Source: Cedecea neteri (GTDB taxonomy: Bacteria; Pseudomonadota; Gammaproteobacteria; Enterobacterales; Enterobacteriaceae). Taken from it: a stretch of DNA of 64,000 nucleotides. Below are positions 1 through 64,000 of this stretch, piece after piece. Each line of letters begins with the position of its first letter. The first letter of the stretch is position 1. The stretch covers positions 3,038,001 through 3,102,000 of the forward strand of contig NZ_CP009459.1 of NCBI RefSeq assembly GCF_000758325.1. The letters are read 5' to 3'. The notes beneath the pieces were generated by a model. That model was not told where the DNA came from. It searched no databases and saw nothing but the letters and a program-made list of their open reading frames with translations. Made by a program: the position numbers and the translations under genes.

Positions 1-1
1 C

Positions 2-529
2 AGCCCGGCGGCCATTAATCTTGATGAAAAAACCTTTGCTGACGACCCGCGCATAACCCAGCTTTATCGCCACTTCCTGCTGAGCAGCGACTGGCAGCAG
101 CGAGCGAATCACCTGACGTTAAGCACGGCTTCTACGCTGCTGTTGACGCATCTGGTGCAGCATTACAGCAGCGTACAGTGGAAACTGCCGACGGTGCGCG
201 GCGGGCTGGCCCCTGTGGTACTGCGCAATGCACAGGCGTATATCGAACAGAACCTGAGCGAGGCGCTGACCCTTGGCGAGCTTGCCCGGCTGGCGGATCT
301 CAGCGAATACCACTTTGCACGTATGTTTAAACAGTCCACCGGCCTGGCGCCTCATCAGTACGTTATGCAGTGCAGAATGGCGAAGGCGGAAACCCTGGTG
401 CGCCAGGGGACACTGCCGCTGACGGAGATCGCGATGGCCTGCGGGTTTAGCTCGCCCAGCCACTTCAGTACCCGCTTTAAAAGCGCCTTTGGCGCAACGC
501 CCTCGCAGCTACGCGCGCTTCAGCCTTGA
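2..529 (+). CDS. AraC-family transcriptional regulator (5' end outside window)
   Basis: The reading frame is open from the first bases of the window and ends with TGA at 527-529, so only the C-terminal 175 residues are seen. The last 100 residues form the double helix-turn-helix DNA-binding domain of AraC/XylS proteins: the run LARLADLSEYHFARMFKQ is the first HTH, and AMACGFSSPSHFSTRFK followed by FGATPSQLR is the second HTH and family signature. The effector-binding half is mostly missing, so the ligand cannot be guessed. Its 3' end overlaps the 3' end of the convergent ydcO gene by 21 bp. The family call is secure; the target is unknown. Confidence 0.9.
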   Translation, partial: SPAAINLDEKTFADDPRITQLYRHFLLSSDWQQRANHLTLSTASTLLLTHLVQHYSSVQWKLPTVRGGLAPVVLRNAQAYIEQNLSEALTLGELARLADLSEYHFARMFKQSTGLAPHQYVMQCRMAKAETLVRQGTLPLTEIAMACGFSSPSHFSTRFKSAFGATPSQLRALQP

Positions 530-1675
530 AAACGCGGTGTAGCAAATCCCCCCGGCGATCACGCCCCAAAATGCAGAGCTGACGCCCAGCAGATTGACAC
601 CTGAGGCGGTAACCAGAAACGTTACGATGGCGGCGTCCCTGTCGCGCTCGTGGTTCAGCGCCTGGTGCAAGCTTCCGGCAATGGTGCCCAGCAGAGCCAG
701 CCCGGCAAGGGTATGGATCCAGGCGAGCGGCAGGGCCGTCAGCAGCGTTGAGATCGCTCCGCCAAATACTCCGGCCAATAAGTAAAATCCCCCTGCAGCC
801 GCGGCGGCAAGCCAGCGTTTGTCTTTGTCGGGATGGGCTTCCGCGCTCTGGCAAATGGCGGCGGTAATGGCGGCGATGCAAACCGAAAATACCCCGAACG
901 GCGCCAGCAGCAGGGCAATCAGCGCCGTCACGACGATCAGCCGTGAAACCGGGACTTTGTAGCCGGAAGCCGCCAGCGTGGCGACGCCAGGGGCATTTTG
1001 TGAGGCCATCGTCACCAGGAAGAAGGGCACGCCGATGCCCAGCAGGCTGGCGAGACTAAATGAGGGGGCTATGAATTCAGGCACAGCGACAGCAACCGGG
1101 ACGCTCCCGGCGTGAAGCTCGCCACTGATAAAGCAAATCAGCAGGCCAGCCAGCATGGCGACAACCACGGCATAGCGCGGAGCAAACACTTTTGCCAGCA
1201 GCCAGCCGGCCAGCATACTGATGCACAGTAAAAAGTGACCCTGTAACGATGTAAACGTATCGAGGCCAAACCGCAGCAAAACCCCGGCCAGCATGGCGGC
1301 GGAGAGTGTCGGGGGGATCAGCCGCATCAGCCTGGCGAACAGGCCGGTAAGGCCGCAAATCAGAATCAGCAGCGAAGCGAAAATAAAAATGCCCACCGCC
1401 TCGCTCAGGCTGTATCCCGGCAGGCTGGTGGCCAGCAGCGCTGCGCCCGGCGTGGACCAGGCCGTCAGGATCGGCTCGCGATACCACAGCGTTAACCCCA
1501 GCGTACTGATGCCCATGGCGAGGCCCAGCATTGTTAACCAGCCAGCGATTTGGTGCGGGTTAGCGCCTGCGGCATCTGCCGCCTGCCAGATAATCGCGGC
1601 GGAACTGGCGTAACCGACCAGGACGGCAACGAACCCGGCCAGAACAGTGGGAAACGGCGGAAGAGAAAGGCGCAT
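509..1675 (-). CDS. ydcO: BenE-family benzoate/H+ symporter, YdcO-like
   Basis: An inner membrane transporter of 388 residues whose length and sequence match E. coli YdcO, a member of the benzoate:proton symporter (BenE) family. It is almost wholly hydrophobic with about ten to twelve membrane segments. The conserved runs GYASSAAIIWQAA near the N terminus, AWSTPGAALL around residue 80, VTMASQNAPG near 220 and AITAAICQSAEAHPD near 270 are family hallmarks. I chose the ATG at 1675, which begins MRLSLPPF as in E. coli; an upstream in-frame start at 1717 would run into the divergent promoter. It is divergent from sutR, as in E. coli. The substrate in vivo is not established. Confidence 0.9.
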   Translation of the reverse strand: MRLSLPPFPTVLAGFVAVLVGYASSAAIIWQAADAAGANPHQIAGWLTMLGLAMGISTLGLTLWYREPILTAWSTPGAALLATSLPGYSLSEAVGIFIFASLLILICGLTGLFARLMRLIPPTLSAAMLAGVLLRFGLDTFTSLQGHFLLCISMLAGWLLAKVFAPRYAVVVAMLAGLLICFISGELHAGSVPVAVAVPEFIAPSFSLASLLGIGVPFFLVTMASQNAPGVATLAASGYKVPVSRLIVVTALIALLLAPFGVFSVCIAAITAAICQSAEAHPDKDKRWLAAAAAGGFYLLAGVFGGAISTLLTALPLAWIHTLAGLALLGTIAGSLHQALNHERDRDAAIVTFLVTASGVNLLGVSSAFWGVIAGGICYTAFSRLKRA

Positions 1676-1687
1676 GGTTGGCTCGCT

Positions 1688-1752
1688 GTGCGTTATAACG
1701 TCCGGGGAATATAGCATCGTGCGTTATAGCGCACAAGGCGCTATACTGCGCC
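1688..1752. promoter_or_regulatory. Divergent ydcO-sutR control region with repeated operator-like motif
   Basis: The 94-bp gap between the two divergent starts carries GTGCGTTATA twice, at 1688-1697 and 1720-1729, and the second copy continues into a dyad (GTGCG-ttata-GCGCAC, 1720-1735). A further GGCGCTATACTGCGCC near 1737-1752 has the same flavour. Regulators of the XRE-cupin type commonly bind dyads between themselves and a divergent transporter. SutR binding here is inference. Confidence 0.5.
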
Positions 1753-1769
1753 CTCAACGGGAGGAGAGA

Positions 1770-2309
1770 ATGGACATAGCGCAACATCTGGCTAACACCC
1801 TGAAAGGCCTGCGTCAGGCCAGAGGCTGGAGCCTGACCTTCGCGGCGAAACAAACCGGCGTATCGAAAGCCATGCTCGGGCAAATCGAACGCAACGAATC
1901 CAGCCCGACCGTCGCCACATTGTGGAAGATTGCCACCGGTTTTAACGTGCCGTTTTCTGTGTTCCTCGAAGCCGGTTCCGCGCCCGTGCGCCCGGTTTTT
2001 GACCCGCAGCAGCGGGAAATGGTGGTGGTGCCGATTTTTCCTTACGATCCGCACCTGCGTTTTGACCACTTTTCTATTTGCCTCGCCCCCGGGGCGCTCA
2101 GCGAGTCATCGGCGCACGACAGCGGCGTGATCGAGCATGTGGTGGTGATAAGCGGCGTGCTGGATATGAATGTTGACGGAGAATGGCGGACGTTGCAGGC
2201 CGGAGAAGGCTTGAAATTTCACGGCGATCGCCCCCACGCTTACCGTAATTCAGGTGGCGATGAGACGCATTTTCATTCGCTGATTCACTATCCGGCGACG
2301 ACGGCATAA
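1770..2309 (+). CDS. sutR: XRE-cupin transcriptional regulator SutR
   Basis: A 179-residue DNA-binding protein matching E. coli SutR (YdcN), a regulator linked to sulfur utilisation genes. Residues about 9-65 form an XRE helix-turn-helix, including GVSKAMLGQIERNESSPT and TLWKIATG. Residues about 105-175 form a cupin with GVIEHVVVISGVLD and the ending HFHSLIHYP. The ATG at 1770 follows a strong GGGAGGAGAG ribosome site; a longer frame opens at 1647 but has no such signal. It is divergent from ydcO and followed by rlhA, the same order as in E. coli. Confidence 0.93.
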   Translation: MDIAQHLANTLKGLRQARGWSLTFAAKQTGVSKAMLGQIERNESSPTVATLWKIATGFNVPFSVFLEAGSAPVRPVFDPQQREMVVVPIFPYDPHLRFDHFSICLAPGALSESSAHDSGVIEHVVVISGVLDMNVDGEWRTLQAGEGLKFHGDRPHAYRNSGGDETHFHSLIHYPATTA

Positions 2310-2380
2310 TCCCTCTGTTTTTGCGCGGGGGAAGTGACTACAATAGCCGCCTTTCGCCCTTACAGAACACGACAAATTTT

Positions 2381-4345
2381 ATGCGCCTGCACGCAAATCA
2401 ACTTGAATTACTCAGCCCTGCCCGTGATACCGCCATCGCCCGCGAAGCCATCCTCCATGGTGCGGATGCGGTTTACATCGGTGGGCCTGGCTTTGGCGCA
2501 CGCCACAACGCCGGCAACAGCCTGCAAGACCTGGCCGAACTGGTGCCGTTTGCCCACCGCTACGGGGCGAAGATTTTTGTTACCCTAAACACCATTCTGC
2601 ATGATGACGAACTGGAGCCAGCTCGCTCGATGATCGTCGACTTGTACGAAGCCGGGGTTGATGCGCTGATTGTGCAGGATATGGGCGTACTGGAAATGGA
2701 TCTGCCGCCGATTGAGCTGCACGCCAGTACCCAGTGCGACATTCGCAGTGTGGAAAAAGCGAAGTTTCTGTCCGATGCAGGTTTCTCGCAAATCGTGCTG
2801 GCGCGCGAGCTGAACCTGCAGCAAATTGCTGCCATTCACCAGAATGTCGACGCGACGATTGAATTCTTTATTCACGGTGCGCTGTGCGTGGCGTATTCCG
2901 GGCAGTGTAATATTTCCCACGCCCAGACCGGGCGCAGCGCCAACCGCGGCGACTGCTCGCAGGCCTGCCGCCTGCCGTACACCCTGAAAGACGACCAGGG
3001 CCGCGTCGTGGCCTATGAAAAACACCTGCTCTCGATGAAAGACAACGATCAGAGCGCCAACCTGGCGGCGTTGGTCGAGGCGGGCGTGCGTTCCTTCAAA
3101 ATTGAAGGGCGTTACAAAGACATGAGCTACGTGAAAAACATCACCGCTTACTACCGTCAGCTGCTGGACGAGCTGATGGAAGGGCGCAGCGACCTGACTC
3201 GTGCGTCTTCCGGCGTGACCTCGCACTACTTTATCCCGTCGCCGGATAAAACTTTCCACCGCGGCAGCACTGACTACTTCGTGAACGAGCGCAAAATCGA
3301 CATCGGCGCATTTGACTCACCGAAATTTGTTGGCCTGCCGGTGGGCGAAGTGCTGAAAGTGAGCAAAGATCACCTCGACGTCATTACCACCGACACATTG
3401 ACTAATGGTGATGGCCTGAACGTGCTGATCAAGCGTGAAATCGTCGGCTTCCGCGCTAATACGGTGGAAAAAACCGGGAAAAATCAGTATCGCGTCTGGC
3501 CAAACGAAATGCCGGAAACGCTGAAAAAGGTGCGCCCTAACCACCCGCTGAACCGTAACCTGGATCACAACTGGCAGCAGGCGCTGCTGAAAACCTCCAG
3601 CGAGCGCCGCGTGGCGGTGGATATCGAACTGAGCGGCAGCCAGCAGCAGCTGGTGATGAAGGCGACCAGCGAAGAGGGCGTCAGCGTTACTCAAACGCTC
3701 GTCGGCCAGTTTGATGTCGCCAATAATCCGCAGAAAGCGTTCGACAGCCTGCGTGACGGCCTGACCAGGCTGGGCCAGACCATGTACTCCGCGCGGAAAG
3801 TGAACATCTTGCTGGAAGAAGCTTTATTTGTGCCAAACGCCCAGCTTAACCAGCTGCGCCGTGATGCCATTGAAGCGCTGACCGAAGCGCGGCTGCAAAA
3901 CTACCAGCGCGGCACCCGTAAAGCGGTGAGCGTGCCACCACCGGTCTACCCGGACAGCCATTTAAGCTTCCTGGCGAACGTGTATAACCATAAAGCGCGT
4001 GAGTTTTATCACCGCTATGGCGTGCAACTGATTGACGCTGCCTATGAAGCACATGAAGAGAAGGGCGAAGTGCCGGTGATGATCACCAAGCACTGCCTGC
4101 GCTTTGCGTTTAATCTCTGCCCGAAACAGGCGAAAGGCAATATTAAGAGCTGGAAGGCCACCCCGATGCAGCTGGTGCATGGCGATGAAGTGCTGACGCT
4201 GAAATTTGACTGCCGCCCGTGCGAAATGCACGTCATCGGCAAGATGAAGAACCATATCCTGAAGATGCCGCTGCCGGGTAGCGTAGTGGCGTCCATCAGC
4301 CCGGACGATTTGATGAAAACGCTGCCGGGCAAAGCGAAGCGTTAA
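2381..4345 (+). CDS. rlhA: 23S rRNA 5-hydroxycytidine C2501 synthase RlhA
   Basis: A 654-residue U32-peptidase-family protein closely matching E. coli RlhA (YdcP). RlhA hydroxylates cytidine 2501 in the peptidyl transferase region of 23S rRNA; the reaction is linked to prephenate and iron. The N-terminal half has ELLSPARDTAIAREAILHGADAVYIGG, here split by residues 10-36, and the family signature FFIHGALCVAYSGQC with further cysteines in RGDCSQACRLPY around residues 190-225, expected to hold an iron-sulfur cluster. The C-terminal part has KHCLRFAFNLCPKQ and FDCRPCEMHV. I chose the ATG at 2381 because it aligns with the E. coli N terminus; the ribosome site is weak. A terminator follows. Confidence 0.93.
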   Translation: MRLHANQLELLSPARDTAIAREAILHGADAVYIGGPGFGARHNAGNSLQDLAELVPFAHRYGAKIFVTLNTILHDDELEPARSMIVDLYEAGVDALIVQDMGVLEMDLPPIELHASTQCDIRSVEKAKFLSDAGFSQIVLARELNLQQIAAIHQNVDATIEFFIHGALCVAYSGQCNISHAQTGRSANRGDCSQACRLPYTLKDDQGRVVAYEKHLLSMKDNDQSANLAALVEAGVRSFKIEGRYKDMSYVKNITAYYRQLLDELMEGRSDLTRASSGVTSHYFIPSPDKTFHRGSTDYFVNERKIDIGAFDSPKFVGLPVGEVLKVSKDHLDVITTDTLTNGDGLNVLIKREIVGFRANTVEKTGKNQYRVWPNEMPETLKKVRPNHPLNRNLDHNWQQALLKTSSERRVAVDIELSGSQQQLVMKATSEEGVSVTQTLVGQFDVANNPQKAFDSLRDGLTRLGQTMYSARKVNILLEEALFVPNAQLNQLRRDAIEALTEARLQNYQRGTRKAVSVPPPVYPDSHLSFLANVYNHKAREFYHRYGVQLIDAAYEAHEEKGEVPVMITKHCLRFAFNLCPKQAKGNIKSWKATPMQLVHGDEVLTLKFDCRPCEMHVIGKMKNHILKMPLPGSVVASISPDDLMKTLPGKAKR

Positions 4346-4362
4346 TTTCCCTGCTTATTATT

Positions 4363-4393
4363 AAAACCGTCTATATCAGGCGGTTTTTTTTTA
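4363..4393 (+). terminator. Rho-independent terminator after rlhA
   Basis: AAAACCG and CGGTTTT form a stem around the loop TCTATATCAGG, followed by a run of T to 4391. It separates rlhA from the arn operon. Confidence 0.85.
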
Positions 4394-4714
4394 ATCATTC
4401 GTAGGGGATAAATTATTATTTGTCACACCCGGAATTATTCCGCGATTAAACAAATAGGCATTAAGCGTGACAAGCAGGTGACAATTTTTGTCTATCTCAG
4501 TCACTTTTTCAGCCAGCAATGCTTAACTTCACGATTTTTCGTTATATCTCACTTTCTTAATACTGTTCTAAGATTTCTTTGTTAAATTCTTTTCATTGAT
4601 AAGATGTTTAGCTAAACAGGCCGTACTTCCCGAGTGTTGTGCTTTTATTTAATTAGCCTGATTCATTATCCCGTCAGCTTTTGGCGTTTAGCGATTTAAT
4701 AAGGAATCCACGTA
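4394..4714 (+). promoter_or_regulatory. arn operon promoter region with PmrA-type box
   Basis: This AT-rich 320-bp gap holds no gene. At 4556-4572 lies CTTAAT-N5-TCTAAG, a close match to the PmrA (BasR) direct repeat YTTAAK-N5-YTTAAK. A possible -10 (ATTGAT) starts 22 bp after the box, the spacing typical of PmrA-activated promoters. A GGA-containing ribosome site (AATAAGGAATCC) lies before the arnB ATG. PmrA control of arn is well established in Salmonella and E. coli; its operation here is inferred from the box. Confidence 0.6.
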
Positions 4715-5854
4715 ATGAGTGATTTTCTGCCTTTTTCACGCCCGGCGTTAGGTGCGGAAGAAATTGCAGCGGTAACGGAAGTCATGCAATCCGGCTGGAT
4801 CACCACCGGGCCGAAAAACCAGGCGCTTGAGAAAGCATTTTGTGACTTAACCGGCAATAAACATGCCATTGCGGTAAGCTCAGCCACCGGCGGGATGCAC
4901 GTTACCCTGATGGCACTTGGGCTGCAGGCGGGTGACGAGGTGATTACCCCCTCACTGACCTGGGTCTCCACGCTCAACATGATTGTGCTGCTGGGTGCCG
5001 AACCAGTAATGATCGACGTCGATCGCGATACGCTGATGGTTACGCCAGAAGCCATTGAAGCGGCCATTACCCCACGCACTAAAGCGATCATTCCCGTGCA
5101 CTACGCGGGGGCGCCTGCCGACATCGACGCTATTCGCGCCATCGGTGAACGTCACGGCATTCCGGTGATTGAAGATGCTGCGCACGCCGCGGGCACCGGG
5201 TACAAAGGCAAGCACGTTGGCGGCAAGGGCACGGCAATCTTCTCTTTCCACGCTATTAAGAACATGACCTGCGCCGAAGGCGGCCTGATCGTCACCGACG
5301 ACGACCAGTTTGCTAACCGCATTCGTAGCCTGAAATTCCACGGCCTGGGCGTAGACGCCTTTGACCGCCAGACCCATGGCCGTGCGCCGCAGGCTGAAGT
5401 TATCTCTCCAGGGTTCAAATACAACCTTGCGGATATCAACGCGGCTATCGCGCTGGTGCAGCTTGGCAAACTGGAGCAGATCAACGTCCGTCGTCAGGAA
5501 ATCGCCGAACGCTACCTCAAAGAGCTGACCGACACGCCATTCCTGCCGCTGGCCACGCCGACCTGGCAGCACCGCCACGCCTGGCACCTGTTTATCATCC
5601 GCGTGGATGAAGCCACCTGCGGTATTTCTCGCAGCGGCCTGATGGAGGCGCTGAAAGAGCGCGGCATCGGCACCGGTCTGCACTTCCGCGCGGCGCACAC
5701 CCAGAAGTATTACCGCGATCGCTACCCGCAGCTTCAACTGCCGAACAGCGACTGGAACAGCGAGCGCATTTGCTCCATTCCGCTGTTCCCAACCATGACC
5801 GACGATGACACTTCCCGCGTCATTACCGCATTACGTGAAATAGCAGGACTTTAA
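4715..5854 (+). CDS. arnB: UDP-4-amino-4-deoxy-L-arabinose aminotransferase ArnB
   Basis: A 379-residue PLP-dependent aminotransferase of the DegT/DnrJ/EryC1 family. It converts UDP-4-keto-arabinose (made by ArnA) to UDP-L-Ara4N with glutamate as amino donor. Lys182 in [14 protein letters not shown] is the expected PLP-binding lysine, and the substrate-binding run [12 protein letters not shown] and [13 protein letters not shown] are present. Length matches E. coli ArnB. It is the first gene of the arn operon; arnC begins 1 bp after its stop. Acts in the cytoplasm. Confidence 0.98.
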
Positions 5855-5855
5855 G

Positions 5856-6836
5856 ATGACGACCCCGGAAACGATCAAAAAAGTATCCGTTGTGATCCCG
5901 GTGTACAACGAACAGGACAGCCTGCCTGAACTGCTTCGCCGTACCACTGAAGCGTGTCAAAAGCTGAACCGTGATTACGAAATTCTCCTCATTGATGATG
6001 GCAGCAGCGATGACTCTGCCGCGATGCTGACCCGCGCGGCAGAAGCCCCGGACAGCCACATCGTCGCGGTGCTGCTGAACCGTAACTATGGCCAGCACTC
6101 GGCAATTATGGCGGGCTTTAGCCACGTCACCGGCGATCTTATCGTCACTCTGGATGCTGACCTGCAGAACCCGCCGGAAGAGATCCCGCGCCTGGTTGAA
6201 AAGGCCGATGAAGGCTATGACGTGGTGGGCACCGTGCGTCAGAATCGCCAGGACAGCTGGTTCCGCAAACGGGCGTCGAAAATGATTAACCACCTGATCC
6301 AGCGTACCACCGGTAAAGCGATGGGTGACTATGGCTGTATGCTGCGCGCCTACCGCCGCCACATCATCGACGCGATGCTGCACTGCCACGAACGCAGCAC
6401 TTTTATCCCGATTCTGGCCAACACCTTTGCCCGTCGCGCTATCGAAATCCCGGTGCACCACGACGAGCGTCAGTTTGGCGACTCGAAGTACAGCTTCATG
6501 CGCCTGATCAACCTGATGTATGACCTGATCACCTGCCTGACCACGACGCCGCTGCGTTTGCTCAGCGTCGTTGGCAGCATTATCGCACTCTCCGGCTTCG
6601 CGCTGGCGGTACTGCTGGTGGTGTTACGTCTTGCTCTTGGCCCGCAGTGGGCGGCAGACGGGGTGTTTATGCTCTTCGCCGTTCTGTTCACCTTTATTGG
6701 CGCCCAGTTCATTGGAATGGGGCTGCTGGGTGAGTACATTGGCCGTATCTATAACGACGTGCGTGCTCGCCCTCGTTACTTTATTCAACGCGTAGTTAGC
6801 AGTGAAACCGCTTTATCTTCAGAGGAAAATCAATAA
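5856..6836 (+). CDS. arnC: Undecaprenyl-phosphate 4-deoxy-4-formamido-L-arabinose transferase ArnC
   Basis: A family 2 glycosyltransferase of 326 residues that moves formylated L-Ara4N from UDP to undecaprenyl phosphate at the inner membrane. The N-terminal catalytic domain shows [10 protein letters not shown], the DxD-type run [11 protein letters not shown] near residue 100 and the metal/acceptor region GDSKYSF near 210. Two membrane segments lie near residues 235-255 and 268-290. Slightly longer than the E. coli protein (322). The stop codon overlaps the arnA start as TAATG. Confidence 0.97.
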
Positions 6837-8818
6837 TGAAAGCAGTTGTTTTCGCCTATCACGATATGGGCTGTGTGGGTGTTCGTGCCCTGGTTGAAGC
6901 AGGCTATGACATTGCAGCAATTTATACTCACCCGGATAACGCCGCTGAGAATAACTTCTTCGGCTCTGTGGCCCGCACGGCGGCAGAATTCGGCATCCCG
7001 GTTTTTGCTCCTGAAGATGTGAACCACCCGCTGTGGGTTGACCGCATTAAAGACGCGCAGCCTGAAGTGATTTTCTCCTTCTACTACCGCAACCTGCTGA
7101 GCGAAGAGATCCTGGACTGTGCTTCCGTCGGTGCATTTAATCTCCACGGCTCTCTGCTGCCTAAATTCCGTGGCCGCGCGCCGCTGAACTGGGTGCTGGT
7201 GAAAGGTGAAACCGAAACCGGCGTTACCCTGCATCGCATGGTGAAACGCGCGGACGCGGGCGACATTGTTGCTCAGGAACGCGTGGCGATTGCCGCAGAA
7301 GATACTGCTCTGACTCTGCACCACAAACTGTGCGAAACCGCGAAATCCCTGCTGGCGACAAGCCTGCCGGTGATCAAAACCGGTCACTTCCCGCAGACCG
7401 CTCAGGACGAATCTAAAGCGACCTATTTCGGCGGTCGTTCACCAAAGGATGGCGCGATCAGCTGGGAAGGCTCTGCAGCAGAAGCCAACAACCTGGTGCG
7501 TGCGGTGACCGAGCCGTGGCCAGGCGCGTTCAGCTACGTGGGCGGCGGCAAATTCATTATCTGGAAAAGCCGTGTGCTGGAAAGCAACAACGGAGCGAAA
7601 GCCGGGACAGTGATCTCCGTTAACCCGCTGGTGATTGCCTGTGGCACCGGTGCTCTGGAAGTCGTGACCGGCCAGGCTGAAAACGGCGTGTACATGCAGG
7701 GTTCCCAGCTGGCACAGTCTCTGGGCCTGGTCAGCGGCGCGATTCTGAGCAGCAAACCAGTTTCCGCTATCAAACGTCGTACCCGCGTACTGATCCTGGG
7801 CGTGAACGGTTTTATCGGTAACCACCTGACCGAACGTCTGCTGCGTGATGACAACTTCGAAATCTTCGGCCTGGACATCGGTTCTGACGCGATTTCTCGC
7901 TTCATCGGCAACGAGCGTTTCCACTTTGTGGAAGGTGATATCAGCATTCACTCCGAGTGGATCGAATACCACATTAAGAAGTGTGACGTTGTTCTGCCGC
8001 TGGTAGCCATCGCGACGCCAATCGAATACACCCGTAACCCGCTGCGCGTATTCGAACTCGACTTCGAAGAGAACCTGAAGATCATCCGCGACTGCGTGAA
8101 ATACAAAAAACGCATTATCTTCCCGTCCACCTCCGAAGTGTACGGCATGTGCACCGACAAGTCGTTTGACGAAGATAACTCCCCGTTGATCGTTGGGCCA
8201 ATCAACAAACAGCGCTGGATTTACTCCGTGTCCAAACAACTGCTTGACCGTGTTATCTGGGCATACGGCGAAAAAGAAGGGCTGCGCTTCACGCTGTTCC
8301 GTCCGTTTAACTGGATGGGCCCGCGTCTGGACAACCTGAACGCCGCGCGTATCGGTAGCTCCCGTGCCATTACCCAGCTGATCCTGAACCTGGTAGAAGG
8401 TTCCCCGATCAAGCTTATCGACGGCGGCAAGCAGAAGCGCTGCTTCACCGACATCGGCGACGGCATCGAAGCGCTGTTCCGCATTATTGAAAACAAAAAC
8501 AATAACTGCGACGGCCAGATCATCAACATCGGTAACCCGGACAACGAAGCGAGCATCAAACAGCTGGCAGAAATGCTGCTGGAAAGCTTCGAACGTCATC
8601 CGCTGCGTAGCCAGTTCCCACCGTTTGCCGGTTTCCGCGAAGTGGAAAGCAGCGCGTACTACGGCAAAGGCTATCAGGACGTTGAGCACCGTAAGCCAAG
8701 CATCCGCAACGCCCAGCGCCTGCTGGACTGGACGCCTGAAGTGCACATGGAGAAAACCATCGATGAAACGCTGGACTTCTTCCTGAAAACCGTTGAGCTG
8801 ACGGACCCTGCTTCATGA
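6836..8818 (+). CDS. arnA: Bifunctional UDP-4-amino-4-deoxy-L-arabinose formyltransferase / UDP-glucuronate decarboxylase ArnA
   Basis: A 660-residue fusion enzyme. The N-terminal domain (to about residue 300) formylates UDP-L-Ara4N: Asn102 and His104 in FNLHGSLLP and Asp140 match the known catalytic triad. The C-terminal domain (from about residue 315) oxidatively decarboxylates UDP-glucuronate: it has the NAD-binding [10 protein letters not shown] and the short-chain dehydrogenase YSVSK pair. Both halves look intact. It overlaps arnC by one base and arnD by four, so translation is probably coupled. A long antisense open frame over this gene is a codon-bias shadow. Confidence 0.98.
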
Positions 8819-9711
8819 GAAAAGTCGGCCTGCGTATTGATGTCGACACCTGGCGAGGCACCCGTGAAGGGGTGCCAAACCTTCTGGAGACGCTAAGTTT
8901 ACACTCGACTCAGGCAACCTTTTTCTTCAGCGTTGGGCCAGACAACATGGGACGCCACTTGTGGCGCCTGATCAAGCCTAAATTCCTGTGGAAGATGCTG
9001 CGCTCTAACGCAGCATCGCTGTATGGCTGGGACATTCTGCTGGCGGGTACCGCGTGGCCCGGGCGCGTGATTGGCGCAGGCAACGCAGAGGTTATCGCTG
9101 CCGCGGCGGACCACCATGAGGTGGGCCTCCATGCCTGGGATCACCATGCCTGGCAGGCCTGGGCGGGCGTATGGGAACAGGACAAACTCGAACAGCAGAT
9201 TCGCCTTGGGCTGAATGCGCTGCAGAAAATTGTCGGGCAGCCTGTAAACTGCTCGGCCGTGGCGGGCTGGCGTGCAGACCAGCGAGTAGTGAAAGCGAAA
9301 GCAGCGTTCCCGTTCCAGTACAACAGCGATTGCCGTGGTACCACGCCGTTTATCCCTGTTTTGTCTAACGGTAGCGAGGCTGCAGTACAAATTCCCGTGA
9401 CGCTGCCAACGTGGGACGAAGTGATTGGTACCGAAGTCAGTAAAGAGAACTTTAACCGTTTTATCCTGGATAAAATTCACCAGGACAGCGGCACACCGGT
9501 TTACACCATCCATGCTGAAGTCGAAGGGATGGTGATGCGAGATTCCTTTAGTGAATTGCTGGCGATGGCTGCCGCCGAGGGGGTTCAGTTCTGCCCGCTC
9601 AGCGAGCTTCTGCCGGACGATTTATCCACGCTGCCGAGAGGCAAAATTGTGCGCGGGACAATTCCAGGCCGCGAAGGCTGGCTGGGTTGCCAACAACTTA
9701 TAGAGTCGTGA
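8815..9711 (+). CDS. arnD: 4-deoxy-4-formamido-L-arabinose-phosphoundecaprenol deformylase ArnD
   Basis: A 298-residue NodB-type polysaccharide deacetylase-family enzyme that removes the formyl group from undecaprenyl-linked L-Ara4FN. The N terminus [17 protein letters not shown] carries the metal-binding aspartate, [13 protein letters not shown] supplies histidine ligands, and the ending region has IHAEVEG. The ATG overlaps the arnA stop (ATGA). It sits in the standard arn order before arnT. Confidence 0.97.
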
Positions 9712-9715
9712 ACCG

Positions 9716-11377
9716 ATGAAATCTGCAAAATATGGAATGACCCTTCTGGTCTGTTTTGCCTTGCTTTACCTTGTACCTCTGGAGTTTCGTCACCTGTGGC
9801 AGCCGGATGAGACGCGCTATGCGGAAATCAGCCGCGAAATGCTGCTGTCTGGCAACTGGATCGTTCCTCATTTCCTTGATCTGCGCTATTTCGAAAAGCC
9901 GGTAGCGGGGTACTGGATCAACAACATCAGCCAGTTCATCTTCGGTCATAACAATTTTGCCGTGCGTTTTGGTTCCGTGTTTTCGGTGACCCTGAGCGCG
10001 CTGCTGACCTACTGGCTGGCGTTCCGCCTGTGGCGCGATAAAACGGTCGCGGTGCTGGCTGGGGTTATTTTCCTCACCTGCCTGCTGGTCTACGGCATCG
10101 GCACGTATTCCGTGCTCGACCCGATGATCACCCTGTGGCTGACGGCGGCGATGTGCAGTTTCTGGCTGGCCAGTACCGCACAAACCACCGGCGGCAAGAT
10201 TGGCGGTTACGTGCTGTTGGGCCTGGCCTGCGGCATGGGCGTGATGACCAAAGGGTTCCTGGCGCTGGCGGTGCCGGTCATTGGCGTCCTGCCGTGGGTG
10301 ATTGCACAGAAACGCTGGAAAGAAGTATTGCTGTTTGGGCCGCTGGCGGTGCTGAGCGCCGTGTTAATCACGCTGCCGTGGGCGATTGCGATCGCCAAAG
10401 CCGAGCCTGACTTCTGGCACTACTTCTTCTGGGTGGAGCACATTCAGCGCTTCGCGGAGAAAGACGCGCAGCATAAAGCCCCGTTCTGGTACTACATTCC
10501 ATTCCTGATTGCTGGCTCTCTGCCATGGCTTGCTCTGCTGCCGGGCGCGCTGAAAAGCGGCTGGAAAAACCGGGGTGAGCAGGGCGGTGCGTTCTATCTG
10601 CTGGGCTGGATTGTAATGCCGTTCCTGTTCTTTAGCATCGCCAAAGGCAAACTGCCGACCTACATTCTGCCGTGCTTTGCACCGCTGGCGATCCTGATGG
10701 CGCGCCACGCTGTTGAGCTGGCGAAAAGCGGCTCCGCTATTTTACGCGTCAACGGCTGGATTAACCTGCTGTTTGGAGCGGCCTGCGTGATCACGGTGGC
10801 CTTTTTCCTGGCGCCGTGGGGGCTGGCAAGACATCCGGTGTATGCCGCCAATGAAACGCTGAAAGTGGTGCTGGCGTGCGTGGCCTTTGCCGTCTGGGGG
10901 CTGTTCGGTCTTTTGACCCTGAGCCAGACTGCGAAACGCTGGTACTGGGCGGCGCTGTGCCCGCTGGGTCTGGCGCTGCTGGTGGGCGTGGTGATTCCAT
11001 CGAAAGTGGAAAATTCCAAGCAGCCGCAGGCGTTCATTCATGAAATGCGTCCGCAGCTGGAAGACAGTCGCTACATCTTCACCAACAACGTCGGCGTTGC
11101 CGCCGGGGTGGCGTGGGAGCTGAAGCGGAGCGATATCAATCTGTATAATCAGGCGGGCGAACTGCGCTACGGCCTTGATTATCCTGATGTGTCTAACCGC
11201 TTTGTTTACAGCGCGGACTTCGAATCCTGGCTGGCAGAACACCGCAAGCAGGGCAAAGTGTCGCTGATGCTGCTGGTGTCGAATAACACCGATCTCAATG
11301 ACCTGAAGCTGCCGGAGCCGGATCACCGGGCCAACAGCGGGCGCTTCGTACTGTTTGAGTACGACGCGCAGCCATGA
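9716..11377 (+). CDS. arnT: Lipid IV-A 4-amino-4-deoxy-L-arabinosyltransferase ArnT
   Basis: A 553-residue integral membrane glycosyltransferase (PMT/GT83 family) that transfers L-Ara4N from undecaprenyl phosphate to lipid A phosphates on the periplasmic face, lowering negative charge and giving polymyxin resistance. The N-terminal loop has [16 protein letters not shown] with the conserved acidic pair, followed by KPVAGYW and roughly a dozen membrane segments, and a soluble C-terminal domain from about residue 430. Length is close to E. coli ArnT (550). Starts 4 bp after arnD and overlaps arnE by 4 bp. Confidence 0.97.
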
Positions 11378-11697
11378 ATATTGCGCTGATTATTCTGGCC
11401 AGTTTGCTTAGCTGCGGCGGGCAGCTGTGCCAGAAGCAGGCGGCTCAGGGGGCGGGGCGCCGCCACCTGATGCTGTGGCTTGGGCTGAGCGTTCTGTTAT
11501 TAGGACTTGGGATGCTCGTCTGGCTGCTGGTGCTCCAGCACGTCGAGGTGAGTATCGCTTACCCCATGCTAAGCCTGAACTTTATCTTTATCACCCTTGC
11601 CGCGCGCTGGATCTGGAAAGAAAGAGTTTCAGCGCACCACTGGCTGGGCGTGATGCTGATCATTCTGGGGATTATCGCGCTGGGAGGGCACGCCTGA
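11374..11697 (+). CDS. arnE: 4-amino-4-deoxy-L-arabinose-phosphoundecaprenol flippase subunit ArnE
   Basis: A 107-residue protein of the small multidrug resistance/EamA type with four membrane segments and the pattern [23 protein letters not shown], written here only in part as a family hallmark around residues 58-75. With ArnF it is thought to flip undecaprenyl-phosphate-L-Ara4N across the inner membrane. It overlaps both neighbours by one to four bases. Confidence 0.95.
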
Positions 11698-12092
11698 TGG
11701 GTTATATCTGGGCGTTAATGAGCGTGCTGCTGGTCAGCGGGGCGCAGCTCAGCATGAAATGGGCGATGATTCAGTTTCCTCCCGCTGCGGTGAGCCTTGA
11801 ATTTATTGAGGCGGTATTGTTTGGCGGTTACGGGCTGCTGGCGCTGATTGGCGGGCTGGCGGCTTACGCGTTTTCCATGGGCTGCTGGTACATGGCTCTG
11901 AAGCGCATCCCGTTGAGTAAAGCTTATCCGCTTCTAAGTCTGAGCTATGTGCTGGTGTGGTTTGCTGCCATTAATCTGCCGTGGCTCAACGAAGAATACA
12001 GTCCCGACAAACTTCTCGGCGTGGCGGCGATTTTCGTCGGCCTGGTGCTGATTTGCCTGCCTCATCAGCTACGTCACAAAAAGGAAAAGTAA
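11697..12092 (+). CDS. arnF: 4-amino-4-deoxy-L-arabinose-phosphoundecaprenol flippase subunit ArnF
   Basis: A 131-residue four-helix membrane protein, partner of ArnE and last gene of the operon. I chose the ATG at 11697 (TGATG overlap with the arnE stop) because it gives [20 protein letters not shown], matching known ArnF starts; a longer open frame from 11427 lies over arnE and is not real. RIPLSKAYPLLSLSYVLVW, around residues 70-88, is the family core. No clear terminator follows. Confidence 0.95.
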   Translation: MGYIWALMSVLLVSGAQLSMKWAMIQFPPAAVSLEFIEAVLFGGYGLLALIGGLAAYAFSMGCWYMALKRIPLSKAYPLLSLSYVLVWFAAINLPWLNEEYSPDKLLGVAAIFVGLVLICLPHQLRHKKEK

Positions 12093-12147
12093 TGCGCTAG
12101 TTGTTCAGGCAAACTGACGGCAACCTGATGAAAACCGGATGCGAAGT

Positions 12148-12735
12148 ATGAACCCACATATCATTGAAGTGCCGTTAGAAAAGTCTTACCGCCTGATCAA
12201 CCACGGCCCAACCGTGTTGGTGTCTGCCCACCACAATGGTGTGGATGACGTGATGACCGCCGCCTGGGCCTGTGCGCTGGATTTTACCCCTTCCAAGCTG
12301 ATGGTGGTGCTGGATAAAATGACCGCCACCCGCACGCTTATCGAAAACAGCGGCACCTTTGTGATTCAGGTGCCCTGCGCCGCCCAGCTCAAAATGACCC
12401 ATTTTCTGGGTACCCACAGCCTGAAAGAGATGCCCGACAAGCTCGAACAATCCGGCGTGGAGCTGTTCCGCGCCCCTGGCCACAGCGTACCGCTGGTCGC
12501 AGGCTGTACGGCCTGGATGGTTTGTAAGCTTATCCCCGAACCGCATAACCATCAGGCCCACGACCTGTTTATCGGTGAAATTATCGCTGCCTGGGCCGAC
12601 GATCGCGTGTTCCAGAATGGCCACTGGTCGTTTGAATCCTCCCCACCGGAATACCGCAGCCTGCACTACATTGCCGGCGGCCAGTTCTACGCCATCGGCG
12701 AATCGCTGGTGGTACCGGGAGTGGAGGCGTCATGA
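12148..12735 (+). CDS. Flavin reductase-family protein (FMN-binding split barrel)
   Basis: A 195-residue protein whose layout (VLVSAHHNGVDDVMTAAW near the N terminus, TRTLIENSGTFVIQVP near residue 60) is that of the flavin reductase-like FMN-binding split-barrel family. Such proteins bind FMN and reduce it or use it as cofactor; the partner is not visible. I favour the ATG at 12148; another in-frame ATG at 12139 adds three residues. It overlaps the following DUF2164 gene by 4 bp, so the two are probably one operon, possibly read through from arnF 55 bp upstream. Confidence 0.8.
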   Translation: MNPHIIEVPLEKSYRLINHGPTVLVSAHHNGVDDVMTAAWACALDFTPSKLMVVLDKMTATRTLIENSGTFVIQVPCAAQLKMTHFLGTHSLKEMPDKLEQSGVELFRAPGHSVPLVAGCTAWMVCKLIPEPHNHQAHDLFIGEIIAAWADDRVFQNGHWSFESSPPEYRSLHYIAGGQFYAIGESLVVPGVEAS

Positions 12736-12974
12736 AGAAGATTGAATTACCCGCCGAAGACTACCGTAAGCTGAGCGACTTTATCACCGACTGGCTGGAC
12801 GACAAGCACGACCTGCAAATTGGGCAGTTTGAAGCCGAGTTTTTCCTGGATGAGCTGGTGAAAAAAATGGCACCCGCGCTCTACAACAAAGGGCTGGACG
12901 ATGCGCTGGCGGTAGCCCAAAGCAACATGCTGACGCTGGAAGAGCTGCTGGATCTGGAAAAAATCGTCGATTAG
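12732..12974 (+). CDS. DUF2164-family small protein
   Basis: An 80-residue acidic protein with IELPAEDYRKLSDFITDWL and the central GQFEAEFFLDEL, matching the DUF2164 family. Its role is unknown. The ATGA overlap with the flavin reductase gene suggests coupled translation. It ends 27 bp before the convergent kinase-like gene. Confidence 0.85.
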   Translation: MKKIELPAEDYRKLSDFITDWLDDKHDLQIGQFEAEFFLDELVKKMAPALYNKGLDDALAVAQSNMLTLEELLDLEKIVD

Positions 12975-13001
12975 TTTGCCTGGGGCAAGCGGGAGCTTAC
13001 C

Positions 13002-13541
13002 TTAGTGCTTCCGCTCTGCCAGCCGTTGGGCAATAAGACTGGCGATAGTATCCGGTTCAGCGGTCGAAAAAATCTGAATATCGCCCTGAGCCATGTAAGG
13101 CGCAAAACGCTGGCTGAATTTCTTGATTTCCCCTTCGCTTTGCAGGCCAAATCCCCGTTTTAGCTGCCGTGCAACAATGATGTTCAGCGCCTCTTGATAG
13201 TCGCATGAGGGCATCAGCAGTACCGAAGTACCTGTCTGCTGCACTCGTTTTTTATTTGCCGCCACAATATCTGCCCGTATGTCGGTCGCCAGAAACCCCG
13301 AAGAAAGAATAAAGACTGTGCTGGTGTAGGTTTCTTTGAGCAGCGTGTCCAGCAGCTTTGCATTCTCTTCAAGATAGCTTTCATACCCCTGCGAGGAGAT
13401 AAAGGTGCGGATGTTCATGTGGCGAAGGCAAAACTCATCATCAAGATCTTTCGCGCCGTAGCCGAGTTTCAGGGCAAGTCTGGTACCCACCGTGCTTTTA
13501 CCGGCTCCGCCGGGACCAATAAGAAAGATAAAATCAGGCAT
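13002..13541 (-). CDS. Shikimate kinase-like P-loop protein
   Basis: A 179-residue nucleoside kinase-fold protein beginning MPDFIFLIGPGGAGKSTVG, with a clean Walker A motif (GPGGAGKST) at residues 8-16 and DLDDEF, the shikimate-kinase-type Asp region, near 35. The rest diverges from AroK/AroL, so it is probably not the housekeeping shikimate kinase; it could phosphorylate another small molecule. The start at 13541 begins just before the Walker motif and lies 10 bp beyond the stop of the upstream LysR gene, so the pair is likely co-transcribed. Confidence 0.7.
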   Translation of the reverse strand: MPDFIFLIGPGGAGKSTVGTRLALKLGYGAKDLDDEFCLRHMNIRTFISSQGYESYLEENAKLLDTLLKETYTSTVFILSSGFLATDIRADIVAANKKRVQQTGTSVLLMPSCDYQEALNIIVARQLKRGFGLQSEGEIKKFSQRFAPYMAQGDIQIFSTAEPDTIASLIAQRLAERKH

Positions 13542-13551
13542 TTTTTCTCGT

Positions 13552-14478
13552 TTATTCTTCACTATCCAGGTCGCTATTTTGCCGCTGTGCCAGAATAAAA
13601 TCGCTGATAAAGTCGACGAAAACACGGTTCTTCGACGAAAGCTGTTTCCCTGAAGTCCAGATCATCTGGAATTGCCCCGGCGCCTTCAAATACTCACCCA
13701 GCAGCGGGTGCACAACACCGCTCGCCAATTGGGGTTCAATCATAAAATCAGGCACGGCCCCAATACCCAGGCCATTAATAATCGCGCTGCGTACCATCTC
13801 CATATTGTTTGAACTGAACACGGTGCGGGTACGAACGTCCGCCAGTTCAGATAAGTCACGCAGCGGCCAGGCCTGCAGCTTGCCGGTGTTCACATAGCGG
13901 AAACGAATTCCGCAATGCCCCTCCAGTTCCCGGGGCGATTGTGGCACGCCATGCCGGGAAAGATAGGCCGGAGAAGCGCAGAGAATAAGCTGCAAAGAGG
14001 GCAGCGCGCGACGCATCAAGCGAGAGTCCGGAAGTTCACCGGTTCGGATAGCAATATCCACGTCCTCGTCAATCAAGTTCACCAGCCTGTCGCTGAAATC
14101 CAGATCGAGATCGATGTCCGGGTAGCGGCGAACGAAAGCGATAATGGCTGCTTCAAAAAGGATGTGGGCGGCGGCGGGCAGGCTGACTCGCAGACGGCCT
14201 CGGGGCGTTTCACTGGCATGGGAGAGCAGGGCATCCGCTTCATCCAAATCCTGCAGAATACGCCGGCAGCGTTCAAAGTAAACCCTGCCTTCGGATGTCA
14301 TCTGCAGGCTGCGGGTGGTGCGGTGAAAAAGCCTCACCCCAAGCTGTTCTTCAAGTCTCGTAATCCCTTTTCCCACCGCCGAAGCGGAAAGCCCCAGAGC
14401 TTGTCCGGCGCGGACAAAACTGCCCAACTCAGCGGTGCGAACAAAATAGGTCAGGCTGGACAGGCGATCCATAGTCAT
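13552..14478 (-). CDS. LysR-family transcriptional regulator
   Basis: A 308-residue LysR regulator. The N-terminal winged HTH (FVRTAELGSFVRAGQALG, then SASAVGKGITRLEEQLGVRLF) is standard and the substrate-binding domain runs from about residue 90. The DSRLMRRALPSLQLILCASP pattern near residue 170 is typical of the CrgA/AaeR-like subgroup. I chose the ATG at 14478 (MTMDRLSSLTYF) over one at 14544 because family members start at MDRL. It is divergent from the 142-residue NTF2-like gene and followed closely by the kinase-like gene; either could be its target. Confidence 0.88.
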   Translation of the reverse strand: MTMDRLSSLTYFVRTAELGSFVRAGQALGLSASAVGKGITRLEEQLGVRLFHRTTRSLQMTSEGRVYFERCRRILQDLDEADALLSHASETPRGRLRVSLPAAAHILFEAAIIAFVRRYPDIDLDLDFSDRLVNLIDEDVDIAIRTGELPDSRLMRRALPSLQLILCASPAYLSRHGVPQSPRELEGHCGIRFRYVNTGKLQAWPLRDLSELADVRTRTVFSSNNMEMVRSAIINGLGIGAVPDFMIEPQLASGVVHPLLGEYLKAPGQFQMIWTSGKQLSSKNRVFVDFISDFILAQRQNSDLDSEE

Positions 14479-14588
14479 ACCTCTATTCGAGCGTTTTGGT
14501 CCGTAATGTTCGGACGTTTTATCATTTTTGTCGCCGAATAACACCCGCTACTCTGCACGCTATCCAATGATATTTTCAGGAGAGTTCT

Positions 14589-15017
14589 ATGTTATTTAAT
14601 GACACCGCATCCCCCATGCTTGATGTACAGGGGCCGCCACCCTGGCTGGCAATACTTGCTGATGAGGCGAGCCTGCAAGGCGTGGTGCTGAAAGCGCCGG
14701 TTCAGGGTAAAGCGGCGATTCTGGAGATCCTGAAAGCGGCCATTCCGCTGTATGACTTCCAGCGCTTTACTTACCGGGATTATGTCAACGAACGGTTCTT
14801 TATGGAGTCTTACTGCGCAAGCGTGGACGGCGTGGCCGTGGAGTGCGCAGTGTGGGTGCATATTAATGAGCAAGGGCAGGCTGATTCGCTGATGATTCAT
14901 CACCATCCGCTGCCTGCGGCGCTCTATTTTTCCCAGCGGATGTGGCTGCAGGTTGAGGACAAGTATCGCGAACTTTACCTCAGCCCGGAGGAGTACACGG
15001 CGCTAACCCACAGGTAA
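14589..15017 (+). CDS. NTF2/SnoaL-like hypothetical protein
   Basis: A 142-residue cytoplasmic protein without signal peptide. The spacing of short hydrophobic strands and the segment VAVECAVWVHINEQGQADSL resemble the NTF2/SnoaL-like fold used by small isomerases and hydrolases, but I cannot name a substrate. It is preceded by AGGAGAG at 14579-14585, divergent from the LysR gene, and closed by a strong terminator, so it is probably a single-gene unit controlled by that LysR protein. Confidence 0.6.
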   Translation: MLFNDTASPMLDVQGPPPWLAILADEASLQGVVLKAPVQGKAAILEILKAAIPLYDFQRFTYRDYVNERFFMESYCASVDGVAVECAVWVHINEQGQADSLMIHHHPLPAALYFSQRMWLQVEDKYRELYLSPEEYTALTHR

Positions 15018-15021
15018 GAAG

Positions 15022-15046
15022 AGGGGCGCATTGCGCCCCTTTTTTG
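15022..15046 (+). terminator. Rho-independent terminator
   Basis: AGGGGCGCA and TTGCGCCCCT form a near-perfect GC stem, followed by six T residues. It ends the NTF2-like gene, and lies 3 bp before the 3' end of the convergent metQ-like gene. Confidence 0.88.
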
Positions 15047-15048
15047 TA

Positions 15049-15864
15049 TTACTGGTTAACCGGCACCACCGCACCGTGATATTTCTCGTTGATCCAGTCC
15101 TGAATCTGCTTAGAGTGCAGGACTTTCACCAGCTCGACGATGTCATGTTTTTTCACGTCGGCTCTGTGCACGGTAATGATATTGGCATACGGGTTACCTT
15201 CGGTACTTTCGACGGCAATCGGATCTTTAATTGGGTTCAGGCCCGCATCCAGCGCGTAGTTGGCGTTGATCACCACCGCATCGCCTTCGTTGTTGGCATA
15301 CATCTGCGGCAGCAGGGCGGCTTCAATATCCGCTTTGAACTGCAGATTTTTCGGGTTGCTGGCAATGTCGCTGATGCGCGCGTTAACCGGCTTCACGCCA
15401 GGTTTCAGGGTGATTACGCCTTCGCGCTGGAAGATGGCCAGAATACGGCCTTCTTCGGCCACCGAGTCACGCAGAATGATTTTGCCGTTCTGCGGCAGAT
15501 CCTTCAGGCTTTTGTACTTCTTCGAATAAATGCCGATAGGCTCCACGTGGATAGCCCCGGCGCTGACGAAATCGTAGTTTTTATCGCCTTTATGATCCTG
15601 CAGCACCGAATCCAGATAGGGCTGATGCTGGAAGTAGTTGGCGTCAATCTCATGCTCGGCCAGCGCCGTATTCGGCAGGATATAGTCCTGGAAGGTTTTG
15701 ATCTCAAGATCGATGCCTTCTTTCGCCAGAATCGGCTTAGCCTGCTCGAGGATTTCCGCGTGCGGGACGTTGGAAGCGCCCACAATCAGTTTTTCAGCGG
15801 CGTTGGCGTGAAGACTTAACGCGGTTAAAGAAGCCAGAGCTAACATCATAAACTGTTTTTTCAT
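15049..15864 (-). CDS. MetQ/NlpA-family ABC transporter substrate-binding protein
   Basis: A 271-residue periplasmic binding protein of the NlpA/MetQ family, which bind methionine or related ligands. It has a signal peptide ending LHANAAEKL, with no lipobox cysteine, unlike E. coli MetQ. GASNVPHAEILEQ, HEIDANYFQHQPYLD and DAVVINANYALDAGLNP are family signatures. It is the last gene of a metN-metI-metQ operon transcribed leftward, after a 95-bp gap containing a hairpin. A paralogue of the main methionine importer is likely; the true ligand is open. Confidence 0.88.
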   Translation of the reverse strand: MKKQFMMLALASLTALSLHANAAEKLIVGASNVPHAEILEQAKPILAKEGIDLEIKTFQDYILPNTALAEHEIDANYFQHQPYLDSVLQDHKGDKNYDFVSAGAIHVEPIGIYSKKYKSLKDLPQNGKIILRDSVAEEGRILAIFQREGVITLKPGVKPVNARISDIASNPKNLQFKADIEAALLPQMYANNEGDAVVINANYALDAGLNPIKDPIAVESTEGNPYANIITVHRADVKKHDIVELVKVLHSKQIQDWINEKYHGAVVPVNQ

Positions 15865-15914
15865 TATTTCGTCCAGTCGTGATTAGTGATTAAAAGTGCA
15901 TTGCCGTGGAATTC

Positions 15915-15943
15915 CAGGCGGCAGAGTGCGTCTCTGTCGCCTG
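15915..15943 (-). other. Intercistronic hairpin between permease and binding-protein genes
   Basis: CAGGCG-GCAGAG and CTCTGT-CGCCTG form a 12-bp stem with one mismatch around a 5-base loop. No T run follows on either strand. Hairpins at this position in ABC operons often protect or partly terminate mRNA so that the binding protein is made in excess; that role here is inference. Confidence 0.5.
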
Positions 15944-15959
15944 AAAGATGTAGAAACCG

Positions 15960-16628
15960 TTAGCGTTTATCGAGCAGGCTGGTGATGCGGTCGCCGATAA
16001 ACTGAATAATGAAAACGATGGCCAGGATAGTGGCTGTAGCCACCAGGGTGACGTCGTTATGGTTACGCTGGAACCCTTCCAGATAGGCGAGGTTGCCTAA
16101 GCCACCTGCGCCGATAACCCCGGCCATGGCGCTGTAGCTCACCAGCGCAATCAAAGTGACGGTCATCCCGGAGACCAGCGCCGGAGAGGATTCAGGCAGC
16201 AGCACGCGGAAAATCAGCGTGTGGGTTTTGGCCCCCATTGAACGCGTGGCTTCGATAACGCCTTTGTCGACTTCGCGCAGCGCAATTTCCACCAGGCGAG
16301 CGTAGAAGGGGGCGGCCCCGACTATCAGCGCCGGCAGCGCGGCGTTGGTGCCGAGAATGGTGCCAATCAGCGTTTTCGTGAATGGGATCAGCAGCACGAT
16401 CAGAATAATGAACGGGATCGAGCGGAAGACGTTGACCAGCACGGTCACCACCGAGTAAACCAGCCGATTCTGCAGCAGCTGGCCACGAGAAGTGAGAAAC
16501 AGCAGCACGCCGAGTGCAATGCCAAACACTAACGTTGCCACGCCGGACCAGGCCGTCATGTAGAGCGTTTCGCCCGTGGCGGCCCACAGTTTGTCGAGTT
16601 TTAAATGCGGGAAGTATTGCTCAAGCAT
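15960..16628 (-). CDS. MetI-type ABC transporter permease
   Basis: A 222-residue inner membrane permease with five to six hydrophobic segments. The EAA loop that contacts the ATPase is ALREVDKGVIEATRSMGAKT around residues 118-137. The sequence SYSAMAGVIGAGGLGNLAY near 180 is a MetI hallmark. Its start overlaps the end of the upstream ATPase gene by 8 bp, consistent with translation coupling. Confidence 0.9.
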   Translation of the reverse strand: MLEQYFPHLKLDKLWAATGETLYMTAWSGVATLVFGIALGVLLFLTSRGQLLQNRLVYSVVTVLVNVFRSIPFIILIVLLIPFTKTLIGTILGTNAALPALIVGAAPFYARLVEIALREVDKGVIEATRSMGAKTHTLIFRVLLPESSPALVSGMTVTLIALVSYSAMAGVIGAGGLGNLAYLEGFQRNHNDVTLVATATILAIVFIIQFIGDRITSLLDKR

Positions 16629-17643
16629 GTCGAATAACCTCAGTCTCTACCCGCTTTTGATTCAGGTATTGCACAATATTTTCTAGCTGGCTGGCGTCAT
16701 CCATATGGACATACAGTTCGCCAAACGCGCCGTCTACCGTCTGGGTGATGTTGCCATGCAGGATATTCAGCGCGACGTTGAAATGCTGAATGACATCGGC
16801 AATCACCGGCTGTCGGGCTTCTCCACCGGGGAAAATAAGCTTCAGAATGCTGCCGCTGATGCCCTGAACCCAGAGCGGATTGAACGGTTCGCTGGGCGTA
16901 TTTTGCCCCGCAATCTGACGCACAAAAGTTTGCGTGATGGGCTGCTTCGGGTGGGTGAAAATATCCAGCACCGGGCCTTCTTCAACGATTCTGCCGTTTT
17001 CCATCACCGCCACGCGCTGGCAAATTTTGCGCACTACATGCATTTCATGGGTGATGAGCACGATGGTTAAGTTGAGCTGGCGGTTAATGTCGAGCAGCAG
17101 ATCCAGAATCGCGTCAGTCGTTTGTGGATCCAGCGCCGAAGTAGCTTCGTCGCACAGTAAAACATCCGGGTTATTTGCCAGCGCGCGGGCAATGCCGACA
17201 CGCTGCTTTTGGCCGCCGCTTAGCTGAGCAGGCCAGGCGTTTTCGCGCCCCTCCAGCCCCACAAGCTTAATCAGTTCGTTAACGCGTTGCTGAATCTGGC
17301 TTTTATTGACACCGGCAATTTGCAGGGGAAAGGCAATATTCCCGGCAACGGTCCGGGACCACAGCAGATTAAAGTGCTGAAAGACCATGCTGACTTTTAG
17401 ACGAGCCTGACGGAGCTGTTCACCTCTGGCCTGGGCAATATCCTGCCCGGCGACAACGATTGATCCTGACGACGGTTTTTCCAGCCCATTTAATAATCTT
17501 ATTAATGTGCTTTTACCCGCACCGCTGTAGCCAATAATGCCGTAAATCTGGCCTTTATTGACGTTGATATTAATATTGTCTACGGCGGTAATGGCGCCAT
17601 GTTTGCTGGCAAATATTTTTGATACGCCCGAAAGAACGATCAT
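16621..17643 (-). CDS. MetN-type ABC transporter ATP-binding protein
   Basis: A 340-residue ATPase with Walker A GYSGAGKST (38-46), signature LSGGQKQR near 143, Walker B VLLCDEATSALD near 165 and the H-loop VLITHEMHVV. The last 75 residues form the NIL regulatory domain found in MetN, where methionine inhibits transport. It is the first gene of the importer operon. No MetJ-type AGACGTCT repeats were seen upstream, unlike metNIQ in E. coli, which supports a paralogue with different control or ligand. Confidence 0.9.
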   Translation of the reverse strand: MIVLSGVSKIFASKHGAITAVDNININVNKGQIYGIIGYSGAGKSTLIRLLNGLEKPSSGSIVVAGQDIAQARGEQLRQARLKVSMVFQHFNLLWSRTVAGNIAFPLQIAGVNKSQIQQRVNELIKLVGLEGRENAWPAQLSGGQKQRVGIARALANNPDVLLCDEATSALDPQTTDAILDLLLDINRQLNLTIVLITHEMHVVRKICQRVAVMENGRIVEEGPVLDIFTHPKQPITQTFVRQIAGQNTPSEPFNPLWVQGISGSILKLIFPGGEARQPVIADVIQHFNVALNILHGNITQTVDGAFGELYVHMDDASQLENIVQYLNQKRVETEVIRHA

Positions 17644-18145
17644 TATCCTGGTCCTTAACTGCTGAAAATGTTCGCAACGTAACAGTATGATATGCTGATG
17701 GTTAGCGCGTACATGAGGTGTTATGGCGTTGAGCCATTATTATTTGGCTGATACTACCTGCTAATGCCGTTGGTCAGAAGAATATAAAAATATGACTTAT
17801 AGCCATAAGAAATATAAATAAGTGATGACGCCTTTCTACTCGGAATTAATACTCTTTAGCAAAAATATGGCATTGCTTATCTTTAAATTGGTTAATTGTG
17901 TTTGAATAATGATCAACGAAGGGTACGAATGATAAATAATGGGCGGGCTATTAATCGATTTTATTAACGATATGTAATTGGTTGAAAATTGTTCTGTTTG
18001 GTTTTTTTAGTTTTATATCGGTACGCTTTGGTGCCGCTCTTGCTGTTATTTTTCATCCCAAATTTAACAAATCTGAGCTATACCCCGGAAATTATATTGT
18101 CCTCGCTGTATCTTTCCCGCCGTTGAGAACGGAGAGTGTCTGCAG
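17644..18145. promoter_or_regulatory. Divergent region between the metN-like gene and btsS
   Basis: This 502-bp gap is AT-rich and holds no gene I can support. It must contain the promoters for both flanking operons. A small dyad CTTAT-agcc-ATAAG lies at 17796-17809. I saw no MetJ box and no match to the BtsR repeat found before btsT. Confidence 0.4.
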
Positions 18146-19834
18146 ATGTACGAGTTCAATTTAGTCCTGCTGCTATTGCAGCAGATGTGCGTATTCCTGG
18201 TCATTGCCTGGCTGATGAGTAAAACCCGGCTGTTTATCCCCCTGATGCAGGTCACCGTGCGGCTACCCCACAAGCTGCTCTGTTACATCACTTTCTCGGT
18301 TTTCTGCATCATGGGCACCTACTTTGGCCTGCACATTGAAGGCTCCATTGCCAACACGCGTGCCATCGGCGCGGTAATGGGGGGCTTGCTCGGTGGGCCG
18401 GTGGTCGGCGGGCTGGTTGGGCTTACCGGCGGGCTGCATCGTTATTCCCTCGGCGGAATGACGGCGCTGAGCTGCATGATCTCTACTATCGCCGAAGGGC
18501 TGATCGGCGGGTTGATCCACAGTTTTTTAATCAAGCGCGGCAGAACAGATAAGCTGTTTAACCCGCTGGTGGCCGGAGGGGTAACCTTTGTGGCCGAGCT
18601 GGTGCAGATGATGATCATTTTGCTGATAGCGAGGCCGTTTGAAGACGCGCTTCACCTGGTAGAAAGCATCGCCGCGCCGATGATGGTCACCAACACGCTG
18701 GGGGCGGCGATGTTTATGCGCATCCTGCTGGATAAACGCGCGATGTTTGAAAAGTACACCTCGGCGTTCTCCGCCACCGCGCTAAAAGTCGCCGCCTTGA
18801 CTGAGGGTATTCTCCGGCAAGGTTTCAACGAGCAAAACAGCCTGAAGGTGGCGAAAGTGCTGCATCAGGAGCTGGACATCAGCGCCGTGGCGATCACCGA
18901 TCGGGAAAAGCTGCTGGCGTTTATCGGCACCGGGGCCGACCACCACCTGGCGGGCAAGCCTATTTCGTCGGGTTACACCTGGCAGGCCATCGAAAATAAC
19001 GAAGTGGTTTACGCCGATGGTAATGAGGTGCCTTACCGCTGCTCGCTGCACCCAAACTGCAAGCTGGGGTCGACGCTGGTTATCCCGCTGCGGGGCGAAA
19101 ATCAGCGGGTGATCGGCACCATAAAACTCTACGAGGCGCGTAACCGGTTATTTAGCTCAATCAACCGTACGCTCGGCGAAGGGATTGCGCAGCTGCTTTC
19201 GGCGCAAATATTAGCGGGCAAATACGAGCAACAAAAAGTGCTGCTGGCCCAGTCCGAGATCAAGCTGCTGCATGCGCAGGTGAACCCGCACTTCTTATTT
19301 AATGCGCTGAACACGCTGAAAGCGGTTATTCGCCACGACGGTGACAAAGCCGGGCAGCTGGTGCAGTACCTTTCGACGTTTTTCCGCAAAAATCTGAAGC
19401 GTCCGTCTGAAATCGTCACGCTTTCCGATGAAATTGAGCACGTGAATGCCTATCTGCAAATTGAGCTGGCGCGTTTCCAGACACAGCTGGCGGTGAACTG
19501 GCAGGTGCCAGACGAGCTGGCTAATCAGCGTTTACCGGCCTTTACGCTGCAGCCGATTGTTGAAAACGCGATTAAACATGGCACCTCCCAGCAGCTAGGC
19601 TGCGGCATGATTACCATTCGTGCCCGTACCGAGGGAAAAGACGTGCTGGTGGATGTTGAGGATAATGCCGGGTTGTATCGGCCAAAAGAGAACGATAACG
19701 GGCTGGGAATGAATCTGGTGGACAAGCGGCTACGGGCAAAGTTTGGGGAGGATTATGGCCTGGCCGTAAGCTGCGATCCCGACCGTTTGACCTGCATCAC
19801 CGTGCGCCTGCCCGCCGAGGAGTTGGTATGTTAA
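18146..19834 (+). CDS. btsS: Pyruvate-sensing histidine kinase BtsS
   Basis: A 562-residue LytS-type sensor kinase closely matching E. coli BtsS (YehU), a high-affinity pyruvate receptor. The N-terminal 200 residues form the multi-helix 5TM-LYT receptor ([20 protein letters not shown]), a GAF domain covers about 215-365, and the kinase domain has the phospho-acceptor histidine in [13 protein letters not shown] near residue 382 and the ATP-binding ending [12 protein letters not shown]. It overlaps btsR by 7 bp. Confidence 0.96.
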
Positions 19835-20547
19835 GAGTGTTGATTGTGGATGATGAACCGCTGGCGCGTGAGAACCTGCGCGTCCTGCTTGAGAACGACG
19901 GCGAGATTGAGATAGTCGGGGAGTGCTCCAACGCGATAGAGGCGATCAGCGCCGTGAACAAGCTGCGCCCGGACGTGCTGTTTCTCGATATCCAGATGCC
20001 GCGCATTAGCGGGCTGGAAATGGTGGGCATGCTCGATGAGCGCCACCGGCCGCGTATTGTGTTTCTCACCGCTTATGATGAATACGCGGTGCAGGCTTTT
20101 GAAGAGTGCGCTTTTGACTATCTGCTCAAACCGATAGAGGCGCAGCGGCTGCAAAAAACGCTGGCGCGCCTGCATCAGGAAAACGAAGCGCAGGATATTT
20201 CCCGCCTGCCGGACAGCCAGCAGCCGCTAAAATTTATCCCGTGCAGCGGCCACAGCCGCATCTGGCTGCTGCAAATGGAAGAGGTGGCCTACGTCAGCAG
20301 CCGGCTGAGCGGGGTGTATGTCACCAGCCGGGACGGCAAAGAAGGGTTTACCGAATTAACGCTGCGCACGCTGGAAAGCCGCACGCCGCTGCTGCGCTGC
20401 CACCGGCAATATCTGGTCAATATGAATTATTTGCAGGAGATCCGCCTGGAGGATAACAGCCAGGCGGAACTGCTGCTGCGAGATGGCCGCACCGTGCCGG
20501 TGAGCCGCCGCTATTTGAAGTCACTGAAAGAGGCAGTCGGGCTGTAA
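19828..20547 (+). CDS. btsR: LytTR response regulator BtsR
   Basis: A 239-residue response regulator, partner of BtsS (E. coli YehT). The receiver has Asp54 in LFLDIQMP as phosphorylation site and the conserved LLKPI lysine. The C-terminal LytTR domain covers about 135-239, ending in the typical [10 protein letters not shown]. BtsR activates btsT. Here the target operon is the next convergent gene cluster, with a direct-repeat site at 24102-24133. Confidence 0.96.
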
Positions 20548-20557
20548 TGCTGCGGTG

Positions 20558-21523
20558 TTATGCGGTTTGTTTTAATCCTGCAAAGGCGTCGCGGATCTCG
20601 GCCTCAGGGAGCGAGACGCCGATAAACACCATCGTGCTCTCCGGCGTTTCATCAGGCTGCCATTCGCGATCCCAGTCGGCGCTGTATAGGCGCTGCACGC
20701 CCTGGAACAGCAGGCGGCAGGGCTGGTCTTCAATCCACAGCATCCCTTTGTAGCGGAGCAGGTTGTTGGCGAAGCCGGAAAGCAGGTTCTCCATCACGGA
20801 AGACACGGCGGACAGCGCCACGGGGTAGTCCAGCGTCACCACAATGGATGAGACTTCATTTTGCTGCGGGGCAATGCGGTGGAAGCGAGGTTTTGTCGCC
20901 ACGACGTTTTCTTCCAGCATAAAGCCGCGGGTGTTAAACAGCAGCGCAAGATCGATATTGCCATGCAGGATAGGGTAAACCGGCGCGCGCGCGTTGATGC
21001 GCTGCAGGCGTTCAAGCAATGCAGCAGATTCACCGGCCACATCGGTTTTGGTCAGTAAAATACGATCGGCATAACCGATTTGTGACTGGGCGAGTGGGAA
21101 TTGATCCAGCTGGGAGTCAGCATGTACCGCGTCAACCAGGGTGATTACGCCGTCCAGCAGGTAGCGCTCGCAAATGATCTCATGGGCGAAAAAGGCCTGC
21201 AGGATAGGGCCCGGGTCGGCCATGCCCGTGCATTCGACGATGAGCCTGTCGAAGTGAATTTCACCTTTGTCCCGGCTCTCAAGCAGATCCAGAAGCGCAT
21301 CTTCCAGCTCGCTTGAGCGCGTGCAGCAGATGCAGCCGTTGCTCAGGGTTGTGATGCGGGTGGCGCGGTCACCAATCAGCTGGCTGTCGATAGGCGTTTC
21401 GCCAAATTCATTTTCAATCACGGCGATTTTCTCGTCCTGCTGGGTATGCAGGATATGGCGTAACAGGGTGGTTTTCCCTGCGCCCAAAAAGCCGGTTAAT
21501 ACGGTTACTGCAATCGGTGTCAT
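20558..21523 (-). CDS. yjiA: COG0523 zinc-binding GTPase YjiA
   Basis: A 321-residue P-loop GTPase of the CobW/COG0523 metal-chaperone group. Walker A GFLGAGKTT is at residues 11-19, the metal-binding GCICC with Cys64, Cys66 and Cys67 follows, and TKTD near 155 is the guanine-specificity motif. Metal binding regulates GTP hydrolysis in E. coli YjiA; the physiological client is unknown. It is the third gene of btsT-yjiX-yjiA, 13 bp after yjiX, and ends 10 bp from the end of btsR. Confidence 0.95.
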   Translation of the reverse strand: MTPIAVTVLTGFLGAGKTTLLRHILHTQQDEKIAVIENEFGETPIDSQLIGDRATRITTLSNGCICCTRSSELEDALLDLLESRDKGEIHFDRLIVECTGMADPGPILQAFFAHEIICERYLLDGVITLVDAVHADSQLDQFPLAQSQIGYADRILLTKTDVAGESAALLERLQRINARAPVYPILHGNIDLALLFNTRGFMLEENVVATKPRFHRIAPQQNEVSSIVVTLDYPVALSAVSSVMENLLSGFANNLLRYKGMLWIEDQPCRLLFQGVQRLYSADWDREWQPDETPESTMVFIGVSLPEAEIRDAFAGLKQTA

Positions 21524-21536
21524 CGCGTTTTTCCTG

Positions 21537-21740
21537 TTAACAGCAGCGCATGCCGCCTTTACCGTCTCCGCCGTAGCGCGCCTGCTGACGTTCCCGGAAG
21601 AATTCTTTGTAGGTCATGGGCGGCTGGTCCGGGTGGTTTGTCTGCATGTGCAGCACGTAGGTGTCGTAGTCCGGGATGCCAACGAGCATTCTCGCCGCCT
21701 GGCCGAGGTATTTTTTTGCAACGCCTAAGTTATCAAACAT
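21537..21740 (-). CDS. yjiX: YbdD/YjiX-family small protein
   Basis: A 67-residue protein with [20 protein letters not shown] and [11 protein letters not shown], the YbdD/YjiX (DUF466) family signature. Members always accompany CstA/BtsT-type pyruvate transporters and are thought to be needed for transport. It has a strong AAAGGAG ribosome site and lies 56 bp after btsT, beyond a hairpin. Confidence 0.93.
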
Positions 21741-21762
21741 TCGTCGCTCCTTTAGTGATTTA

Positions 21763-21782
21763 AGCCCCGCTAATGCGGGGCT
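21763..21782 (-). other. Stem-loop between btsT and yjiX
   Basis: AGCCCCGC-taat-GCGGGGCT is a perfect 8-bp GC-rich stem. On the transcribed (minus) strand it is followed by TTAAATC rather than a T run, so it looks like a partial terminator or a 3'-end-protecting hairpin that would set btsT expression above yjiX-yjiA. Confidence 0.6.
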
Positions 21783-21796
21783 GTAATATGAAGCGA

Positions 21797-23950
21797 TCAG
21801 TGGCCGGAAGAAATCTTAATGCCTTCCTTCGGCACCGGCTGGTAAGACGTTTCTTTGTCCGTCGGCTGGTCGGATTTACGCGCCTCTTTCCAGGCCTTAA
21901 TGCCATAGAAAATGATGCTGTAAACCACCACCAGGAACAGAATACTCAGGCCTGCGTTGGTGTAGTTATTGACGACGATGTGGTTCATGTTGGCGATGTC
22001 TTGTGCCGTCAGATCCGCCCCACCGGCGGCGATACGCGCCTTATACTGGTTGGCCATGAAGAAGAAGCCTTCCATCTGCGGGTTGCTGCTGAACAGTTTC
22101 AGGCCCAGCGCCCAGGTGGTGCAGATCAGCAGCCAGACCGCAGGTACCACGGTGACCCAAATGTACTGGGTACGTTTCATCTTCACCAGCACCACGGTGG
22201 CCAGCACTAATGCTACTGCCGCCAGCATCTGGTTGGAGATACCGAACAGCGGCCACAGGCTTTTCACGCCGCCCAGCGGATCGACCACGCCCTGATACAG
22301 CAGGTAGCCCCAAAGCCCAACGCAGCCTGCGGTACCGATGATACCGGCCACCAGCGAGTCGGTTTTCTTCAGGAACGGGATAAAGTTACCCAGCAGATCC
22401 TGCAGCATAAAGCGGCCAGAACGGGTCCCGGCATCCAGCGCGGTAAGAATAAACAGTGCCTCAAACAGGATCCCGAAGTGATACCAGAAGCCCATGTCGG
22501 CGACCGGCACAATTTTGTGGAACACGTGCGCAATACCCACGGCAAGCGTAGGAGCACCGCCTGCGCGGTTGAGTACGGAAGGCTCACCGATATCTTTCGC
22601 CGTTTGCAGGATCTGCTCAGGAGAAATCACAAAGCCCCAGGAACTGACGGTGGCGGCCGCGTGGGCGGTCACTTCTTTCAGCTGCGCCATAATCATCGGG
22701 GCGTTTTCACCGCCCAGCTCGTGCAGGTTTGGCATGGTAAAGCCCAGACCCGCCGGTGGCGTGTTCATCGCAAAGTACAGACCCGGTTCAATGATGGACG
22801 CCGCCACCAGGGCCATAACGGCCACAAATGACTCCATCAGCATTGCGCCGTAGCCGATAAAGCGAGCATCGGTTTCACAAGCCAGCAGTTTTGGCGTGGT
22901 ACCGGACGCGATAAGTGCGTGAAAACCGGACACTGCCCCACAGGCAATGGTGATAAACAGGAACGGGAACAGGGCGCCTTTCCACAGCGGACCGGTACCA
23001 TCCACGTACTGCGTAATCGCCGGCATTTTCAGCTCTGGGTTGAGGATAACGATACCAATCGCCAGGCCGACGATAACGCCGATTTTCAGGAAGGTCGCCA
23101 GGTAGTCGCGTGGGGCAAGGATCAGCCAGACCGGCAGCAGGGCAGAAACAAAGGCATAGCCGATAAGCGTAAAGGTAATAGTGGTGTCTTTAAAGGTCAG
23201 CGCCGGGCCCCAGTAAGGGTCGTGGGCAATAACCCCGCCGAAGTAAATCGAAGCGACCAGCAGCACAATCCCGATCACGGACACTTCACCGACCCGGCCT
23301 GGCCGAATAAAGCGCATATAAATGCCCATAAACAGGGCAATCGGCACCGTCGAGCAAACGGTAAAGACGCCCCACGGGCTTTCCGCCAGCGCTTTCACCA
23401 CAATCAGGGCCAGCACGGCCAGGATAATAATCATGATCAGGAAGCAGCCGAACAGGGCAATGGTGCCCGGCACCGGGCCCATCTCTTCTTTGATCATCTC
23501 GCCAAGGGAAGCCCCGTTCCGGCGCGAGGAGATAAACAGCACCATAAAGTCCTGCACCGCCCCGGCCAGTACAACACCCGCCAGCAGCCAGAGTACGCCA
23601 GGCAAATAGCCCATTTGCGCCGCCAGCACCGGACCGACGAGAGGCCCGGCCCCGGCGATTGCCGCGAAGTGGTGGCCAAACAGAACGTTACGGTTGGTTG
23701 GGACGTAGTTCAGGCCGTCGTTATTGATGACGGCAGGTGTGGCCCGCGTAGGATCCAGCTTCATCACCTTCTGGGCGATGTATAGGCTGTAATAGCGGTA
23801 AGCCACCAGATAGACCGACACCGAGGCGACGACGATCCACAGAGCGCTGATGTGTTCCCCCCGTCGCAGGGCGACGACGGCCAGACAGCAGGCCCCGATG
23901 ATACCCAGAATCACCCAGGGTATATGTTTGAGAAATTTATTTTTATTCAT
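21797..23950 (-). CDS. btsT: Pyruvate:H+ symporter BtsT (CstA family)
   Basis: A 717-residue transporter nearly identical in layout to E. coli BtsT (YjiY, 716 residues), which imports pyruvate with protons. About 17-18 membrane segments; [16 protein letters not shown] near residue 92, [16 protein letters not shown] near 345 and [10 protein letters not shown] near 480 are CstA-family signatures. It is first in btsT-yjiX-yjiA. Its promoter region carries a BtsR-type direct repeat and a CRP-like site. Confidence 0.96.
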
Positions 23951-24101
23951 AATTCATCCGTTTGTCAGCCCCGGCGCCATGCCTGATTGCCGTTTCGCTG
24001 AACCTGGTTGTTGTAAAAGAAGGGCATAAAAATAGGCCAGCTATAGCGTGACGATTTTTGCAGCAAGAGAGGGAAAAGAGTGGCCGAGTGGTCGTATTCA
24101 G

Positions 24102-24133
24102 GGCTAAGCGGTTGTGGGACAGGCTAAGCGGTT
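24102..24133 (-). promoter_or_regulatory. BtsR binding site upstream of btsT
   Basis: The 12-mer GGCTAAGCGGTT occurs twice exactly, at 24102-24113 and 24122-24133, a direct repeat with 20-bp period. Read toward btsT each half contains ACCGCTTA, matching the reported BtsR (YehT) consensus ACC(G/A)CT(C/T)A repeated about two helical turns apart. It lies about 150-180 bp upstream of the btsT start. Confidence 0.85.
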
Positions 24134-24160
24134 TTAGCTTGTCGCTAACTCACTGAAAAT

Positions 24161-24176
24161 TGTGATTTAGATCCCA
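24161..24176. promoter_or_regulatory. CRP-type site in the btsT upstream region
   Basis: TGTGA-N6-TCCCA matches nine of ten positions of the CRP half-sites TGTGA-N6-TCACA. It lies about 30 bp beyond the BtsR repeat. Catabolite control of btsT is known in E. coli; direct binding here is inferred. Confidence 0.5.
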
Positions 24177-24336
24177 CATGGAGAACCAACAGCTGAAGTC
24201 ATGGGGCAATCAATACGCTTCATCAGCCATAAAGCGTCAGCGCGATTCTCCTCCGTCGGGAACGCTGGGGAAATTTGATAAAAATCAATTAAAGTTCTCT
24301 AAATACAGGGTCTTACCTTTCTTTACCGTCAGGCCT

Positions 24337-24367
24337 TTGACCTTCCCCCTGGGGGAAGGTGTAACGT
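24337..24367 (+). promoter_or_regulatory. CueR-type copper-responsive promoter
   Basis: A -35 TTGACC (24337-24342) and -10 TAACGT (24362-24367) are separated by 19 bp, the lengthened spacer typical of MerR-family activation. The spacer holds the dyad ACCTTCC-N7-GGAAGGT (24340-24360), the same half-sites as CueR operators of copA and cueO. It drives cueP. The remaining bases between btsT and cueP (23951-24411) hold only this and the btsT control sites. Confidence 0.9.
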
Positions 24368-24411
24368 CCGCGTCAGTGGTTGTTAAACCTTACTCTGGAA
24401 AAGGAAACAGA

Positions 24412-24960
24412 ATGAAAACACGTATCATGACGGCGTTACTGGCGCTAACGTTCAGCGGCGCAGCACTGGCAGCAACGCCTGAAGCCAATGCTTTTCTGGC
24501 CAAACATGGGCTGGCGGGAAAAACCGTTGAGCAGATGGTGGAGGCAATCGACCAGTCTCCGCAGGCTCGCCCACTGGGCTACAGCGCCGGGATCACCAGC
24601 CGTGCGCTGGTACTTTCGGACGGGCAGCAGAAGTTTAGCTATCCGCTGGGGGATAAGTTCTATCTGTCGTTTGCGCCATATCTGCAGCAAACGCATCCCT
24701 GCTTCAATCACAGTCTTTCCGGCTGCCAGGGCGAGCTGGCCAATACGGCTTTCGACGTCAAAATTACTGACAAAGCTGGCAAAGTCCTCCTGAACAAAAC
24801 GCTGACCAGCCAACAGAACGGCTTCATCGGCGTGTGGCTGCCGCGCAATACCGAAGGGACGGTAAGCGTCAGCTATCAGGGCCGCTCCGCGCACTCTGCT
24901 TTCGCCACCTTTGATGACAGCCAAACCTGCATGACCACGCTGCCGCTGCAGCAATCCTGA
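24412..24960 (+). CDS. cueP: Periplasmic copper-binding protein CueP
   Basis: A 182-residue secreted protein with a signal peptide ending SGAALA-ATPEA. The mature part has HPCFNHSLSGCQGEL and a final TCMTTL, giving the three conserved cysteines of CueP, which binds copper in the periplasm and supports superoxide dismutase metallation in Salmonella. I chose the ATG at 24412 because it follows the promoter and begins the signal peptide; the open frame from 24178 runs through the promoter. E. coli K-12 lacks this gene. Confidence 0.92.
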   Translation: MKTRIMTALLALTFSGAALAATPEANAFLAKHGLAGKTVEQMVEAIDQSPQARPLGYSAGITSRALVLSDGQQKFSYPLGDKFYLSFAPYLQQTHPCFNHSLSGCQGELANTAFDVKITDKAGKVLLNKTLTSQQNGFIGVWLPRNTEGTVSVSYQGRSAHSAFATFDDSQTCMTTLPLQQS

Positions 24961-24967
24961 GTCCGGC

Positions 24968-24998
24968 GGGCGGCGGCCATCCTGACGTCACCGCCGCC
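24968..24998. terminator. Hairpin between cueP and the convergent LuxR-type gene
   Basis: GGCGGCGG and CCGCCGCC form a strong stem around a 14-base loop. There is no long T run, so it may end transcription on either strand only partly. Confidence 0.55.
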
Positions 24999-25002
24999 TG
25001 AA

Positions 25003-25566
25003 TTACGGGTAGTTGTTTTCTTCGTCGGTATAAATAAGCAGGCAGGCCTCGTTAAAGTTAGCCAGGCCCAATCTTTCGTAAAGCTCATTCCGCCTGCGAT
25101 AGAGACTTTTTAGTGATATGTTGATTTTTTCCGCCACGATTTCCATGGGCAGGCCCCTCCTGAGCCATGCCATCATCAGCCGCTCCTCCTGAGTCAGTCG
25201 CATGGCATAAAACCATTCCCCGGCCTGACGGTCGAGTTTCACTTTTTGCAGCACCCAGAACAGCGCTTCAACCTCCCGATGCGGCATCGACATATCAAAG
25301 CTCCACTTTTGCCTGAGCGGAAAAAGTTCCGTATGGCGCATATCCAGCACGATGCAGCGCACCGGTGCCTCAGCCTTCTCTGCGCTGGTGATAATATTTT
25401 CCCACTGCGCCAGCGGTAACCGGCTATCCACCAGGATAGCGTACTCTTTGTAGCCGTAGCTGAAACTCCTCCTGCCCACTGAGTGCAGAAGAATGACGTC
25501 GGGAAAATAGTTTTTTATTCCCTGATAAAGATAGCGATCTTGTGTGATCAAAATTGTCGCATCCAC
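25003..25566 (-). CDS. LuxR-type HTH transcriptional regulator
   Basis: A 187-residue protein with a LuxR/GerE DNA-binding domain at about 122-180: RLTQEERLMMAWLRRGLPME then EIVAEKINISLKSLYRRRNELYERLG. The N-terminal 115 residues resemble a degenerate receiver-like domain (ATILITQDRYLYQGI, then YAILVDSRLP) with one possible acceptor Asp but no clear acidic pocket, so it is probably not phosphorylated. Similar stand-alone regulators control fimbriae or capsule in enterobacteria. It is divergent from pgaA across a 690-bp gap, so control of pga is a reasonable guess only. Confidence 0.8.
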   Translation of the reverse strand: MDATILITQDRYLYQGIKNYFPDVILLHSVGRRSFSYGYKEYAILVDSRLPLAQWENIITSAEKAEAPVRCIVLDMRHTELFPLRQKWSFDMSMPHREVEALFWVLQKVKLDRQAGEWFYAMRLTQEERLMMAWLRRGLPMEIVAEKINISLKSLYRRRNELYERLGLANFNEACLLIYTDEENNYP

Positions 25567-26257
25567 CGCAGCGTATCCCTTTAATATTGCTCGAATCCAA
25601 ATGCCTGATCATGGAAACCATGTGCGCGGCGCTTCTCTCTATTTCATGAAAAATGAGCTAACTTACCTTCAGGTAAGTTAGGCGGTATTTTTACTTATTG
25701 TTTGGTAAAGTGCTGATGTCGTGAATGTATCCTTTTTCATCCCTGGTGATAAAAATTATAAATAAAAAGAAATACGAGGGAAGGGACTGGTTTTTAAATT
25801 AGGATTTTTTGCCAGGAAATCTCCTGATTAATACATTGAATTTCACCTGGCAATATCGTTAAAAACATCATCTATAACATTTTTATATTTTTTATTTGAT
25901 TTATTGTGTCTATAAATCAATATGTTGAGTGCTTTGTTTTGTATGGCAAATCATTCATTGAAAGGCAGGTGCAGAGTATTCTTAAAAGCATGGCTTGGGC
26001 CGCCAGAGTGTGTTCACAAAATTATTCATGGTGACTTATCATTCCTGCTATCTGGCCTAATGTGTAATCAATGTTATTTTGAGTTTGTTCCTAATGACTG
26101 GTGCAGGGAAAACATCAGGACAGATATGTCTGTGAAAATAAATGCCCCAGGTCTCAATGGTTTTTTTACCGTGTGAATTTTATCCGCTAATGCCAGTGTC
26201 AGGTATTCAAATGCGGCGGATAAACCATGCTCATTCATAATGGAATAATAGATATTT
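25567..26257. promoter_or_regulatory. Long AT-rich control region upstream of pgaABCD
   Basis: No gene is supported in these 691 bases; an 84-codon open frame at 25922-26176 lacks a ribosome site. A perfect inverted repeat lies at 25658-25681. Near the pgaA start GGA triplets occur in ATGGAAT (26239-26245) and ATGGAAC (26258-26264), and further upstream in CAGGAC and GCGGAT. The GGA triplets resemble CsrA sites, which repress pgaA translation in E. coli. The likely long leader and AT richness also suit H-NS-type silencing. Confidence 0.5.
25658..25681. repeat. Perfect 10-bp inverted repeat
   Basis: CTAACTTACC-ttca-GGTAAGTTAG is an uninterrupted palindrome with a four-base loop, followed by GGCGGTATTTTTA. 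It could be a terminator-like hairpin or a dimer operator. It lies about 90 bp upstream of the LuxR-type gene. Confidence 0.75.
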
Positions 26258-28699
26258 ATGGAACAGAGGCTGAGTATCACTAAGTTATTCTTTTATCGTG
26301 GCGTGAAGCTTTCGTTATTTTTAATCATGCCGGGATTGCTCCCAGCGCAAGGGATGGGGGCAATATCGCGCTATGACAGCCAGGTATTACAGGCGCGAAA
26401 CGGAGATTATCAACCCCTGCTTGATGCCTTAAAACATGAGGCACAGCAAAAAGCACTTAACCCGGAACAGGTTGCAGACTGGCTGCAGGTCACCTCCTGG
26501 GCAGGGCGTGATGATGAGGTAGTCAGCGTGTGGCAGCGTTATCAGGAGCGCACTGCTATCCCGGCTCGTGGCGTCGCCGCCGCTGCACAATCCCTGCGTA
26601 ATCTTCATCGCTGGACGGAGTCACTTTCTCTCTGGGAAGAAGCGCTTAGGCTTTCACCCGGCAATGATGATTATCGCATGGGGCAAATTAAAACCCTGGC
26701 CGACGGCCAAAAGCGCTGGCAGGCGAGGGAAGAGGCGCTGCGTCTGGTCAAGGAAAAGCCTGACCTCGCACATTTACAGACGCTCTCTTATGTCTATCTG
26801 CGGCAGGGAAAAACCTGGGATCAGCTGCTAAGCGACACGCGAGCCCTTGCACTTGCCCCGGAAGATAAAATCGCTCTGCAAAACCTGATAGCCAGCCTGA
26901 CCGTGAACCGGGTGAATACCACGGCGCTGGCGTTAGCCAACGAAGCGGAACTTCCGGCAAATGAGCGCAGAAGTCTGGAACTTAACGCGTTGGCTGAAAT
27001 GGTGCGTATGGCCGAAATCTCTCCGGGAGAGGAAAAAGCGCGCTTTACCGTCGCGCAGCGGGCGTTGGATCGTTACGACGCCTTGTTCGCCCAATGGCGT
27101 CGCGATCCGCAGGCTCAGCAGGACGTCACGCGGGCGCGGATAGACCGGCTTGGCGCGCTCTATGCCCACAATTATTACCCAAAGGTCATTCAGGAATATG
27201 AAGCCCTGGCCTCAGAATATGTGCATGTCCCGCCCTGGGCTTTACGTTGGGTGATTGCTTCTTACCTGGCAGAAAAGCAGGTAGAAAACGCGCAGGCGCT
27301 AACGCCGCAGCTGTTCAGCGGCGCGACGAACAAGAACGAGCAGGCGATGTTTTATGCCTTGTTGGACAGCGGCCAGTACGGCTCCGCCGGACGCTATCTG
27401 CAAAATCTTGCCCAGGTAACGCCTTACCGCCGCTACGTGCCGGGCTTCCCGAACCCCGTCCCGAACGATCGCTGGCTGGAAGCAAAAACGCTCTCCCTGC
27501 AGTACCTCGTATCGACCAATGCACTCCCGGAAGCTCAAGCGCTATCCCAGCGTCTGGCGAGTACTGCGCCGGGGAATCAGGGATTGCGTATCGATTATGC
27601 CAGGGTTTTGCAGGCGCGCGGGCTGCCGCAGGCGGCTGAACGAGAGCTTAAAAAGGCGGAAGTGCTTGAGCCGTCCAACCTCGAGCTTGAGCGACAGCAG
27701 GCCTATGTCGCGCAGGATCTCCACGAGTGGCGGCAAATGGATTTGTTGACGGACGACGTGATGCTGCGTGCCCCGCTGGATATCGGTTCTCAGCGCTTGA
27801 AGCGAACGCGTGAGATTCACCAAATGTCCGAACTGCGCATTAACGGTCAGCAGGGGATCCATTCTGATACGCCCGTCAGCGGCGCACACGACTTTAGCTG
27901 GGATATGGCGATTTACGGCCCACCCGTGGCCGACAACTGGCGGCTGTTTGGCGGTAACCGTTTTAACAGCGGGCGTTTTGAAGAAGGTAAGGGCTTCAGC
28001 CGCAGCGTGTTCGGGGGCGTTGAATGGCGGCCGCGCAATAGCTGGGTCGAGCTTGAACTGGCGAACAACAACTTCAACGGCGGCAATAAGCCAGGCGGGC
28101 GCGTTTCGGCCTGGCACAGCTTCAGCGACAGCTGGCGAGTAGGAGGCGAAGTGGAACGCCTGGCACGGGCAACGCCGCTGAGAGCTTTGCGCAACGGGGT
28201 AAGTTCGAATCAGGCCAACCTGTGGGTGCGCTGGCACCAAAACGAACGGCGTGAATATCAGCTCGCGACCACGACCAGCTGGTTTTCAGACCATAACCAT
28301 CGTCGGGAATATACCTTCCAGGGCAAAGAGCGGCTGTGGCAAACGCCACGGATCACGCTCGACCTGCAGCCCGGCGTGACTTACAGCACCAACAGCCAGA
28401 CAGACACGGTGTATTACAGCCCGAAATGGGATTTATCCGCCGCGCCGACGCTCGCCGTTAATCACGTGATGTACCAGCGCTATGACACCGTCTGGAGCCA
28501 GCAGATCAGCGCCGGGGCGGGCATTTACCGGCAAAAAAATTACGGGGCGGGAGCGATGACAACCCTGGGATATGGCCAGCGTATCCAGTGGAACAACGTC
28601 CTCGACACCGGGGCCATGCTGAACTGGGAAAAACGGCCCTGGGACGGCAAGCGGGAAACGCATTTCGCCGTCGCTTTTGATGCGAATTTACGATTTTAA
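26258..28699 (+). CDS. pgaA: Poly-beta-1,6-N-acetyl-D-glucosamine export porin PgaA
   Basis: An 813-residue outer membrane protein that exports partly deacetylated PNAG. A signal peptide (hydrophobic to about residue 33, ending near GMGA) precedes a periplasmic TPR superhelix to about residue 510, with repeats such as ARNGDYQPLLDAL and PGNDDYRMGQIKTLADG. The C-terminal 290 residues alternate short amphipathic strands and end in FDANLRF, a typical beta-barrel C terminus with terminal Phe. Length is close to E. coli PgaA (807). First gene of pgaABCD. Confidence 0.95.
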   Translation: MEQRLSITKLFFYRGVKLSLFLIMPGLLPAQGMGAISRYDSQVLQARNGDYQPLLDALKHEAQQKALNPEQVADWLQVTSWAGRDDEVVSVWQRYQERTAIPARGVAAAAQSLRNLHRWTESLSLWEEALRLSPGNDDYRMGQIKTLADGQKRWQAREEALRLVKEKPDLAHLQTLSYVYLRQGKTWDQLLSDTRALALAPEDKIALQNLIASLTVNRVNTTALALANEAELPANERRSLELNALAEMVRMAEISPGEEKARFTVAQRALDRYDALFAQWRRDPQAQQDVTRARIDRLGALYAHNYYPKVIQEYEALASEYVHVPPWALRWVIASYLAEKQVENAQALTPQLFSGATNKNEQAMFYALLDSGQYGSAGRYLQNLAQVTPYRRYVPGFPNPVPNDRWLEAKTLSLQYLVSTNALPEAQALSQRLASTAPGNQGLRIDYARVLQARGLPQAAERELKKAEVLEPSNLELERQQAYVAQDLHEWRQMDLLTDDVMLRAPLDIGSQRLKRTREIHQMSELRINGQQGIHSDTPVSGAHDFSWDMAIYGPPVADNWRLFGGNRFNSGRFEEGKGFSRSVFGGVEWRPRNSWVELELANNNFNGGNKPGGRVSAWHSFSDSWRVGGEVERLARATPLRALRNGVSSNQANLWVRWHQNERREYQLATTTSWFSDHNHRREYTFQGKERLWQTPRITLDLQPGVTYSTNSQTDTVYYSPKWDLSAAPTLAVNHVMYQRYDTVWSQQISAGAGIYRQKNYGAGAMTTLGYGQRIQWNNVLDTGAMLNWEKRPWDGKRETHFAVAFDANLRF

Positions 28700-28707
28700 G
28701 GACAAAC

Positions 28708-30723
28708 ATGCTGACCAACAGTTTTCGCCTCGGCCTGATCGTTTTTGGCTGGTTATTGACCTTTTCTGGCTTGTACGCGCAGGAAATTCATTTTCTACCG
28801 CCAAAAGAACGGCCAGAGCTTGAAGCCAATAAACCCTGGCCTAAGAACCATTTTTTGGTGTTGGCCTACCATGATGTCGAAGACAGTGACCCCGATCAGC
28901 GTTATCTGGCGGTGCGCACCAGCGCGCTGAACGAGCAAATCAGCTGGCTGTTGCAAAACGGCTATCACGCGGTCAGCGTGCAGGCGGTTTTGGACGCCCA
29001 TCGGGGAGGCACACCGTTGCCGTCAAAGGCGTTTTTACTCACTTTTGATGATGGTTACAGCAGCTTTTACACCCGCGTGTGGCCGCTGCTCAAGGCTTAT
29101 AATGTCCCTGCGCTCTGGGCCCCTGTCGGCAGTTGGGTCGATACCCCGGCAGGGAAGAACGTCGATTTTGGCGGGCTGATGACCGCCCGCGATAAGTTTG
29201 CCACCTGGGATATGGTACGTGAACTTAGCCAGTCGCCTCTGGTTGAGATCGGCTCACATACCTGGGCGTCACATTACGGCATTCAGGCGAATCCCCAGGG
29301 TAGCCGTGAACCTGCGGTCGCCAACCGGGCTTGGGATAAAGCCACCCGCCAGTACGAAAGTGACGAGCAGTTCACCCGGCGTATTGGCGACGATGCGCGC
29401 CAAATCAGCCAAAAAATTGAGCAGGTGAGCGGGAAGGTGCCTCGTGCCTGGGTCTGGCCTTATGGCGCGGCTAACGGCACCTCACTCAGCGTGCTCAAAA
29501 AGCAGGGTTACCAGATGGCGTTCACGCTTAATGATGGCCTCGCTGACGCCCGCGACCTGGACAACATTCCACGAGTGCTGATTTCCGGCAATCCAACGCT
29601 CAAAGCGTTCGCCAGCATGGTGAGCCGCGTCCGGGAGCCGGATCCGGTGCGCGTTATGCATGTGGATCTCGACTATGTCTACGACCCGAACCCGGTGCAG
29701 CAGGCGAAGAATATCGATGCGCTGGTGCAGCGGGTGTATGACATGAAAATCAGCCATGTCTTTTTGCAGGCGTTCTCAGACCCGCTCGGCGACGGCAATA
29801 TCAAGTCGCTCTATTTCCCCAACCGCTGGCTGCCGATGCGCGCCGATCTGTTTAACTTCGTCGCCTGGCAGCTACGCACCAGAGGCGATGCCAAAGTGTT
29901 TGCCTGGCTGCCGGTGCTTTCTTTTGATCTGAACGCCACGCTGCCCAGGGTGCAACGCTGGGACGCCGCCAGTGGGAAGACGCAGCGGGCCACCAGCCCT
30001 TATCTGCGGCTTTCCCCGTGGAACCGACAGGTTCGCCACCAGATAGTCGACATCTACGAAGATCTCGCCCGACATGCGGTGTTTGACGGCATTCTTTTCC
30101 ACGACGACGCGCTGCTCACGGATTTTGAAGATGCCGGGCCGGACGCCATGATCGCCTACCGGCAGGCGGGGTTCCAGGGCAGCATCGGCGACATACATCA
30201 AAACCCTGCCGAACTGCGAAGCTGGACGCGCTTTAAAAGCCAGACGCTGATTGAGTTCACCCGCACGCTGACCGACGCGGTGCGGAATATTCGTGGCCCG
30301 CAGATAAAAACCGCCCGAAACATCTTTGCGCTACCGATTCTGGAGCCAGAGAGCGAGGCGTGGTTCGCGCAGAACATTGACGATTTCCTGGCCGCTTACG
30401 ACTGGACGGTGCCGATGGCGATGCCGCTGATGGAGTCCGTGCCGCTGGAAGAGAGCAATAGCTGGCTGGAACGACTGATCAAAGCCGTGGCGGCGAAGCC
30501 TTCGGGATTGAATAAAACCATTTTTGAGCTTCAGGCGCGCGACTGGAACCACAAAACGCAGAAAGGCATCGCGGACAAACAGCTGGTGGAGTGGATGCAG
30601 CTGCTACAGCTGAACGGGGTGAAACATTACGGCTATTACCCGGACGACTTCATCAATAACCAGCCTGATATTTCACATATCAGACCTGAAATTTCCTCTT
30701 ACTGGTATCCAAACAATGACTGA
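28708..30723 (+). CDS. pgaB: Poly-beta-1,6-N-acetyl-D-glucosamine N-deacetylase PgaB
   Basis: A 671-residue periplasmic enzyme that deacetylates PNAG for export. The N-terminal polysaccharide deacetylase domain has Asp114-Asp115 in [10 protein letters not shown] and His184/His189 in SHTWASHYG, the same numbers as E. coli PgaB. The C-terminal glycoside hydrolase-like domain includes [16 protein letters not shown]. Oddly the N terminus ([17 protein letters not shown]) has no cysteine in the lipobox region, where E. coli PgaB is a lipoprotein; an ordinary signal peptidase site after LYA is more likely. It starts 8 bp after pgaA and overlaps pgaC by 8 bp. Confidence 0.95.
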
Positions 30724-32044
30724 TCGTCTTCTCTCCTTACTGATTCTGGGCCTGGTCTTTGGGCTGCCGCTCGGTATGGCGGCGGTATTTACCGGGAAAA
30801 TTCTGCTGGACTTTGTGTTCTTCTGGCCACTGTTTATGTCGGTGCTGTGGATGACCGGCGGGCTCTATTTCTGGTACCGGCTGGAACGCCACTGGCCGTG
30901 GGGTGAAGACGTCCCGCCGCCACAGCTGGAAGGCAATCCGCTGATTTCTATTCTGATCCCGTGCTTTAACGAAGGCAAAAATGCCCGGGAAACGATCGAA
31001 GCCGCGCTGAGCCAGCGCTACACCAACATTGAGGTTATCGCCATCAATGACGGCTCTCGGGATAACACCGCCGAGATCCTGACCCAGCTTGCGGTGGAAT
31101 ACCCAAAATTACGAGTGATTCATCTGGCGGCGAATCAGGGGAAAGCCGTAGCGCTAAAAGCCGGGGCCGCCGCCGCGCGCGGGGATTTACTGGTGTGTAT
31201 CGACGGAGATGCCTTACTGGAGCGGGACACTGCGGCTTACCTTGTGATGCCGTTGATTCGCCACCCTAACGTGGGCGCGGTGACCGGAAACCCGCGGATC
31301 CGCACCCGCACGAATTTGATTGGCCGGATCCAGGTCGGCGAGTTTTCTTCGATAATCGGGCTGATTAAACGTACCCAGCGTATTTATGGCCGGGTCTTTA
31401 CCGTTTCCGGCGTGATCGCCGCTTTTCGCCGCCAGGCGCTGGCAGATGTCGGCTACTGGAGCCCGGACATGATCACCGAGGACATTGATATCAGCTGGAA
31501 ACTGCAGCTGCATCACTGGACGCTCTATTTTGAGCCGCGCGCGCTGTGCTGGATCCTGATGCCGGAGACCCTCAAAGGGCTGTGGAAGCAGCGTCTGCGT
31601 TGGGCGCAGGGCGGGGCGGAGGTGTTCCTGGTTAACCTGCGTCGCCTGTTCCGCTGGGAACACCGCCGGATGTGGCCGCTGTTTATGGAGTACGTACTCT
31701 CGACGGTGTGGGCCTTTGCCTATGCGATAACCATCCTGCTGTTTATCGCCAGCCACCTGACCACACTGCCGGCCAACCTGGTGGTTGCAACGCTGTTTCC
31801 GCCTGAGTTTACCGGGCTGCTGCTGGGCGTGATGTGCCTGATGCAGTTCCTCGTCAGCCTGTTCATTGAGCGGCGCTATGAAAAGCGGATTGCCGGATCG
31901 CTGTTCTGGATCGTCTGGTTCCCGCTGATGTACTGGATGATAGGCCTGTTTACCACCCTGGTGTCGTTCCCGAAAGTGATGCTTAAACGCCGCCGCGCCC
32001 GCGCGCGCTGGGTAAGTCCTGACCGTGGAAAAGGAAGAATATGA
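30716..32044 (+). CDS. pgaC: PNAG synthase catalytic subunit PgaC
   Basis: A 442-residue inner membrane glycosyltransferase (GT2) that polymerises UDP-GlcNAc into PNAG. Two N-terminal membrane helices, then the catalytic domain with [11 protein letters not shown], the DxD run [19 protein letters not shown] and the QRLRWAQGG polymerase signature, followed by C-terminal helices. Activity depends on PgaD and, in E. coli, on cyclic-di-GMP. It overlaps pgaB and pgaD. Confidence 0.96.
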
Positions 32045-32499
32045 TGCAGACCAATACGCTGATATTAACCGAAGACCGACTGGGGCCGAGGCTTTTCGAC
32101 GGCCTGCTAACCGCCATTGCCTGGGCAGGGTTTCTGTATTTTGTGTGGAAAAACCTGCTGCTGCAGCTGATGTTATTGCCCGACCAGCGCGGGGAAATCG
32201 TCGCGCAGTCGCTCAATTCCGTGCTGCTGTACCTTGCGATTGCCGCCATCAACGGCTGGCTGCTGATCCTCTGGTATCAGTACAGCCTGCGCAGATACAG
32301 CGACCGGTACCGCGATGAACACAAACCGTTTCTGCCTGGCGATCTGGCCCGCAGCTTTAACCTGTCGACGCAGCTGGTTTCCGAGATGAGCCGCTATAAC
32401 CAGTTAACGGTGTATCACGACCAGATTGGGCAGATTATCGAGCTTAAAAATAATCGTGCAGAGCGCAAGGCGGATTTTCCTGAGGAGGGGGCTGTGTAG
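32041..32499 (+). CDS. pgaD: PNAG synthesis auxiliary protein PgaD
   Basis: A 152-residue protein with two membrane segments (about 25-45 and 62-82) and a cytoplasmic tail, matching PgaD. In E. coli PgaC and PgaD together bind cyclic-di-GMP. LIWYQYSL-type sequence after helix two and [21 protein letters not shown] are the recognisable parts. Slightly longer than E. coli PgaD (137). It overlaps the pgaC stop. Confidence 0.9.
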
Positions 32500-32520
32500 A
32501 CTTCCATCAGATGGGGGTCT
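32498..32520. terminator. Hairpin between pgaD and convergent LysR gene
   Basis: AGAC-tt-CCAT and ATGG-gg-GTCT pair with two G-T wobbles around a CAG loop. No T run follows, so it may serve as a weak two-way terminator. It overlaps the pgaD stop codon. Confidence 0.45.
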
Positions 32521-32542
32521 GGAGCCTATTTGCCAGAAGCTT

Positions 32543-33448
32543 TTAGCGTAGCAGCGTCAAGGTGTCGGGCAATTGCTGAGGTGCTGCTTCTTTTAAGGCA
32601 TCGCCCAGCAGCGTGATATGGGCTAAACGCGCCGAGTGCTTCGGCCAGACAAGCCAGTAGCCATCTCCGCTGGCAATCGCTTCGGCAAACGGCAGCGCGA
32701 GCTGGCCACTCTGGATTGCCGCCTGGCATAACAACGCATCACCGATTGAAATGCCGTGGCCGCTGATGGCCGCCCGAATGCCCTGTTCCAGCGTGTCGAA
32801 TACCGTGCCGCGCGCAATATTAAGTTCGTTGAATTTTCCGGTGCGCTTTAGCCATCTTCGCCAGTCACGGCGATCCGGAGAGGGATGAATCAGCTCGCAG
32901 CGAGACATGTCCATGCGGGCCTGTTCAACCTGAGCCGGGGCGCAGATCGGCACCAGCCATTCGTCGAACAATAGGCGGGCTTCCGTCCCTGCACCAAACC
33001 GACCGTCACCCAGCAGAATGGCGCAGTCATACGGCTCGCGCGTAAAGTCCACGCTATCGGTGTCCATCCACACGCTGGTCATTTCTATTTCCGGCGTAGC
33101 GTTCTGCTGCCGGAAGGTGCTCAGCACATCCAGCAGCCAGCGCATGGTCAGCGTCGACGGCGATTTCAATCGCAGTTTACGGTTGCCGCTGCGAAATGCA
33201 TGGCAGGCCTGATCCAACCGATGAAAGCCCTCCGAGAGCTGCATCGCCAGCGCGTTACCGGCGGCGGTAATCTCTACTTTGGGACCATTACGGTGAAACA
33301 GCTCGCATTCGAACCAGGCTTCAAGTGTGCGGATATGTCTGCTGACTGCGCCGGGCGTGACGTTTAGCTGCGCGGCGGCCTGGCTGAACGAACCTGACCG
33401 GGCGGCAACCTCAAATGCACGCAGCGCATACAGCGGGGGGAGCGTCAT
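32543..33448 (-). CDS. LysR-family (GcvA-like) transcriptional regulator
   Basis: A 301-residue regulator with the GcvA-group N terminus LPPLYALRAFEVAARSGSFSQAAAQL followed, after a short gap, by AVSRHIRTLEAWFECELF. A substrate-binding domain begins near residue 90. It is divergent from a LysE-family exporter, the usual arrangement in which the regulator senses the exported amino acid or analogue. Two inverted repeats in the gap are likely operators. Confidence 0.9.
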   Translation of the reverse strand: MTLPPLYALRAFEVAARSGSFSQAAAQLNVTPGAVSRHIRTLEAWFECELFHRNGPKVEITAAGNALAMQLSEGFHRLDQACHAFRSGNRKLRLKSPSTLTMRWLLDVLSTFRQQNATPEIEMTSVWMDTDSVDFTREPYDCAILLGDGRFGAGTEARLLFDEWLVPICAPAQVEQARMDMSRCELIHPSPDRRDWRRWLKRTGKFNELNIARGTVFDTLEQGIRAAISGHGISIGDALLCQAAIQSGQLALPFAEAIASGDGYWLVWPKHSARLAHITLLGDALKEAAPQQLPDTLTLLR

Positions 33449-33464
33449 AACAGAGCGCCTCTAT

Positions 33465-33555
33465 TGTGAGTATTACTCACATTGAATCGCAGTTTTTTCC
33501 GTTTTTCAACGCCTGGAGTAGAGCGTTTAATGCATCACAATAAAAACGATTGTGA
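33465..33555. promoter_or_regulatory. Two palindromes between lysR and lysE-type genes
   Basis: TGTGAGTATTACTCACA (33465-33481) is a perfect 17-bp dyad, and TCACAAT-N7-ATTGTGA (33535-33555) is a second perfect dyad carrying the same TGTGA/TCACA half-sites. The second lies 13 bp before the exporter start. They are probably operators of the adjacent LysR protein, though the half-sites also resemble CRP half-sites with wrong spacing. Confidence 0.6.
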
Positions 33556-33567
33556 GAATTTAACACT

Positions 33568-34185
33568 ATGAATATTCCCCTGCTCGGTGCCTACACGCTC
33601 GCTGTCTTTATGTTGATCCTGACCCCCGGCCCGGTTGTTGCTCTGGTGACCGGCACGGCGGCGCGACACGGCAGCAGAAAAGCGTTTCTGACCGTTATCG
33701 GCACCAACAGCGCTTCGCTGGTGCTGATTGCCTTTGCGGCTATGGTGCTGGCGGGCATTGTTTCTCTCTCGCCGCTGCACTTGTCTTTGTTGGGTCTGGC
33801 GGGCTCGGTGTTTATTGGCTGGGGAGCAATCGTCAGCCTGCAAAGCAGGCATGAAGGAGGCGATGAAAAAACGGCAATAAGCGACGGGGGAGGACTCTTA
33901 AAAGGCTTTGTGGTAGGCGTCTCTAACCCGAAAGACATTCTGTTTTTTGTCTCTTTTTTCCCTCAGTTTATGGCGGTTACCCAGGATTTTAGCGCCAGCA
34001 TTCTCACGCTCTCCCTGGTGTGGATTGCGCTGGATTTTGCGATCCTTGCGCTTTATATCCTCACCGTGCAGCGCTGGGTGCCCGAGCGCCACGGTAAATG
34101 GCTCGACCGTATCTCAGCGCTGTTTCTGCTTGCCGTGGCGCTGTTTGGCCTGGTTTACAATGCCCGGGCGCTGCTCTCGTTTTGA
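33568..34185 (+). CDS. LysE-family amino acid exporter
   Basis: A 205-residue inner membrane protein with about six hydrophobic segments. LTPGPVVALVTGTAARHGSR near the N terminus and FVVGVSNPKDILFFVSFFPQF near residue 115 are the RhtB/LysE family signatures. It exports amino acids or related metabolites; the exact substrate is unknown. Divergent from the LysR gene, and its stop lies 7 bp from the end of abrB. Confidence 0.9.
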   Translation: MNIPLLGAYTLAVFMLILTPGPVVALVTGTAARHGSRKAFLTVIGTNSASLVLIAFAAMVLAGIVSLSPLHLSLLGLAGSVFIGWGAIVSLQSRHEGGDEKTAISDGGGLLKGFVVGVSNPKDILFFVSFFPQFMAVTQDFSASILTLSLVWIALDFAILALYILTVQRWVPERHGKWLDRISALFLLAVALFGLVYNARALLSF

Positions 34186-34192
34186 AAATGAT

Positions 34193-35281
34193 TCACCTCT
34201 TCGCCTGCCGCTTCATGATGTTGCCGATTATCGGCCCGAAGGCGACCAGAATAATAAAGCGGGTCATCTGCATCGACATCACAAAGGCGATGTCGATGTG
34301 CTTGCTGGAGGCGGCGATAATCGCCACAGAATCCGCGCCGCCGGGGCTCATGGCCAGATAAGCGGTGAGCGGGTCGATATCGGCCACGACCACCAAAAAT
34401 GCCGCCATCACCCCGCAAAGGGCAATCAAAATCACAATACTGACCGCAATACGCGGCAGGACCTGGGCGGCGTGTTTTAACAGCGGGCGAGTAAATTTCA
34501 GCCCAATGCGCCAGCCGACAATGGTGTACGCCAGCACCAGCACCCACTGCGGTAGCGCGATCTCTATCCAGTTGTTTTGCGAGAGCACTACGCCAGCGAC
34601 CAGCGTGATCAACAGCGCGCCGGCAGGCAGACGCAGAAGTTTGGCCGCAATGCAGCCGAAAGCGATAAGCCCAAAGGTTTCGGCCATCGCGAGGTAAGAG
34701 CCGTGTGCAAAAAGATCGATCGCCGCCGATGTGGCCGGGACATGCTCGCCGGAGACCTTCATAAGCACCGAAGCGACGCTTGCCACCATAATCACCCGCA
34801 GATATTGCATGGCGGCCACAAGCTGTGTGTCAGCGCCGTTGGCTTCGGCCATCAGCGTCATGGCGGTGGCGGCGCCGGGGCTTAACCCCCAGAGCGCGGT
34901 GGTCCCGGGCAGGATACGCATGCGGGTCATTATCCAGCCGAGCAGCATACAAATAAAAATCACCGAAAAGACGCAGACAATAAACAGCAGCCAGTGAGAG
35001 CCGAAGGTGCCGGCGAGGCTGCGGGGCATTTTGCTGGCAATCATACAGCCGATGACGCCCTGGGCGATGAGGAACAGCGTGCCGTTGGGCTGAATTTTTG
35101 CACCGTTGAGGGAGATAACAATCCCGGCTGCCATCGGCCCCAGCAGCAGGGCGGCGGGAATATTCAGCCAGGTAAGCAGCCCGCCAAAAAGCGCGGTAGC
35201 AATAATCAGCGTGCTCCACTGCATGCGCTGCGGTGACAGCAGGCGGTAACTTTTAGGTGTGGCAGGATCTTGTTTCTTCAT
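34193..35281 (-). CDS. abrB: AbrB-family membrane protein
   Basis: A 362-residue polytopic membrane protein of the AbrB/ammonia monooxygenase-like family. LLGPMAAGIVISL, then GLSPGAATAMTLMAEANGAD near residue 120, and MSPGGADSVAIIAASS near 320 are duplicated family motifs, reflecting two similar halves. E. coli AbrB was named for an effect on aidB expression, but a transport role is generally supposed. Divergent from a TetR gene with paired palindromes between them, so TetR control is likely. Confidence 0.8.
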   Translation of the reverse strand: MKKQDPATPKSYRLLSPQRMQWSTLIIATALFGGLLTWLNIPAALLLGPMAAGIVISLNGAKIQPNGTLFLIAQGVIGCMIASKMPRSLAGTFGSHWLLFIVCVFSVIFICMLLGWIMTRMRILPGTTALWGLSPGAATAMTLMAEANGADTQLVAAMQYLRVIMVASVASVLMKVSGEHVPATSAAIDLFAHGSYLAMAETFGLIAFGCIAAKLLRLPAGALLITLVAGVVLSQNNWIEIALPQWVLVLAYTIVGWRIGLKFTRPLLKHAAQVLPRIAVSIVILIALCGVMAAFLVVVADIDPLTAYLAMSPGGADSVAIIAASSKHIDIAFVMSMQMTRFIILVAFGPIIGNIMKRQAKR

Positions 35282-35366
35282 CGTTGTATAGCCGCCCGCA
35301 GCGCGGAAGAAAATTCGGTTTAAGCTGGCTCGCGCCGGAGTCGTGGCTTAAACTCTGGGAGAGTTA

Positions 35367-35423
35367 AGTTATGAGAGGGTGTCCTCGCATAACTCAGATT
35401 CTAGAGGATGCCCTCGCATATCT
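35367..35423. promoter_or_regulatory. Tandem palindromic operators between abrB and tetR-type genes
   Basis: Two 28-bp palindromes sit side by side at 35367-35394 and 35396-35423. The first has arms AGTTATGAGAGG and CCTCGCATAACT with one mismatch; the second has CTAGAGGATGCCCTCGCATA at its core and shares GAGG/CCTCGCATA. Spacing of about 29 bp puts them three helical turns apart, typical of TetR-family operators. Confidence 0.75.
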
Positions 35424-35472
35424 CAATGGGCGTTATGCGAATAAATGTTAGCGGATTGATACGAAATATTTT

Positions 35473-36084
35473 ATGACGAAACCAGCGCCCTTAGCGGCAA
35501 ACCAGCCTAAACGCCTGCGCGGCCATCTTCGCGTGGCGGCGATAACCGAAGCGGCCACCCAACTCTTCGCCGAGAAGGGCTTTGATGCCGTGACCATGAC
35601 CGAGATCGCTGCCAGCTCCGGCACGGCCATCGGCTCGCTGTATCGGTTTTTCCCCAACAAAGAATCGCTGGCCGACGCGCTGCTGCTGGAATACACCCGC
35701 GAAGTGATCGACAGGCTGGAAGTGCTGGAGGCAAGCGTCACCGGGGTGGATATTCCCACCGCAGCGGATCTGTTCACCCGCTTTGTGCTTTCGCTGCAGT
35801 CACAGCGAACCTTTGCCCTGAGGCTGGTGGAAGAGCGGGGCGAACATGAAGCGGCCCGGCTCCAGTTCAGGGACGCCATGCGCGGCGGATTCTCCACCGC
35901 CCTTCAGGTTGTTATCCCGAGTTTATCCGCCGAGCGTGCCAGCCTGATGACCATTGTTATCCTGCAAATGCTCAAAGGTGCGGCGGCGGCCAATCTGCAG
36001 AATGACGCAGAGCGTAAAGCGGTGCTCGCCGAAGCGCAGGCGCTGCTGGAGCTGTACCTTTCCACGGAACAGGCGAAGAAATAG
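35473..36084 (+). CDS. TetR/AcrR-family transcriptional regulator
   Basis: A 203-residue repressor. The N-terminal HTH has RVAAITEAATQLFAEKGFDAVTMTEIA followed by GSLYRFFPNKESLADALL; the C-terminal ligand domain is family-typical but not diagnostic. Its start lies 50 bp after the tandem operators and it is divergent from abrB, which suggests autorepression and control of abrB. It ends 7 bp from the convergent DSD1-type gene. Confidence 0.9.
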   Translation: MTKPAPLAANQPKRLRGHLRVAAITEAATQLFAEKGFDAVTMTEIAASSGTAIGSLYRFFPNKESLADALLLEYTREVIDRLEVLEASVTGVDIPTAADLFTRFVLSLQSQRTFALRLVEERGEHEAARLQFRDAMRGGFSTALQVVIPSLSAERASLMTIVILQMLKGAAAANLQNDAERKAVLAEAQALLELYLSTEQAKK

Positions 36085-36091
36085 AGGCAGG

Positions 36092-37231
36092 TTACCAGCC
36101 GACGATCCGCTGCCAGACTTCGTGCCCCTCGCCATCTTCGCTCAGAACCTGATAGTGATGATGCATGGCGGCGGTGGCGCAGGCGTGGTTGGGCAGAATA
36201 CGCACCCGGCTGCCGACGGGGAAATCATCGACGGCAAAGGCTGACGCTTCCGGCAAGATAATGATGCCGTGCTCCTGGTTGGTCGTGGTGACCAGCAGCT
36301 TTTCTAAGGGATTACCGTCCAGGCTGCACACCTGGCCGTAGCCGTAGTCCTGACTTTGCGCCGCCGTGCCCCTGTCGCGGGAGAGCGCCATCCACCCGGC
36401 ATCAATAAATACCCAGCCTTTCTCCCTGTTGTGGCCGATTACCGTGGCGACGACGCTAAGCGCAATATCCTCCAGGCGGCAGACGCCGACGTTTTTCATC
36501 ACCAGGTCGAAGGTGGTAAACACCCCGGCTCTGACTTCGTTGATGCCGGTGAGATCGTCCGCAAAATGGGCTGTCGGCGTGGCACCTACGCTTAGTACGG
36601 GGCAAGTATAGCCCTGCGCACGCAGGCGATTTCCGGCAGCTTTAATCGCGGTACATTCGGCTCTGGCAGCCGCGAGAATAGCTTCGTCCGTGCGACAGCT
36701 ATAGGATTCCCCGGCGTGAGCCAGCAGGCCGGTCAGCGTGGAGCTGCTTGCCTCAATGAGGCGGGCCAGGGTCAAAAGTTCATCGCTGTGCGGCGGCAAA
36801 CCGCCCCGATGGCCGTCGCAATCCACTTCAATAAAAACCGAAAACGCCAGATTGTGCGCCCGGCTGTATTCGGCCACGGCGGCGGCCTGCGGTTCGCTGT
36901 CGAGAAGAATGTGCAGGTTCACGCCTTTAGCCATCAGCGCCGCCACGCGGGAAAGTTTGTGAGGCGCAATGCCGACGGCATAAAGCAGATTGGTGTATCC
37001 CGCGGCGGCAAAGGCTTCTGCCTCGGCGAGCGTGGAAACCGTAGCCGGGGAATCGCTTTGCTTCAGCAGGTAGCGGGCGGCCTCAATGGAGCGCAGCGTT
37101 TTCAGGTGGGGCCGAACCTCGCTGCCCAGGGCATGAATGCGCGAGTAAAGGCGCTCAATGTTGCGCAGGTATTTGCTTTTCTCGATCAGCAAAAAGGGGG
37201 TATCACGGGTGGTGAGCCATTCGGCGGACAT
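36092..37231 (-). CDS. DSD1-family PLP-dependent enzyme (D-threonine aldolase/D-serine dehydratase-like)
   Basis: A 379-residue fold-type III PLP enzyme. Lys44 in RPHLKTLRS is the expected Schiff-base lysine; the metal-binding C-terminal motif PNHACATAAMHHHY near residue 350 is that of D-threonine aldolase and eukaryotic-type D-serine dehydratase. It should cleave or dehydrate a D-beta-hydroxy amino acid. It is divergent from a LysR gene across 92 bp, so the pair probably forms a D-amino acid-responsive unit. Confidence 0.85.
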   Translation of the reverse strand: MSAEWLTTRDTPFLLIEKSKYLRNIERLYSRIHALGSEVRPHLKTLRSIEAARYLLKQSDSPATVSTLAEAEAFAAAGYTNLLYAVGIAPHKLSRVAALMAKGVNLHILLDSEPQAAAVAEYSRAHNLAFSVFIEVDCDGHRGGLPPHSDELLTLARLIEASSSTLTGLLAHAGESYSCRTDEAILAAARAECTAIKAAGNRLRAQGYTCPVLSVGATPTAHFADDLTGINEVRAGVFTTFDLVMKNVGVCRLEDIALSVVATVIGHNREKGWVFIDAGWMALSRDRGTAAQSQDYGYGQVCSLDGNPLEKLLVTTTNQEHGIIILPEASAFAVDDFPVGSRVRILPNHACATAAMHHHYQVLSEDGEGHEVWQRIVGW

Positions 37232-37323
37232 AGCGGGTCTCCTGTTGGGTGAGAGGCCATGTTGCCATTCAGCTAATTAGGTATAAATTAATATAAAAGC
37301 AATGAACAATTAGGTTTTACTTA

Positions 37324-38256
37324 ATGATAAACAGCGACGATCTGGCTTTTTTCCGCACTATTGCCACCCATAGCACGCTGGCCGCTGCCGCAAGGGCGAT
37401 GAACGTCACGCCGCCCTCCGTTACGCAGCGGCTGCGCGGGCTGGAACAAAAACTTGGTGTTGATCTTATTTTGCGGCCTTCGCGGCAGGTTTCGCTGACC
37501 GATGAAGGCTCGCTGCTGCTGAGCCGGGCGGAGAAGATTCTCACCGAACTGGCGGGTCTGCAATCTGCCCTGGATGACAGGCGGCAGCAGGTCAGGGGCA
37601 AGCTGCGCGTGCTGGCCCCGCTGGGGTTTGGCAACGATTATATTGCGCCGTTGCTGGGGGAATACGCCGCCCAGCATGAAAACCTCGAAGTGGAGCTGAC
37701 GCTTTCCGACGACCCGCATTGGGCCACGCTACACAAGTGGGATTTGGTTGTTTTCATCGGCGAGTTGCGCGACTCGAGCATGCACTGCATCAAGCTTGCG
37801 CCCAACCAACGCTTTATCTGTGCTTCGCCGGAATATCTGAACCGAAAGGGCACGCCGCTAACACCGGAACAGCTTGTGGAGCACGACTGCATTGCGCTGC
37901 GGGAAAACAGCGAAGATGTGACGCTGTGGCGTTTTTCCGGCCCAAAAGGGGACTGCCCGCAGCGGATCTCGCCCAAATTATCGAGCAACGAAGGACGCGT
38001 GGTAAAAGAGTGGGCGCTGACGGGCAGGGGGATCATTATGCGCTCCGAATGGGATGTGCTGCCGCAAATCCACAGTGGCGAACTGTTGAGACTACTGCCG
38101 GAATACACGCTGCCAGATGCCGACATCGTGGCGCTGAGCGGCACTCCGCAGGCGGAACGAAGCCCCAGGGCGCAAAAGTTTATCGAACTGCTTAAGCTGC
38201 GGCTGGCGGGTAGGCCCTGGGGGGAATATGCTCATGCTATTGGCGCAAGGGCATAG
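37324..38256 (+). CDS. LysR-family transcriptional regulator
   Basis: A 310-residue LysR regulator with FRTIATHSTLAAAARAM and PPSVTQRLRGLEQKLGVDLI forming the HTH. The substrate domain has FICASPEYLNRKGTPLTPEQL. Divergent from the DSD1-type gene, which it probably controls; AATTAGGT occurs twice in the gap (near 37275 and 37309). Its last 25 bp overlap the end of the convergent metallo-hydrolase gene. Confidence 0.9.
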   Translation: MINSDDLAFFRTIATHSTLAAAARAMNVTPPSVTQRLRGLEQKLGVDLILRPSRQVSLTDEGSLLLSRAEKILTELAGLQSALDDRRQQVRGKLRVLAPLGFGNDYIAPLLGEYAAQHENLEVELTLSDDPHWATLHKWDLVVFIGELRDSSMHCIKLAPNQRFICASPEYLNRKGTPLTPEQLVEHDCIALRENSEDVTLWRFSGPKGDCPQRISPKLSSNEGRVVKEWALTGRGIIMRSEWDVLPQIHSGELLRLLPEYTLPDADIVALSGTPQAERSPRAQKFIELLKLRLAGRPWGEYAHAIGARA

Positions 38257-39083
38257 GAAATAGCATCCCCATCATCAACCATGCCAAGGGTAGCAAAGCC
38301 GGTCCGGTCCAGATGCATACCTGCAATAAGCAGTTTTTCCCTTGCGGCTTGTTTCAGCAGGTTTTTCCGCGTTTGTTCGGCTTGCACCGGATCAACGTCG
38401 AAGAGAATACAGGCGCTGGGCTGCGCAGATTGAATGTGGGGGTAATGAACGATGTCCCCCCATATGAGTAAGCTTTTATCGTCCGCATCAATGCGAAAGC
38501 CAGTGTGGCCCGGCGTGTGACCCGGTAACCAAACCGGGAGGATACCCGCCGTGATTTCACGCTGGCTAAAAAAATGCAGGTTCTGTGCATAGGCCTCTAA
38601 TGTTTGACGTGCCAGCCTGAAGTTAAGTTTGCCCCGCTCATTGGCGCCTCTTTGTTTTTCATCATTCAGCCAGTACTCTGCTTCCAGAGGGTGCAAATGA
38701 AGTTCCGCCTGTCTATAGACAGGGTTTCCTTCTGCATCCAGCAGGCCGCCAATATGGTCAGGATGACAGTGACTCAACAAAACCATGTCCACGTCATCTG
38801 GACCGACACCCAGAGCGGCAAGATTTGTTCTCAATTGCCCGCCAACGTTATTCCGTCCCCCCGTACCTGTATCCACCAGCAGGGTGAGTCCCTGCCCGCG
38901 GATCAGGTAAGCGTTAATTTGAATATTGCCGGGCTCGGCCAGGCCTGCGCTCTGCTGGATGGCTTCTGCTTCAGCGATGTCGATGCCAGAGAGTAAATCC
39001 AGGCTGGCGGGCATGGAGCCATCACTTAAGGCGGTAACCAGAAAATCGCCAATCTGGCAGGACGGAAAAGATGAATAATTCAT
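38232..39083 (-). CDS. Metallo-beta-lactamase-fold hydrolase
   Basis: A 283-residue MBL-superfamily enzyme. The metal-binding motif LLSHCHPDHIGG places His105, His107, Asp109 and His110; further ligands are in LPGHTPGHTGF and WGDIVHYP. The layout resembles the quorum-quenching lactonase and methyl parathion hydrolase-like groups, but substrate cannot be read from sequence. No signal peptide, so cytoplasmic. It is divergent from the LysR gene at 39329. Confidence 0.85.
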   Translation of the reverse strand: MNYSSFPSCQIGDFLVTALSDGSMPASLDLLSGIDIAEAEAIQQSAGLAEPGNIQINAYLIRGQGLTLLVDTGTGGRNNVGGQLRTNLAALGVGPDDVDMVLLSHCHPDHIGGLLDAEGNPVYRQAELHLHPLEAEYWLNDEKQRGANERGKLNFRLARQTLEAYAQNLHFFSQREITAGILPVWLPGHTPGHTGFRIDADDKSLLIWGDIVHYPHIQSAQPSACILFDVDPVQAEQTRKNLLKQAAREKLLIAGMHLDRTGFATLGMVDDGDAISYALAPIA

Positions 39084-39328
39084 AAAGACCTCAGGAGGAG
39101 TTCAGGAGACAGACCCGGTTTTTATGCCTGACGGCGGTGGGGCAAAATCATTCGACGCTTGCTCACTTCCAGAGACATGGCATCGACTAATCACCGCAGG
39201 CATAAATCAGTAAATCGGCTTGATGATTTTTTGTCATGCTACTGGTTATACTTCCGCGAATGAATCGATAATATTTCATCGATCGGTGATATTTAGTCAC
39301 TGATTGTTGATTGTCTGCCTGGAGGCGT

Positions 39329-40231
39329 ATGCGTAGAAAAATTCCCAGCAGTACATCCCTGCAGGCTTTTGAGGCGGCGGCCCGGCACGGTAATTTTGCC
39401 CGGGCAGCCGAGGAACTTTCGCTGACGGAAGGGGCCATTAGTCGCCAGATTGCACGCCTCGAATCGTTACTGGGTTGTCGACTGTTTGACCGGACAGGGA
39501 GCCGCGTGAAACTCAACCCTGTCGGTACGCGATATGCCTCCCATGTTCGCGAAACGCTTAAGCGAATTGAAAGAGATACTCAGTACATCATGGGTATGCC
39601 GAGGGACAGCAGGAGTCTGGATATTGCCGCGCCACCGACATTTTCGAGCCGGTGGCTTATCCCCCGGCTGAGCCGTTTTGCTGCTTTACATCCGGACATC
39701 ACGTTAAATATTGCCGCCAGAACCGATCCTTTCGTTTTGAGCGGAAGCGGTTTTGATGCCGTAGTGCATTTTGAACATGCCGCATGGGCCGGGATGCGCG
39801 TGCAATTTCTCTTTGAGGAAAAACTGGTTCCCGTATGCCACCCGGGGTTGTTAACAGATCATGAGGGAAAGGGGCAGTTGAAGGATTTACCAAGAATTCA
39901 CAGACGCCTGAACCCGGATGCATGGCATCACTATGCCCGTGCAACGGGAATAAGCCTTGATAATCTGGCGCAGGGGGCCCGGTACGATCTTCATGAAATG
40001 GCCATTGCTGCCGCACTGGCTGGGCAAGGTGTTGCCCTGGTACCACGCATGTACGTTGCACAAGAACTCGATAGCGGAAGACTGGTCGCCCCCTGGCCGG
40101 AATCAGACTCGTTGAGTAAAAAATTCTGTTTAGTGAAACCGGTGGAAACGGGAATCAACGAATCTGCATTAATCGATTTTGAGTGCTGGCTACTGGACGA
40201 AATTAATCCGCAAACAGGGACATTCCGCTAA
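39329..40231 (+). CDS. LysR-family (GcvA-like) transcriptional regulator
   Basis: A 300-residue LysR protein of the GcvA group (STSLQAFEAAARHGNFARAA, then AISRQIARLESLLGCRLF). I chose the ATG at 39329, preceded by GGAGG; an upstream TTG at 39311 has no ribosome site. The gap to the divergent MBL gene has ATCGAT repeats around 39264-39292 as possible operator. Its 3' end (from about 40049) is partly repeated at 40889-40962, see the lysR remnant. The MBL hydrolase is its likely target. Confidence 0.9.
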   Translation: MRRKIPSSTSLQAFEAAARHGNFARAAEELSLTEGAISRQIARLESLLGCRLFDRTGSRVKLNPVGTRYASHVRETLKRIERDTQYIMGMPRDSRSLDIAAPPTFSSRWLIPRLSRFAALHPDITLNIAARTDPFVLSGSGFDAVVHFEHAAWAGMRVQFLFEEKLVPVCHPGLLTDHEGKGQLKDLPRIHRRLNPDAWHHYARATGISLDNLAQGARYDLHEMAIAAALAGQGVALVPRMYVAQELDSGRLVAPWPESDSLSKKFCLVKPVETGINESALIDFECWLLDEINPQTGTFR

Positions 40232-40233
40232 TA

Positions 40234-40290
40234 GAGATTTTATTTTGCTCTCTGGTTGCCCACACTGTTTTTATTGAAAGCATCACATAA
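40234..40290 (-). pseudogene. 3' remnant of an Imm63-type immunity gene
   Basis: Read leftward, 40290-40234 encodes VMLSIKTVWATREQNKI, nearly the same as LMLSIKTAWATREKNEI at the C terminus of the intact Imm63 gene at 41002-41397, with almost identical nucleotides over about 40 bp. No upstream part of the gene remains in frame. It lies directly downstream of, and convergent with, the lysR gene, and 22 bp before gpx. Confidence 0.75.
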
Positions 40291-40311
40291 GCGAGCGCTA
40301 AGGACTCCAAC

Positions 40312-40794
40312 ATGAATCCATTTCATCAACTGACGGCCACCAGTCTGACTGGCCAGCAGATTACCCTGTCCGATTACGCCGGTAAGCTGGTGCTGGTGGT
40401 GAATACCGCCAGCCAGTGTGGCTTTACGCCGCAGTACGCAGGCCTTGAGGCTCTCTATAAGAAATACGCCGAGCAAGGGCTGGTGGTGCTTGGTTTCCCC
40501 TGTAACCAGTTTGGCAAGCAGGAACCTGGTGACGCCGATGACATCGCGCGGACCTGCCATATTAACTACGGCGTGAGCTTCCCGATGTTCGCAAAAATCG
40601 AAGTCAACGGAACCGCCGCGCATCCCGTGTTTCGTTATCTGAAAAATGAGTTGCCAGGCGTGCTGGGGGGCCGCATCAAGTGGAACTTCACAAAGTTCCT
40701 GATTGGCCGGGACGGAAAACCGCTGAAGCGTTTTGCACCGTTCACGACCCCGGAGAAAATGGAAGCCGCAATCGTGGCTGCACTTAAAATTTGA
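40312..40794 (+). CDS. Glutathione peroxidase-family thiol peroxidase
   Basis: A 160-residue peroxidase. Cys36 in NTASQCGFTPQY is the peroxidatic residue (cysteine, not selenocysteine), Gln70 in GFPCNQFGKQEPG and Trp in KWNFTKFLI complete the catalytic set; Cys64 is also present. Enterobacterial homologues such as BtuE reduce hydroperoxides mostly with thioredoxin. AAGGA before ATG gives a good start. It is a lone gene bracketed by two copies of a lysR-imm63 junction. Confidence 0.92.
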   Translation: MNPFHQLTATSLTGQQITLSDYAGKLVLVVNTASQCGFTPQYAGLEALYKKYAEQGLVVLGFPCNQFGKQEPGDADDIARTCHINYGVSFPMFAKIEVNGTAAHPVFRYLKNELPGVLGGRIKWNFTKFLIGRDGKPLKRFAPFTTPEKMEAAIVAALKI

Positions 40795-40888
40795 GCGTGT
40801 CCGCCATTGGAAAAATAATGCCATCTGTGTCGTGTAAAGGGCTAAGCGAAGAACAGGGTGATGCAAAAAACTGGCGATCTTTCAATCA

Positions 40889-40982
40889 AGTGTTGCGGAT
40901 GTACGTTGCACAAGAGCCCGGCCTCGGAAGGTTTGTCGGCCCCTGGCCGGAAGTAGCCTATAGCGTAATACCATTAAGGTGA
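40889..40982 (+). pseudogene. Remnant of a lysR 3' end
   Basis: This stretch encodes RMYVAQEPGLGRFVGPWPE and then stops, matching RMYVAQELDSGRLVAPWPE near the C terminus of the intact LysR protein at 39329-40231; about 80% of bases agree over 56 bp. The rest of the gene is absent. Just before it, 40871-40887 repeats 16 of 17 bases of the mesD terminator stem (42385-42401). A 63-codon open frame from 40791 passes through it but is not convincing as a gene. Confidence 0.7.
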
Positions 40983-41001
40983 ATAATGACTATTCCAGGG
41001 G

Positions 41002-41397
41002 TTATACGTGAAGATGAGATTTGATTTCATTTTTCTCTCTGGTTGCCCACGCTGTTTTTATTGAAAGCATCAAGTAAAACCGCTTTCTAAAATACGCCGT
41101 CCTGAAATCTTCATCAGGCGAGGCGTGTGTAGCAGCGTAACTTGAAGCTAACGCATTGACGCCGCAACGAGTAAACCAATAAAGAATTTCCTCATCACTT
41201 GGCGTTACCTTTCGTGTGGTCTCCATACCTCGCTCGTTTACCACAAAATGATATTCCTGGTCATGAATCTCAAGGTAGGGTGTCGCGAAATAGTCAGGCT
41301 TATCAGGAATAATAAAGTAATGGTTTGGCCTGACGCCGCCCCCGAGTTGCTTGCCAATAGCCAGAAGCTCAGCTCTCAGCGTTTCGATAGTTTTCAT
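41002..41397 (-). CDS. Imm63-family immunity-like protein
   Basis: A 131-residue soluble protein. The middle YLEIHDQEYHFVVNERGMET and EEILYWFTRCGVNALASSYA match my recollection of the immunity protein 63 family, found beside polymorphic toxins (Rhs, contact-dependent or type VI effectors). No toxin gene is nearby, so it would be an orphan immunity gene. Starts 4 bp after the stop of the upstream 67-residue gene. Its last 15 codons are duplicated at 40234-40290. Family assignment should be confirmed by profile search. Confidence 0.65.
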   Translation of the reverse strand: MKTIETLRAELLAIGKQLGGGVRPNHYFIIPDKPDYFATPYLEIHDQEYHFVVNERGMETTRKVTPSDEEILYWFTRCGVNALASSYAATHASPDEDFRTAYFRKRFYLMLSIKTAWATREKNEIKSHLHV

Positions 41398-41401
41398 TGA
41401 G

Positions 41402-41605
41402 TCATTCGTTATCCCTGTCGCTGGCGTAATATTCGAAGCCAGAAATTACGCCGTTTACTGAACAGGGAAGGAATCCACTGAACGTTAGTAAGGCGATATC
41501 GCTGTCAAGTTCACAGGGAAACCCTTGCTGTAATATCTCTTCTTTCCACTCTTCAGGCGTCGGTAGGTTGTGCGTATGTAAATAAACACCGAAATCACGA
41601 GACAT
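41402..41605 (-). CDS. Small hypothetical protein, possibly a truncated immunity-like gene
   Basis: A 67-residue protein starting MSRDFGVYLHTHNLPTPEEW and ending GFEYYASDRDNE. The start resembles a family of small acidic proteins (about 150 residues) often met as toxin-immunity neighbours, so this may be a shortened copy. A longer frame opens at 41758 but overlaps the membrane gene upstream and has no ribosome site. It is followed immediately by the Imm63-like gene. Confidence 0.5.
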   Translation of the reverse strand: MSRDFGVYLHTHNLPTPEEWKEEILQQGFPCELDSDIALLTFSGFLPCSVNGVISGFEYYASDRDNE

Positions 41606-41628
41606 ATTTAACTTGCCCTGATTTGAAA

Positions 41629-41814
41629 TTAGTTTTTCGACGAAAAATAGGAGCGTGCCGAACCACAGATAACGAAAGCGATGATGATGCTGATCAACCA
41701 GGGAATCTTTGAACCATAAAAGAAACGATTGCCAATCTCGTTTCCCAGAGTAAAACAAGTAAATATCGTAGCACCTGAGTACCAGGCTCGGATAAAGTCT
41801 CTTTTTTTTAGCAT
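41629..41814 (-). CDS. Small membrane protein, unknown
   Basis: A 61-residue protein with two hydrophobic stretches (SGATIFTCFTLGNEIG and PWLISIIIAFVICGSA) and basic ends (MLKKRD, SSKN). I do not recognise it. It is first of three close genes reading leftward (membrane protein, 67-residue protein, Imm63-like), 23 bp before the next start. Could be a small immunity or accessory protein; the gene may also be spurious. Confidence 0.4.
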   Translation of the reverse strand: MLKKRDFIRAWYSGATIFTCFTLGNEIGNRFFYGSKIPWLISIIIAFVICGSARSYFSSKN

Positions 41815-41959
41815 CTTATAACTTCTCGAATGTTGAATACCAGGATGCTACTGCTGACGCGGGTAAAAAATCAATGACCACAACCTGACAATATTGGTCG
41901 TTATCAAACGTTATGCGCAATTATGTTCGGTATCGCTGGAATGCTGATTCGGGCTCAAC

Positions 41960-42253
41960 TTAAAAAACAGCGTCCAGTAACTGCGTTTTCATTGTGGCTT
42001 CAAAGGGCAGAATTTCAGCTTTAGCAATGTTGAGTTTCTGGAATGGATCCTGGCTAAGGCGGGCTTCCAGAGACTCAATGCTGTCACATTTAGCAAGAAT
42101 AACGCCGCCATTACGGGGAATTCGCCTGCCTGATGCAAGAAATACTCCCTCTGCGTAACCTTTCTTCAGCCACTCAACATGAGCAGGAATTTGAGCGTCA
42201 ACTTCTTCTAATGGTTTTATATAAGTCAGAACAACAACGTAAATGATGCTCAT
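41960..42253 (-). CDS. YciI-family protein
   Basis: A 97-residue protein starting MSIIYVVVLTYIKPLEEVDAQ, then HVEWLKKGYAEGVFLASGRRIP with the conserved His and Asp-rich pocket of the YciI ferredoxin-like fold. Biochemical role is unknown for most members. I chose ATG at 42253, eight bases after AAGG; the preceding ATG at 42256 is possible. A CATAAG-tgc-CTTATG dyad (42254-42268) overlaps the ribosome site. Confidence 0.8.
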   Translation of the reverse strand: MSIIYVVVLTYIKPLEEVDAQIPAHVEWLKKGYAEGVFLASGRRIPRNGGVILAKCDSIESLEARLSQDPFQKLNIAKAEILPFEATMKTQLLDAVF

Positions 42254-42374
42254 CATAAGTGCCTTATGTAAGAAACAGCGGGTCTGTGGGCCATTAATAA
42301 ATGGGCAGACGTACGAATGCATAACCCGGGAGGTTGCTCGTTTTAATCTGTCAGAGTAGAAGCTATCAAACGGA

Positions 42375-42408
42375 ATAAAAAAACCTGGCGATCTCTCAAT
42401 CGCCAGGC
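42375..42408 (-). terminator. Rho-independent terminator after mesD
   Basis: On the minus strand CCTGGCGAT-tgagag-ATCGCCAGG is followed by seven T residues. A partial copy, including the A run, lies at 40865-40887. Confidence 0.9.
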
Positions 42409-42427
42409 TGGCTAGATAAATTTCTGG

Positions 42428-43459
42428 TTATTTACCCAGAATTTCTCTACGCACGATCTCGGCCCCGGCGCTTAATGCGTGCAGTTTGCCTCTGGCCACA
42501 TGGCGCGGCAGCGGAGCCATACCGCAGTTGGTGGAAGGGTAGAGATTTTCGGCATCAACGAACTGCAGCGCTTTGCGTAGCGTGTTGGCGACTTCTTCCG
42601 GGGTTTCAATGGCGTGGTTGGCCACGTCGATGGCGCCCACCATCACTTTCTTGCCGCGAATCAGCTCGAGCAGATCCATCGGTACATGGGAGTTATGGCA
42701 CTCCAGCGAAATGATGTCGATGTTTGAGGTCTGCAGTTTTGGAAATGCTTCTTCGTACTGGCGCCATTCGGAGCCCAGCGTTTTCTTCCAGTCGGTGTTA
42801 GCTTTGATGCCGTAGCCGTAGCAGATATGCACGGCGGTTTCGCACTTCAGCCCTTCGATGGCGCGCTCCAGCGTGGCGATGCCCCATTCGTTAACTTCGT
42901 CGAAGAACACGTTGAACGCTGGCTCATCGAACTGAATGATGTCCACGCCGGCGGCTTCCAGCTCTTTCGCTTCCTGGTTCAGGATTTTGGCGAATTCCCA
43001 GGCCAGTTTTTCGCGGCTTTTGTAGTGGTTGTCATACAGCGTGTCGATCATGGTCATTGGGCCAGGTAGCGCCCATTTGATTGGTCGATCGGTCTGTTTG
43101 CGCAGGAACTTGGCATCTTCCACAAACACCGGTTTTTGACGAGCCACGGCGCCGACCACGGTCGGGACGCTGGCGTCGTAGCGGTTACGGATGCGCACGG
43201 TTTCGCGTTTCTCGAAATCCACGCCGTCCAGGTGTTCGATAAAGGTGGTCACGAAGTGCTGACGAGTCTGTTCGCCGTCGCTGACGATGTCGATATCGGC
43301 CAGCTGTTGTTCGTGCAGCGCCAGGCGCAGGGCGTCCTGTTTACCCTCAATCAGTTCCTGATCCTGCAGTTTCCACGGCGACCACAGCGTTTCAGGCTGG
43401 GCCAGCCAGGATGGTTTTGGCAGGCTGCCGGCAGTGGACGTAGGCAATAATCTTTTCAT
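42428..43459 (-). CDS. mesD: Folate-independent methionine synthase MesD (core MetE)
   Basis: A 343-residue protein equivalent to only the C-terminal catalytic half of cobalamin-independent methionine synthase, without the folate-binding N-terminal half. STAGSLPKP, IVSDGEQTR, DIIQFDEPAF and VHICYGYG are core-MetE motifs, with zinc ligands expected in the His/Cys of HICYG, the Glu of SLECHNSH and a Cys near the end (NCGMAPLPR). It is paired with a DUF1852 gene 25 bp upstream, the mark of the MesD/MesX group of folate-independent, oxygen-requiring methionine synthases. Confidence 0.88.
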   Translation of the reverse strand: MKRLLPTSTAGSLPKPSWLAQPETLWSPWKLQDQELIEGKQDALRLALHEQQLADIDIVSDGEQTRQHFVTTFIEHLDGVDFEKRETVRIRNRYDASVPTVVGAVARQKPVFVEDAKFLRKQTDRPIKWALPGPMTMIDTLYDNHYKSREKLAWEFAKILNQEAKELEAAGVDIIQFDEPAFNVFFDEVNEWGIATLERAIEGLKCETAVHICYGYGIKANTDWKKTLGSEWRQYEEAFPKLQTSNIDIISLECHNSHVPMDLLELIRGKKVMVGAIDVANHAIETPEEVANTLRKALQFVDAENLYPSTNCGMAPLPRHVARGKLHALSAGAEIVRREILGK

Positions 43460-43484
43460 GTCGAATAACCTTGTATTTGGTGTC

Positions 43485-44462
43485 TCAAAGAGGGTAGTTG
43501 GCAGACCACTGCTCTAAAATTGTTTGGTACGGTTTGATGAAGTGCTCTTCAGTAAACTTCCCTTGTTCGATGGCCAAACGGCTGCGTTCTTCACGATCGT
43601 AAACAATTTGAGTAAATGAATGATCCTGGTGGTTCAGGCTTGGCTGGAAGCACAGCCCGGCCGGAGAATTCGCGTTGTAAATCTCCGGGCGATAGATCTT
43701 CTGGAACGTCTCCATGGTACTGATGGTGCTGATAAGCTCGAGGTTCGAGTAGTCATTCACCAGGTCGCCCGTGTGGTAGAAGGCAAACGGTGCCACGCTG
43801 TTTGGCGGCATGAAGTAGCGAGCCTTCAGCCCCATTTTGTTGAAATAGAGATCGGTCAGGGAAGATGAATCTTGCTCATATTCGATGCCGAGCACCGGAT
43901 GGCGGTTCCCGGTCTGGCGGTAAACGTTTTTGCTGGATACGCTCAGGCAAATCACCGGCGCTTTGTTGAAGTTTTCTTTGTAGGTGTCTGAGTCAACAAA
44001 GTGTCTGAACAAGTTCCCGTGCAGGTCGCCGTAGTTTTCCGGAATGGTGAATTTTTCACGATCCTGGTTGTACTCTGGCAGCAGAACGCTGAAATCGTAG
44101 TCGCGAACGTAGGAAGAGAAGTTGTTCCCGACGATGCCTTCGATGCGCTGGCCGGTTTTCTTATCCAGCACGTGGGTTTTTAAGATCTCAATCGCCGGGA
44201 AGGTGTTGCCCTTGCCTTCGACATCCAGTTCAACGGAAATAATTTCAAGTTCAACGCCGTAGCGGTCGGAGGTTGGGTTGTCCCAGTTCGCCAGAGAGTT
44301 GAAGCGGTTATCAATCATGATCAAAGCGTTACGCAGGTTCTCCTGACGCTTCTCGCCGCGGGCCAGGTTAGCAAAATTGGTTGTGATGCGCGTATTCCCT
44401 GATGGGTTGTAATTCTCATCAAAAACAATGCTCTTAAGAGTAAAAGTAAACGCTTTAGTCAT
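43485..44462 (-). CDS. mesX: DUF1852 protein MesX, partner of MesD
   Basis: A 325-residue cytoplasmic protein of the DUF1852 family (KAFTFTLKSIVFDENYNPSG at the start, SRLAIEQGKFTEEHFIKPYQ near the end). Comparative and genetic work on folate-independent methionine synthases found that MesD needs this protein (MesX) and oxygen, suggesting MesX makes or supplies the methyl donor. It is the first gene of the two-gene operon. No MetJ boxes were seen upstream; a TAACC-ttt-GGTTA dyad is at 44522-44534. Confidence 0.88.
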   Translation of the reverse strand: MTKAFTFTLKSIVFDENYNPSGNTRITTNFANLARGEKRQENLRNALIMIDNRFNSLANWDNPTSDRYGVELEIISVELDVEGKGNTFPAIEILKTHVLDKKTGQRIEGIVGNNFSSYVRDYDFSVLLPEYNQDREKFTIPENYGDLHGNLFRHFVDSDTYKENFNKAPVICLSVSSKNVYRQTGNRHPVLGIEYEQDSSSLTDLYFNKMGLKARYFMPPNSVAPFAFYHTGDLVNDYSNLELISTISTMETFQKIYRPEIYNANSPAGLCFQPSLNHQDHSFTQIVYDREERSRLAIEQGKFTEEHFIKPYQTILEQWSANYPL

Positions 44463-44669
44463 GGTAATCCGGCACCTTAATTCTGTTTTTTGCCTGTATC
44501 TACTGCTTGATTTCTCACAGATAACCTTTGGTTAGCTGTGGTTTTACCTGTCAGTAATCTTCACATTGCATGTCGTTAACAATATTGCATCTTTTATGCC
44601 TGAGTCACAGTTTTAGTAAAAGTGATTTAATTTCATTAGAACATGAGCAGTGTTCATGATTTGGAATAT

Positions 44670-44694
44670 GGCCCGGAGAGGTTTCCTCCGGGCC
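44670..44694 (-). terminator. Hairpin after the RND permease gene
   Basis: GGCCCGGAG and CTCCGGGCC form a nine-bp stem around a seven-base loop, 11 bp after the permease stop. There is only a short CATATT tail, so termination may be partial. Confidence 0.6.
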
Positions 44695-44705
44695 TGATAA
44701 ATCGG

Positions 44706-47700
44706 TCAGTTATCGACCTTTGGCGGGCGGATTTTGAACCAAATTGCATACATGGCGGGCAGGAACAGCAGCGTCATAAAGGTGCCGCCAAACGTTCCGC
44801 CGATGAGCGTGTAGGCCAGCGCTCCCCAGAACACGGAATGGGTCAAGGGAATAAACGCCAGAATCGCCGCCAGGGCGGTCAACAGCACAGGGCGTGAACG
44901 TTGGATCGTCGCTTCAACCACGGCATCAAAAGGTGTCAGTCCAGCCTGCTCGTTATGCTTTATCTGGCCGATGAGGATCAGCGTGTTGCGCATTAAAATC
45001 CCCGAAAGCGCAATCAGCCCCACCAGGGCGTTGATGCCGAACGGCTGGTTGAAAATCAGCAGCGTCGGCACCACGCCGATAAGCCCCAGCGGACTGGTGG
45101 CAAACACCATCAGCATGGCTGAGATCGACCTAACCTGAAGAATAATCACCAGCAGCGTTAACGCGATCATGATCGGGAACAGCGGGGCCATGGCCGCCGT
45201 GGCCTTACCGGATTCTTCAATGGCTCCCGCTTCTTCTATGCGGTACCCTGCCGGAAGCTCAGCCATAATAGGTTGAATTTGTTTCGCGATCGCCGTCGAC
45301 ACATCTGGCGGCTGAAGGCCATCAGCGACATCGCCGCGCACGGTAATGGTTGGCGTCCTGTCGCGACGCCGGAGCACCGGGTCCTCCATCACAACTTCAA
45401 CCTTCCCGATCTGCGAGAGCGGCACTTTTTGCCCGTTCGCGCCGATGAGCGTTAATGCGGCGAGCTGCGCCGGATCGTCCCGCACGCTGCCTCGCGCTCG
45501 CCCGGTAACCTGCACGGAACGGATATCTTCTCGTACTTCGGTCAATGGCGCGCCGGAAAGCAGAAACTGTAATTGCTGCGAGACGGAAGCGGTGTTTAAG
45601 CCCACGGCGTTAAGTCTGTCCTGGTTCAGGGTGAAATGCAGCGTGGGAACCCGGGAACCCCAGTCGATGTTCACGGTGCGCATCAGCCCGCTTTGATTCA
45701 TCACTTTTTCAACCCGCGACGAAATCGTTCTGAGCACGTGCGGGTCTGGCCCCATCACGCGAAACGCCACCGGGTAGGGGGTATAAGGCCCGAAGACCAG
45801 CTGGGTGACGCGCACCTGCGCTTCCGGTGCCAGACCACCGCTGATGGCCTGCCGTAGCCGCATTTTCAACGCTTCTCGTGCATCGGGGTCGGGCGTGAGG
45901 ATCACGATTTTGGCGAATGAAGGGTCGGGCAATTCAGGTGCCATGGCCAGGTAGAAGCGCGGCGCGCCCTGACCAATGTAGGAGGTGACGATTTTGGACT
46001 CTTTCTGGGCGCTGAGCCATTGCTCAATGCGCTCGGTAGTCTTCGTCGTTTGCTCGATAGATGTCCCGTAAGGCAGCTGAACTTCAACCAGCACTTCCGG
46101 GCGGTCGGAGATCGGAAAGAACTGTTTTTTCACCACGGCCATTCCGGCTATTGCCAGCACAAACAGACCGACGACCGAACCGGCGGTCAGCCACTTGCGG
46201 GCAATCACTTTTTTCAGCAATGCCCGGAAGCGATTGTAATTTTTGCTGGTGTACAGCGCGTGTTCTGCCAGCGCGGCTTTATGCATATCCGGGAGCAATT
46301 TCACTCCGAGATAAGGTGTGAACACCACGGCTACCAGCCAGGACGCTATCAGCGCGATGCCGACAATCCAGAACATGTTGCTGGTGTACTCCCCGGCGGT
46401 GGAGTGGGCGAAGCCGTTCGGCATAAAGCCGATGGCGGTTACCAGCGTACCCGCCAGCATGGGCGCGGCGGTGTGGCTCCAGGCGTAGGCGGAGGCTTTC
46501 ACGCGGCTGTAGCCTTCCTCCATTTTCACCACCATCATTTCGATGGCGATGATCGCGTCATCCACCAGCAGTCCCAGCGCGAGAATGAGCGACCCTAAGG
46601 TTATCCTGTCGAAGTTTTTATCGGTGGCGGCCATGACGATAAACACCACCGCCAGCGTTAGCGGCACGGCGGCGGCAACCACGATGCCCACTCGCCAGCC
46701 CATGCTGACAAAACAGACCACCATTACCACCAGCAGGGCGACAAAAAACTTCACCATAAACTCATTTACGGCTGAGCTGATGTTCACCGACTGATCGCTG
46801 ACTTTGCTGAGGGTCATGCCGAGCGGCATCGTCTCGTTGATCTTGCGGGTTTCCTGATCCAGGGCTTTGCCCAAATCAAGCCCGTTCCAGCCGTCGCGCA
46901 TGACCACGCCTAGCAGCAGGGCTGGCTCGCCGTTGTTTCTGACGAGGAACGTTGCGGGGTCTTCGTATCCGCGCTCGACGTCAGCCACGTCTGACAGCTT
47001 CAGCGTTTTCCCCTGAGCCACAATGGGGGTATCGCGAATTTTTGAAAGCTGATCCAACGCGCCATCCACGCGGATAAACACCTGCGGGCCAGCTGTTTCT
47101 ATCGAGCCTGCGGGGGTGAGCAGGTTCTGGTTGCTCAGCGCCTGAAAAATATCCAGCGGCGAAACGCCAAGCGTGGCGAGCCTGTCGTGAGAGAACGAAA
47201 CAAAAATGCGTTCCGCCTGCTCACCGATAATATTCACCTTTTTCACGCCGGGGACGTGCAGCAATTGCTGGCGCAGGTTTTCGGCATCACGCACCAACAG
47301 GCGCTGCGGCTCACCTTTTGCTTTCAGGGCAAACAGCGCAAAAGTCACGTCCGAGAACTCGTCGTTCACCAGCGGGCCTATCACGCCATCCGGCAGATTT
47401 TTGGCCTCATCGCTGATTTTTTTCCGCGCCTGGTAAAACTCCTCCGGCACATTGGCGGGCAGCGTGCTGTCTTTTAGGGAGACAACGCTGTAGGCAAGGC
47501 CCGGACGGGTATAGGTTTCGGTGCGGTCATAGTCGTCCAGCTCCTGCATTCTCTTTTCCAGCGGCTCGGCCACCAGATCCTGCATTTGCTGCGCGGTTGC
47601 ACCCGGCCAGGCGGTGATCACCGTCAGCTGTTTCACCGTAAAAGGCGGATCTTCGGCGCGGCCCAGTTTAAAGAAGGCGATGATCCCGGCCAGCGTGATG

Positions 47701-47774
47701 AGCAGGATCAGGAACAGCGTGACGGATTTCTCACGCACCGCGAGGGCGGAAAGGTTAAAGCGGGAGTCGCTCAT
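44706..47774 (-). CDS. RND-family efflux transporter permease
   Basis: A 1022-residue proton-driven inner membrane pump of the HAE-RND type. The first helix region (REKSVTLFLILLITLAGIIAFFKLGRAEDP), the mid-protein LALGLLVDDAIIAIEMMVVKMEEG with the charged TM4 residues, and the second half starting near 530 show the usual duplicated 12-helix layout. Sequence is nearer to AcrB-like pumps paired with lipoprotein adaptors than to metal pumps. It follows the adaptor gene with touching ends; no outer membrane channel gene is present, so TolC is the likely partner. Confidence 0.92.
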   Translation of the reverse strand: MSDSRFNLSALAVREKSVTLFLILLITLAGIIAFFKLGRAEDPPFTVKQLTVITAWPGATAQQMQDLVAEPLEKRMQELDDYDRTETYTRPGLAYSVVSLKDSTLPANVPEEFYQARKKISDEAKNLPDGVIGPLVNDEFSDVTFALFALKAKGEPQRLLVRDAENLRQQLLHVPGVKKVNIIGEQAERIFVSFSHDRLATLGVSPLDIFQALSNQNLLTPAGSIETAGPQVFIRVDGALDQLSKIRDTPIVAQGKTLKLSDVADVERGYEDPATFLVRNNGEPALLLGVVMRDGWNGLDLGKALDQETRKINETMPLGMTLSKVSDQSVNISSAVNEFMVKFFVALLVVMVVCFVSMGWRVGIVVAAAVPLTLAVVFIVMAATDKNFDRITLGSLILALGLLVDDAIIAIEMMVVKMEEGYSRVKASAYAWSHTAAPMLAGTLVTAIGFMPNGFAHSTAGEYTSNMFWIVGIALIASWLVAVVFTPYLGVKLLPDMHKAALAEHALYTSKNYNRFRALLKKVIARKWLTAGSVVGLFVLAIAGMAVVKKQFFPISDRPEVLVEVQLPYGTSIEQTTKTTERIEQWLSAQKESKIVTSYIGQGAPRFYLAMAPELPDPSFAKIVILTPDPDAREALKMRLRQAISGGLAPEAQVRVTQLVFGPYTPYPVAFRVMGPDPHVLRTISSRVEKVMNQSGLMRTVNIDWGSRVPTLHFTLNQDRLNAVGLNTASVSQQLQFLLSGAPLTEVREDIRSVQVTGRARGSVRDDPAQLAALTLIGANGQKVPLSQIGKVEVVMEDPVLRRRDRTPTITVRGDVADGLQPPDVSTAIAKQIQPIMAELPAGYRIEEAGAIEESGKATAAMAPLFPIMIALTLLVIILQVRSISAMLMVFATSPLGLIGVVPTLLIFNQPFGINALVGLIALSGILMRNTLILIGQIKHNEQAGLTPFDAVVEATIQRSRPVLLTALAAILAFIPLTHSVFWGALAYTLIGGTFGGTFMTLLFLPAMYAIWFKIRPPKVDN

Positions 47775-48886
47775 TACGGTGCTCCCGCCAGGTCAGTAGC
47801 GGCCTGTGCCAGCGGCCTGACTTCTTCACCGTCATGCAGCAGATGTGCGCCGAGGGCGACAATGCTGGCGTGGCTGTCGATTTGGGCGGCAACAATGGCG
47901 GATTCGTCGGTGATGCGGCGGATGCTCACCGGGTGCCAGCTCACTTTGGCTGGCTTACCGCTTACCACCCAAACGCCGGTGCCTTTATCTTTCCCGGCGT
48001 CATAGAGCGAGGCCAGCGGCACGATCATATTTGGTGTGGTAGTGCCTGCATCCGGGATATCAATGGTTACCGTGCTGCCGAGAGGTGCCTGAGCAAGCGC
48101 GCCCGCGAGCACAAACTTCGCTTCAAATGTGCGGGTCTGCGGGTCAGCCGCGTCTGAAAGCTGACGTAAGGTAGCGGCCACGGGAGCAATATCTGAACCG
48201 TAAAGGTGGGCCTGAGCGACGGTGCCCAGCTTAGGGCGCAGCGTTTCCGGCAAATCGACAACGGCTTCACGCTGGCCGGCCCTGGCCAGACGAATCACCG
48301 CTTGCCCAGCGGCGACAACCTGGCCCGGCTCGGCCAGGGTATCCATAATCACGCCGTCAGAATCTGCCGTCAGCACCGCATAATTCATGGCGTTTTTAGC
48401 CACATTGGCCTGCGCAATGGCCGCCTGCAGATCCGCTCTGGCGCTGTCGGCCTGGGCCTTGATTTGATCGTACTGCGAGGCCGAAATCGCGCCGCTGCTG
48501 ACAATGCTTCTGTAGCGGGCCTCATCGGCGGCGGCCTGTTTAGCGCGGGCTTTGGCTGCGGCCACGGCCTGATCCTGCGCTTTCGCCTGCAGGCTTAAGT
48601 CCTGAGGATCGAGTCGGAGCAGGGGCTGGCCGTTTTTCACCGTCTGGCCTTTGTCCACCAGGCGTTCAAGGATTTTGCCAGGGACGCGAAAACCGAGGTC
48701 ACTTTGGATTCGGGAGGCGACAATGCCGGTAAAAGCCCGGGCGTCATCGTTGGCGGACTGAACCGCGACAACGCGAACCAGCGGGGGCTGAGTGCGCGGA
48801 TCCTCTGGCTGAGATGAGTCACCGCAGGCGGTGAGCGCCGAGCACAGCAGCGCCACAGCGGCAGGAAAAGGCTGAAGACGAAACAT
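47774..48886 (-). CDS. RND efflux periplasmic adaptor (lipoprotein)
   Basis: A 370-residue membrane fusion protein. The start at 48886 (MFRLQPFPAAVALL) gives a lipoprotein signal with the lipobox ALTAC at about residue 21; an upstream in-frame start at 48919 adds 11 residues. FRVPGKILERLVDKGQTVKNGQPLLRL is the split lipoyl half, a long alanine-rich hairpin covers about 95-165, and beta-barrel and membrane-proximal parts follow. Its stop touches the permease start; the TetR gene lies upstream in the same direction. Confidence 0.9.
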   Translation of the reverse strand: MFRLQPFPAAVALLCSALTACGDSSQPEDPRTQPPLVRVVAVQSANDDARAFTGIVASRIQSDLGFRVPGKILERLVDKGQTVKNGQPLLRLDPQDLSLQAKAQDQAVAAAKARAKQAAADEARYRSIVSSGAISASQYDQIKAQADSARADLQAAIAQANVAKNAMNYAVLTADSDGVIMDTLAEPGQVVAAGQAVIRLARAGQREAVVDLPETLRPKLGTVAQAHLYGSDIAPVAATLRQLSDAADPQTRTFEAKFVLAGALAQAPLGSTVTIDIPDAGTTTPNMIVPLASLYDAGKDKGTGVWVVSGKPAKVSWHPVSIRRITDESAIVAAQIDSHASIVALGAHLLHDGEEVRPLAQAATDLAGAP

Positions 48887-48930
48887 ACGTTCCCTTATAA
48901 ACGCGGAGCAGGAACGCAATAATTATTCAA

Positions 48931-48954
48931 GTGACCAATTTAGTCAATGGTCAC
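48931..48954. promoter_or_regulatory. Palindromic operator before the RND adaptor gene
   Basis: GTGACCA-N10-TGGTCAC is a perfect 24-bp dyad, with an inner TGACCAATTTAGTCA. It lies between the tetR-type gene and the adaptor gene, 45 bp before the adaptor start, a usual position for TetR-family operators of efflux pumps. Confidence 0.7.
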
Positions 48955-48963
48955 AAAATGCGG

Positions 48964-49581
48964 TCAGGGCATTAAACTTTTGAGGATCAGCGCGGGCAAA
49001 AGCTGTTCGGCCTGCTTAGCCAGCTCAAGGTTATATTGCAGCTGCACCGGGCTGATAAATGGCAGCATGACCAGAAAAACGGCGTTCACGGTATCATCCA
49101 TCGGGCTACGGCGCTCAAACTCACCGGACTGGCGGCCTTCATGAATAATGGCGGTAAGCACTTCCCGCAGCTGCAGCTTGTAGCGTTCGGCCGAGGGCCA
49201 GTTCTCCAGGCAGGAAACAATGGCGATGTCGTGCAGTTTACGGTCATAAAAGAACAGGTCGCTGCCCGCGGCGATTAAGGCACTGAACATCGCCCGCAGC
49301 TTAGCCGATGCGCCAGTGGCGTCATTCACCGACTGGCTGACGATTGCCATCATCTTTGTCAGGCGGTTGTCGCAGATAACTTCGCCGATTTCCTGCTTGG
49401 ATTTGAAGAACTTGTAGATGTAGGCTTTGGAGTAGCCGATGGCTTTGGCGAGATCGGATACCGTTGTTTTTTCAAACCCGTAGTGGCCGAAGAACTCGGT
49501 CGCCGCCTCGATGATCTGTTCCCTGACGCTGTGTTCCGCAGGCCCTCTGGTTTCCCCGCCCTGAACGTGAGTTTCAGACAT
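48964..49581 (-). CDS. TetR/AcrR-family regulator of the RND pump
   Basis: A 205-residue repressor: QIIEAATEFFGHYGFEKTTVSDLAKAIGYS then KAYIYKFFKSKQEIGE is the HTH. The C-terminal domain is of the group found beside RND pumps. Gene order is tetR-adaptor-permease on one strand, with the 24-bp palindrome just after the tetR stop, so it probably represses the pump and not itself, unless another operator exists upstream. Confidence 0.9.
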   Translation of the reverse strand: MSETHVQGGETRGPAEHSVREQIIEAATEFFGHYGFEKTTVSDLAKAIGYSKAYIYKFFKSKQEIGEVICDNRLTKMMAIVSQSVNDATGASAKLRAMFSALIAAGSDLFFYDRKLHDIAIVSCLENWPSAERYKLQLREVLTAIIHEGRQSGEFERRSPMDDTVNAVFLVMLPFISPVQLQYNLELAKQAEQLLPALILKSLMP

Positions 49582-49700
49582 GCTTTTTCCCTGTGTTCGG
49601 ATTTGTGAATGGTGACTATTGTAGCATTAGGTCAGTTCGAGCGGCATGTTATAAGCTTTAAAACATCAGGTATGGCATAACAGCGTGGGGAATTATTCGA

Positions 49701-49853
49701 ATGAATATCGGTGAACTTGCCCGAATGACCGGGCTGAACGCCTCACGTATTCGGTTTTACGAACGCGTTGGCTTGCTGAAAGCCATAAAGCGGCAGTCCA
49801 ATGGTAAATATGGCTTTGGTAAAATATCAGTTGCGCAGAATGGGGGAGAATAA
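49701..49853 (+). pseudogene. Truncated MerR-family regulator
   Basis: A 50-codon frame beginning MNIGELARMTGLNASRIRFYERVGLL matches the first 35 residues of MerR-family HTH proteins almost perfectly. At RQSNG the family should continue YRxY, but here it becomes KYGFGKISV and stops at 49851-49853. The dimerisation and effector parts are gone. The surrounding bases, 49582-49967, hold no other gene. Confidence 0.75.
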
Positions 49854-49967
49854 ACGTCCCAACGCCGCTGTTTCTCCATTGTGGGCTCTACTGTTGCAGC
49901 AGACTGACAATATGTTAAGAGCCAAAATGTATCGTAAGTGGATAGCAAGCCACCAGCGGTAATTGTC

Positions 49968-50846
49968 TCAGTGTGCGAACAGCTGGATAAAGCGTTTCAC
50001 CGATGGAGAGCGCTCAAACTGACGCCAGGCCAGCGCAATGTCCGTTTTCACCTGGTCACCGCGAATCGCGTGGAAGGTGACGTCCGGGCACGAGATACAG
50101 GTCATCGATTGGGGAACCAGGGCAAACCCGAAGCCTGCCGAGACCATGCTTAACGAGGACGAGATTTGTGATGCCTGGCAGGCGCTTGTCAGATCGATGC
50201 CCGCCCGCAGGCAGGCGTTATACATCAGTTCATAAAGCCCTGGGGCCACTTCTTCCGGGAACAGCACCGGCGGCACATCGGCCAGTGCCTGCAGGGCCAG
50301 TTCTTCCTCCCCGGAAAGAGGATGGTCCTTGTGCAGGGCAATCATCATCGGTTCTTCGTCAATCAGCTTGAGCGTAAACCGCTTGCTGCTTTCGCAGGGT
50401 AGACGCACAAACGCCACGTCCAGCAAGCCTTCATCCAGCTCCTGCATCAGGCCCGCCATATTTGTTTCCCGCTGGCACAGTTCGATGGCCGGATAGTGCG
50501 CCTGAAACTGGCGCAGCAGAGAAAAAATCTTTGGATTAAATGCGTTTGAACTGGTTATCCCGAGCGACAGCTTGCCGTTAATACCGCGCGCAATGCCGCG
50601 GGCTTTCTCCAGCGCGGCGTCGCTGTGGGCCAGAATCTGACAGGCATCCTGATAAAACGCTTCTCCCGCATCCGTCAGCTCCACACCTCTGGTTAAGCGG
50701 TGCAGCAGGGGCGTGCCTACTTCACGTTCCAGGCGCTGAATTTGCTGGCTGAGGGGAGGCTGAGAAATACCCAACAGCTCGGCTGCCCGGGTGAAGTTGT
50801 GCGTCTGGGCGACGGCGACAAAATAGCGGAGATAGCGAAGTTCCAT
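49968..50846 (-). CDS. budR: LysR-family regulator of butanediol genes, BudR
   Basis: A 292-residue LysR regulator (MELRYLRYFVAVAQTHNFTRAAELL, then SQPPLSQQIQRLEREVG). It is divergent from budA with 107 bp between, the usual place of BudR, which activates budABC with acetate as signal in Klebsiella. The substrate domain contains LFPEEVAPGLYELMYNAC. The family and context agree. Confidence 0.88.
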   Translation of the reverse strand: MELRYLRYFVAVAQTHNFTRAAELLGISQPPLSQQIQRLEREVGTPLLHRLTRGVELTDAGEAFYQDACQILAHSDAALEKARGIARGINGKLSLGITSSNAFNPKIFSLLRQFQAHYPAIELCQRETNMAGLMQELDEGLLDVAFVRLPCESSKRFTLKLIDEEPMMIALHKDHPLSGEEELALQALADVPPVLFPEEVAPGLYELMYNACLRAGIDLTSACQASQISSSLSMVSAGFGFALVPQSMTCISCPDVTFHAIRGDQVKTDIALAWRQFERSPSVKRFIQLFAH

Positions 50847-50887
50847 ATCGAAAACGTCTCAAACCAGAAGGGCTTTTATATTGGAAC

Positions 50888-50903
50888 TGTGAGCTGGATC
50901 ACG
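50888..50903 (+). promoter_or_regulatory. CRP-type site between budR and budA
   Basis: TGTGA-GCTGGA-TCACG matches nine of ten key positions of the CRP consensus with right spacing. It lies 51 bp before the budA start, so it could act on either divergent promoter. Catabolite control of bud here is inference. Confidence 0.6.
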
Positions 50904-50953
50904 TCAACATTTAATTAAAGTTTCTTAACCTTCAGCCCGAGGTGACAGACGCC

Positions 50954-51733
50954 ATGAGCGATCTAACTCTATGTTCCTGCAAAGAAAGTCTTTTAGAGAT
51001 GGTCGAGACCTTCGCTGCAGCCAATAAAGAAAACATGATATATCAGACTTCATTGATGAGCGCATTACTGAGCGGTGTCTATGAAGGGGAAACCACCATG
51101 GCCGACCTGTTGAAACACGGCGACTTTGGCCTGGGGACATTTAACGAGCTGGATGGCGAGATGATCGCCTTCAACAGCAACGTGTATCAATTGCGGTCAG
51201 ACGGCAGCGCCAGGGCGGCCAGCCCGCAGCAGAAAACGCCGTTTGCGGTGATGACCTGGTTTAAACCTCAATACCGCCTGCGCATTGACAGTACGACCAG
51301 CCGCCAGAAGCTGCACGAGATTATCGATGCAAAAATTCCCTCCGATAACCTGTTTTGTGCCCTCCGCATCGACGGCCACTTCCGCCATGCGCATACCCGC
51401 ACTGTTCCACGCCAGAAGCCACCCTACCGCGCCATGACTGACGTGCTGGATGACCAGCCGGTATTCCGCTTTAACGGTCGTAAAGGCGTGCTGGTGGGGT
51501 TCCGCACCCCGCAACATATGCAGGGCATTAACGTGGCGGGCTATCACGAACACTTTATTACCGATGACCGCCAGGGCGGCGGGCATCTGCTCGATTATCA
51601 GCTGGAGCAGGGGCTGCTGACCTTCGGCGAGATCCACAAACTGATGATCGACCTTCCGGCAGACAGCGCATTTCTTAACGCCAACCTGCACCCAGACAAC
51701 CTCGACGCGGCGATTCGCGCGGTTGAAAACTAG
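50954..51733 (+). CDS. budA: Alpha-acetolactate decarboxylase BudA
   Basis: A 259-residue zinc enzyme that turns alpha-acetolactate into acetoin. QTSLMSALLSGVYEG, HGDFGLGTFNELDGE and the metal-site region GYHEHFITDDRQGGGH are diagnostic. I chose the ATG at 50954 with GAGGTGA upstream; the GTG at 50942 would place the ribosome site inside the gene, and 259 residues equals the Klebsiella enzyme. First gene of budABC. Confidence 0.96.
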   Translation: MSDLTLCSCKESLLEMVETFAAANKENMIYQTSLMSALLSGVYEGETTMADLLKHGDFGLGTFNELDGEMIAFNSNVYQLRSDGSARAASPQQKTPFAVMTWFKPQYRLRIDSTTSRQKLHEIIDAKIPSDNLFCALRIDGHFRHAHTRTVPRQKPPYRAMTDVLDDQPVFRFNGRKGVLVGFRTPQHMQGINVAGYHEHFITDDRQGGGHLLDYQLEQGLLTFGEIHKLMIDLPADSAFLNANLHPDNLDAAIRAVEN

Positions 51734-51756
51734 CGTTCCCTGAGGAGATGTGAGCC

Positions 51757-54226
<2,470 letters not shown>

Positions 54227-54254
54227 AAAAGCGTTTTAATGTGGAGTACCTTTT

Positions 54255-54292
54255 GGCCTGGCGGCGAACCGTTGGGCCTTTTTTATTTGCCC
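54255..54292 (+). terminator. Probable terminator after budC
   Basis: GGCC-tgg-CGG and CCG-ttg-GGCC pair with an internal mismatch, followed by six T residues before ATTTG. It separates bud from the potassium transporter gene. Confidence 0.6.
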
Positions 54293-54369
54293 CTGTTTAT
54301 CTTAAGTTTTTTATCCACCTCTATACTTTGTCATGGCAACAGCCAGAAAAATCACAGGAAGGACTGGAC

Positions 54370-56262
54370 ATGACAAACCTGTCGCAGACGGACGGCGCGG
54401 AAGCCGCCGGGACAACGCCGCATAAATTTATCCTTGCCGGAAGCGCCCTTGGCGTGGTGTTTGGCGATATCGGCACCAGCCCGCTTTATACCCTGAAAAC
54501 GGTACTGCTGTTATCCGGCAACGATCCGACTCCGTCGGTTATCCTGGGGCTGCTGTCGCTGATCATCTGGACGCTGATCCTTATCACCTCGGTGAAGTAT
54601 GCGATGTTTGCGATGCGTATCGATAACCACGGTGAGGGCGGCATTATGGCGCTGATGTCGCTACTGGTGGCGAGGGACAAAGGCTCGCGTTGGGTGGTGC
54701 TGGCGGCTTTATTGGGCGCGGCGTTGATATACGGTGACGGGGCGATTACACCCGCGATTTCAGTGCTCTCTGCCATTGAAGGGCTGAATATGATCCTGCC
54801 CGAGGCTGAAACCTGGGTGCTGCCGATTGCGGTGACGATTCTGGTGCTGCTGTTTGCCGTGCAGCCTTTCGGCACGGCTAAAATCGGTAAAGTATTCGGG
54901 CCGATTATGGCGCTGTGGTTTATTTCTATCGCCGGGCTTGGGATTTGGGGTATTGCGCAGCATCCGGCCGTGCTGCTGGCCATCAACCCCTGGTACGGCC
55001 TGCAGTTTCTCGTCTCCAATGGGTTTGTCAGTTTTATGGTGCTGGGCGGCGTGTTTCTGTGCGTTACCGGGGCGGAAGCGCTGTATGCCGACATGGGGCA
55101 TTTCGGTAAAAAGCCTATCTGGATGGCGTGGTACGGCGTGGTCTTCCCGAGCCTGCTGCTGAACTACGCGGGGCAATCGGCGCTGATCCTTTCCGGGGCT
55201 GATATCACTCAGAATATCTTCTTCCGTCTTTGCCCACCGGCACTGCTGATCCCGCTGGTGATCCTTGCCACGCTGGCCACCATTATTGCCAGTCAGGCGA
55301 TTATCACCGGCGCGTTTTCGATGACCCGGCAGGCAATACAGCTGGGCTGGCTGCCGCGCCTGCGCATTCGCCAGACGGCGGCGGAGAGCTACGGGCAAAT
55401 CTATATCGGCGTGATCAACTGGCTGCTGATGGGCGTCACGCTGTTCCTGACGGTGTTCTTCAAGTCATCCGAGAACCTGGCGGCGGCTTACGGGATTGCG
55501 GTATCTCTCACCATGCTGATGACCTCCGGGCTGCTGTACGTGGCGATGCGCCATATCTGGCAGTGGCGGCGGCTGACCAGCGCGCTGGTGGCGGGGGGCT
55601 TTTTGATTGTCGATACCAGCTTCCTGATCGCTAATCTAATCAAGGTGCTGGAGGGCGGCTATATTCCGCTGCTACTGGCGGCGATCGTCTGTACGACGAT
55701 GCTGGTCTGGCACCGTGGTGCGGCGGCGGCGTCCAGGGCGGTGAACGAAAAGGTGATCGATGTGAACACCTTCTTCGCCGCGCTGAAAGAGCGTGGTGTT
55801 CCGCGCGTGCAGGGTTCGGCGGTGTTTCTGACCAAAACGCGCAACGGTATTCCACCTGTGATGCGGTGGCACGTGGCGCGCAACCACGCGCTGCAGGAAC
55901 AGGTGCTTTCGCTGACTATTTCAATCATGAACGTCCCGCGCGTACCGGCTGGAGAGAGGTTGGTGATCGTGGAGCAGGCACCGAATTACTGGCGCGGTAT
56001 CGCCCAGTACGGCTTTATGGAAAGACCGCATGTTCCTGAACTGATGGCGAGACTGGGGGAGATGGCGTGTGCCTTCCGCGTGGAAGACGTGACCTATTAC
56101 CTTGGTCACGAAACCATTGTTAAGCGTGAGGACGGACAGGGTATGCCGGGCTGGCAGCGCAAGTGCTTCGCGTTTATGGTGAGAAACGCTACGCACGTGA
56201 CGCACTATTACCGCCTGCCGAGCGACAGCGTGGTAGAGATCAGCCGCCGGATAGCGATTTAG
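54370..56262 (+). CDS. KUP/HAK/KT-family potassium transporter
   Basis: A 630-residue potassium:proton symporter with about 12 membrane helices and a cytoplasmic C-terminal domain from about residue 470. GVVFGDIGTSPLYTLKTVL near residue 25 is the Kup signature, with GDGAITPAISVLSAIEG and ADMGHFGKKPI following. It differs clearly from the E. coli Kup protein, so it is probably a second, paralogous copy. I chose the ATG at 54370 after AGGA; the frame open from 54241 runs through the terminator. Confidence 0.9.
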   Translation: MTNLSQTDGAEAAGTTPHKFILAGSALGVVFGDIGTSPLYTLKTVLLLSGNDPTPSVILGLLSLIIWTLILITSVKYAMFAMRIDNHGEGGIMALMSLLVARDKGSRWVVLAALLGAALIYGDGAITPAISVLSAIEGLNMILPEAETWVLPIAVTILVLLFAVQPFGTAKIGKVFGPIMALWFISIAGLGIWGIAQHPAVLLAINPWYGLQFLVSNGFVSFMVLGGVFLCVTGAEALYADMGHFGKKPIWMAWYGVVFPSLLLNYAGQSALILSGADITQNIFFRLCPPALLIPLVILATLATIIASQAIITGAFSMTRQAIQLGWLPRLRIRQTAAESYGQIYIGVINWLLMGVTLFLTVFFKSSENLAAAYGIAVSLTMLMTSGLLYVAMRHIWQWRRLTSALVAGGFLIVDTSFLIANLIKVLEGGYIPLLLAAIVCTTMLVWHRGAAAASRAVNEKVIDVNTFFAALKERGVPRVQGSAVFLTKTRNGIPPVMRWHVARNHALQEQVLSLTISIMNVPRVPAGERLVIVEQAPNYWRGIAQYGFMERPHVPELMARLGEMACAFRVEDVTYYLGHETIVKREDGQGMPGWQRKCFAFMVRNATHVTHYYRLPSDSVVEISRRIAI

Positions 56263-56840
56263 CCTGCGCGCAGGACCAGGCGAATAAAACTGTCGATGTC
56301 GTCCAGCGCCAGCTGCCTGTCGGCGGGGGCTGAGGCGACCAGCAGTTTGTCGGCATAGCCGTTAAGCAGGGCACTGAACTGGCGTGTGGTTCTGGCGGCA
56401 TCCACCGCTTTAAACACGCCAGCCGCAATGCCGTCATCGACGATATCGGCCAGCACCTTTTCCCATTTTTGCGTCATCACCAGCGCAAGATCGGCCCACA
56501 CGCTGCTGTGTGCCGCCTGGTGCCACAGCGCGCCGTAAAGCTGCCACACCGCGTCCGGCGCGTGAGGGAGATAAGTGTGGATCAGGCGTTGCAGCTTATC
56601 TTCCGGGGAAAACGTTTTGGTTTCGTCGGTAAACTTGTTCAGGTCGGCCATCAAAAACGCCGTCATGGCTTCAATGCAAAGCGTTTGCCAGTCGCTGAAG
56701 TAGTGGTAAATATGGCTTCGCGAGATGCCCACCCGCTCGGTGAGTTCGCGTGTGGTCACCTTCTCAATGCCTTTCTCAATGAACAGCTCAATGGCCCCGC
56801 TCAGGATTTTACTTCTTAGCGTGTCCGGTGCTTCTTTCAT
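56259..56840 (-). CDS. TetR/AcrR-family regulator, SmvR-like
   Basis: A 193-residue repressor: ILSGAIELFIEKGIEKVTTRELTERVGIS followed by RSHIYHYFSDWQTLCIE is the HTH. It follows smvA by 41 bp on the same strand, so the two likely share a transcript. In Klebsiella the repressor SmvR sits beside smvA and controls chlorhexidine and cationic biocide efflux; here position and twin operators before smvA suggest the same job. Its 3' end overlaps the end of the convergent Kup gene by 4 bp. Confidence 0.82.
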   Translation of the reverse strand: MKEAPDTLRSKILSGAIELFIEKGIEKVTTRELTERVGISRSHIYHYFSDWQTLCIEAMTAFLMADLNKFTDETKTFSPEDKLQRLIHTYLPHAPDAVWQLYGALWHQAAHSSVWADLALVMTQKWEKVLADIVDDGIAAGVFKAVDAARTTRQFSALLNGYADKLLVASAPADRQLALDDIDSFIRLVLRAG

Positions 56841-56881
56841 GACGTTTCCACGGTTATCTGAATCGCTGGTGGGGCATCTTA

Positions 56882-58387
56882 TCAGTTTTTAACTTGTTGG
56901 CTGGACAGCTTTTCCGGCTGGCGCAGCACATATTTCAAGATAGCAGTGCTGACGGCGACCAGCACGGCGGCGCAGATAATCACCGTCAGATAGGCATGAC
57001 TGAAGGCATTTCGCGCCAGTTCTTTCAGCAGGGCGGCGCTGGCCGTGCTCATCGAGCCTGCAAGATGCAGCGCTTCATCCAGGCTGTCGTAAGCGCTGTT
57101 CCCCGCGACCAGGCCTTCAGGCAACACCAGGCTGGCGCTGTATACCGCGGTCATCAGGCCACCCAGCAATGTGACGCCAAGCACGCCGCCCATTTCCCAT
57201 GAGACGTCCTCAATCGCGGCGACCATACCGGCTTTTTCCTCCGGGGCATTTAGCATGATGGATGTTGATGCGGCGGTAAACGCCACGCCAAGCCCAAGCC
57301 CGATGACAAATAGCGCGGCGAGCTGTGGCGCCAGGCTGTAATCGGCCAGTAAAGCCATGCCGGTCATGCCCATAGCTGTCACCAGCAGGCCGAAGACCAT
57401 CAGTTTTGCACCGCCCCAGCGCGGCAGCACGACGCCCGCCAGCGGAGAGGCGAGGGCGGAGCCAATCGGAATAGGCAGAATCGACAGCCCGGCTAACAGC
57501 GGTGTCAGGCCCAGAACAAGCTGCAGGCGCTGGGTCAGCACCAGCTCAATGCCGGTTAGCGCGATCATGGTGATAATCGCCACGCTGATGCCGCTGGCAA
57601 ACATGCGGTTGCGAAACAGCGAGAAATCGATCATCGGATGCTCAGTCCGCTGTTGGCGACGAACAAACAGCGCTAAAAACACGACGCCAGCCAGCAAAGA
57701 TCCGGCCACGGTTAGCCACGAGGCGTCCATCTTGCTGAGTTCCTTGAGGGCGTATATCACGCCGACAAGGCCAAGCATAATTAGCAGCGAAGCGGTGAAA
57801 TCACAGGGACGGCTGGCGTTCCCCGCATCCCGTGGGATCAGGAACCAGGCAAAAATGATAACCAGTAAGACGACCGGCACGTTAATCAGGAAGACCGATC
57901 CCCACCAGAAGTATTCCAGCAGCACGCCGCCAATAACCGGGCCAAGCGCGGCCGCGGCAGAAGCCACGGCAGACCAAATGCCGATGGCCAACGCCCGCTC
58001 GCGCTCGTTAGTGAAGACCTGGCGCACGATGGCAAGCGTGGCTGGCATCATCATCGTGGCACCTATAGCCAGAAACACGCGTGAAGCGATCAGCAGTTCA
58101 GCCGTGGGCGAATAGGCCGCGCAGAGCGAAGCGAGACCGAAAACAGGTAACCCGGACATAAAGAGCAGCTTGTGGCCCAGGCGGTCACTCAGCATGCCCG
58201 CGCCAGGAAGCAGGCCCGCCGCCACCAGCGGGTAGGCATTAATGATCCACAGTTTTTCAGACGCCGTAGCGTTTAAGGCCTGGGTGAGCCTCGGCAGGGC
58301 TGTGTACAGCACTGTCATATCAATAATGATCAGGAAAAGGGTGCTGGTCAGGATCGCCAGAATCAGCCAGCGGTTAGTGAAGCGCAT
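56882..58387 (-). CDS. smvA: SmvA-type MFS efflux pump
   Basis: A 501-residue drug:H+ antiporter of the 14-helix DHA2 group. The first helix LILAILTSTLFLIIIDMTVLYTALP, the motif A loop GMLSDRLGHKLL and motif C near LGPVIGGVLLE are intact. It matches SmvA, which exports methyl viologen and quaternary ammonium or chlorhexidine-like cations. First gene of an operon with a TetR regulator, behind two identical palindromes. Confidence 0.9.
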   Translation of the reverse strand: MRFTNRWLILAILTSTLFLIIIDMTVLYTALPRLTQALNATASEKLWIINAYPLVAAGLLPGAGMLSDRLGHKLLFMSGLPVFGLASLCAAYSPTAELLIASRVFLAIGATMMMPATLAIVRQVFTNERERALAIGIWSAVASAAAALGPVIGGVLLEYFWWGSVFLINVPVVLLVIIFAWFLIPRDAGNASRPCDFTASLLIMLGLVGVIYALKELSKMDASWLTVAGSLLAGVVFLALFVRRQQRTEHPMIDFSLFRNRMFASGISVAIITMIALTGIELVLTQRLQLVLGLTPLLAGLSILPIPIGSALASPLAGVVLPRWGGAKLMVFGLLVTAMGMTGMALLADYSLAPQLAALFVIGLGLGVAFTAASTSIMLNAPEEKAGMVAAIEDVSWEMGGVLGVTLLGGLMTAVYSASLVLPEGLVAGNSAYDSLDEALHLAGSMSTASAALLKELARNAFSHAYLTVIICAAVLVAVSTAILKYVLRQPEKLSSQQVKN

Positions 58388-58412
58388 GTGAATGCCTCTA
58401 AAAAAGCCAAAT

Positions 58413-58457
58413 TTGAGCGGTTGCTCAAGCGCGAAATATACTTGAGCGGTTGCTCAA
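58413..58457 (-). promoter_or_regulatory. Two identical palindromic operators before smvA
   Basis: TTGAGCGGTTGCTCAA occurs at 58413-58428 and 58442-58457, each a dyad TTGAGC-N4-GCTCAA, starting 29 bp apart and 26 bp upstream of the smvA start. Identity and placement point to a TetR-family repressor, most likely the adjacent one. Confidence 0.85.
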
Positions 58458-58574
58458 AAACAAGATCGACGTTGCCACGTATTTAGCGGCGGTTGACTTG
58501 TTGTGAAGGGAGAGATCGCGATAAGGTAGCCGCCTGCGAGGATATTCATTCAGGTTTGAGCACAGGGCAGGGAA

Positions 58575-59189
58575 ATGAAAAAACTGATCGTGATGTTACA
58601 TGGCGTAGGAAGTTCCGGGGCGGATCTCGAAGGGCTGGGGCTTTTCGTCCAGCAGGTCATGCCTGAAGTGCTATTTGCTTCCCCGAACGGCAGCGAGCCT
58701 TTTGACGGCGGCGGTGATGCCTGGCAGTGGTTCAGCCTGGAAGGCGTGACCGCACAAAACCGCCCGCAGCGTGTCGTAGAGGCCCGGGCCGCGTTTGATG
58801 CAACGCTGGAAGCTATTTTTAAGCAGCATGATGTGACGCCGGGTAAAGATCAGGTCATCCTGCTGGGCTTCTCGCAGGGATCTATTATGGCCCTGGATGT
58901 CCTGGCTACCTCCCGTTTTCCACTGGCGGGCGTGGTCGCGTTTTCCGGGCGTCTTGCTTCACCCAAACCGTATCACGTGGCGGCAGATGCGTCGGCGCTG
59001 TTGATTCATGGCATGGCGGATCAGGTGATTCCGTGGGCTGAAAGTGAAGCGGCCGCCGCGGCGCTAATTGAAGCCGGAGCGGAAGTTGAAACGCTGTTTG
59101 AACCTGGTGTGGTGCATACCATTAGCGCGGATGGCGTGTCGCAGGCGCTGGGGTATATTGCGGAGCGTTTTGAGTTAGACCCGGAGTGA
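58575..59189 (+). CDS. Alpha/beta-hydrolase, phospholipase/carboxylesterase family
   Basis: A 204-residue esterase-like protein. LIVMLHGVGSSGADLEG gives the oxyanion region, GFSQGSIMALD has the nucleophile serine near residue 99, HGMADQVIPW the aspartate, and EPGVVHTIS the catalytic histidine. No signal peptide. This is the YpfH/acyl-protein thioesterase-like group; natural substrate unknown. It has a short AGGGCAGGGAA ribosome site and stands alone. Confidence 0.85.
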   Translation: MKKLIVMLHGVGSSGADLEGLGLFVQQVMPEVLFASPNGSEPFDGGGDAWQWFSLEGVTAQNRPQRVVEARAAFDATLEAIFKQHDVTPGKDQVILLGFSQGSIMALDVLATSRFPLAGVVAFSGRLASPKPYHVAADASALLIHGMADQVIPWAESEAAAAALIEAGAEVETLFEPGVVHTISADGVSQALGYIAERFELDPE

Positions 59190-59197
59190 TTTTTTCC

Positions 59198-59280
59198 CTC
59201 ACCCTAACCCTCTCCCAAAGGGAGAGGGGATAAAAATACTGCATGTGATTTTACCTCTCACCCCTTTTGGGGATAGGGGC
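59198..59280. repeat. REP-like palindromic repeat
   Basis: CCCTCTCCC-aaa-GGGAGAGGG (59208-59228), preceded by CCCTCACCCTAA, is a palindrome type scattered through many enterobacterial genomes between genes. A second smaller dyad CACCCC-tttt-GGGG follows at 59258-59271. It sits between convergent genes, the usual place for REP elements, and may also end transcription. Confidence 0.7.
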
Positions 59281-59287
59281 AAAATCT

Positions 59288-60322
59288 TCAGGACTTACTC
59301 ATATCACTCAGCAGCACCGCAATACTCTTCCCGCCTTCCGTTTGTTCCAGCGCAATCTTTACCGCAATCGTCAGCGGAACAGACAGCAGCATACCGACCG
59401 GGCCAAGCAGCCAGCCCCAGAAGATGAGCGACAGGAACACCACCAGTGTAGAGAGCCCAAGCCCTCGGCCCATCATGCGCGGCTCCAGGATATTGCCAAA
59501 TACCAGGTTAATCAGAAGATAACCTGCCACGACAATCAGGGCCTCGTACAACCCGTTAAATACCAGAACCTGCACCACGGGAGGAATAGCCGCCAGCACC
59601 GAGCCGATGTTGGGAATATAGTTGAGCGCGAAGGCCAGCAGCCCCCAGATAAAGGCAAAGCGGACGTCCAGGGCGGCAAGCATCCCCCAGACGACAAGGC
59701 CGGTAACGATGCTGATGGCCGTTTTTAGCACCAAATAATGGCTGACGCTGTCCAGCGCACGCTGAATGGCACCCATACCTTCTTCCGGGCGAGCCATCAG
59801 CTGCTGCAGCTTGCGCGGCAGTTGAGGTACCTCAATCAGCATAAACACCACGGTCAGCAGCAGTAAAAAGATAGACGTCATGGCGTTGGAAAGCTGCGTC
59901 AGCAGACCGGTAACCAGCGTCATCAGGGCATTAGGATCGACATACTTCATTAACTCATCGACAGACACAGAGATGCCCGCGCGCTGCAGCCAGGGTTCAA
60001 GGGTTTTTAGGGGCACCACCAATGAAGAGCGGTACTGCGGCAGGGTCCGCGCCAGTTCGTTAAGCGAAGTGCCGAGATAGGCCAGCAGCAGCACCATGCT
60101 CAGGATAATGACGACAATCACCAGGCTGATGGCCAGCACGCGCGGCACCCGCAGCCGTTCAAGACGGCGAATCAGCGGGTTGAGAATAACGGCAATAAAT
60201 AGTGCCAGAATAAATGGCACGATGATGTCGGCCGCCGCTTTAATACCCACCAGAATAATGACCAGCATGCCCAGCATAATCACGGCTTTCAGTGCTTTGA
60301 GTGTAATAATTGGTTTTGCCAT
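59288..60322 (-). CDS. tqsA: AI-2E family transporter TqsA
   Basis: A 344-residue membrane protein (UPF0118/AI-2E family) equal in length to E. coli TqsA, which exports the quorum signal AI-2. Seven to eight hydrophobic segments; the C-terminal [35 protein letters not shown] and [17 protein letters not shown] are family hallmarks. I chose ATG 60322 (MAKPIITL); the frame open from 60382 adds 20 unlikely residues. It is divergent from mdtJI, as in E. coli. Confidence 0.93.
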
Positions 60323-60576
60323 TGTGGCGGGTTCTCCAGTGTGCGGGGAGGGGGAATAATACACCACCGTTAAAATAGTCATCCCTTTATTACGTTATTT
60401 TAAACGTTAAAAACAGTTTAATACATTGTGTTTTTGCTGTCGTTAATCGTAAAGGAGTGTAAAGGTCAGGCGCTAACATGCCGAATTATGGTATAAAATT
60501 GCCGTGTTTAACTACTGAGGACAATTTTCTATCCGCAACTGACGAGAAGCAACACCGCGGATAAGTTGGAAATATT

Positions 60577-60675
60577 ATGGACAATACGTTCAGCATTTCA
60601 TTCAATCAGCATTCTATTTTTATCACATCTACTTCTTCACTCTCTGGTGAGCAGCACTGGCGCAACGCGCTTTAG
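60577..60675 (+). CDS. mdtU: Short leader ORF upstream of mdtJI (MdtU-like)
   Basis: A 32-codon ORF (MDNTFSISFNQHSIFITS at the start, GEQHWRNAL at the end) in the long leader before mdtJ. In E. coli a small upstream ORF, mdtU, of similar size lets spermidine control mdtJI expression. Position, size and long leader agree, but I cannot check sequence homology. A weak ribosome site (TTGGAA) precedes it. The symbol is given on position only. The rest of 60323-60782 holds promoter-like TATAAAAT near 60491 and no further gene. Confidence 0.5.
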   Translation: MDNTFSISFNQHSIFITSTSSLSGEQHWRNAL

Positions 60676-60782
60676 TCCCTTTCTTCTGACAATTTTTCTG
60701 GTTCTTTAATTTGCCCTTGCTCGTCGTGTGACGTGGCTTGTCGGTTTTTTGCATATTTATTTTCTCTGTCAGGAGAGAAATC

Positions 60783-61157
60783 ATGATTTATTGGATTTTA
60801 TTGGGATTAGCCATCGTTGCCGAAATTACCGGCACCTTGTCAATGAAATGGTCAAGCGTAAACGAAAGTAATATGGGTTATATTTTCATGCTGGTCATGA
60901 TCGCAGTTTCCTATATTTTTCTGGCGTTTTCGGTTAAAAAAATCGCCCTTGGTGTGGCATACGCCATGTGGGAAGGCATCGGTATTCTGTTTATTACCCT
61001 CTTCAGCGTCATGCTGTTTGATGAGTCCATTTCACCGCTAAAAATACTTGGCTTAACTACTCTGGTTATTGGTATCGCGCTGATTAAATCGGGTACGCGA
61101 GAAAAAAAATCACGCCCGGTGATGTCAGAGAAAGGGGAGCATCATGCTGTCGTTTGA
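60783..61157 (+). CDS. mdtJ: Spermidine export SMR protein MdtJ
   Basis: A 124-residue four-helix small multidrug resistance protein, half of the MdtJI heteromer that exports spermidine. The conserved membrane glutamate is in [15 protein letters not shown], and [15 protein letters not shown] is the family core. The ATG at 60783 follows AGGAGAG; an earlier in-frame start at 60738 is not needed. It overlaps mdtI by 14 bp. Confidence 0.95.
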
Positions 61158-61473
61158 GTGGGTACACGCCCTGTGGCTAGCGTTAGCCATTATTCTGGAA
61201 ATCGTCGCCAATATCTTTTTAAAACAATCTGATGGTTTCAAACGCCCGATTTACGGCGTGCTGTCTCTGCTGGCCGTGCTGGCCGCGTTCAGTGCCCTGG
61301 CTCAGGCCGTTAAAGGCATCGAGTTATCCGTCGCCTATGCGCTCTGGGGCGGGTTTGGTATCGCCGCCACCGTGGCCGCGGGCTGGATCCTCTTCGGCCA
61401 GCGCCTTAACCGCAAAGGTTGGGTTGGCATCAGCTTGTTGCTGATAGGGATGATTATTATCAAAATTGCCTGA
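61144..61473 (+). CDS. mdtI: Spermidine export SMR protein MdtI
   Basis: A 109-residue SMR protein, partner of Mdt[21 protein letters not shown] carries the conserved glutamate and [19 protein letters not shown] is the subunit core. The start lies inside the end of mdtJ, so translation is coupled. A hairpin follows. Confidence 0.95.
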
Positions 61474-61481
61474 TCCATCAC

Positions 61482-61512
61482 GCTGCCCGTTAATTATTCG
61501 GGCAGCGCTTTC
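61482..61512 (+). terminator. Hairpin after mdtI
   Basis: GCTGCCCG-ttaattatt-CGGGCAGC is a perfect eight-bp stem followed by GCTTTCCTC. The T run is short, so termination strength is uncertain. Confidence 0.65.
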
Positions 61513-61606
61513 CTCAGGGTGTATTACGCTTATTTTACGGTAAAAGCACTTCTCTAAATCAAAAGCCGAAAACCTTCACGTTATTTCACTTAGAAGAGAG
61601 CTGAAA

Positions 61607-63769
61607 TTGCGTAATCCTCTTAGCTGGAAAAGCACGCCCGTTGCTGGAGCCTTGTTTACCATGGTGTTTATGGCAGGCATCGGACTGATCGTGTCTATCA
61701 TCGCGCTCCTCTACCTTTCACTTCACCTTATTAGCAGTAAAACCAATGAGATAGATGAACACCGAAGCGCACTGTCGGTGCAGGGGGCCATACAGACCTC
61801 GGTCAACCGCGTGTGGGCGTTGGTGATTGATAATGCGGTCTGGGACGATGCCGTCAATCAAGTTTATCGCCCTGAGCTGGACGTTAACTGGCTATATAAC
61901 ACCTGGGGCGCGGGTTACAAAATCAATAACCTCTATGACGGCGTGTATGTGCTGGATGAAGGGTTCAATGTGCTTTGGGGCTCGTTTCGTGGGCAACGGG
62001 TGACGGGGCAAAAGATTTCTCAACTTGGGAAGGGGTTTGAGTCCCTCGTCTACCAGAACGCGCAAACGCTCAGAGATGACAAAAAAATATTTGCCGGGAT
62101 CACGCAAACCGAGAGCGGTGTTTCGTTTATCGGCATCGGGCTGATCCGGCCAATGCTGGGGCGACTTCACGTTCACGACGCCACGCGCCGTTACCTGGTG
62201 ATTGGCCGTCAGATTAATAACGCGATGCTAAAAGAGCTGGGAAACACTTTTCAGATTGAAAACCTACGCCTGACGTCCACGCCATCTGATTCTTCAAGTG
62301 TCCCGCTGAACAGCGCCTCAGGTGAAACGCTGGGATACCTTAGCTGGCAGCCACGGTTGCCTGGGGCAGAGGCGGCGCGTGCTGCTTCGGCGGACATCCT
62401 GCGCATTACGATGCTTGCGGCGGTGTTGATACTGGTCTTTATCGTCATCAGCAGCCTGGGGCTGTACAAGCTGGCCCGAGGTGAAAAGCAGGCGAGAAAT
62501 ATCGCGTTGACCGACTGGCTCAGCCATTTACCTAACCGACGAGCGCTCATCGAGCGGCTGGAAACCATCAGCAAGCGGGGTGATAGCGACGAAAAAAGCG
62601 TGGTATTTATCGATCTCGATGGTTTTAAGGACGTGAATGATATTTACGGGCACGATAAAGGCGACCAGTTAATCGTGACCATTGCTCATGCTCTTCGCGA
62701 TCGCGTGCCGCAAAACGGCATGCTGGTGCGCATGGGAGGAGATGAATTTGCCATGATGATCGGCGGGGAGAGAGCCGGGGAACGCTCAGCCGCTTTTGCG
62801 GGTTCGGTTCTGGATTTTCTGAGCCAGCCTGTCCCCGTGGGGGAAAGTACCATACATATTAGCGCCAGCATCGGGATTGCTTCGGGCTCGCTGGTGGATT
62901 GCAGCAGCTCGGAGCTGTTCCGCCGGGCCGATATCGCTATGTATCACTCTAAAATTACCGGAAAAGGCCGCACGACTTATTATGATGCGGCGTTAAATAA
63001 CGTTCGCGAACGTCGTTTAACCATCGAAAATGACATTCGCGCGGGCCTTGTTCGGGATGAGTTTGAGGTCTGGTACCAGCCGATTATAGATGCACGTAGC
63101 CAGGCGATAGCCGGTGTGGAAGCGCTGGTGCGCTGGCCGCGTCGCCCTGGTGGAGAGTTGTTGCCAGATGAGTTTATTCCCGTGGCTGAAACGAGCGGTC
63201 TTATCTATTCGCTCGGACTGTTTGTGCTCCGCCGGGCGTGCTGTGATTTAGCTTCCCATGAGGATCTGCGGCTGTCGGTAAACATTTCTCCGGCGCAGTT
63301 CCGCGACCCGGAGTTTGAAGACAAGGTTGCCCGGGTACTACAGGACACGGCGTTTCCGGCGCAAAGGCTTGAGCTGGAAGTGACGGAAAGCTATGTGCTC
63401 GAAAACCCGGAGCGCGCCCTGGCGGCCATTCGAAATCTTAAGTCTCAGGGTACGGCGGTGGCGCTGGACGATTTCGGCAACGGCTATTCGAGCATCGGCT
63501 ATTTGCGCCGTTTTAACTTTGACACCATCAAAATAGACAAGTCCCTGGCCGGACTAGTGGACAGCGATGAACAAGCGTTGGCGCTGGTGAACGGGACGGT
63601 TCGCATTGCCACCGCGTTGGGTATGGCGGTGACGGCAGAGGGAGTGGAAAACCAAGAGCAGCTCAGGCTGCTTTGCCAGGCTGGCTGCGACCGGCTGCAG
63701 GGCTATTATTTCAGCCCGCCTAAGCCGCTGGAGGCAGTATTAATGCTGCGACAGCGGCATCAGGTTTAG
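61607..63769 (+). CDS. CHASE4-GGDEF-EAL cyclic-di-GMP turnover protein
   Basis: A 720-residue membrane protein that could both make and break cyclic-di-GMP. One helix at about 14-38, a periplasmic CHASE4 sensor (WDDAVNQVYRPELDVNWLYNTW near 75) to about 240, a second helix near 262-285, GGDEF with intact RMGGDEF near 382, and EAL with EALVRW, NISPAQF, LEVTES, DDFGNGYSS and KIDKSL all intact. No RxxD inhibitory site is seen before GGDEF. The TTG start at 61607 follows AGAGAG; no ATG gives a complete first helix. It lies between mdtI and ydgD. Confidence 0.9.
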   Translation: MRNPLSWKSTPVAGALFTMVFMAGIGLIVSIIALLYLSLHLISSKTNEIDEHRSALSVQGAIQTSVNRVWALVIDNAVWDDAVNQVYRPELDVNWLYNTWGAGYKINNLYDGVYVLDEGFNVLWGSFRGQRVTGQKISQLGKGFESLVYQNAQTLRDDKKIFAGITQTESGVSFIGIGLIRPMLGRLHVHDATRRYLVIGRQINNAMLKELGNTFQIENLRLTSTPSDSSSVPLNSASGETLGYLSWQPRLPGAEAARAASADILRITMLAAVLILVFIVISSLGLYKLARGEKQARNIALTDWLSHLPNRRALIERLETISKRGDSDEKSVVFIDLDGFKDVNDIYGHDKGDQLIVTIAHALRDRVPQNGMLVRMGGDEFAMMIGGERAGERSAAFAGSVLDFLSQPVPVGESTIHISASIGIASGSLVDCSSSELFRRADIAMYHSKITGKGRTTYYDAALNNVRERRLTIENDIRAGLVRDEFEVWYQPIIDARSQAIAGVEALVRWPRRPGGELLPDEFIPVAETSGLIYSLGLFVLRRACCDLASHEDLRLSVNISPAQFRDPEFEDKVARVLQDTAFPAQRLELEVTESYVLENPERALAAIRNLKSQGTAVALDDFGNGYSSIGYLRRFNFDTIKIDKSLAGLVDSDEQALALVNGTVRIATALGMAVTAEGVENQEQLRLLCQAGCDRLQGYYFSPPKPLEAVLMLRQRHQV

Positions 63770-63772
63770 CGC

Positions 63773-64000
63773 TTATTGTGCCAGCGCTTCCAGTCTGTCG
63801 CGGAAGCCGGTGACTGAGATGGCGCGGTTGTCAGCTCTGTATCTGTCTTTGGCTGCCGGGGCGGAACTTTGCACCGCAATCAGCTGCCAGCCCTGATCGG
63901 TTTTCAGTAACAGCGGGGAACCACTATCGCCGGGGAGCGTATCGCACTGGTGAGACAGCACGGACGCCTGCGCCCAGCCCGTAACCAGGCAGTTACTGTG
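63773..64000 (-). CDS. ydgD: Trypsin-like serine protease YdgD (N terminus outside window)
   Basis: The frame is open to the right edge, so only the C-terminal 75 residues are present. NCLVTGWAQ and [15 protein letters not shown] hold the catalytic serine of chymotrypsin-fold peptidases, with QLIAVQSS in the substrate strand. In E. coli ydgD lies next to mdtI, which supports this identity. It is convergent with the GGDEF-EAL gene and ends 3 bp after it. Confidence 0.85.

Follow-up and report, generated by a model that had tools for sequence, protein, structure and literature searches.

The broken gene ends that surround the glutathione peroxidase gene gpx of Cedecea neteri are probably leftovers of a local tandem duplication that was followed by partial, separate losses from the two copies. 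The locus lies in a 64,000-nt stretch of DNA that was analysed as a whole (the window, to whose positions the coordinates below refer), and it contains the following parts.

38232..39083, minus strand: MBL-fold hydrolase, divergent partner of lysR (Pfam PF00753)
39329..40231, plus strand: LysR-type regulator, intact (PF03466, PF00126)
40229..40238: putative deletion scar where the lysR stop meets the end of imm63; first copies of gpx and ddh presumed lost here
40236..40290, plus strand: copy of the imm63 3' end, taken to close the first repeat unit (the imm63 gene itself lies on the minus strand)
40286..40299: putative duplication joint between the imm63 3' end and the last 14–18 nt of the gpx leader, found in G001 as well
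40312..40794, plus strand: glutathione peroxidase gene gpx, the resident gene (PF00255; in 8/8 genus genomes)
40843..40887, plus strand: original gpx 3' flank, ending in half of a metE-like terminator (L033, 82% over 44 nt)
40890..40963, plus strand: decayed internal lysR fragment, also in G001 and G005
40964..40995, plus strand: remnant of ddh, its leader and first 10 coding bases (ATG at 40986), recognized by comparison with relatives
40995..41001: putative deletion scar where the ddh start meets the ddh-imm63 interval, also present in G001
41002..41397, minus strand: imm63, intact orphan immunity-type gene (PF15599, E 4.7e-14)
41398..41605, minus strand: truncated 67-aa rest of a ~140-aa island gene; the neighbouring 194-aa gene of G005 is deleted
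42379..42409: complete terminator of the metE-like gene, where the island ends on the right (fold and repeat comparison)

Repeats on both sides of gpx

Two pieces of sequence are duplicated around gpx. The first, a piece of lysR, spans 40046-40109 and 40896-40959 (64 nt, 78% identity; 81% over a 57-nt core), and the second, the 3' end of imm63, spans 40236-40290 and 41023-41077 (55 nt, 91% identity; 94% over 50 nt). Their local alignment scores are 59 and 85, respectively, against maxima of 23 and 28 in 1000 dinucleotide shuffles each, none of which reaches the observed value; comparisons with other stretches of the window on both strands gave top background scores of 27 (2532 comparisons) for the lysR pair and 24 (2534 comparisons) for the imm63 pair. 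A search of the whole 64 kb for direct repeats (11-base seed, ungapped, at least 45 bp, copies at most 4 kb apart) reported no other such family. A third, shorter repeat (40865-40887 and 42379-42401, 21/23 nt) corresponds to half of the terminator of the metE-like gene; the earlier note discussed next does not mention it.

An earlier note on this DNA had located both repeats correctly, and its assignments of the three genes as LysR (PF03466 and PF00126), GSHPx (PF00255), and Imm63 (PF15599) hold. Other parts of its description need adjustment. What it called a lysR tail to the right of gpx is genuinely similar to lysR; it is an internal piece, however, that lacks roughly the last 110–120 nt of the gene. 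The left imm63 piece does match the imm63 3' end, but the match begins 21 nt inside that end. Finally, the note held that a lysR-imm63 pair exists twice; both elements are indeed repeated, but the lysR fragment belongs to a separate, older event (G005 has the fragment and no imm63 copy), and the duplicated unit also held a third gene, ddh, which is now gone from the window.

The locus in other Cedecea genomes

The genus sample consisted of eight Cedecea genomes, one per species, including the window's own (G000, one 4.66-Mb contig). All eight carry gpx, five carry this lysR (E 1e-60), and three carry imm63. G002 and G006 have the order lysR-gpx-metE-like, gpx and the metE-like gene being ~80–85 nt apart. 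G005 has the order lysR-gpx-(lysR fragment)-ddh-imm63, and G001 has lysR-ddh-(imm63 end)-gpx-(lysR fragment)-(ddh start)-imm63; the repeats are present within G001 too, at 95% (imm63 end), 78% (lysR fragment), 85% (ddh leader), and 96% (terminator). In G003 and G004, gpx is flanked on both sides by other genes before the metE-like gene is reached, with a second lysR gene beyond these in G004, and in G007 the distance from gpx to a relative of the metE-like gene's neighbour is ~2 kb, in a different arrangement. As gpx is present in 8/8 genomes amid differing neighbours, it can be regarded as the fixed point of the locus while its neighbours vary. Only three of the eight genomes carry the island that separates gpx from the metE-like gene. 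The gene left of gpx in G003 and G004 (L035:3226-4101 and L036:3016-3870) resembles an aminoglycoside/hydroxyurea phosphotransferase-family kinase, and a PF04655 match was found for the G004 protein.

The gene missing from the window, ddh, encodes a 320-aa D-2-hydroxyacid dehydrogenase in G005 and G001 (PF02826 and PF00389 for the G005 protein); ~10 coding bases of it (40986-40995) persist in the window. Among 343 family genomes sampled, three had a ddh match (E 1e-90), namely G001 and two genomes outside the genus, the G005 copy having been seen separately; G000, G003, and G006, which are part of that sample, gave no match at this threshold. No lysR or imm63 match lies within 14–15.5 kb of ddh in the two non-genus genomes (G102 and G176), and one Pantoea plasmid stretch shows no annotated LysR gene near ddh. 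Conversely, no ddh match was listed near lysR at 75 non-Cedecea loci (E ≤1e-8, identity ≥40%), some of which end soon after lysR. A joint arrival of ddh and lysR was rejected, given that outside the genus ddh stands without lysR (G102, G176, and the Pantoea plasmid stretch). Fourteen plasmid records match the island, and the ten listed cover the ddh part only, at 67–71% identity; E. coli genomes, searched for near matches, gave none to the island.

The lysR fragment stops at one and the same position ahead of the ddh leader in the window, G001, and G005, and carries common changes in all three genomes, which indicates that it came with the island or formed at its arrival. Compared with 78 lysR loci, the fragment is closest to three genus members (51/69), followed by 47/69 for the next best. 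Two other readings were set aside: no foreign source was found for a fragment from another genus (68 nt being too short to exclude one), and as an RNA element its 96-nt folds are no better than those of shuffled sequences (z −0.43 in the window and −0.10 in G005). In the window and in G001, half of the metE-like terminator follows on the gpx 3' flank ahead of the lysR fragment, and the island is bounded by two ~22-nt copies of this terminator, one of them complete. The intact terminator piece folds strongly (z −3.37) and the half copy does not (z 1.76); the left half copy is absent from G005. As a side observation, the bounding copies (40865-40887 and 42379-42401) resemble a target duplication.

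To the left of gpx, the best NCBIfam model for the intact LysR-type regulator is GcvA, below its cut-off (245.7 of 288 bits), and an MBL match occurs in 54 of the 58 non-Cedecea lysR loci listed (75 such loci searched). Between the MBL-fold gene and lysR, G005 encodes a 189-aa protein without a Pfam or NCBIfam match (L031:1389-1958), relatives of which occur in 35 of the same 58 listed loci; the window has no room for such a gene at this place.

To the right, the imm63 product scores 52.8 bits against PF15599 (curated cut-off 26.7), a profile match that places it in the Imm63 immunity family as a predicted member. No partner toxin was identified beside it, nor any secretion or toxin gene among the genes examined at the locus; it has one Imm63, and the neighbouring 194-aa and ~141-aa genes have no Pfam match. 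Elsewhere, imm63 is found inside a ~510–600-nt stretch that is 90–96% identical between unlike surroundings in four genomes of three other genera (L137:5450-6020, L140:4599-5196, L130:1442-2005, L133:1409-2002, and L136:1371-1932). The carriers are G016 (twice), G275, G256, and G268, that is, 4 of 391 family genomes sampled (at least 94%). A GTCCGCTYCTGGCAC motif, which carries a single mismatch in one copy, lies near the end of the stretch. The limits of the stretch are not firm, as three pairs share 1.0–1.7 kb; on these comparisons it may move as a small cassette. The window's imm63 copy is ~70% alike to this stretch, and an exact copy of the GTCCGCTYCTGGCAC motif is absent from G000. In G268 (L142:4332-5415) the imm63 stretch lies directly downstream of gpx and convergent with it, as in the window, in different surroundings. 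This adjacency is probably a coincidence, a common landing site being possible.

The direction of change follows from the gpx leader. Its 102 nt in G005 are common to G002 and G006, and the last ~33 nt are found in G004 as well; the window and G001 keep only 14–18 nt. Because G005 shares its leader with the island-less G002 and G006, and in part with G004, it can be taken as the unduplicated state, and the leaderless state is derived. The presence of the lysR fragment in G005 without an imm63 copy makes the fragment older than the duplication. The divergence of the repeats fits this order, with imm63 copies at 91–95% and the lysR fragment at 74–81%, depending on the stretch compared. In a lysR tree (five rows, midpoint root), G000 and G001 stand apart from G005, G002, and G006 (100/100). 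In the gpx tree, G001 groups with G003 (100/99) and not with G000, from which we infer that homologous exchange has acted at the locus. The G001 gpx (L032:3104-3586, 80-nt windows) looks mosaic, its first ~120 nt and positions ~280–480 being nearest to G003 and positions ~120–240 nearest to G005.

Joints and proposed history

The window and G001 were placed on G005 as a map of blocks, using matches with E ≤0.01. G001 follows G005 through 2948-3007 and 3704-4866, then returns to 3102-3598 and continues with 3645-3745 and 4784 onward. The window follows 2941-3007 and 4813-4861, returns to 3098-3620, and continues with 3640-3745 and 4784 onward. Both maps comprise five blocks, all directly oriented, and each contains a single backward jump and two large forward ones. 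The E cut leaves out 1/6 weak rows for G001 and 3/8 for the window, all of 11–12 nt, and one of these would carry the window's imm63-end block back to G005 position 4805. The backward jump (4861-4866 to 3098-3102) is common to both genomes and delimits a unit of ~1.77 kb (~1765 nt). The deletion from 3745 to 4784 is likewise common, with joints at the same place; the first forward jump differs, leading to 3704 in G001 and to ~4805-4813 in the window. With rows of E >0.01 omitted, the kept blocks follow the order of a doubled unit in 2/2 genomes.

A backward jump that joins the end of a unit to its own start points to a tandem duplication, and the large forward jumps point to deletions. As the backward jump and the 3745-4784 deletion are common to the window and G001, and lysR groups the two genomes, each most simply happened once, in their common ancestor. 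The earlier note had offered tandem duplication with loss of complementary halves as one of two explanations, and G001 and G005 together support it well. The undeleted tandem was seen in 0/8 genus genomes, one per species; since it would be a transient state, its absence lowers the claim and does not exclude it.

The joints themselves are short. Seven junction analyses of five distinct junctions gave an ambiguity of 0–4 nt, a rough figure because the parents are represented by diverged relatives; judged from these junctions, long homology would be needed at none of them. Near the right ddh scar is a short word common to the ddh start and the ddh-imm63 interval. The scar after lysR in the window (40229..40238) is unlike that in G001, where the bases just after the lysR stop have no firm assignment to either parent. 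Of the gpx 3' flank in the window and G001, ~73–100 nt, including the half terminator, are without a match in G005. The shortness of the joints, these unassigned bases, and the unmatched flank count against a history of duplication and loss, as do the exchanged gpx of G001 and the small number of genomes with the island.

We favour such a history all the same, and it would have run as follows. From a resident state of lysR-gpx-metE-like, a small island (the lysR fragment, ddh, imm63, and other small genes) would have come to separate gpx from the metE-like gene, the arrangement of G005. In the ancestor of G001 and the window genome, a unit of ~1.77 kb, reaching from just before gpx to ~75 nt inside imm63, would then have been doubled head to tail by the joining of nearly unrelated ends, creating the joint 'imm63 end | gpx start'. 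Next, a deletion would have removed the second ddh and left the scar common to both genomes, and the first gpx would have been lost. G001 would have ended up with its ddh on the left-hand rather than the right-hand side of gpx; in the window the left ddh would have gone as well, restoring a normal-looking gene order in which fragments alone record the events. The blocks, their order, and the common joints are read directly from the alignments; what we infer is the tandem intermediate, the sequence in which parts were lost, and the mechanism at the level of strands. The window may have passed through a G001-like state, or it may have lost its first gpx and first ddh in one deletion. Decay of the locus continues: of the 194-aa gene seen in G005, G001 retains a stub and the window nothing that matches, and the ~141-aa island gene survives in the window as 67 aa.

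The strongest competitor, which we consider unlikely, is that the gpx leader was replaced by the inserted copy of a piece with ddh and the end of imm63, taken from the right side of gpx or out of another cell and placed next to lysR, between it and gpx, and that the original ddh was deleted later. Two events would then account for G001 instead of three, and homologous exchange, as the mosaic gpx of G001 attests, does occur at the locus; yet such an insertion needs two illegitimate ends at once together with loss of the leader, and these ends would have to mimic a tandem perfectly by coincidence; the joints share 0–4 nt only. Alternatively, the ancestor of the window might have taken up a lysR-to-imm63 segment, already rearranged in another lineage, by homologous recombination. 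The imm63 genes of G000 and G005 are 95.7% identical, compared with 91.4% for lysR, 88.6% for MBL, and 91.5% for gpx, and the island genes are patchy in the genus (3/8), as such an import would have it. The contrast is inconsistent, however, as the metE-like flank reaches 95.2% (421 nt) and other island pieces only 91.3–92.7%; moreover, an import relocates the event without replacing it, and lysR groups G000 with G001. It appears very improbable, although transfer of the island between lineages is possible and would leave the reading of the joints unchanged.

The other explanation of the earlier note, that gpx is a mobile piece inserted into an existing lysR-imm63 junction, is contradicted by the genus comparison. 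In five stretches from other genera gpx does have mostly other neighbours, but within the genus it is present in all eight genomes, three of them without a match to this lysR (E 1e-60) and five without imm63, near the same flanking genes in the stretches compared (G007 being arranged differently). No empty site was seen, and the gpx 3' flank up to the metE-like terminator is the original one, leaving this explanation scarcely any probability. Chance similarity between unrelated tails can be dismissed outright, since 0/1000 shuffles match either repeat and the same pieces recur in G001, the lysR fragment also in G005.

Duplication and losses, as preferred here, might in addition have been other than neutral: by exchanging nearly all of the gpx leader for the 3' end of an immunity gene, they could have given gpx a new transcriptional control that was selected and kept in two sister species. 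We regard this as unlikely. A promoter prediction gave no site in either gpx leader under the rule used.

Comparison with known rearrangements

The mechanism is an ordinary one, a known kind of event, in a case that is unusually legible. Gene order in bacteria is often compared as though genes hop; here ddh switches sides of its neighbour and then vanishes, and three related genomes and short scars let the steps be read. The locus can serve as a worked example of how odd pseudogene-like fragments record duplication and loss, and as a caution that a gene bracketed by repeats need not mean an insertion.

With respect to its immunity gene, the locus can be compared with two kinds of system. Imm63 is listed, in the part of the source available, among families that occur in polyimmunity loci (PMC3482391); the imm63 described here likewise scores above the PF15599 cut-off but differs in that no partner toxin was identified beside it. 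The orphan immunity arrays of the Vibrio cholerae T6SS, as described in the available portion of that study (PMC5361080), are similar in having an orphan immunity-type gene among small genes, patchy between relatives. The present locus, by contrast, is shrinking by deletion, with no sign of the stepwise addition of effector-immunity pairs.

With respect to mechanism, a study of gene clustering invokes tandem duplication in another role, judging from the text at hand (PMC2820515). Comparable too are the spontaneous duplications and deletions of Salmonella, for which the excerpt at hand gives microhomologies at the joints, those deduced to be true being at least 11 bp and at least 8 bp, respectively, in a screen for longer duplications (PMC3411829). 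The likeness lies in duplications and deletions that arise in ordinary growth with a short common sequence at the joints; the joints described here look shorter (0–4 nt), an estimate that later mutation blurs.

A close parallel is tandem duplication-random loss (TDRL). Judged by title, the papers found for TDRL together with bacteria and gene order concern animal mitochondrial genomes; the present case differs in its setting, a bacterial chromosome, in its size of only ~1.8 kb, and in that the undeleted duplicate was not seen. The features expected of TDRL are otherwise found: a joint from the downstream to the upstream end of the unit in direct orientation (window and G001), kept order, and an unduplicated relative (G005). 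As in TDRL, one direct duplication followed by differing losses from the two copies would account both for the changed gene order of G001 and for fragments that lie at the expected places.

Follow-up and report, generated by a model that had tools for sequence, protein, structure and literature searches.

Remnants of a duplicated lysR–dh–imm63 block on both sides of a glutathione peroxidase gene in Cedecea neteri

Organization of the locus

The window analysed here is a 64,000-nucleotide stretch of Cedecea neteri DNA (contig NZ_CP009459.1, positions 3,038,001 to 3,102,000), in which a glutathione peroxidase gene (gpx) lies between a LysR-type regulator gene (lysR) and a convergent immunity gene (imm63). 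The features of the locus are given below in window coordinates, together with the evidence for each. The abbreviation dh denotes a D-2-hydroxyacid dehydrogenase gene, D1, D2 and D4 are repeats described in the next section, and G002 and G007 are related genomes.

38232–39083, divergent from lysR: MBL-fold gene beside lysR
39329–40231, plus strand: lysR, intact left copy, a GcvA-like LysR regulator (Pfam HTH_1 and LysR_substrate)
40046–40109, plus strand: left copy of the duplicated lysR tail, within lysR (D1, shuffle test)
40236–40290, minus strand: imm63 3′-end remnant, joined straight behind lysR (D2, G007 alignment)
40291–40311, plus strand: gpx leader (alignment of seven gpx upstream regions, by eye)
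40312–40794, plus strand: gpx, glutathione peroxidase, 160 aa (Pfam GSHPx, E 4.5e-42)
40865–40887, plus strand: first half of a terminator, cut in the loop and joined to a lysR tail (D4, alignment, shuffle test)
40895–40953, plus strand: right, decayed lysR tail (D1, own-genome search, alignment)
40955–40995, plus strand: leader and first codons of a lost dh, ATG at 40986 (G007 comparison)
41002–41397, minus strand: imm63, intact orphan immunity gene, 131 aa (Pfam Imm63, E 4.7e-14)
41402–41605, minus strand: 67-aa ORF, N-terminal portion of a gene that in G002 runs to 140 aa from the same ATG; function unknown
42379–42401, plus strand: terminator region adjoining the metE-like gene, paired with 40865–40887 (D4, alignment)

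The names lysR, gpx and imm63 had been assigned in a preliminary description of this DNA, and the Pfam domains found in the three products agree with them. The imm63 product scores 52.8 bits against Imm63 (PF15599), for which the curated cut-off is 26.7, placing it within the family; for lysR the top NCBIfam model is GcvA, with a score under that model's cut-off. A Pfam scan of the eight proteins of 38232–43459, imm63 included, revealed no toxin domain, which is why we call imm63 an orphan, and its small neighbors showed no immunity domain. No transposase was found among the same eight proteins, the remaining ORFs being read by eye, and none of the 15 pairs of inverted repeats (12–21 nt) listed for 4.5 kb frames gpx. 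The window further holds a 61-aa ORF, a YCII-domain gene, a metE-like gene and, adjoining the latter, a 325-aa gene that we take to be DUF1852. Relative to G007, the window lacks a region of ∼390 bp between the 67-aa ORF and imm63; G007 is itself without most of a 194-aa gene that G002 has. The MBL-fold gene resembles AidB-type N-acyl homoserine lactonases (E 3e-59, under the curated cut-off), and the MBL–lysR pair is seen again in most of the closer lysR loci among those listed, Acinetobacter included.

Direct repeats on both sides of gpx

Both the lysR 3′ end and the imm63 3′ end occur on each side of gpx, as the preliminary description had reported and as the repeats themselves, the shuffle tests and a search of the window's own genome all bear out. 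Repeat D1, the lysR 3′ end, pairs 40046–40109 with 40896–40959 in direct orientation, 850 nt apart; the identity of 78% over 64 nt is close to the ∼80% given earlier for the decayed right-hand tail. Repeat D2, the imm63 3′ end, is likewise direct and pairs 40236–40290 with 41023–41077 at a distance of 787 nt. This match had been put at 95%; the match itself stands, and its measured identity is 91% over 55 nt (94% over 50). A third and weaker repeat, D4, which had escaped the preliminary description, joins 40865–40887 to 42379–42401 at 91% identity.

Each repeat was compared with 2000 dinucleotide shuffles, and in no case did any of the 2000 reach the observed local alignment score, in keeping with the earlier expectation of an alignment better than shuffled sequence. 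The scores are 36 for the lysR tail (shuffle maximum 15), 45 for the imm63 end (maximum 18) and 19 for the terminator repeat (maximum 17, a small margin). When 40790–41100 is used to query the window's own genome (4.66 Mb, E ≤ 0.001), the only matches are the query itself and the two left copies (E 5.1e-15, 94% over 50 nt; E 5.7e-8, 81% over 57 nt). That the flanks of gpx resemble each other by chance, or are unrelated genes, is refuted by the shuffle results and by relatives that hold intact intermediates, and we give this explanation practically no credence. A plasmid origin was also considered and rejected, as none of 72,556 plasmid records matched 40790–41420 in a search at distant sensitivity.

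The duplicated block contained dh

The locus was compared across a genus sample of eight genomes, the window's own included. In G007 the order is lysR, dh, ∼80 nt of imm63 end, gpx, half terminator, lysR tail, dh start and imm63, and in G002 it is lysR, gpx, lysR tail, dh and imm63. G003 and G006 have lysR, gpx, terminator and metE in that order, without dh or imm63. In G004 and G005 an aph-like gene precedes gpx, which is followed by other genes and then metE, and in G001 gpx lies ∼2 kb from the DUF1852/metE pair, on the pair's other side. The last three genomes thus have gpx near metE without lysR.

The dh gene encodes 320 aa in G007, and the G002 copy gives a match to Pfam 2-Hacid_dh_C with E 9.7e-44; the two genes are 93.5% identical over 960 nt. 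At E ≤ 1e-30, dh is present in two of the eight genomes, to the left of gpx in G007 and to its right in G002, and has no match in the window's genome. Positions 40955–40995 of the window are nevertheless identical, at 41 of 41 nt, to the start and front of the left dh copy of G007. Because this leader and the first codons were kept, the left and right remnants in the window can both be recognized as former parts of a lysR tail–dh–imm63 block. The flanks of gpx are therefore remnants of one duplicated block, composed of the lysR tail, dh and the imm63 3′ end, and the duplicated unit is not a lysR/imm63 pair. The preliminary description had read the two tails as a lysR/imm63 junction present twice, which G007 and G002 contradict, since dh once stood between the tails. 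Its proposal of a duplication followed by loss of different parts fares better: G007 keeps more of both copies, and what needs correcting is the unit, which included dh. It follows, as a caution, that lysR and imm63 should not be taken as a pair, because the gene that once linked them has been lost here and survives in related genomes.

A duplication with subsequent independent losses predicts that dh can persist on either side of gpx, as G007 and G002 show. Comparison of the individual joins, by eye, places them in an order. The right join of lysR tail to dh leader is common to the window, G007 and G002; the left join of imm63 end to gpx leader, as well as the right dh deletion, is common to the window and G007. 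In the window the left and right dh deletions end at different points. The right lysR remnant extends 5′ to the equivalent of 40028 in G002 and only to 40046 in the window and G007, which implies that the precursor was probably longer and was eroded independently. The preliminary description had also envisaged strains with two full imm63 genes or without gpx at this locus; neither kind occurs among the eight genomes.

Elsewhere in the family, dh was found in 2 of 294 genomes (E ≤ 1e-90, in a sample without G002 and G007), in unrelated contexts. A conserved lysR–dh pair was considered and rejected, given that dh lies near lysR in 1 of 78 named loci, and this one (L030) is the G007 contig. Away from the locus studied here, the MBL–lysR pair is mostly found without gpx or dh. 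Within ≤8 kb of flank, the same 78 lysR loci contain gpx in four cases, namely the G007, G003 and G006 contigs and L033, a Pluralibacter MAG in which gpx lies ∼3 kb beyond the MBL gene.

Resident and newcomer

The half terminator at 40865–40887 aligns with the gpx–metE terminator of G003 and G006, an indication that this terminator formerly closed gpx, as it does in those two genomes. This bears directly on how the two copies of the block came to enclose gpx. A plain tandem duplication of lysR–dh–imm63, complementary losses from the two copies and a later arrival of gpx between them would yield duplicated ends and dh retained on opposite sides in G007 and G002, both of which are observed. Against it stands the terminator half between gpx and the right copy: its resemblance to the gpx–metE boundary implies that the rearrangement itself probably involved gpx together with this boundary, and we regard the tandem duplication as improbable.

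Throughout the genus sample, gpx lies within about 3.5 kb of a metE-like gene (8/8 genomes), lysR is near metE in 5/8 (scored as a nucleotide match to the lysR 3′ third) and imm63 in 3/8. On these counts gpx is probably the resident gene, and the lysR–dh–imm63 DNA is probably the newcomer, which would have overwritten both flanks with overlapping pieces. The preliminary description had offered, as the second of two options, gpx as the insert, so the roles are probably reversed. A version of that proposal nonetheless deserves attention: gpx, with its leader and half terminator, may have been inserted into a resident lysR–dh–imm63 by template switching or unequal exchange, with ∼1.2 kb of target duplicated. 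It would produce the same structure from one event, with the gpx leader at one end of the insert and the terminator loop at the other. Against it, gpx keeps its place near metE in every genome whereas lysR, dh and imm63 vary, and the half terminator points to gpx having adjoined metE already by the time the right join arose. We consider this insertion unlikely, if by no means far-fetched.

We judge it likely that the locus is a recombination-scarred variable site in which duplicated lysR–dh–imm63 remnants, later eroded, flank a resident gpx. According to this scheme, the original neighbor of gpx would have been the metE-like gene's terminator. Horizontally transferred DNA with lysR–dh–imm63 would have recombined into the two flanks of gpx, the outer side of each piece being held by homology (to MBL/lysR for the left piece, to metE for the right one) and the inner joins arising by illegitimate recombination (imm63 end to gpx leader on the left, terminator loop to lysR tail on the right). 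To the eye, the sequences meeting at these two inner junctions look unrelated in alignments. Overlap of the two pieces would have duplicated the lysR tail–dh–imm63 end around gpx, and the redundant copies would then have been eroded by deletions, differently in each lineage. Against the scheme, the presumed donor order of lysR, dh and imm63 without gpx is absent from the eight genus genomes, the 78 lysR loci and the dh matches in the 294 family genomes, and three genomes underlie the proposed number and order of events.

The repeats themselves would need no function under this scheme. A functional reason for retaining them, such as recombination between them to switch the block around gpx, would account for their presence, but the copies are short, 78–91% alike and eroded differently per genome, and we find such a role very hard to credit.

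The locus is ordinary genome evolution, made unusually legible by the related genomes. It offers a clear case, ordered by shared junctions, in which recombination strands a gene between two broken copies of other DNA, and related lineages then retain different copies of a duplicated gene.

Further recombination around gpx

The gpx of G002 is a mosaic, its 5′ part resembling G003/G006 and its 3′ part the window, with the switch about two thirds along. The test of this pattern with 39 informative sites (20 + 19) gives p 1.5e-4 over 20,000 permutations, and p 0.0037 when G007 is substituted for the window. On sequence comparison, the mosaic is direct evidence of further recombination at the locus, and it would explain the absence of the left dh and imm63 end from G002, which were presumably lost when DNA of the lysR–gpx type took the place of its left side. 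Since G002 and G003/G006 have the same lysR–gpx spacer, nothing on the left of gpx in G002 attests independently to a left copy.

Identity to G002 is likewise uneven across the window, at 88.6% for the MBL gene, 91.4% for lysR, 91.5% for gpx, 95.7% for imm63 and 97.6% for DUF1852. Nucleotide identity of lysR is 95.2% with G007 and 91% with G002, G003 and G006, and imm63 is 98.2% identical between the window and G007. The gpx of G007 is 92.8% identical to that of G005, as against 89.9% for the window, and has a leader of the G005 type; given the junctions that G007 shares with the window, a further exchange of gpx must be assumed, which weighs against the scheme proposed above.

In G004 and G005 (L027 and L028; 2/8 genomes), an APH_6_hur-type kinase gene extends up to the gpx leader, and a short leader is common to the gpx of G002, G003 and G006 and to the aph 3′ end in G004. 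The idea that the gpx 5′ leader is an aph scar is weakened by L033, where gpx has a similar stretch behind another gene.

Relation to known systems

In homology-facilitated illegitimate recombination, the integrated piece is homologous at one end and not at the other. Two articles (PMC6382021, PMC8504540), which cite de Vries and Wackernagel 2002 for the process, describe foreign DNA joined by homology together with a join at short (3–10 bp) or little homology. The joins proposed for the gpx locus are alike in their hybrid of homologous and illegitimate joining. They differ in concerning both sides of one gene and in being deduced from genome comparison, with no transformation observed.

In Vibrio cholerae, according to PMC5361080, effector–immunity modules are displaced by recombination and orphan immunity genes are left behind. 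The resemblance lies in successive recombinational replacement that leaves older immunity genes; in contrast, no toxin gene or secretion cluster was found beside the imm63 of the window, and the flanking genes are mostly metabolic or regulatory. Imm63 also occurs in polyimmunity loci, and the toxin families linked to it have been listed (PMC3482391). The window resembles such loci in having imm63 beside other small genes of variable content, and differs in that no immunity domain was detected in these neighbors. Among the 10 articles listed of 1,498 matches, titles and abstract beginnings contain nothing on this locus.

imm63 in other genera

In other genera of the Enterobacteriaceae, a unit of ∼570 bp holding imm63 alone recurs with 90–99% identity at places that mostly differ in their wider surroundings, and one or both of its sides carry repeat-like ends (GTCCGCT..TGGCAC..AGCGG). 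In these loci imm63 occupies the following positions.

L127: 8308–8709
L128: 8016–8417
L129: 7701–8102
L131: 8014–8415
L132: 8273–8674

Judged from these sequences, the unit is possibly a mobile one-gene immunity cassette. An abundant repeat behind it was considered and set aside, the exact 22-nt core occurring only 1–2 times per genome in six genomes, and a search of E. coli for the related imm63 unit of L131 gave no match (at near sensitivity). In G244, from another genus (L131: 7374–8415), gpx is followed by a convergent imm63 whose product has 64% aa identity to that of the window; this adjacency probably arose independently. Under a broader proposal, which strikes us as a long shot, imm63 would be one of a class of orphan-immunity cassettes of a single gene each, which travel from genus to genus and tend to settle behind convergent genes, gpx among them; if this were true, the window's scars would be the trace of repeated gains and losses at such a landing spot. 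Some flanks of the unit are shared, namely an upstream gene between L128 and L129, a downstream gene between L129 and L132, and ∼430 bp upstream between L127 and L131.
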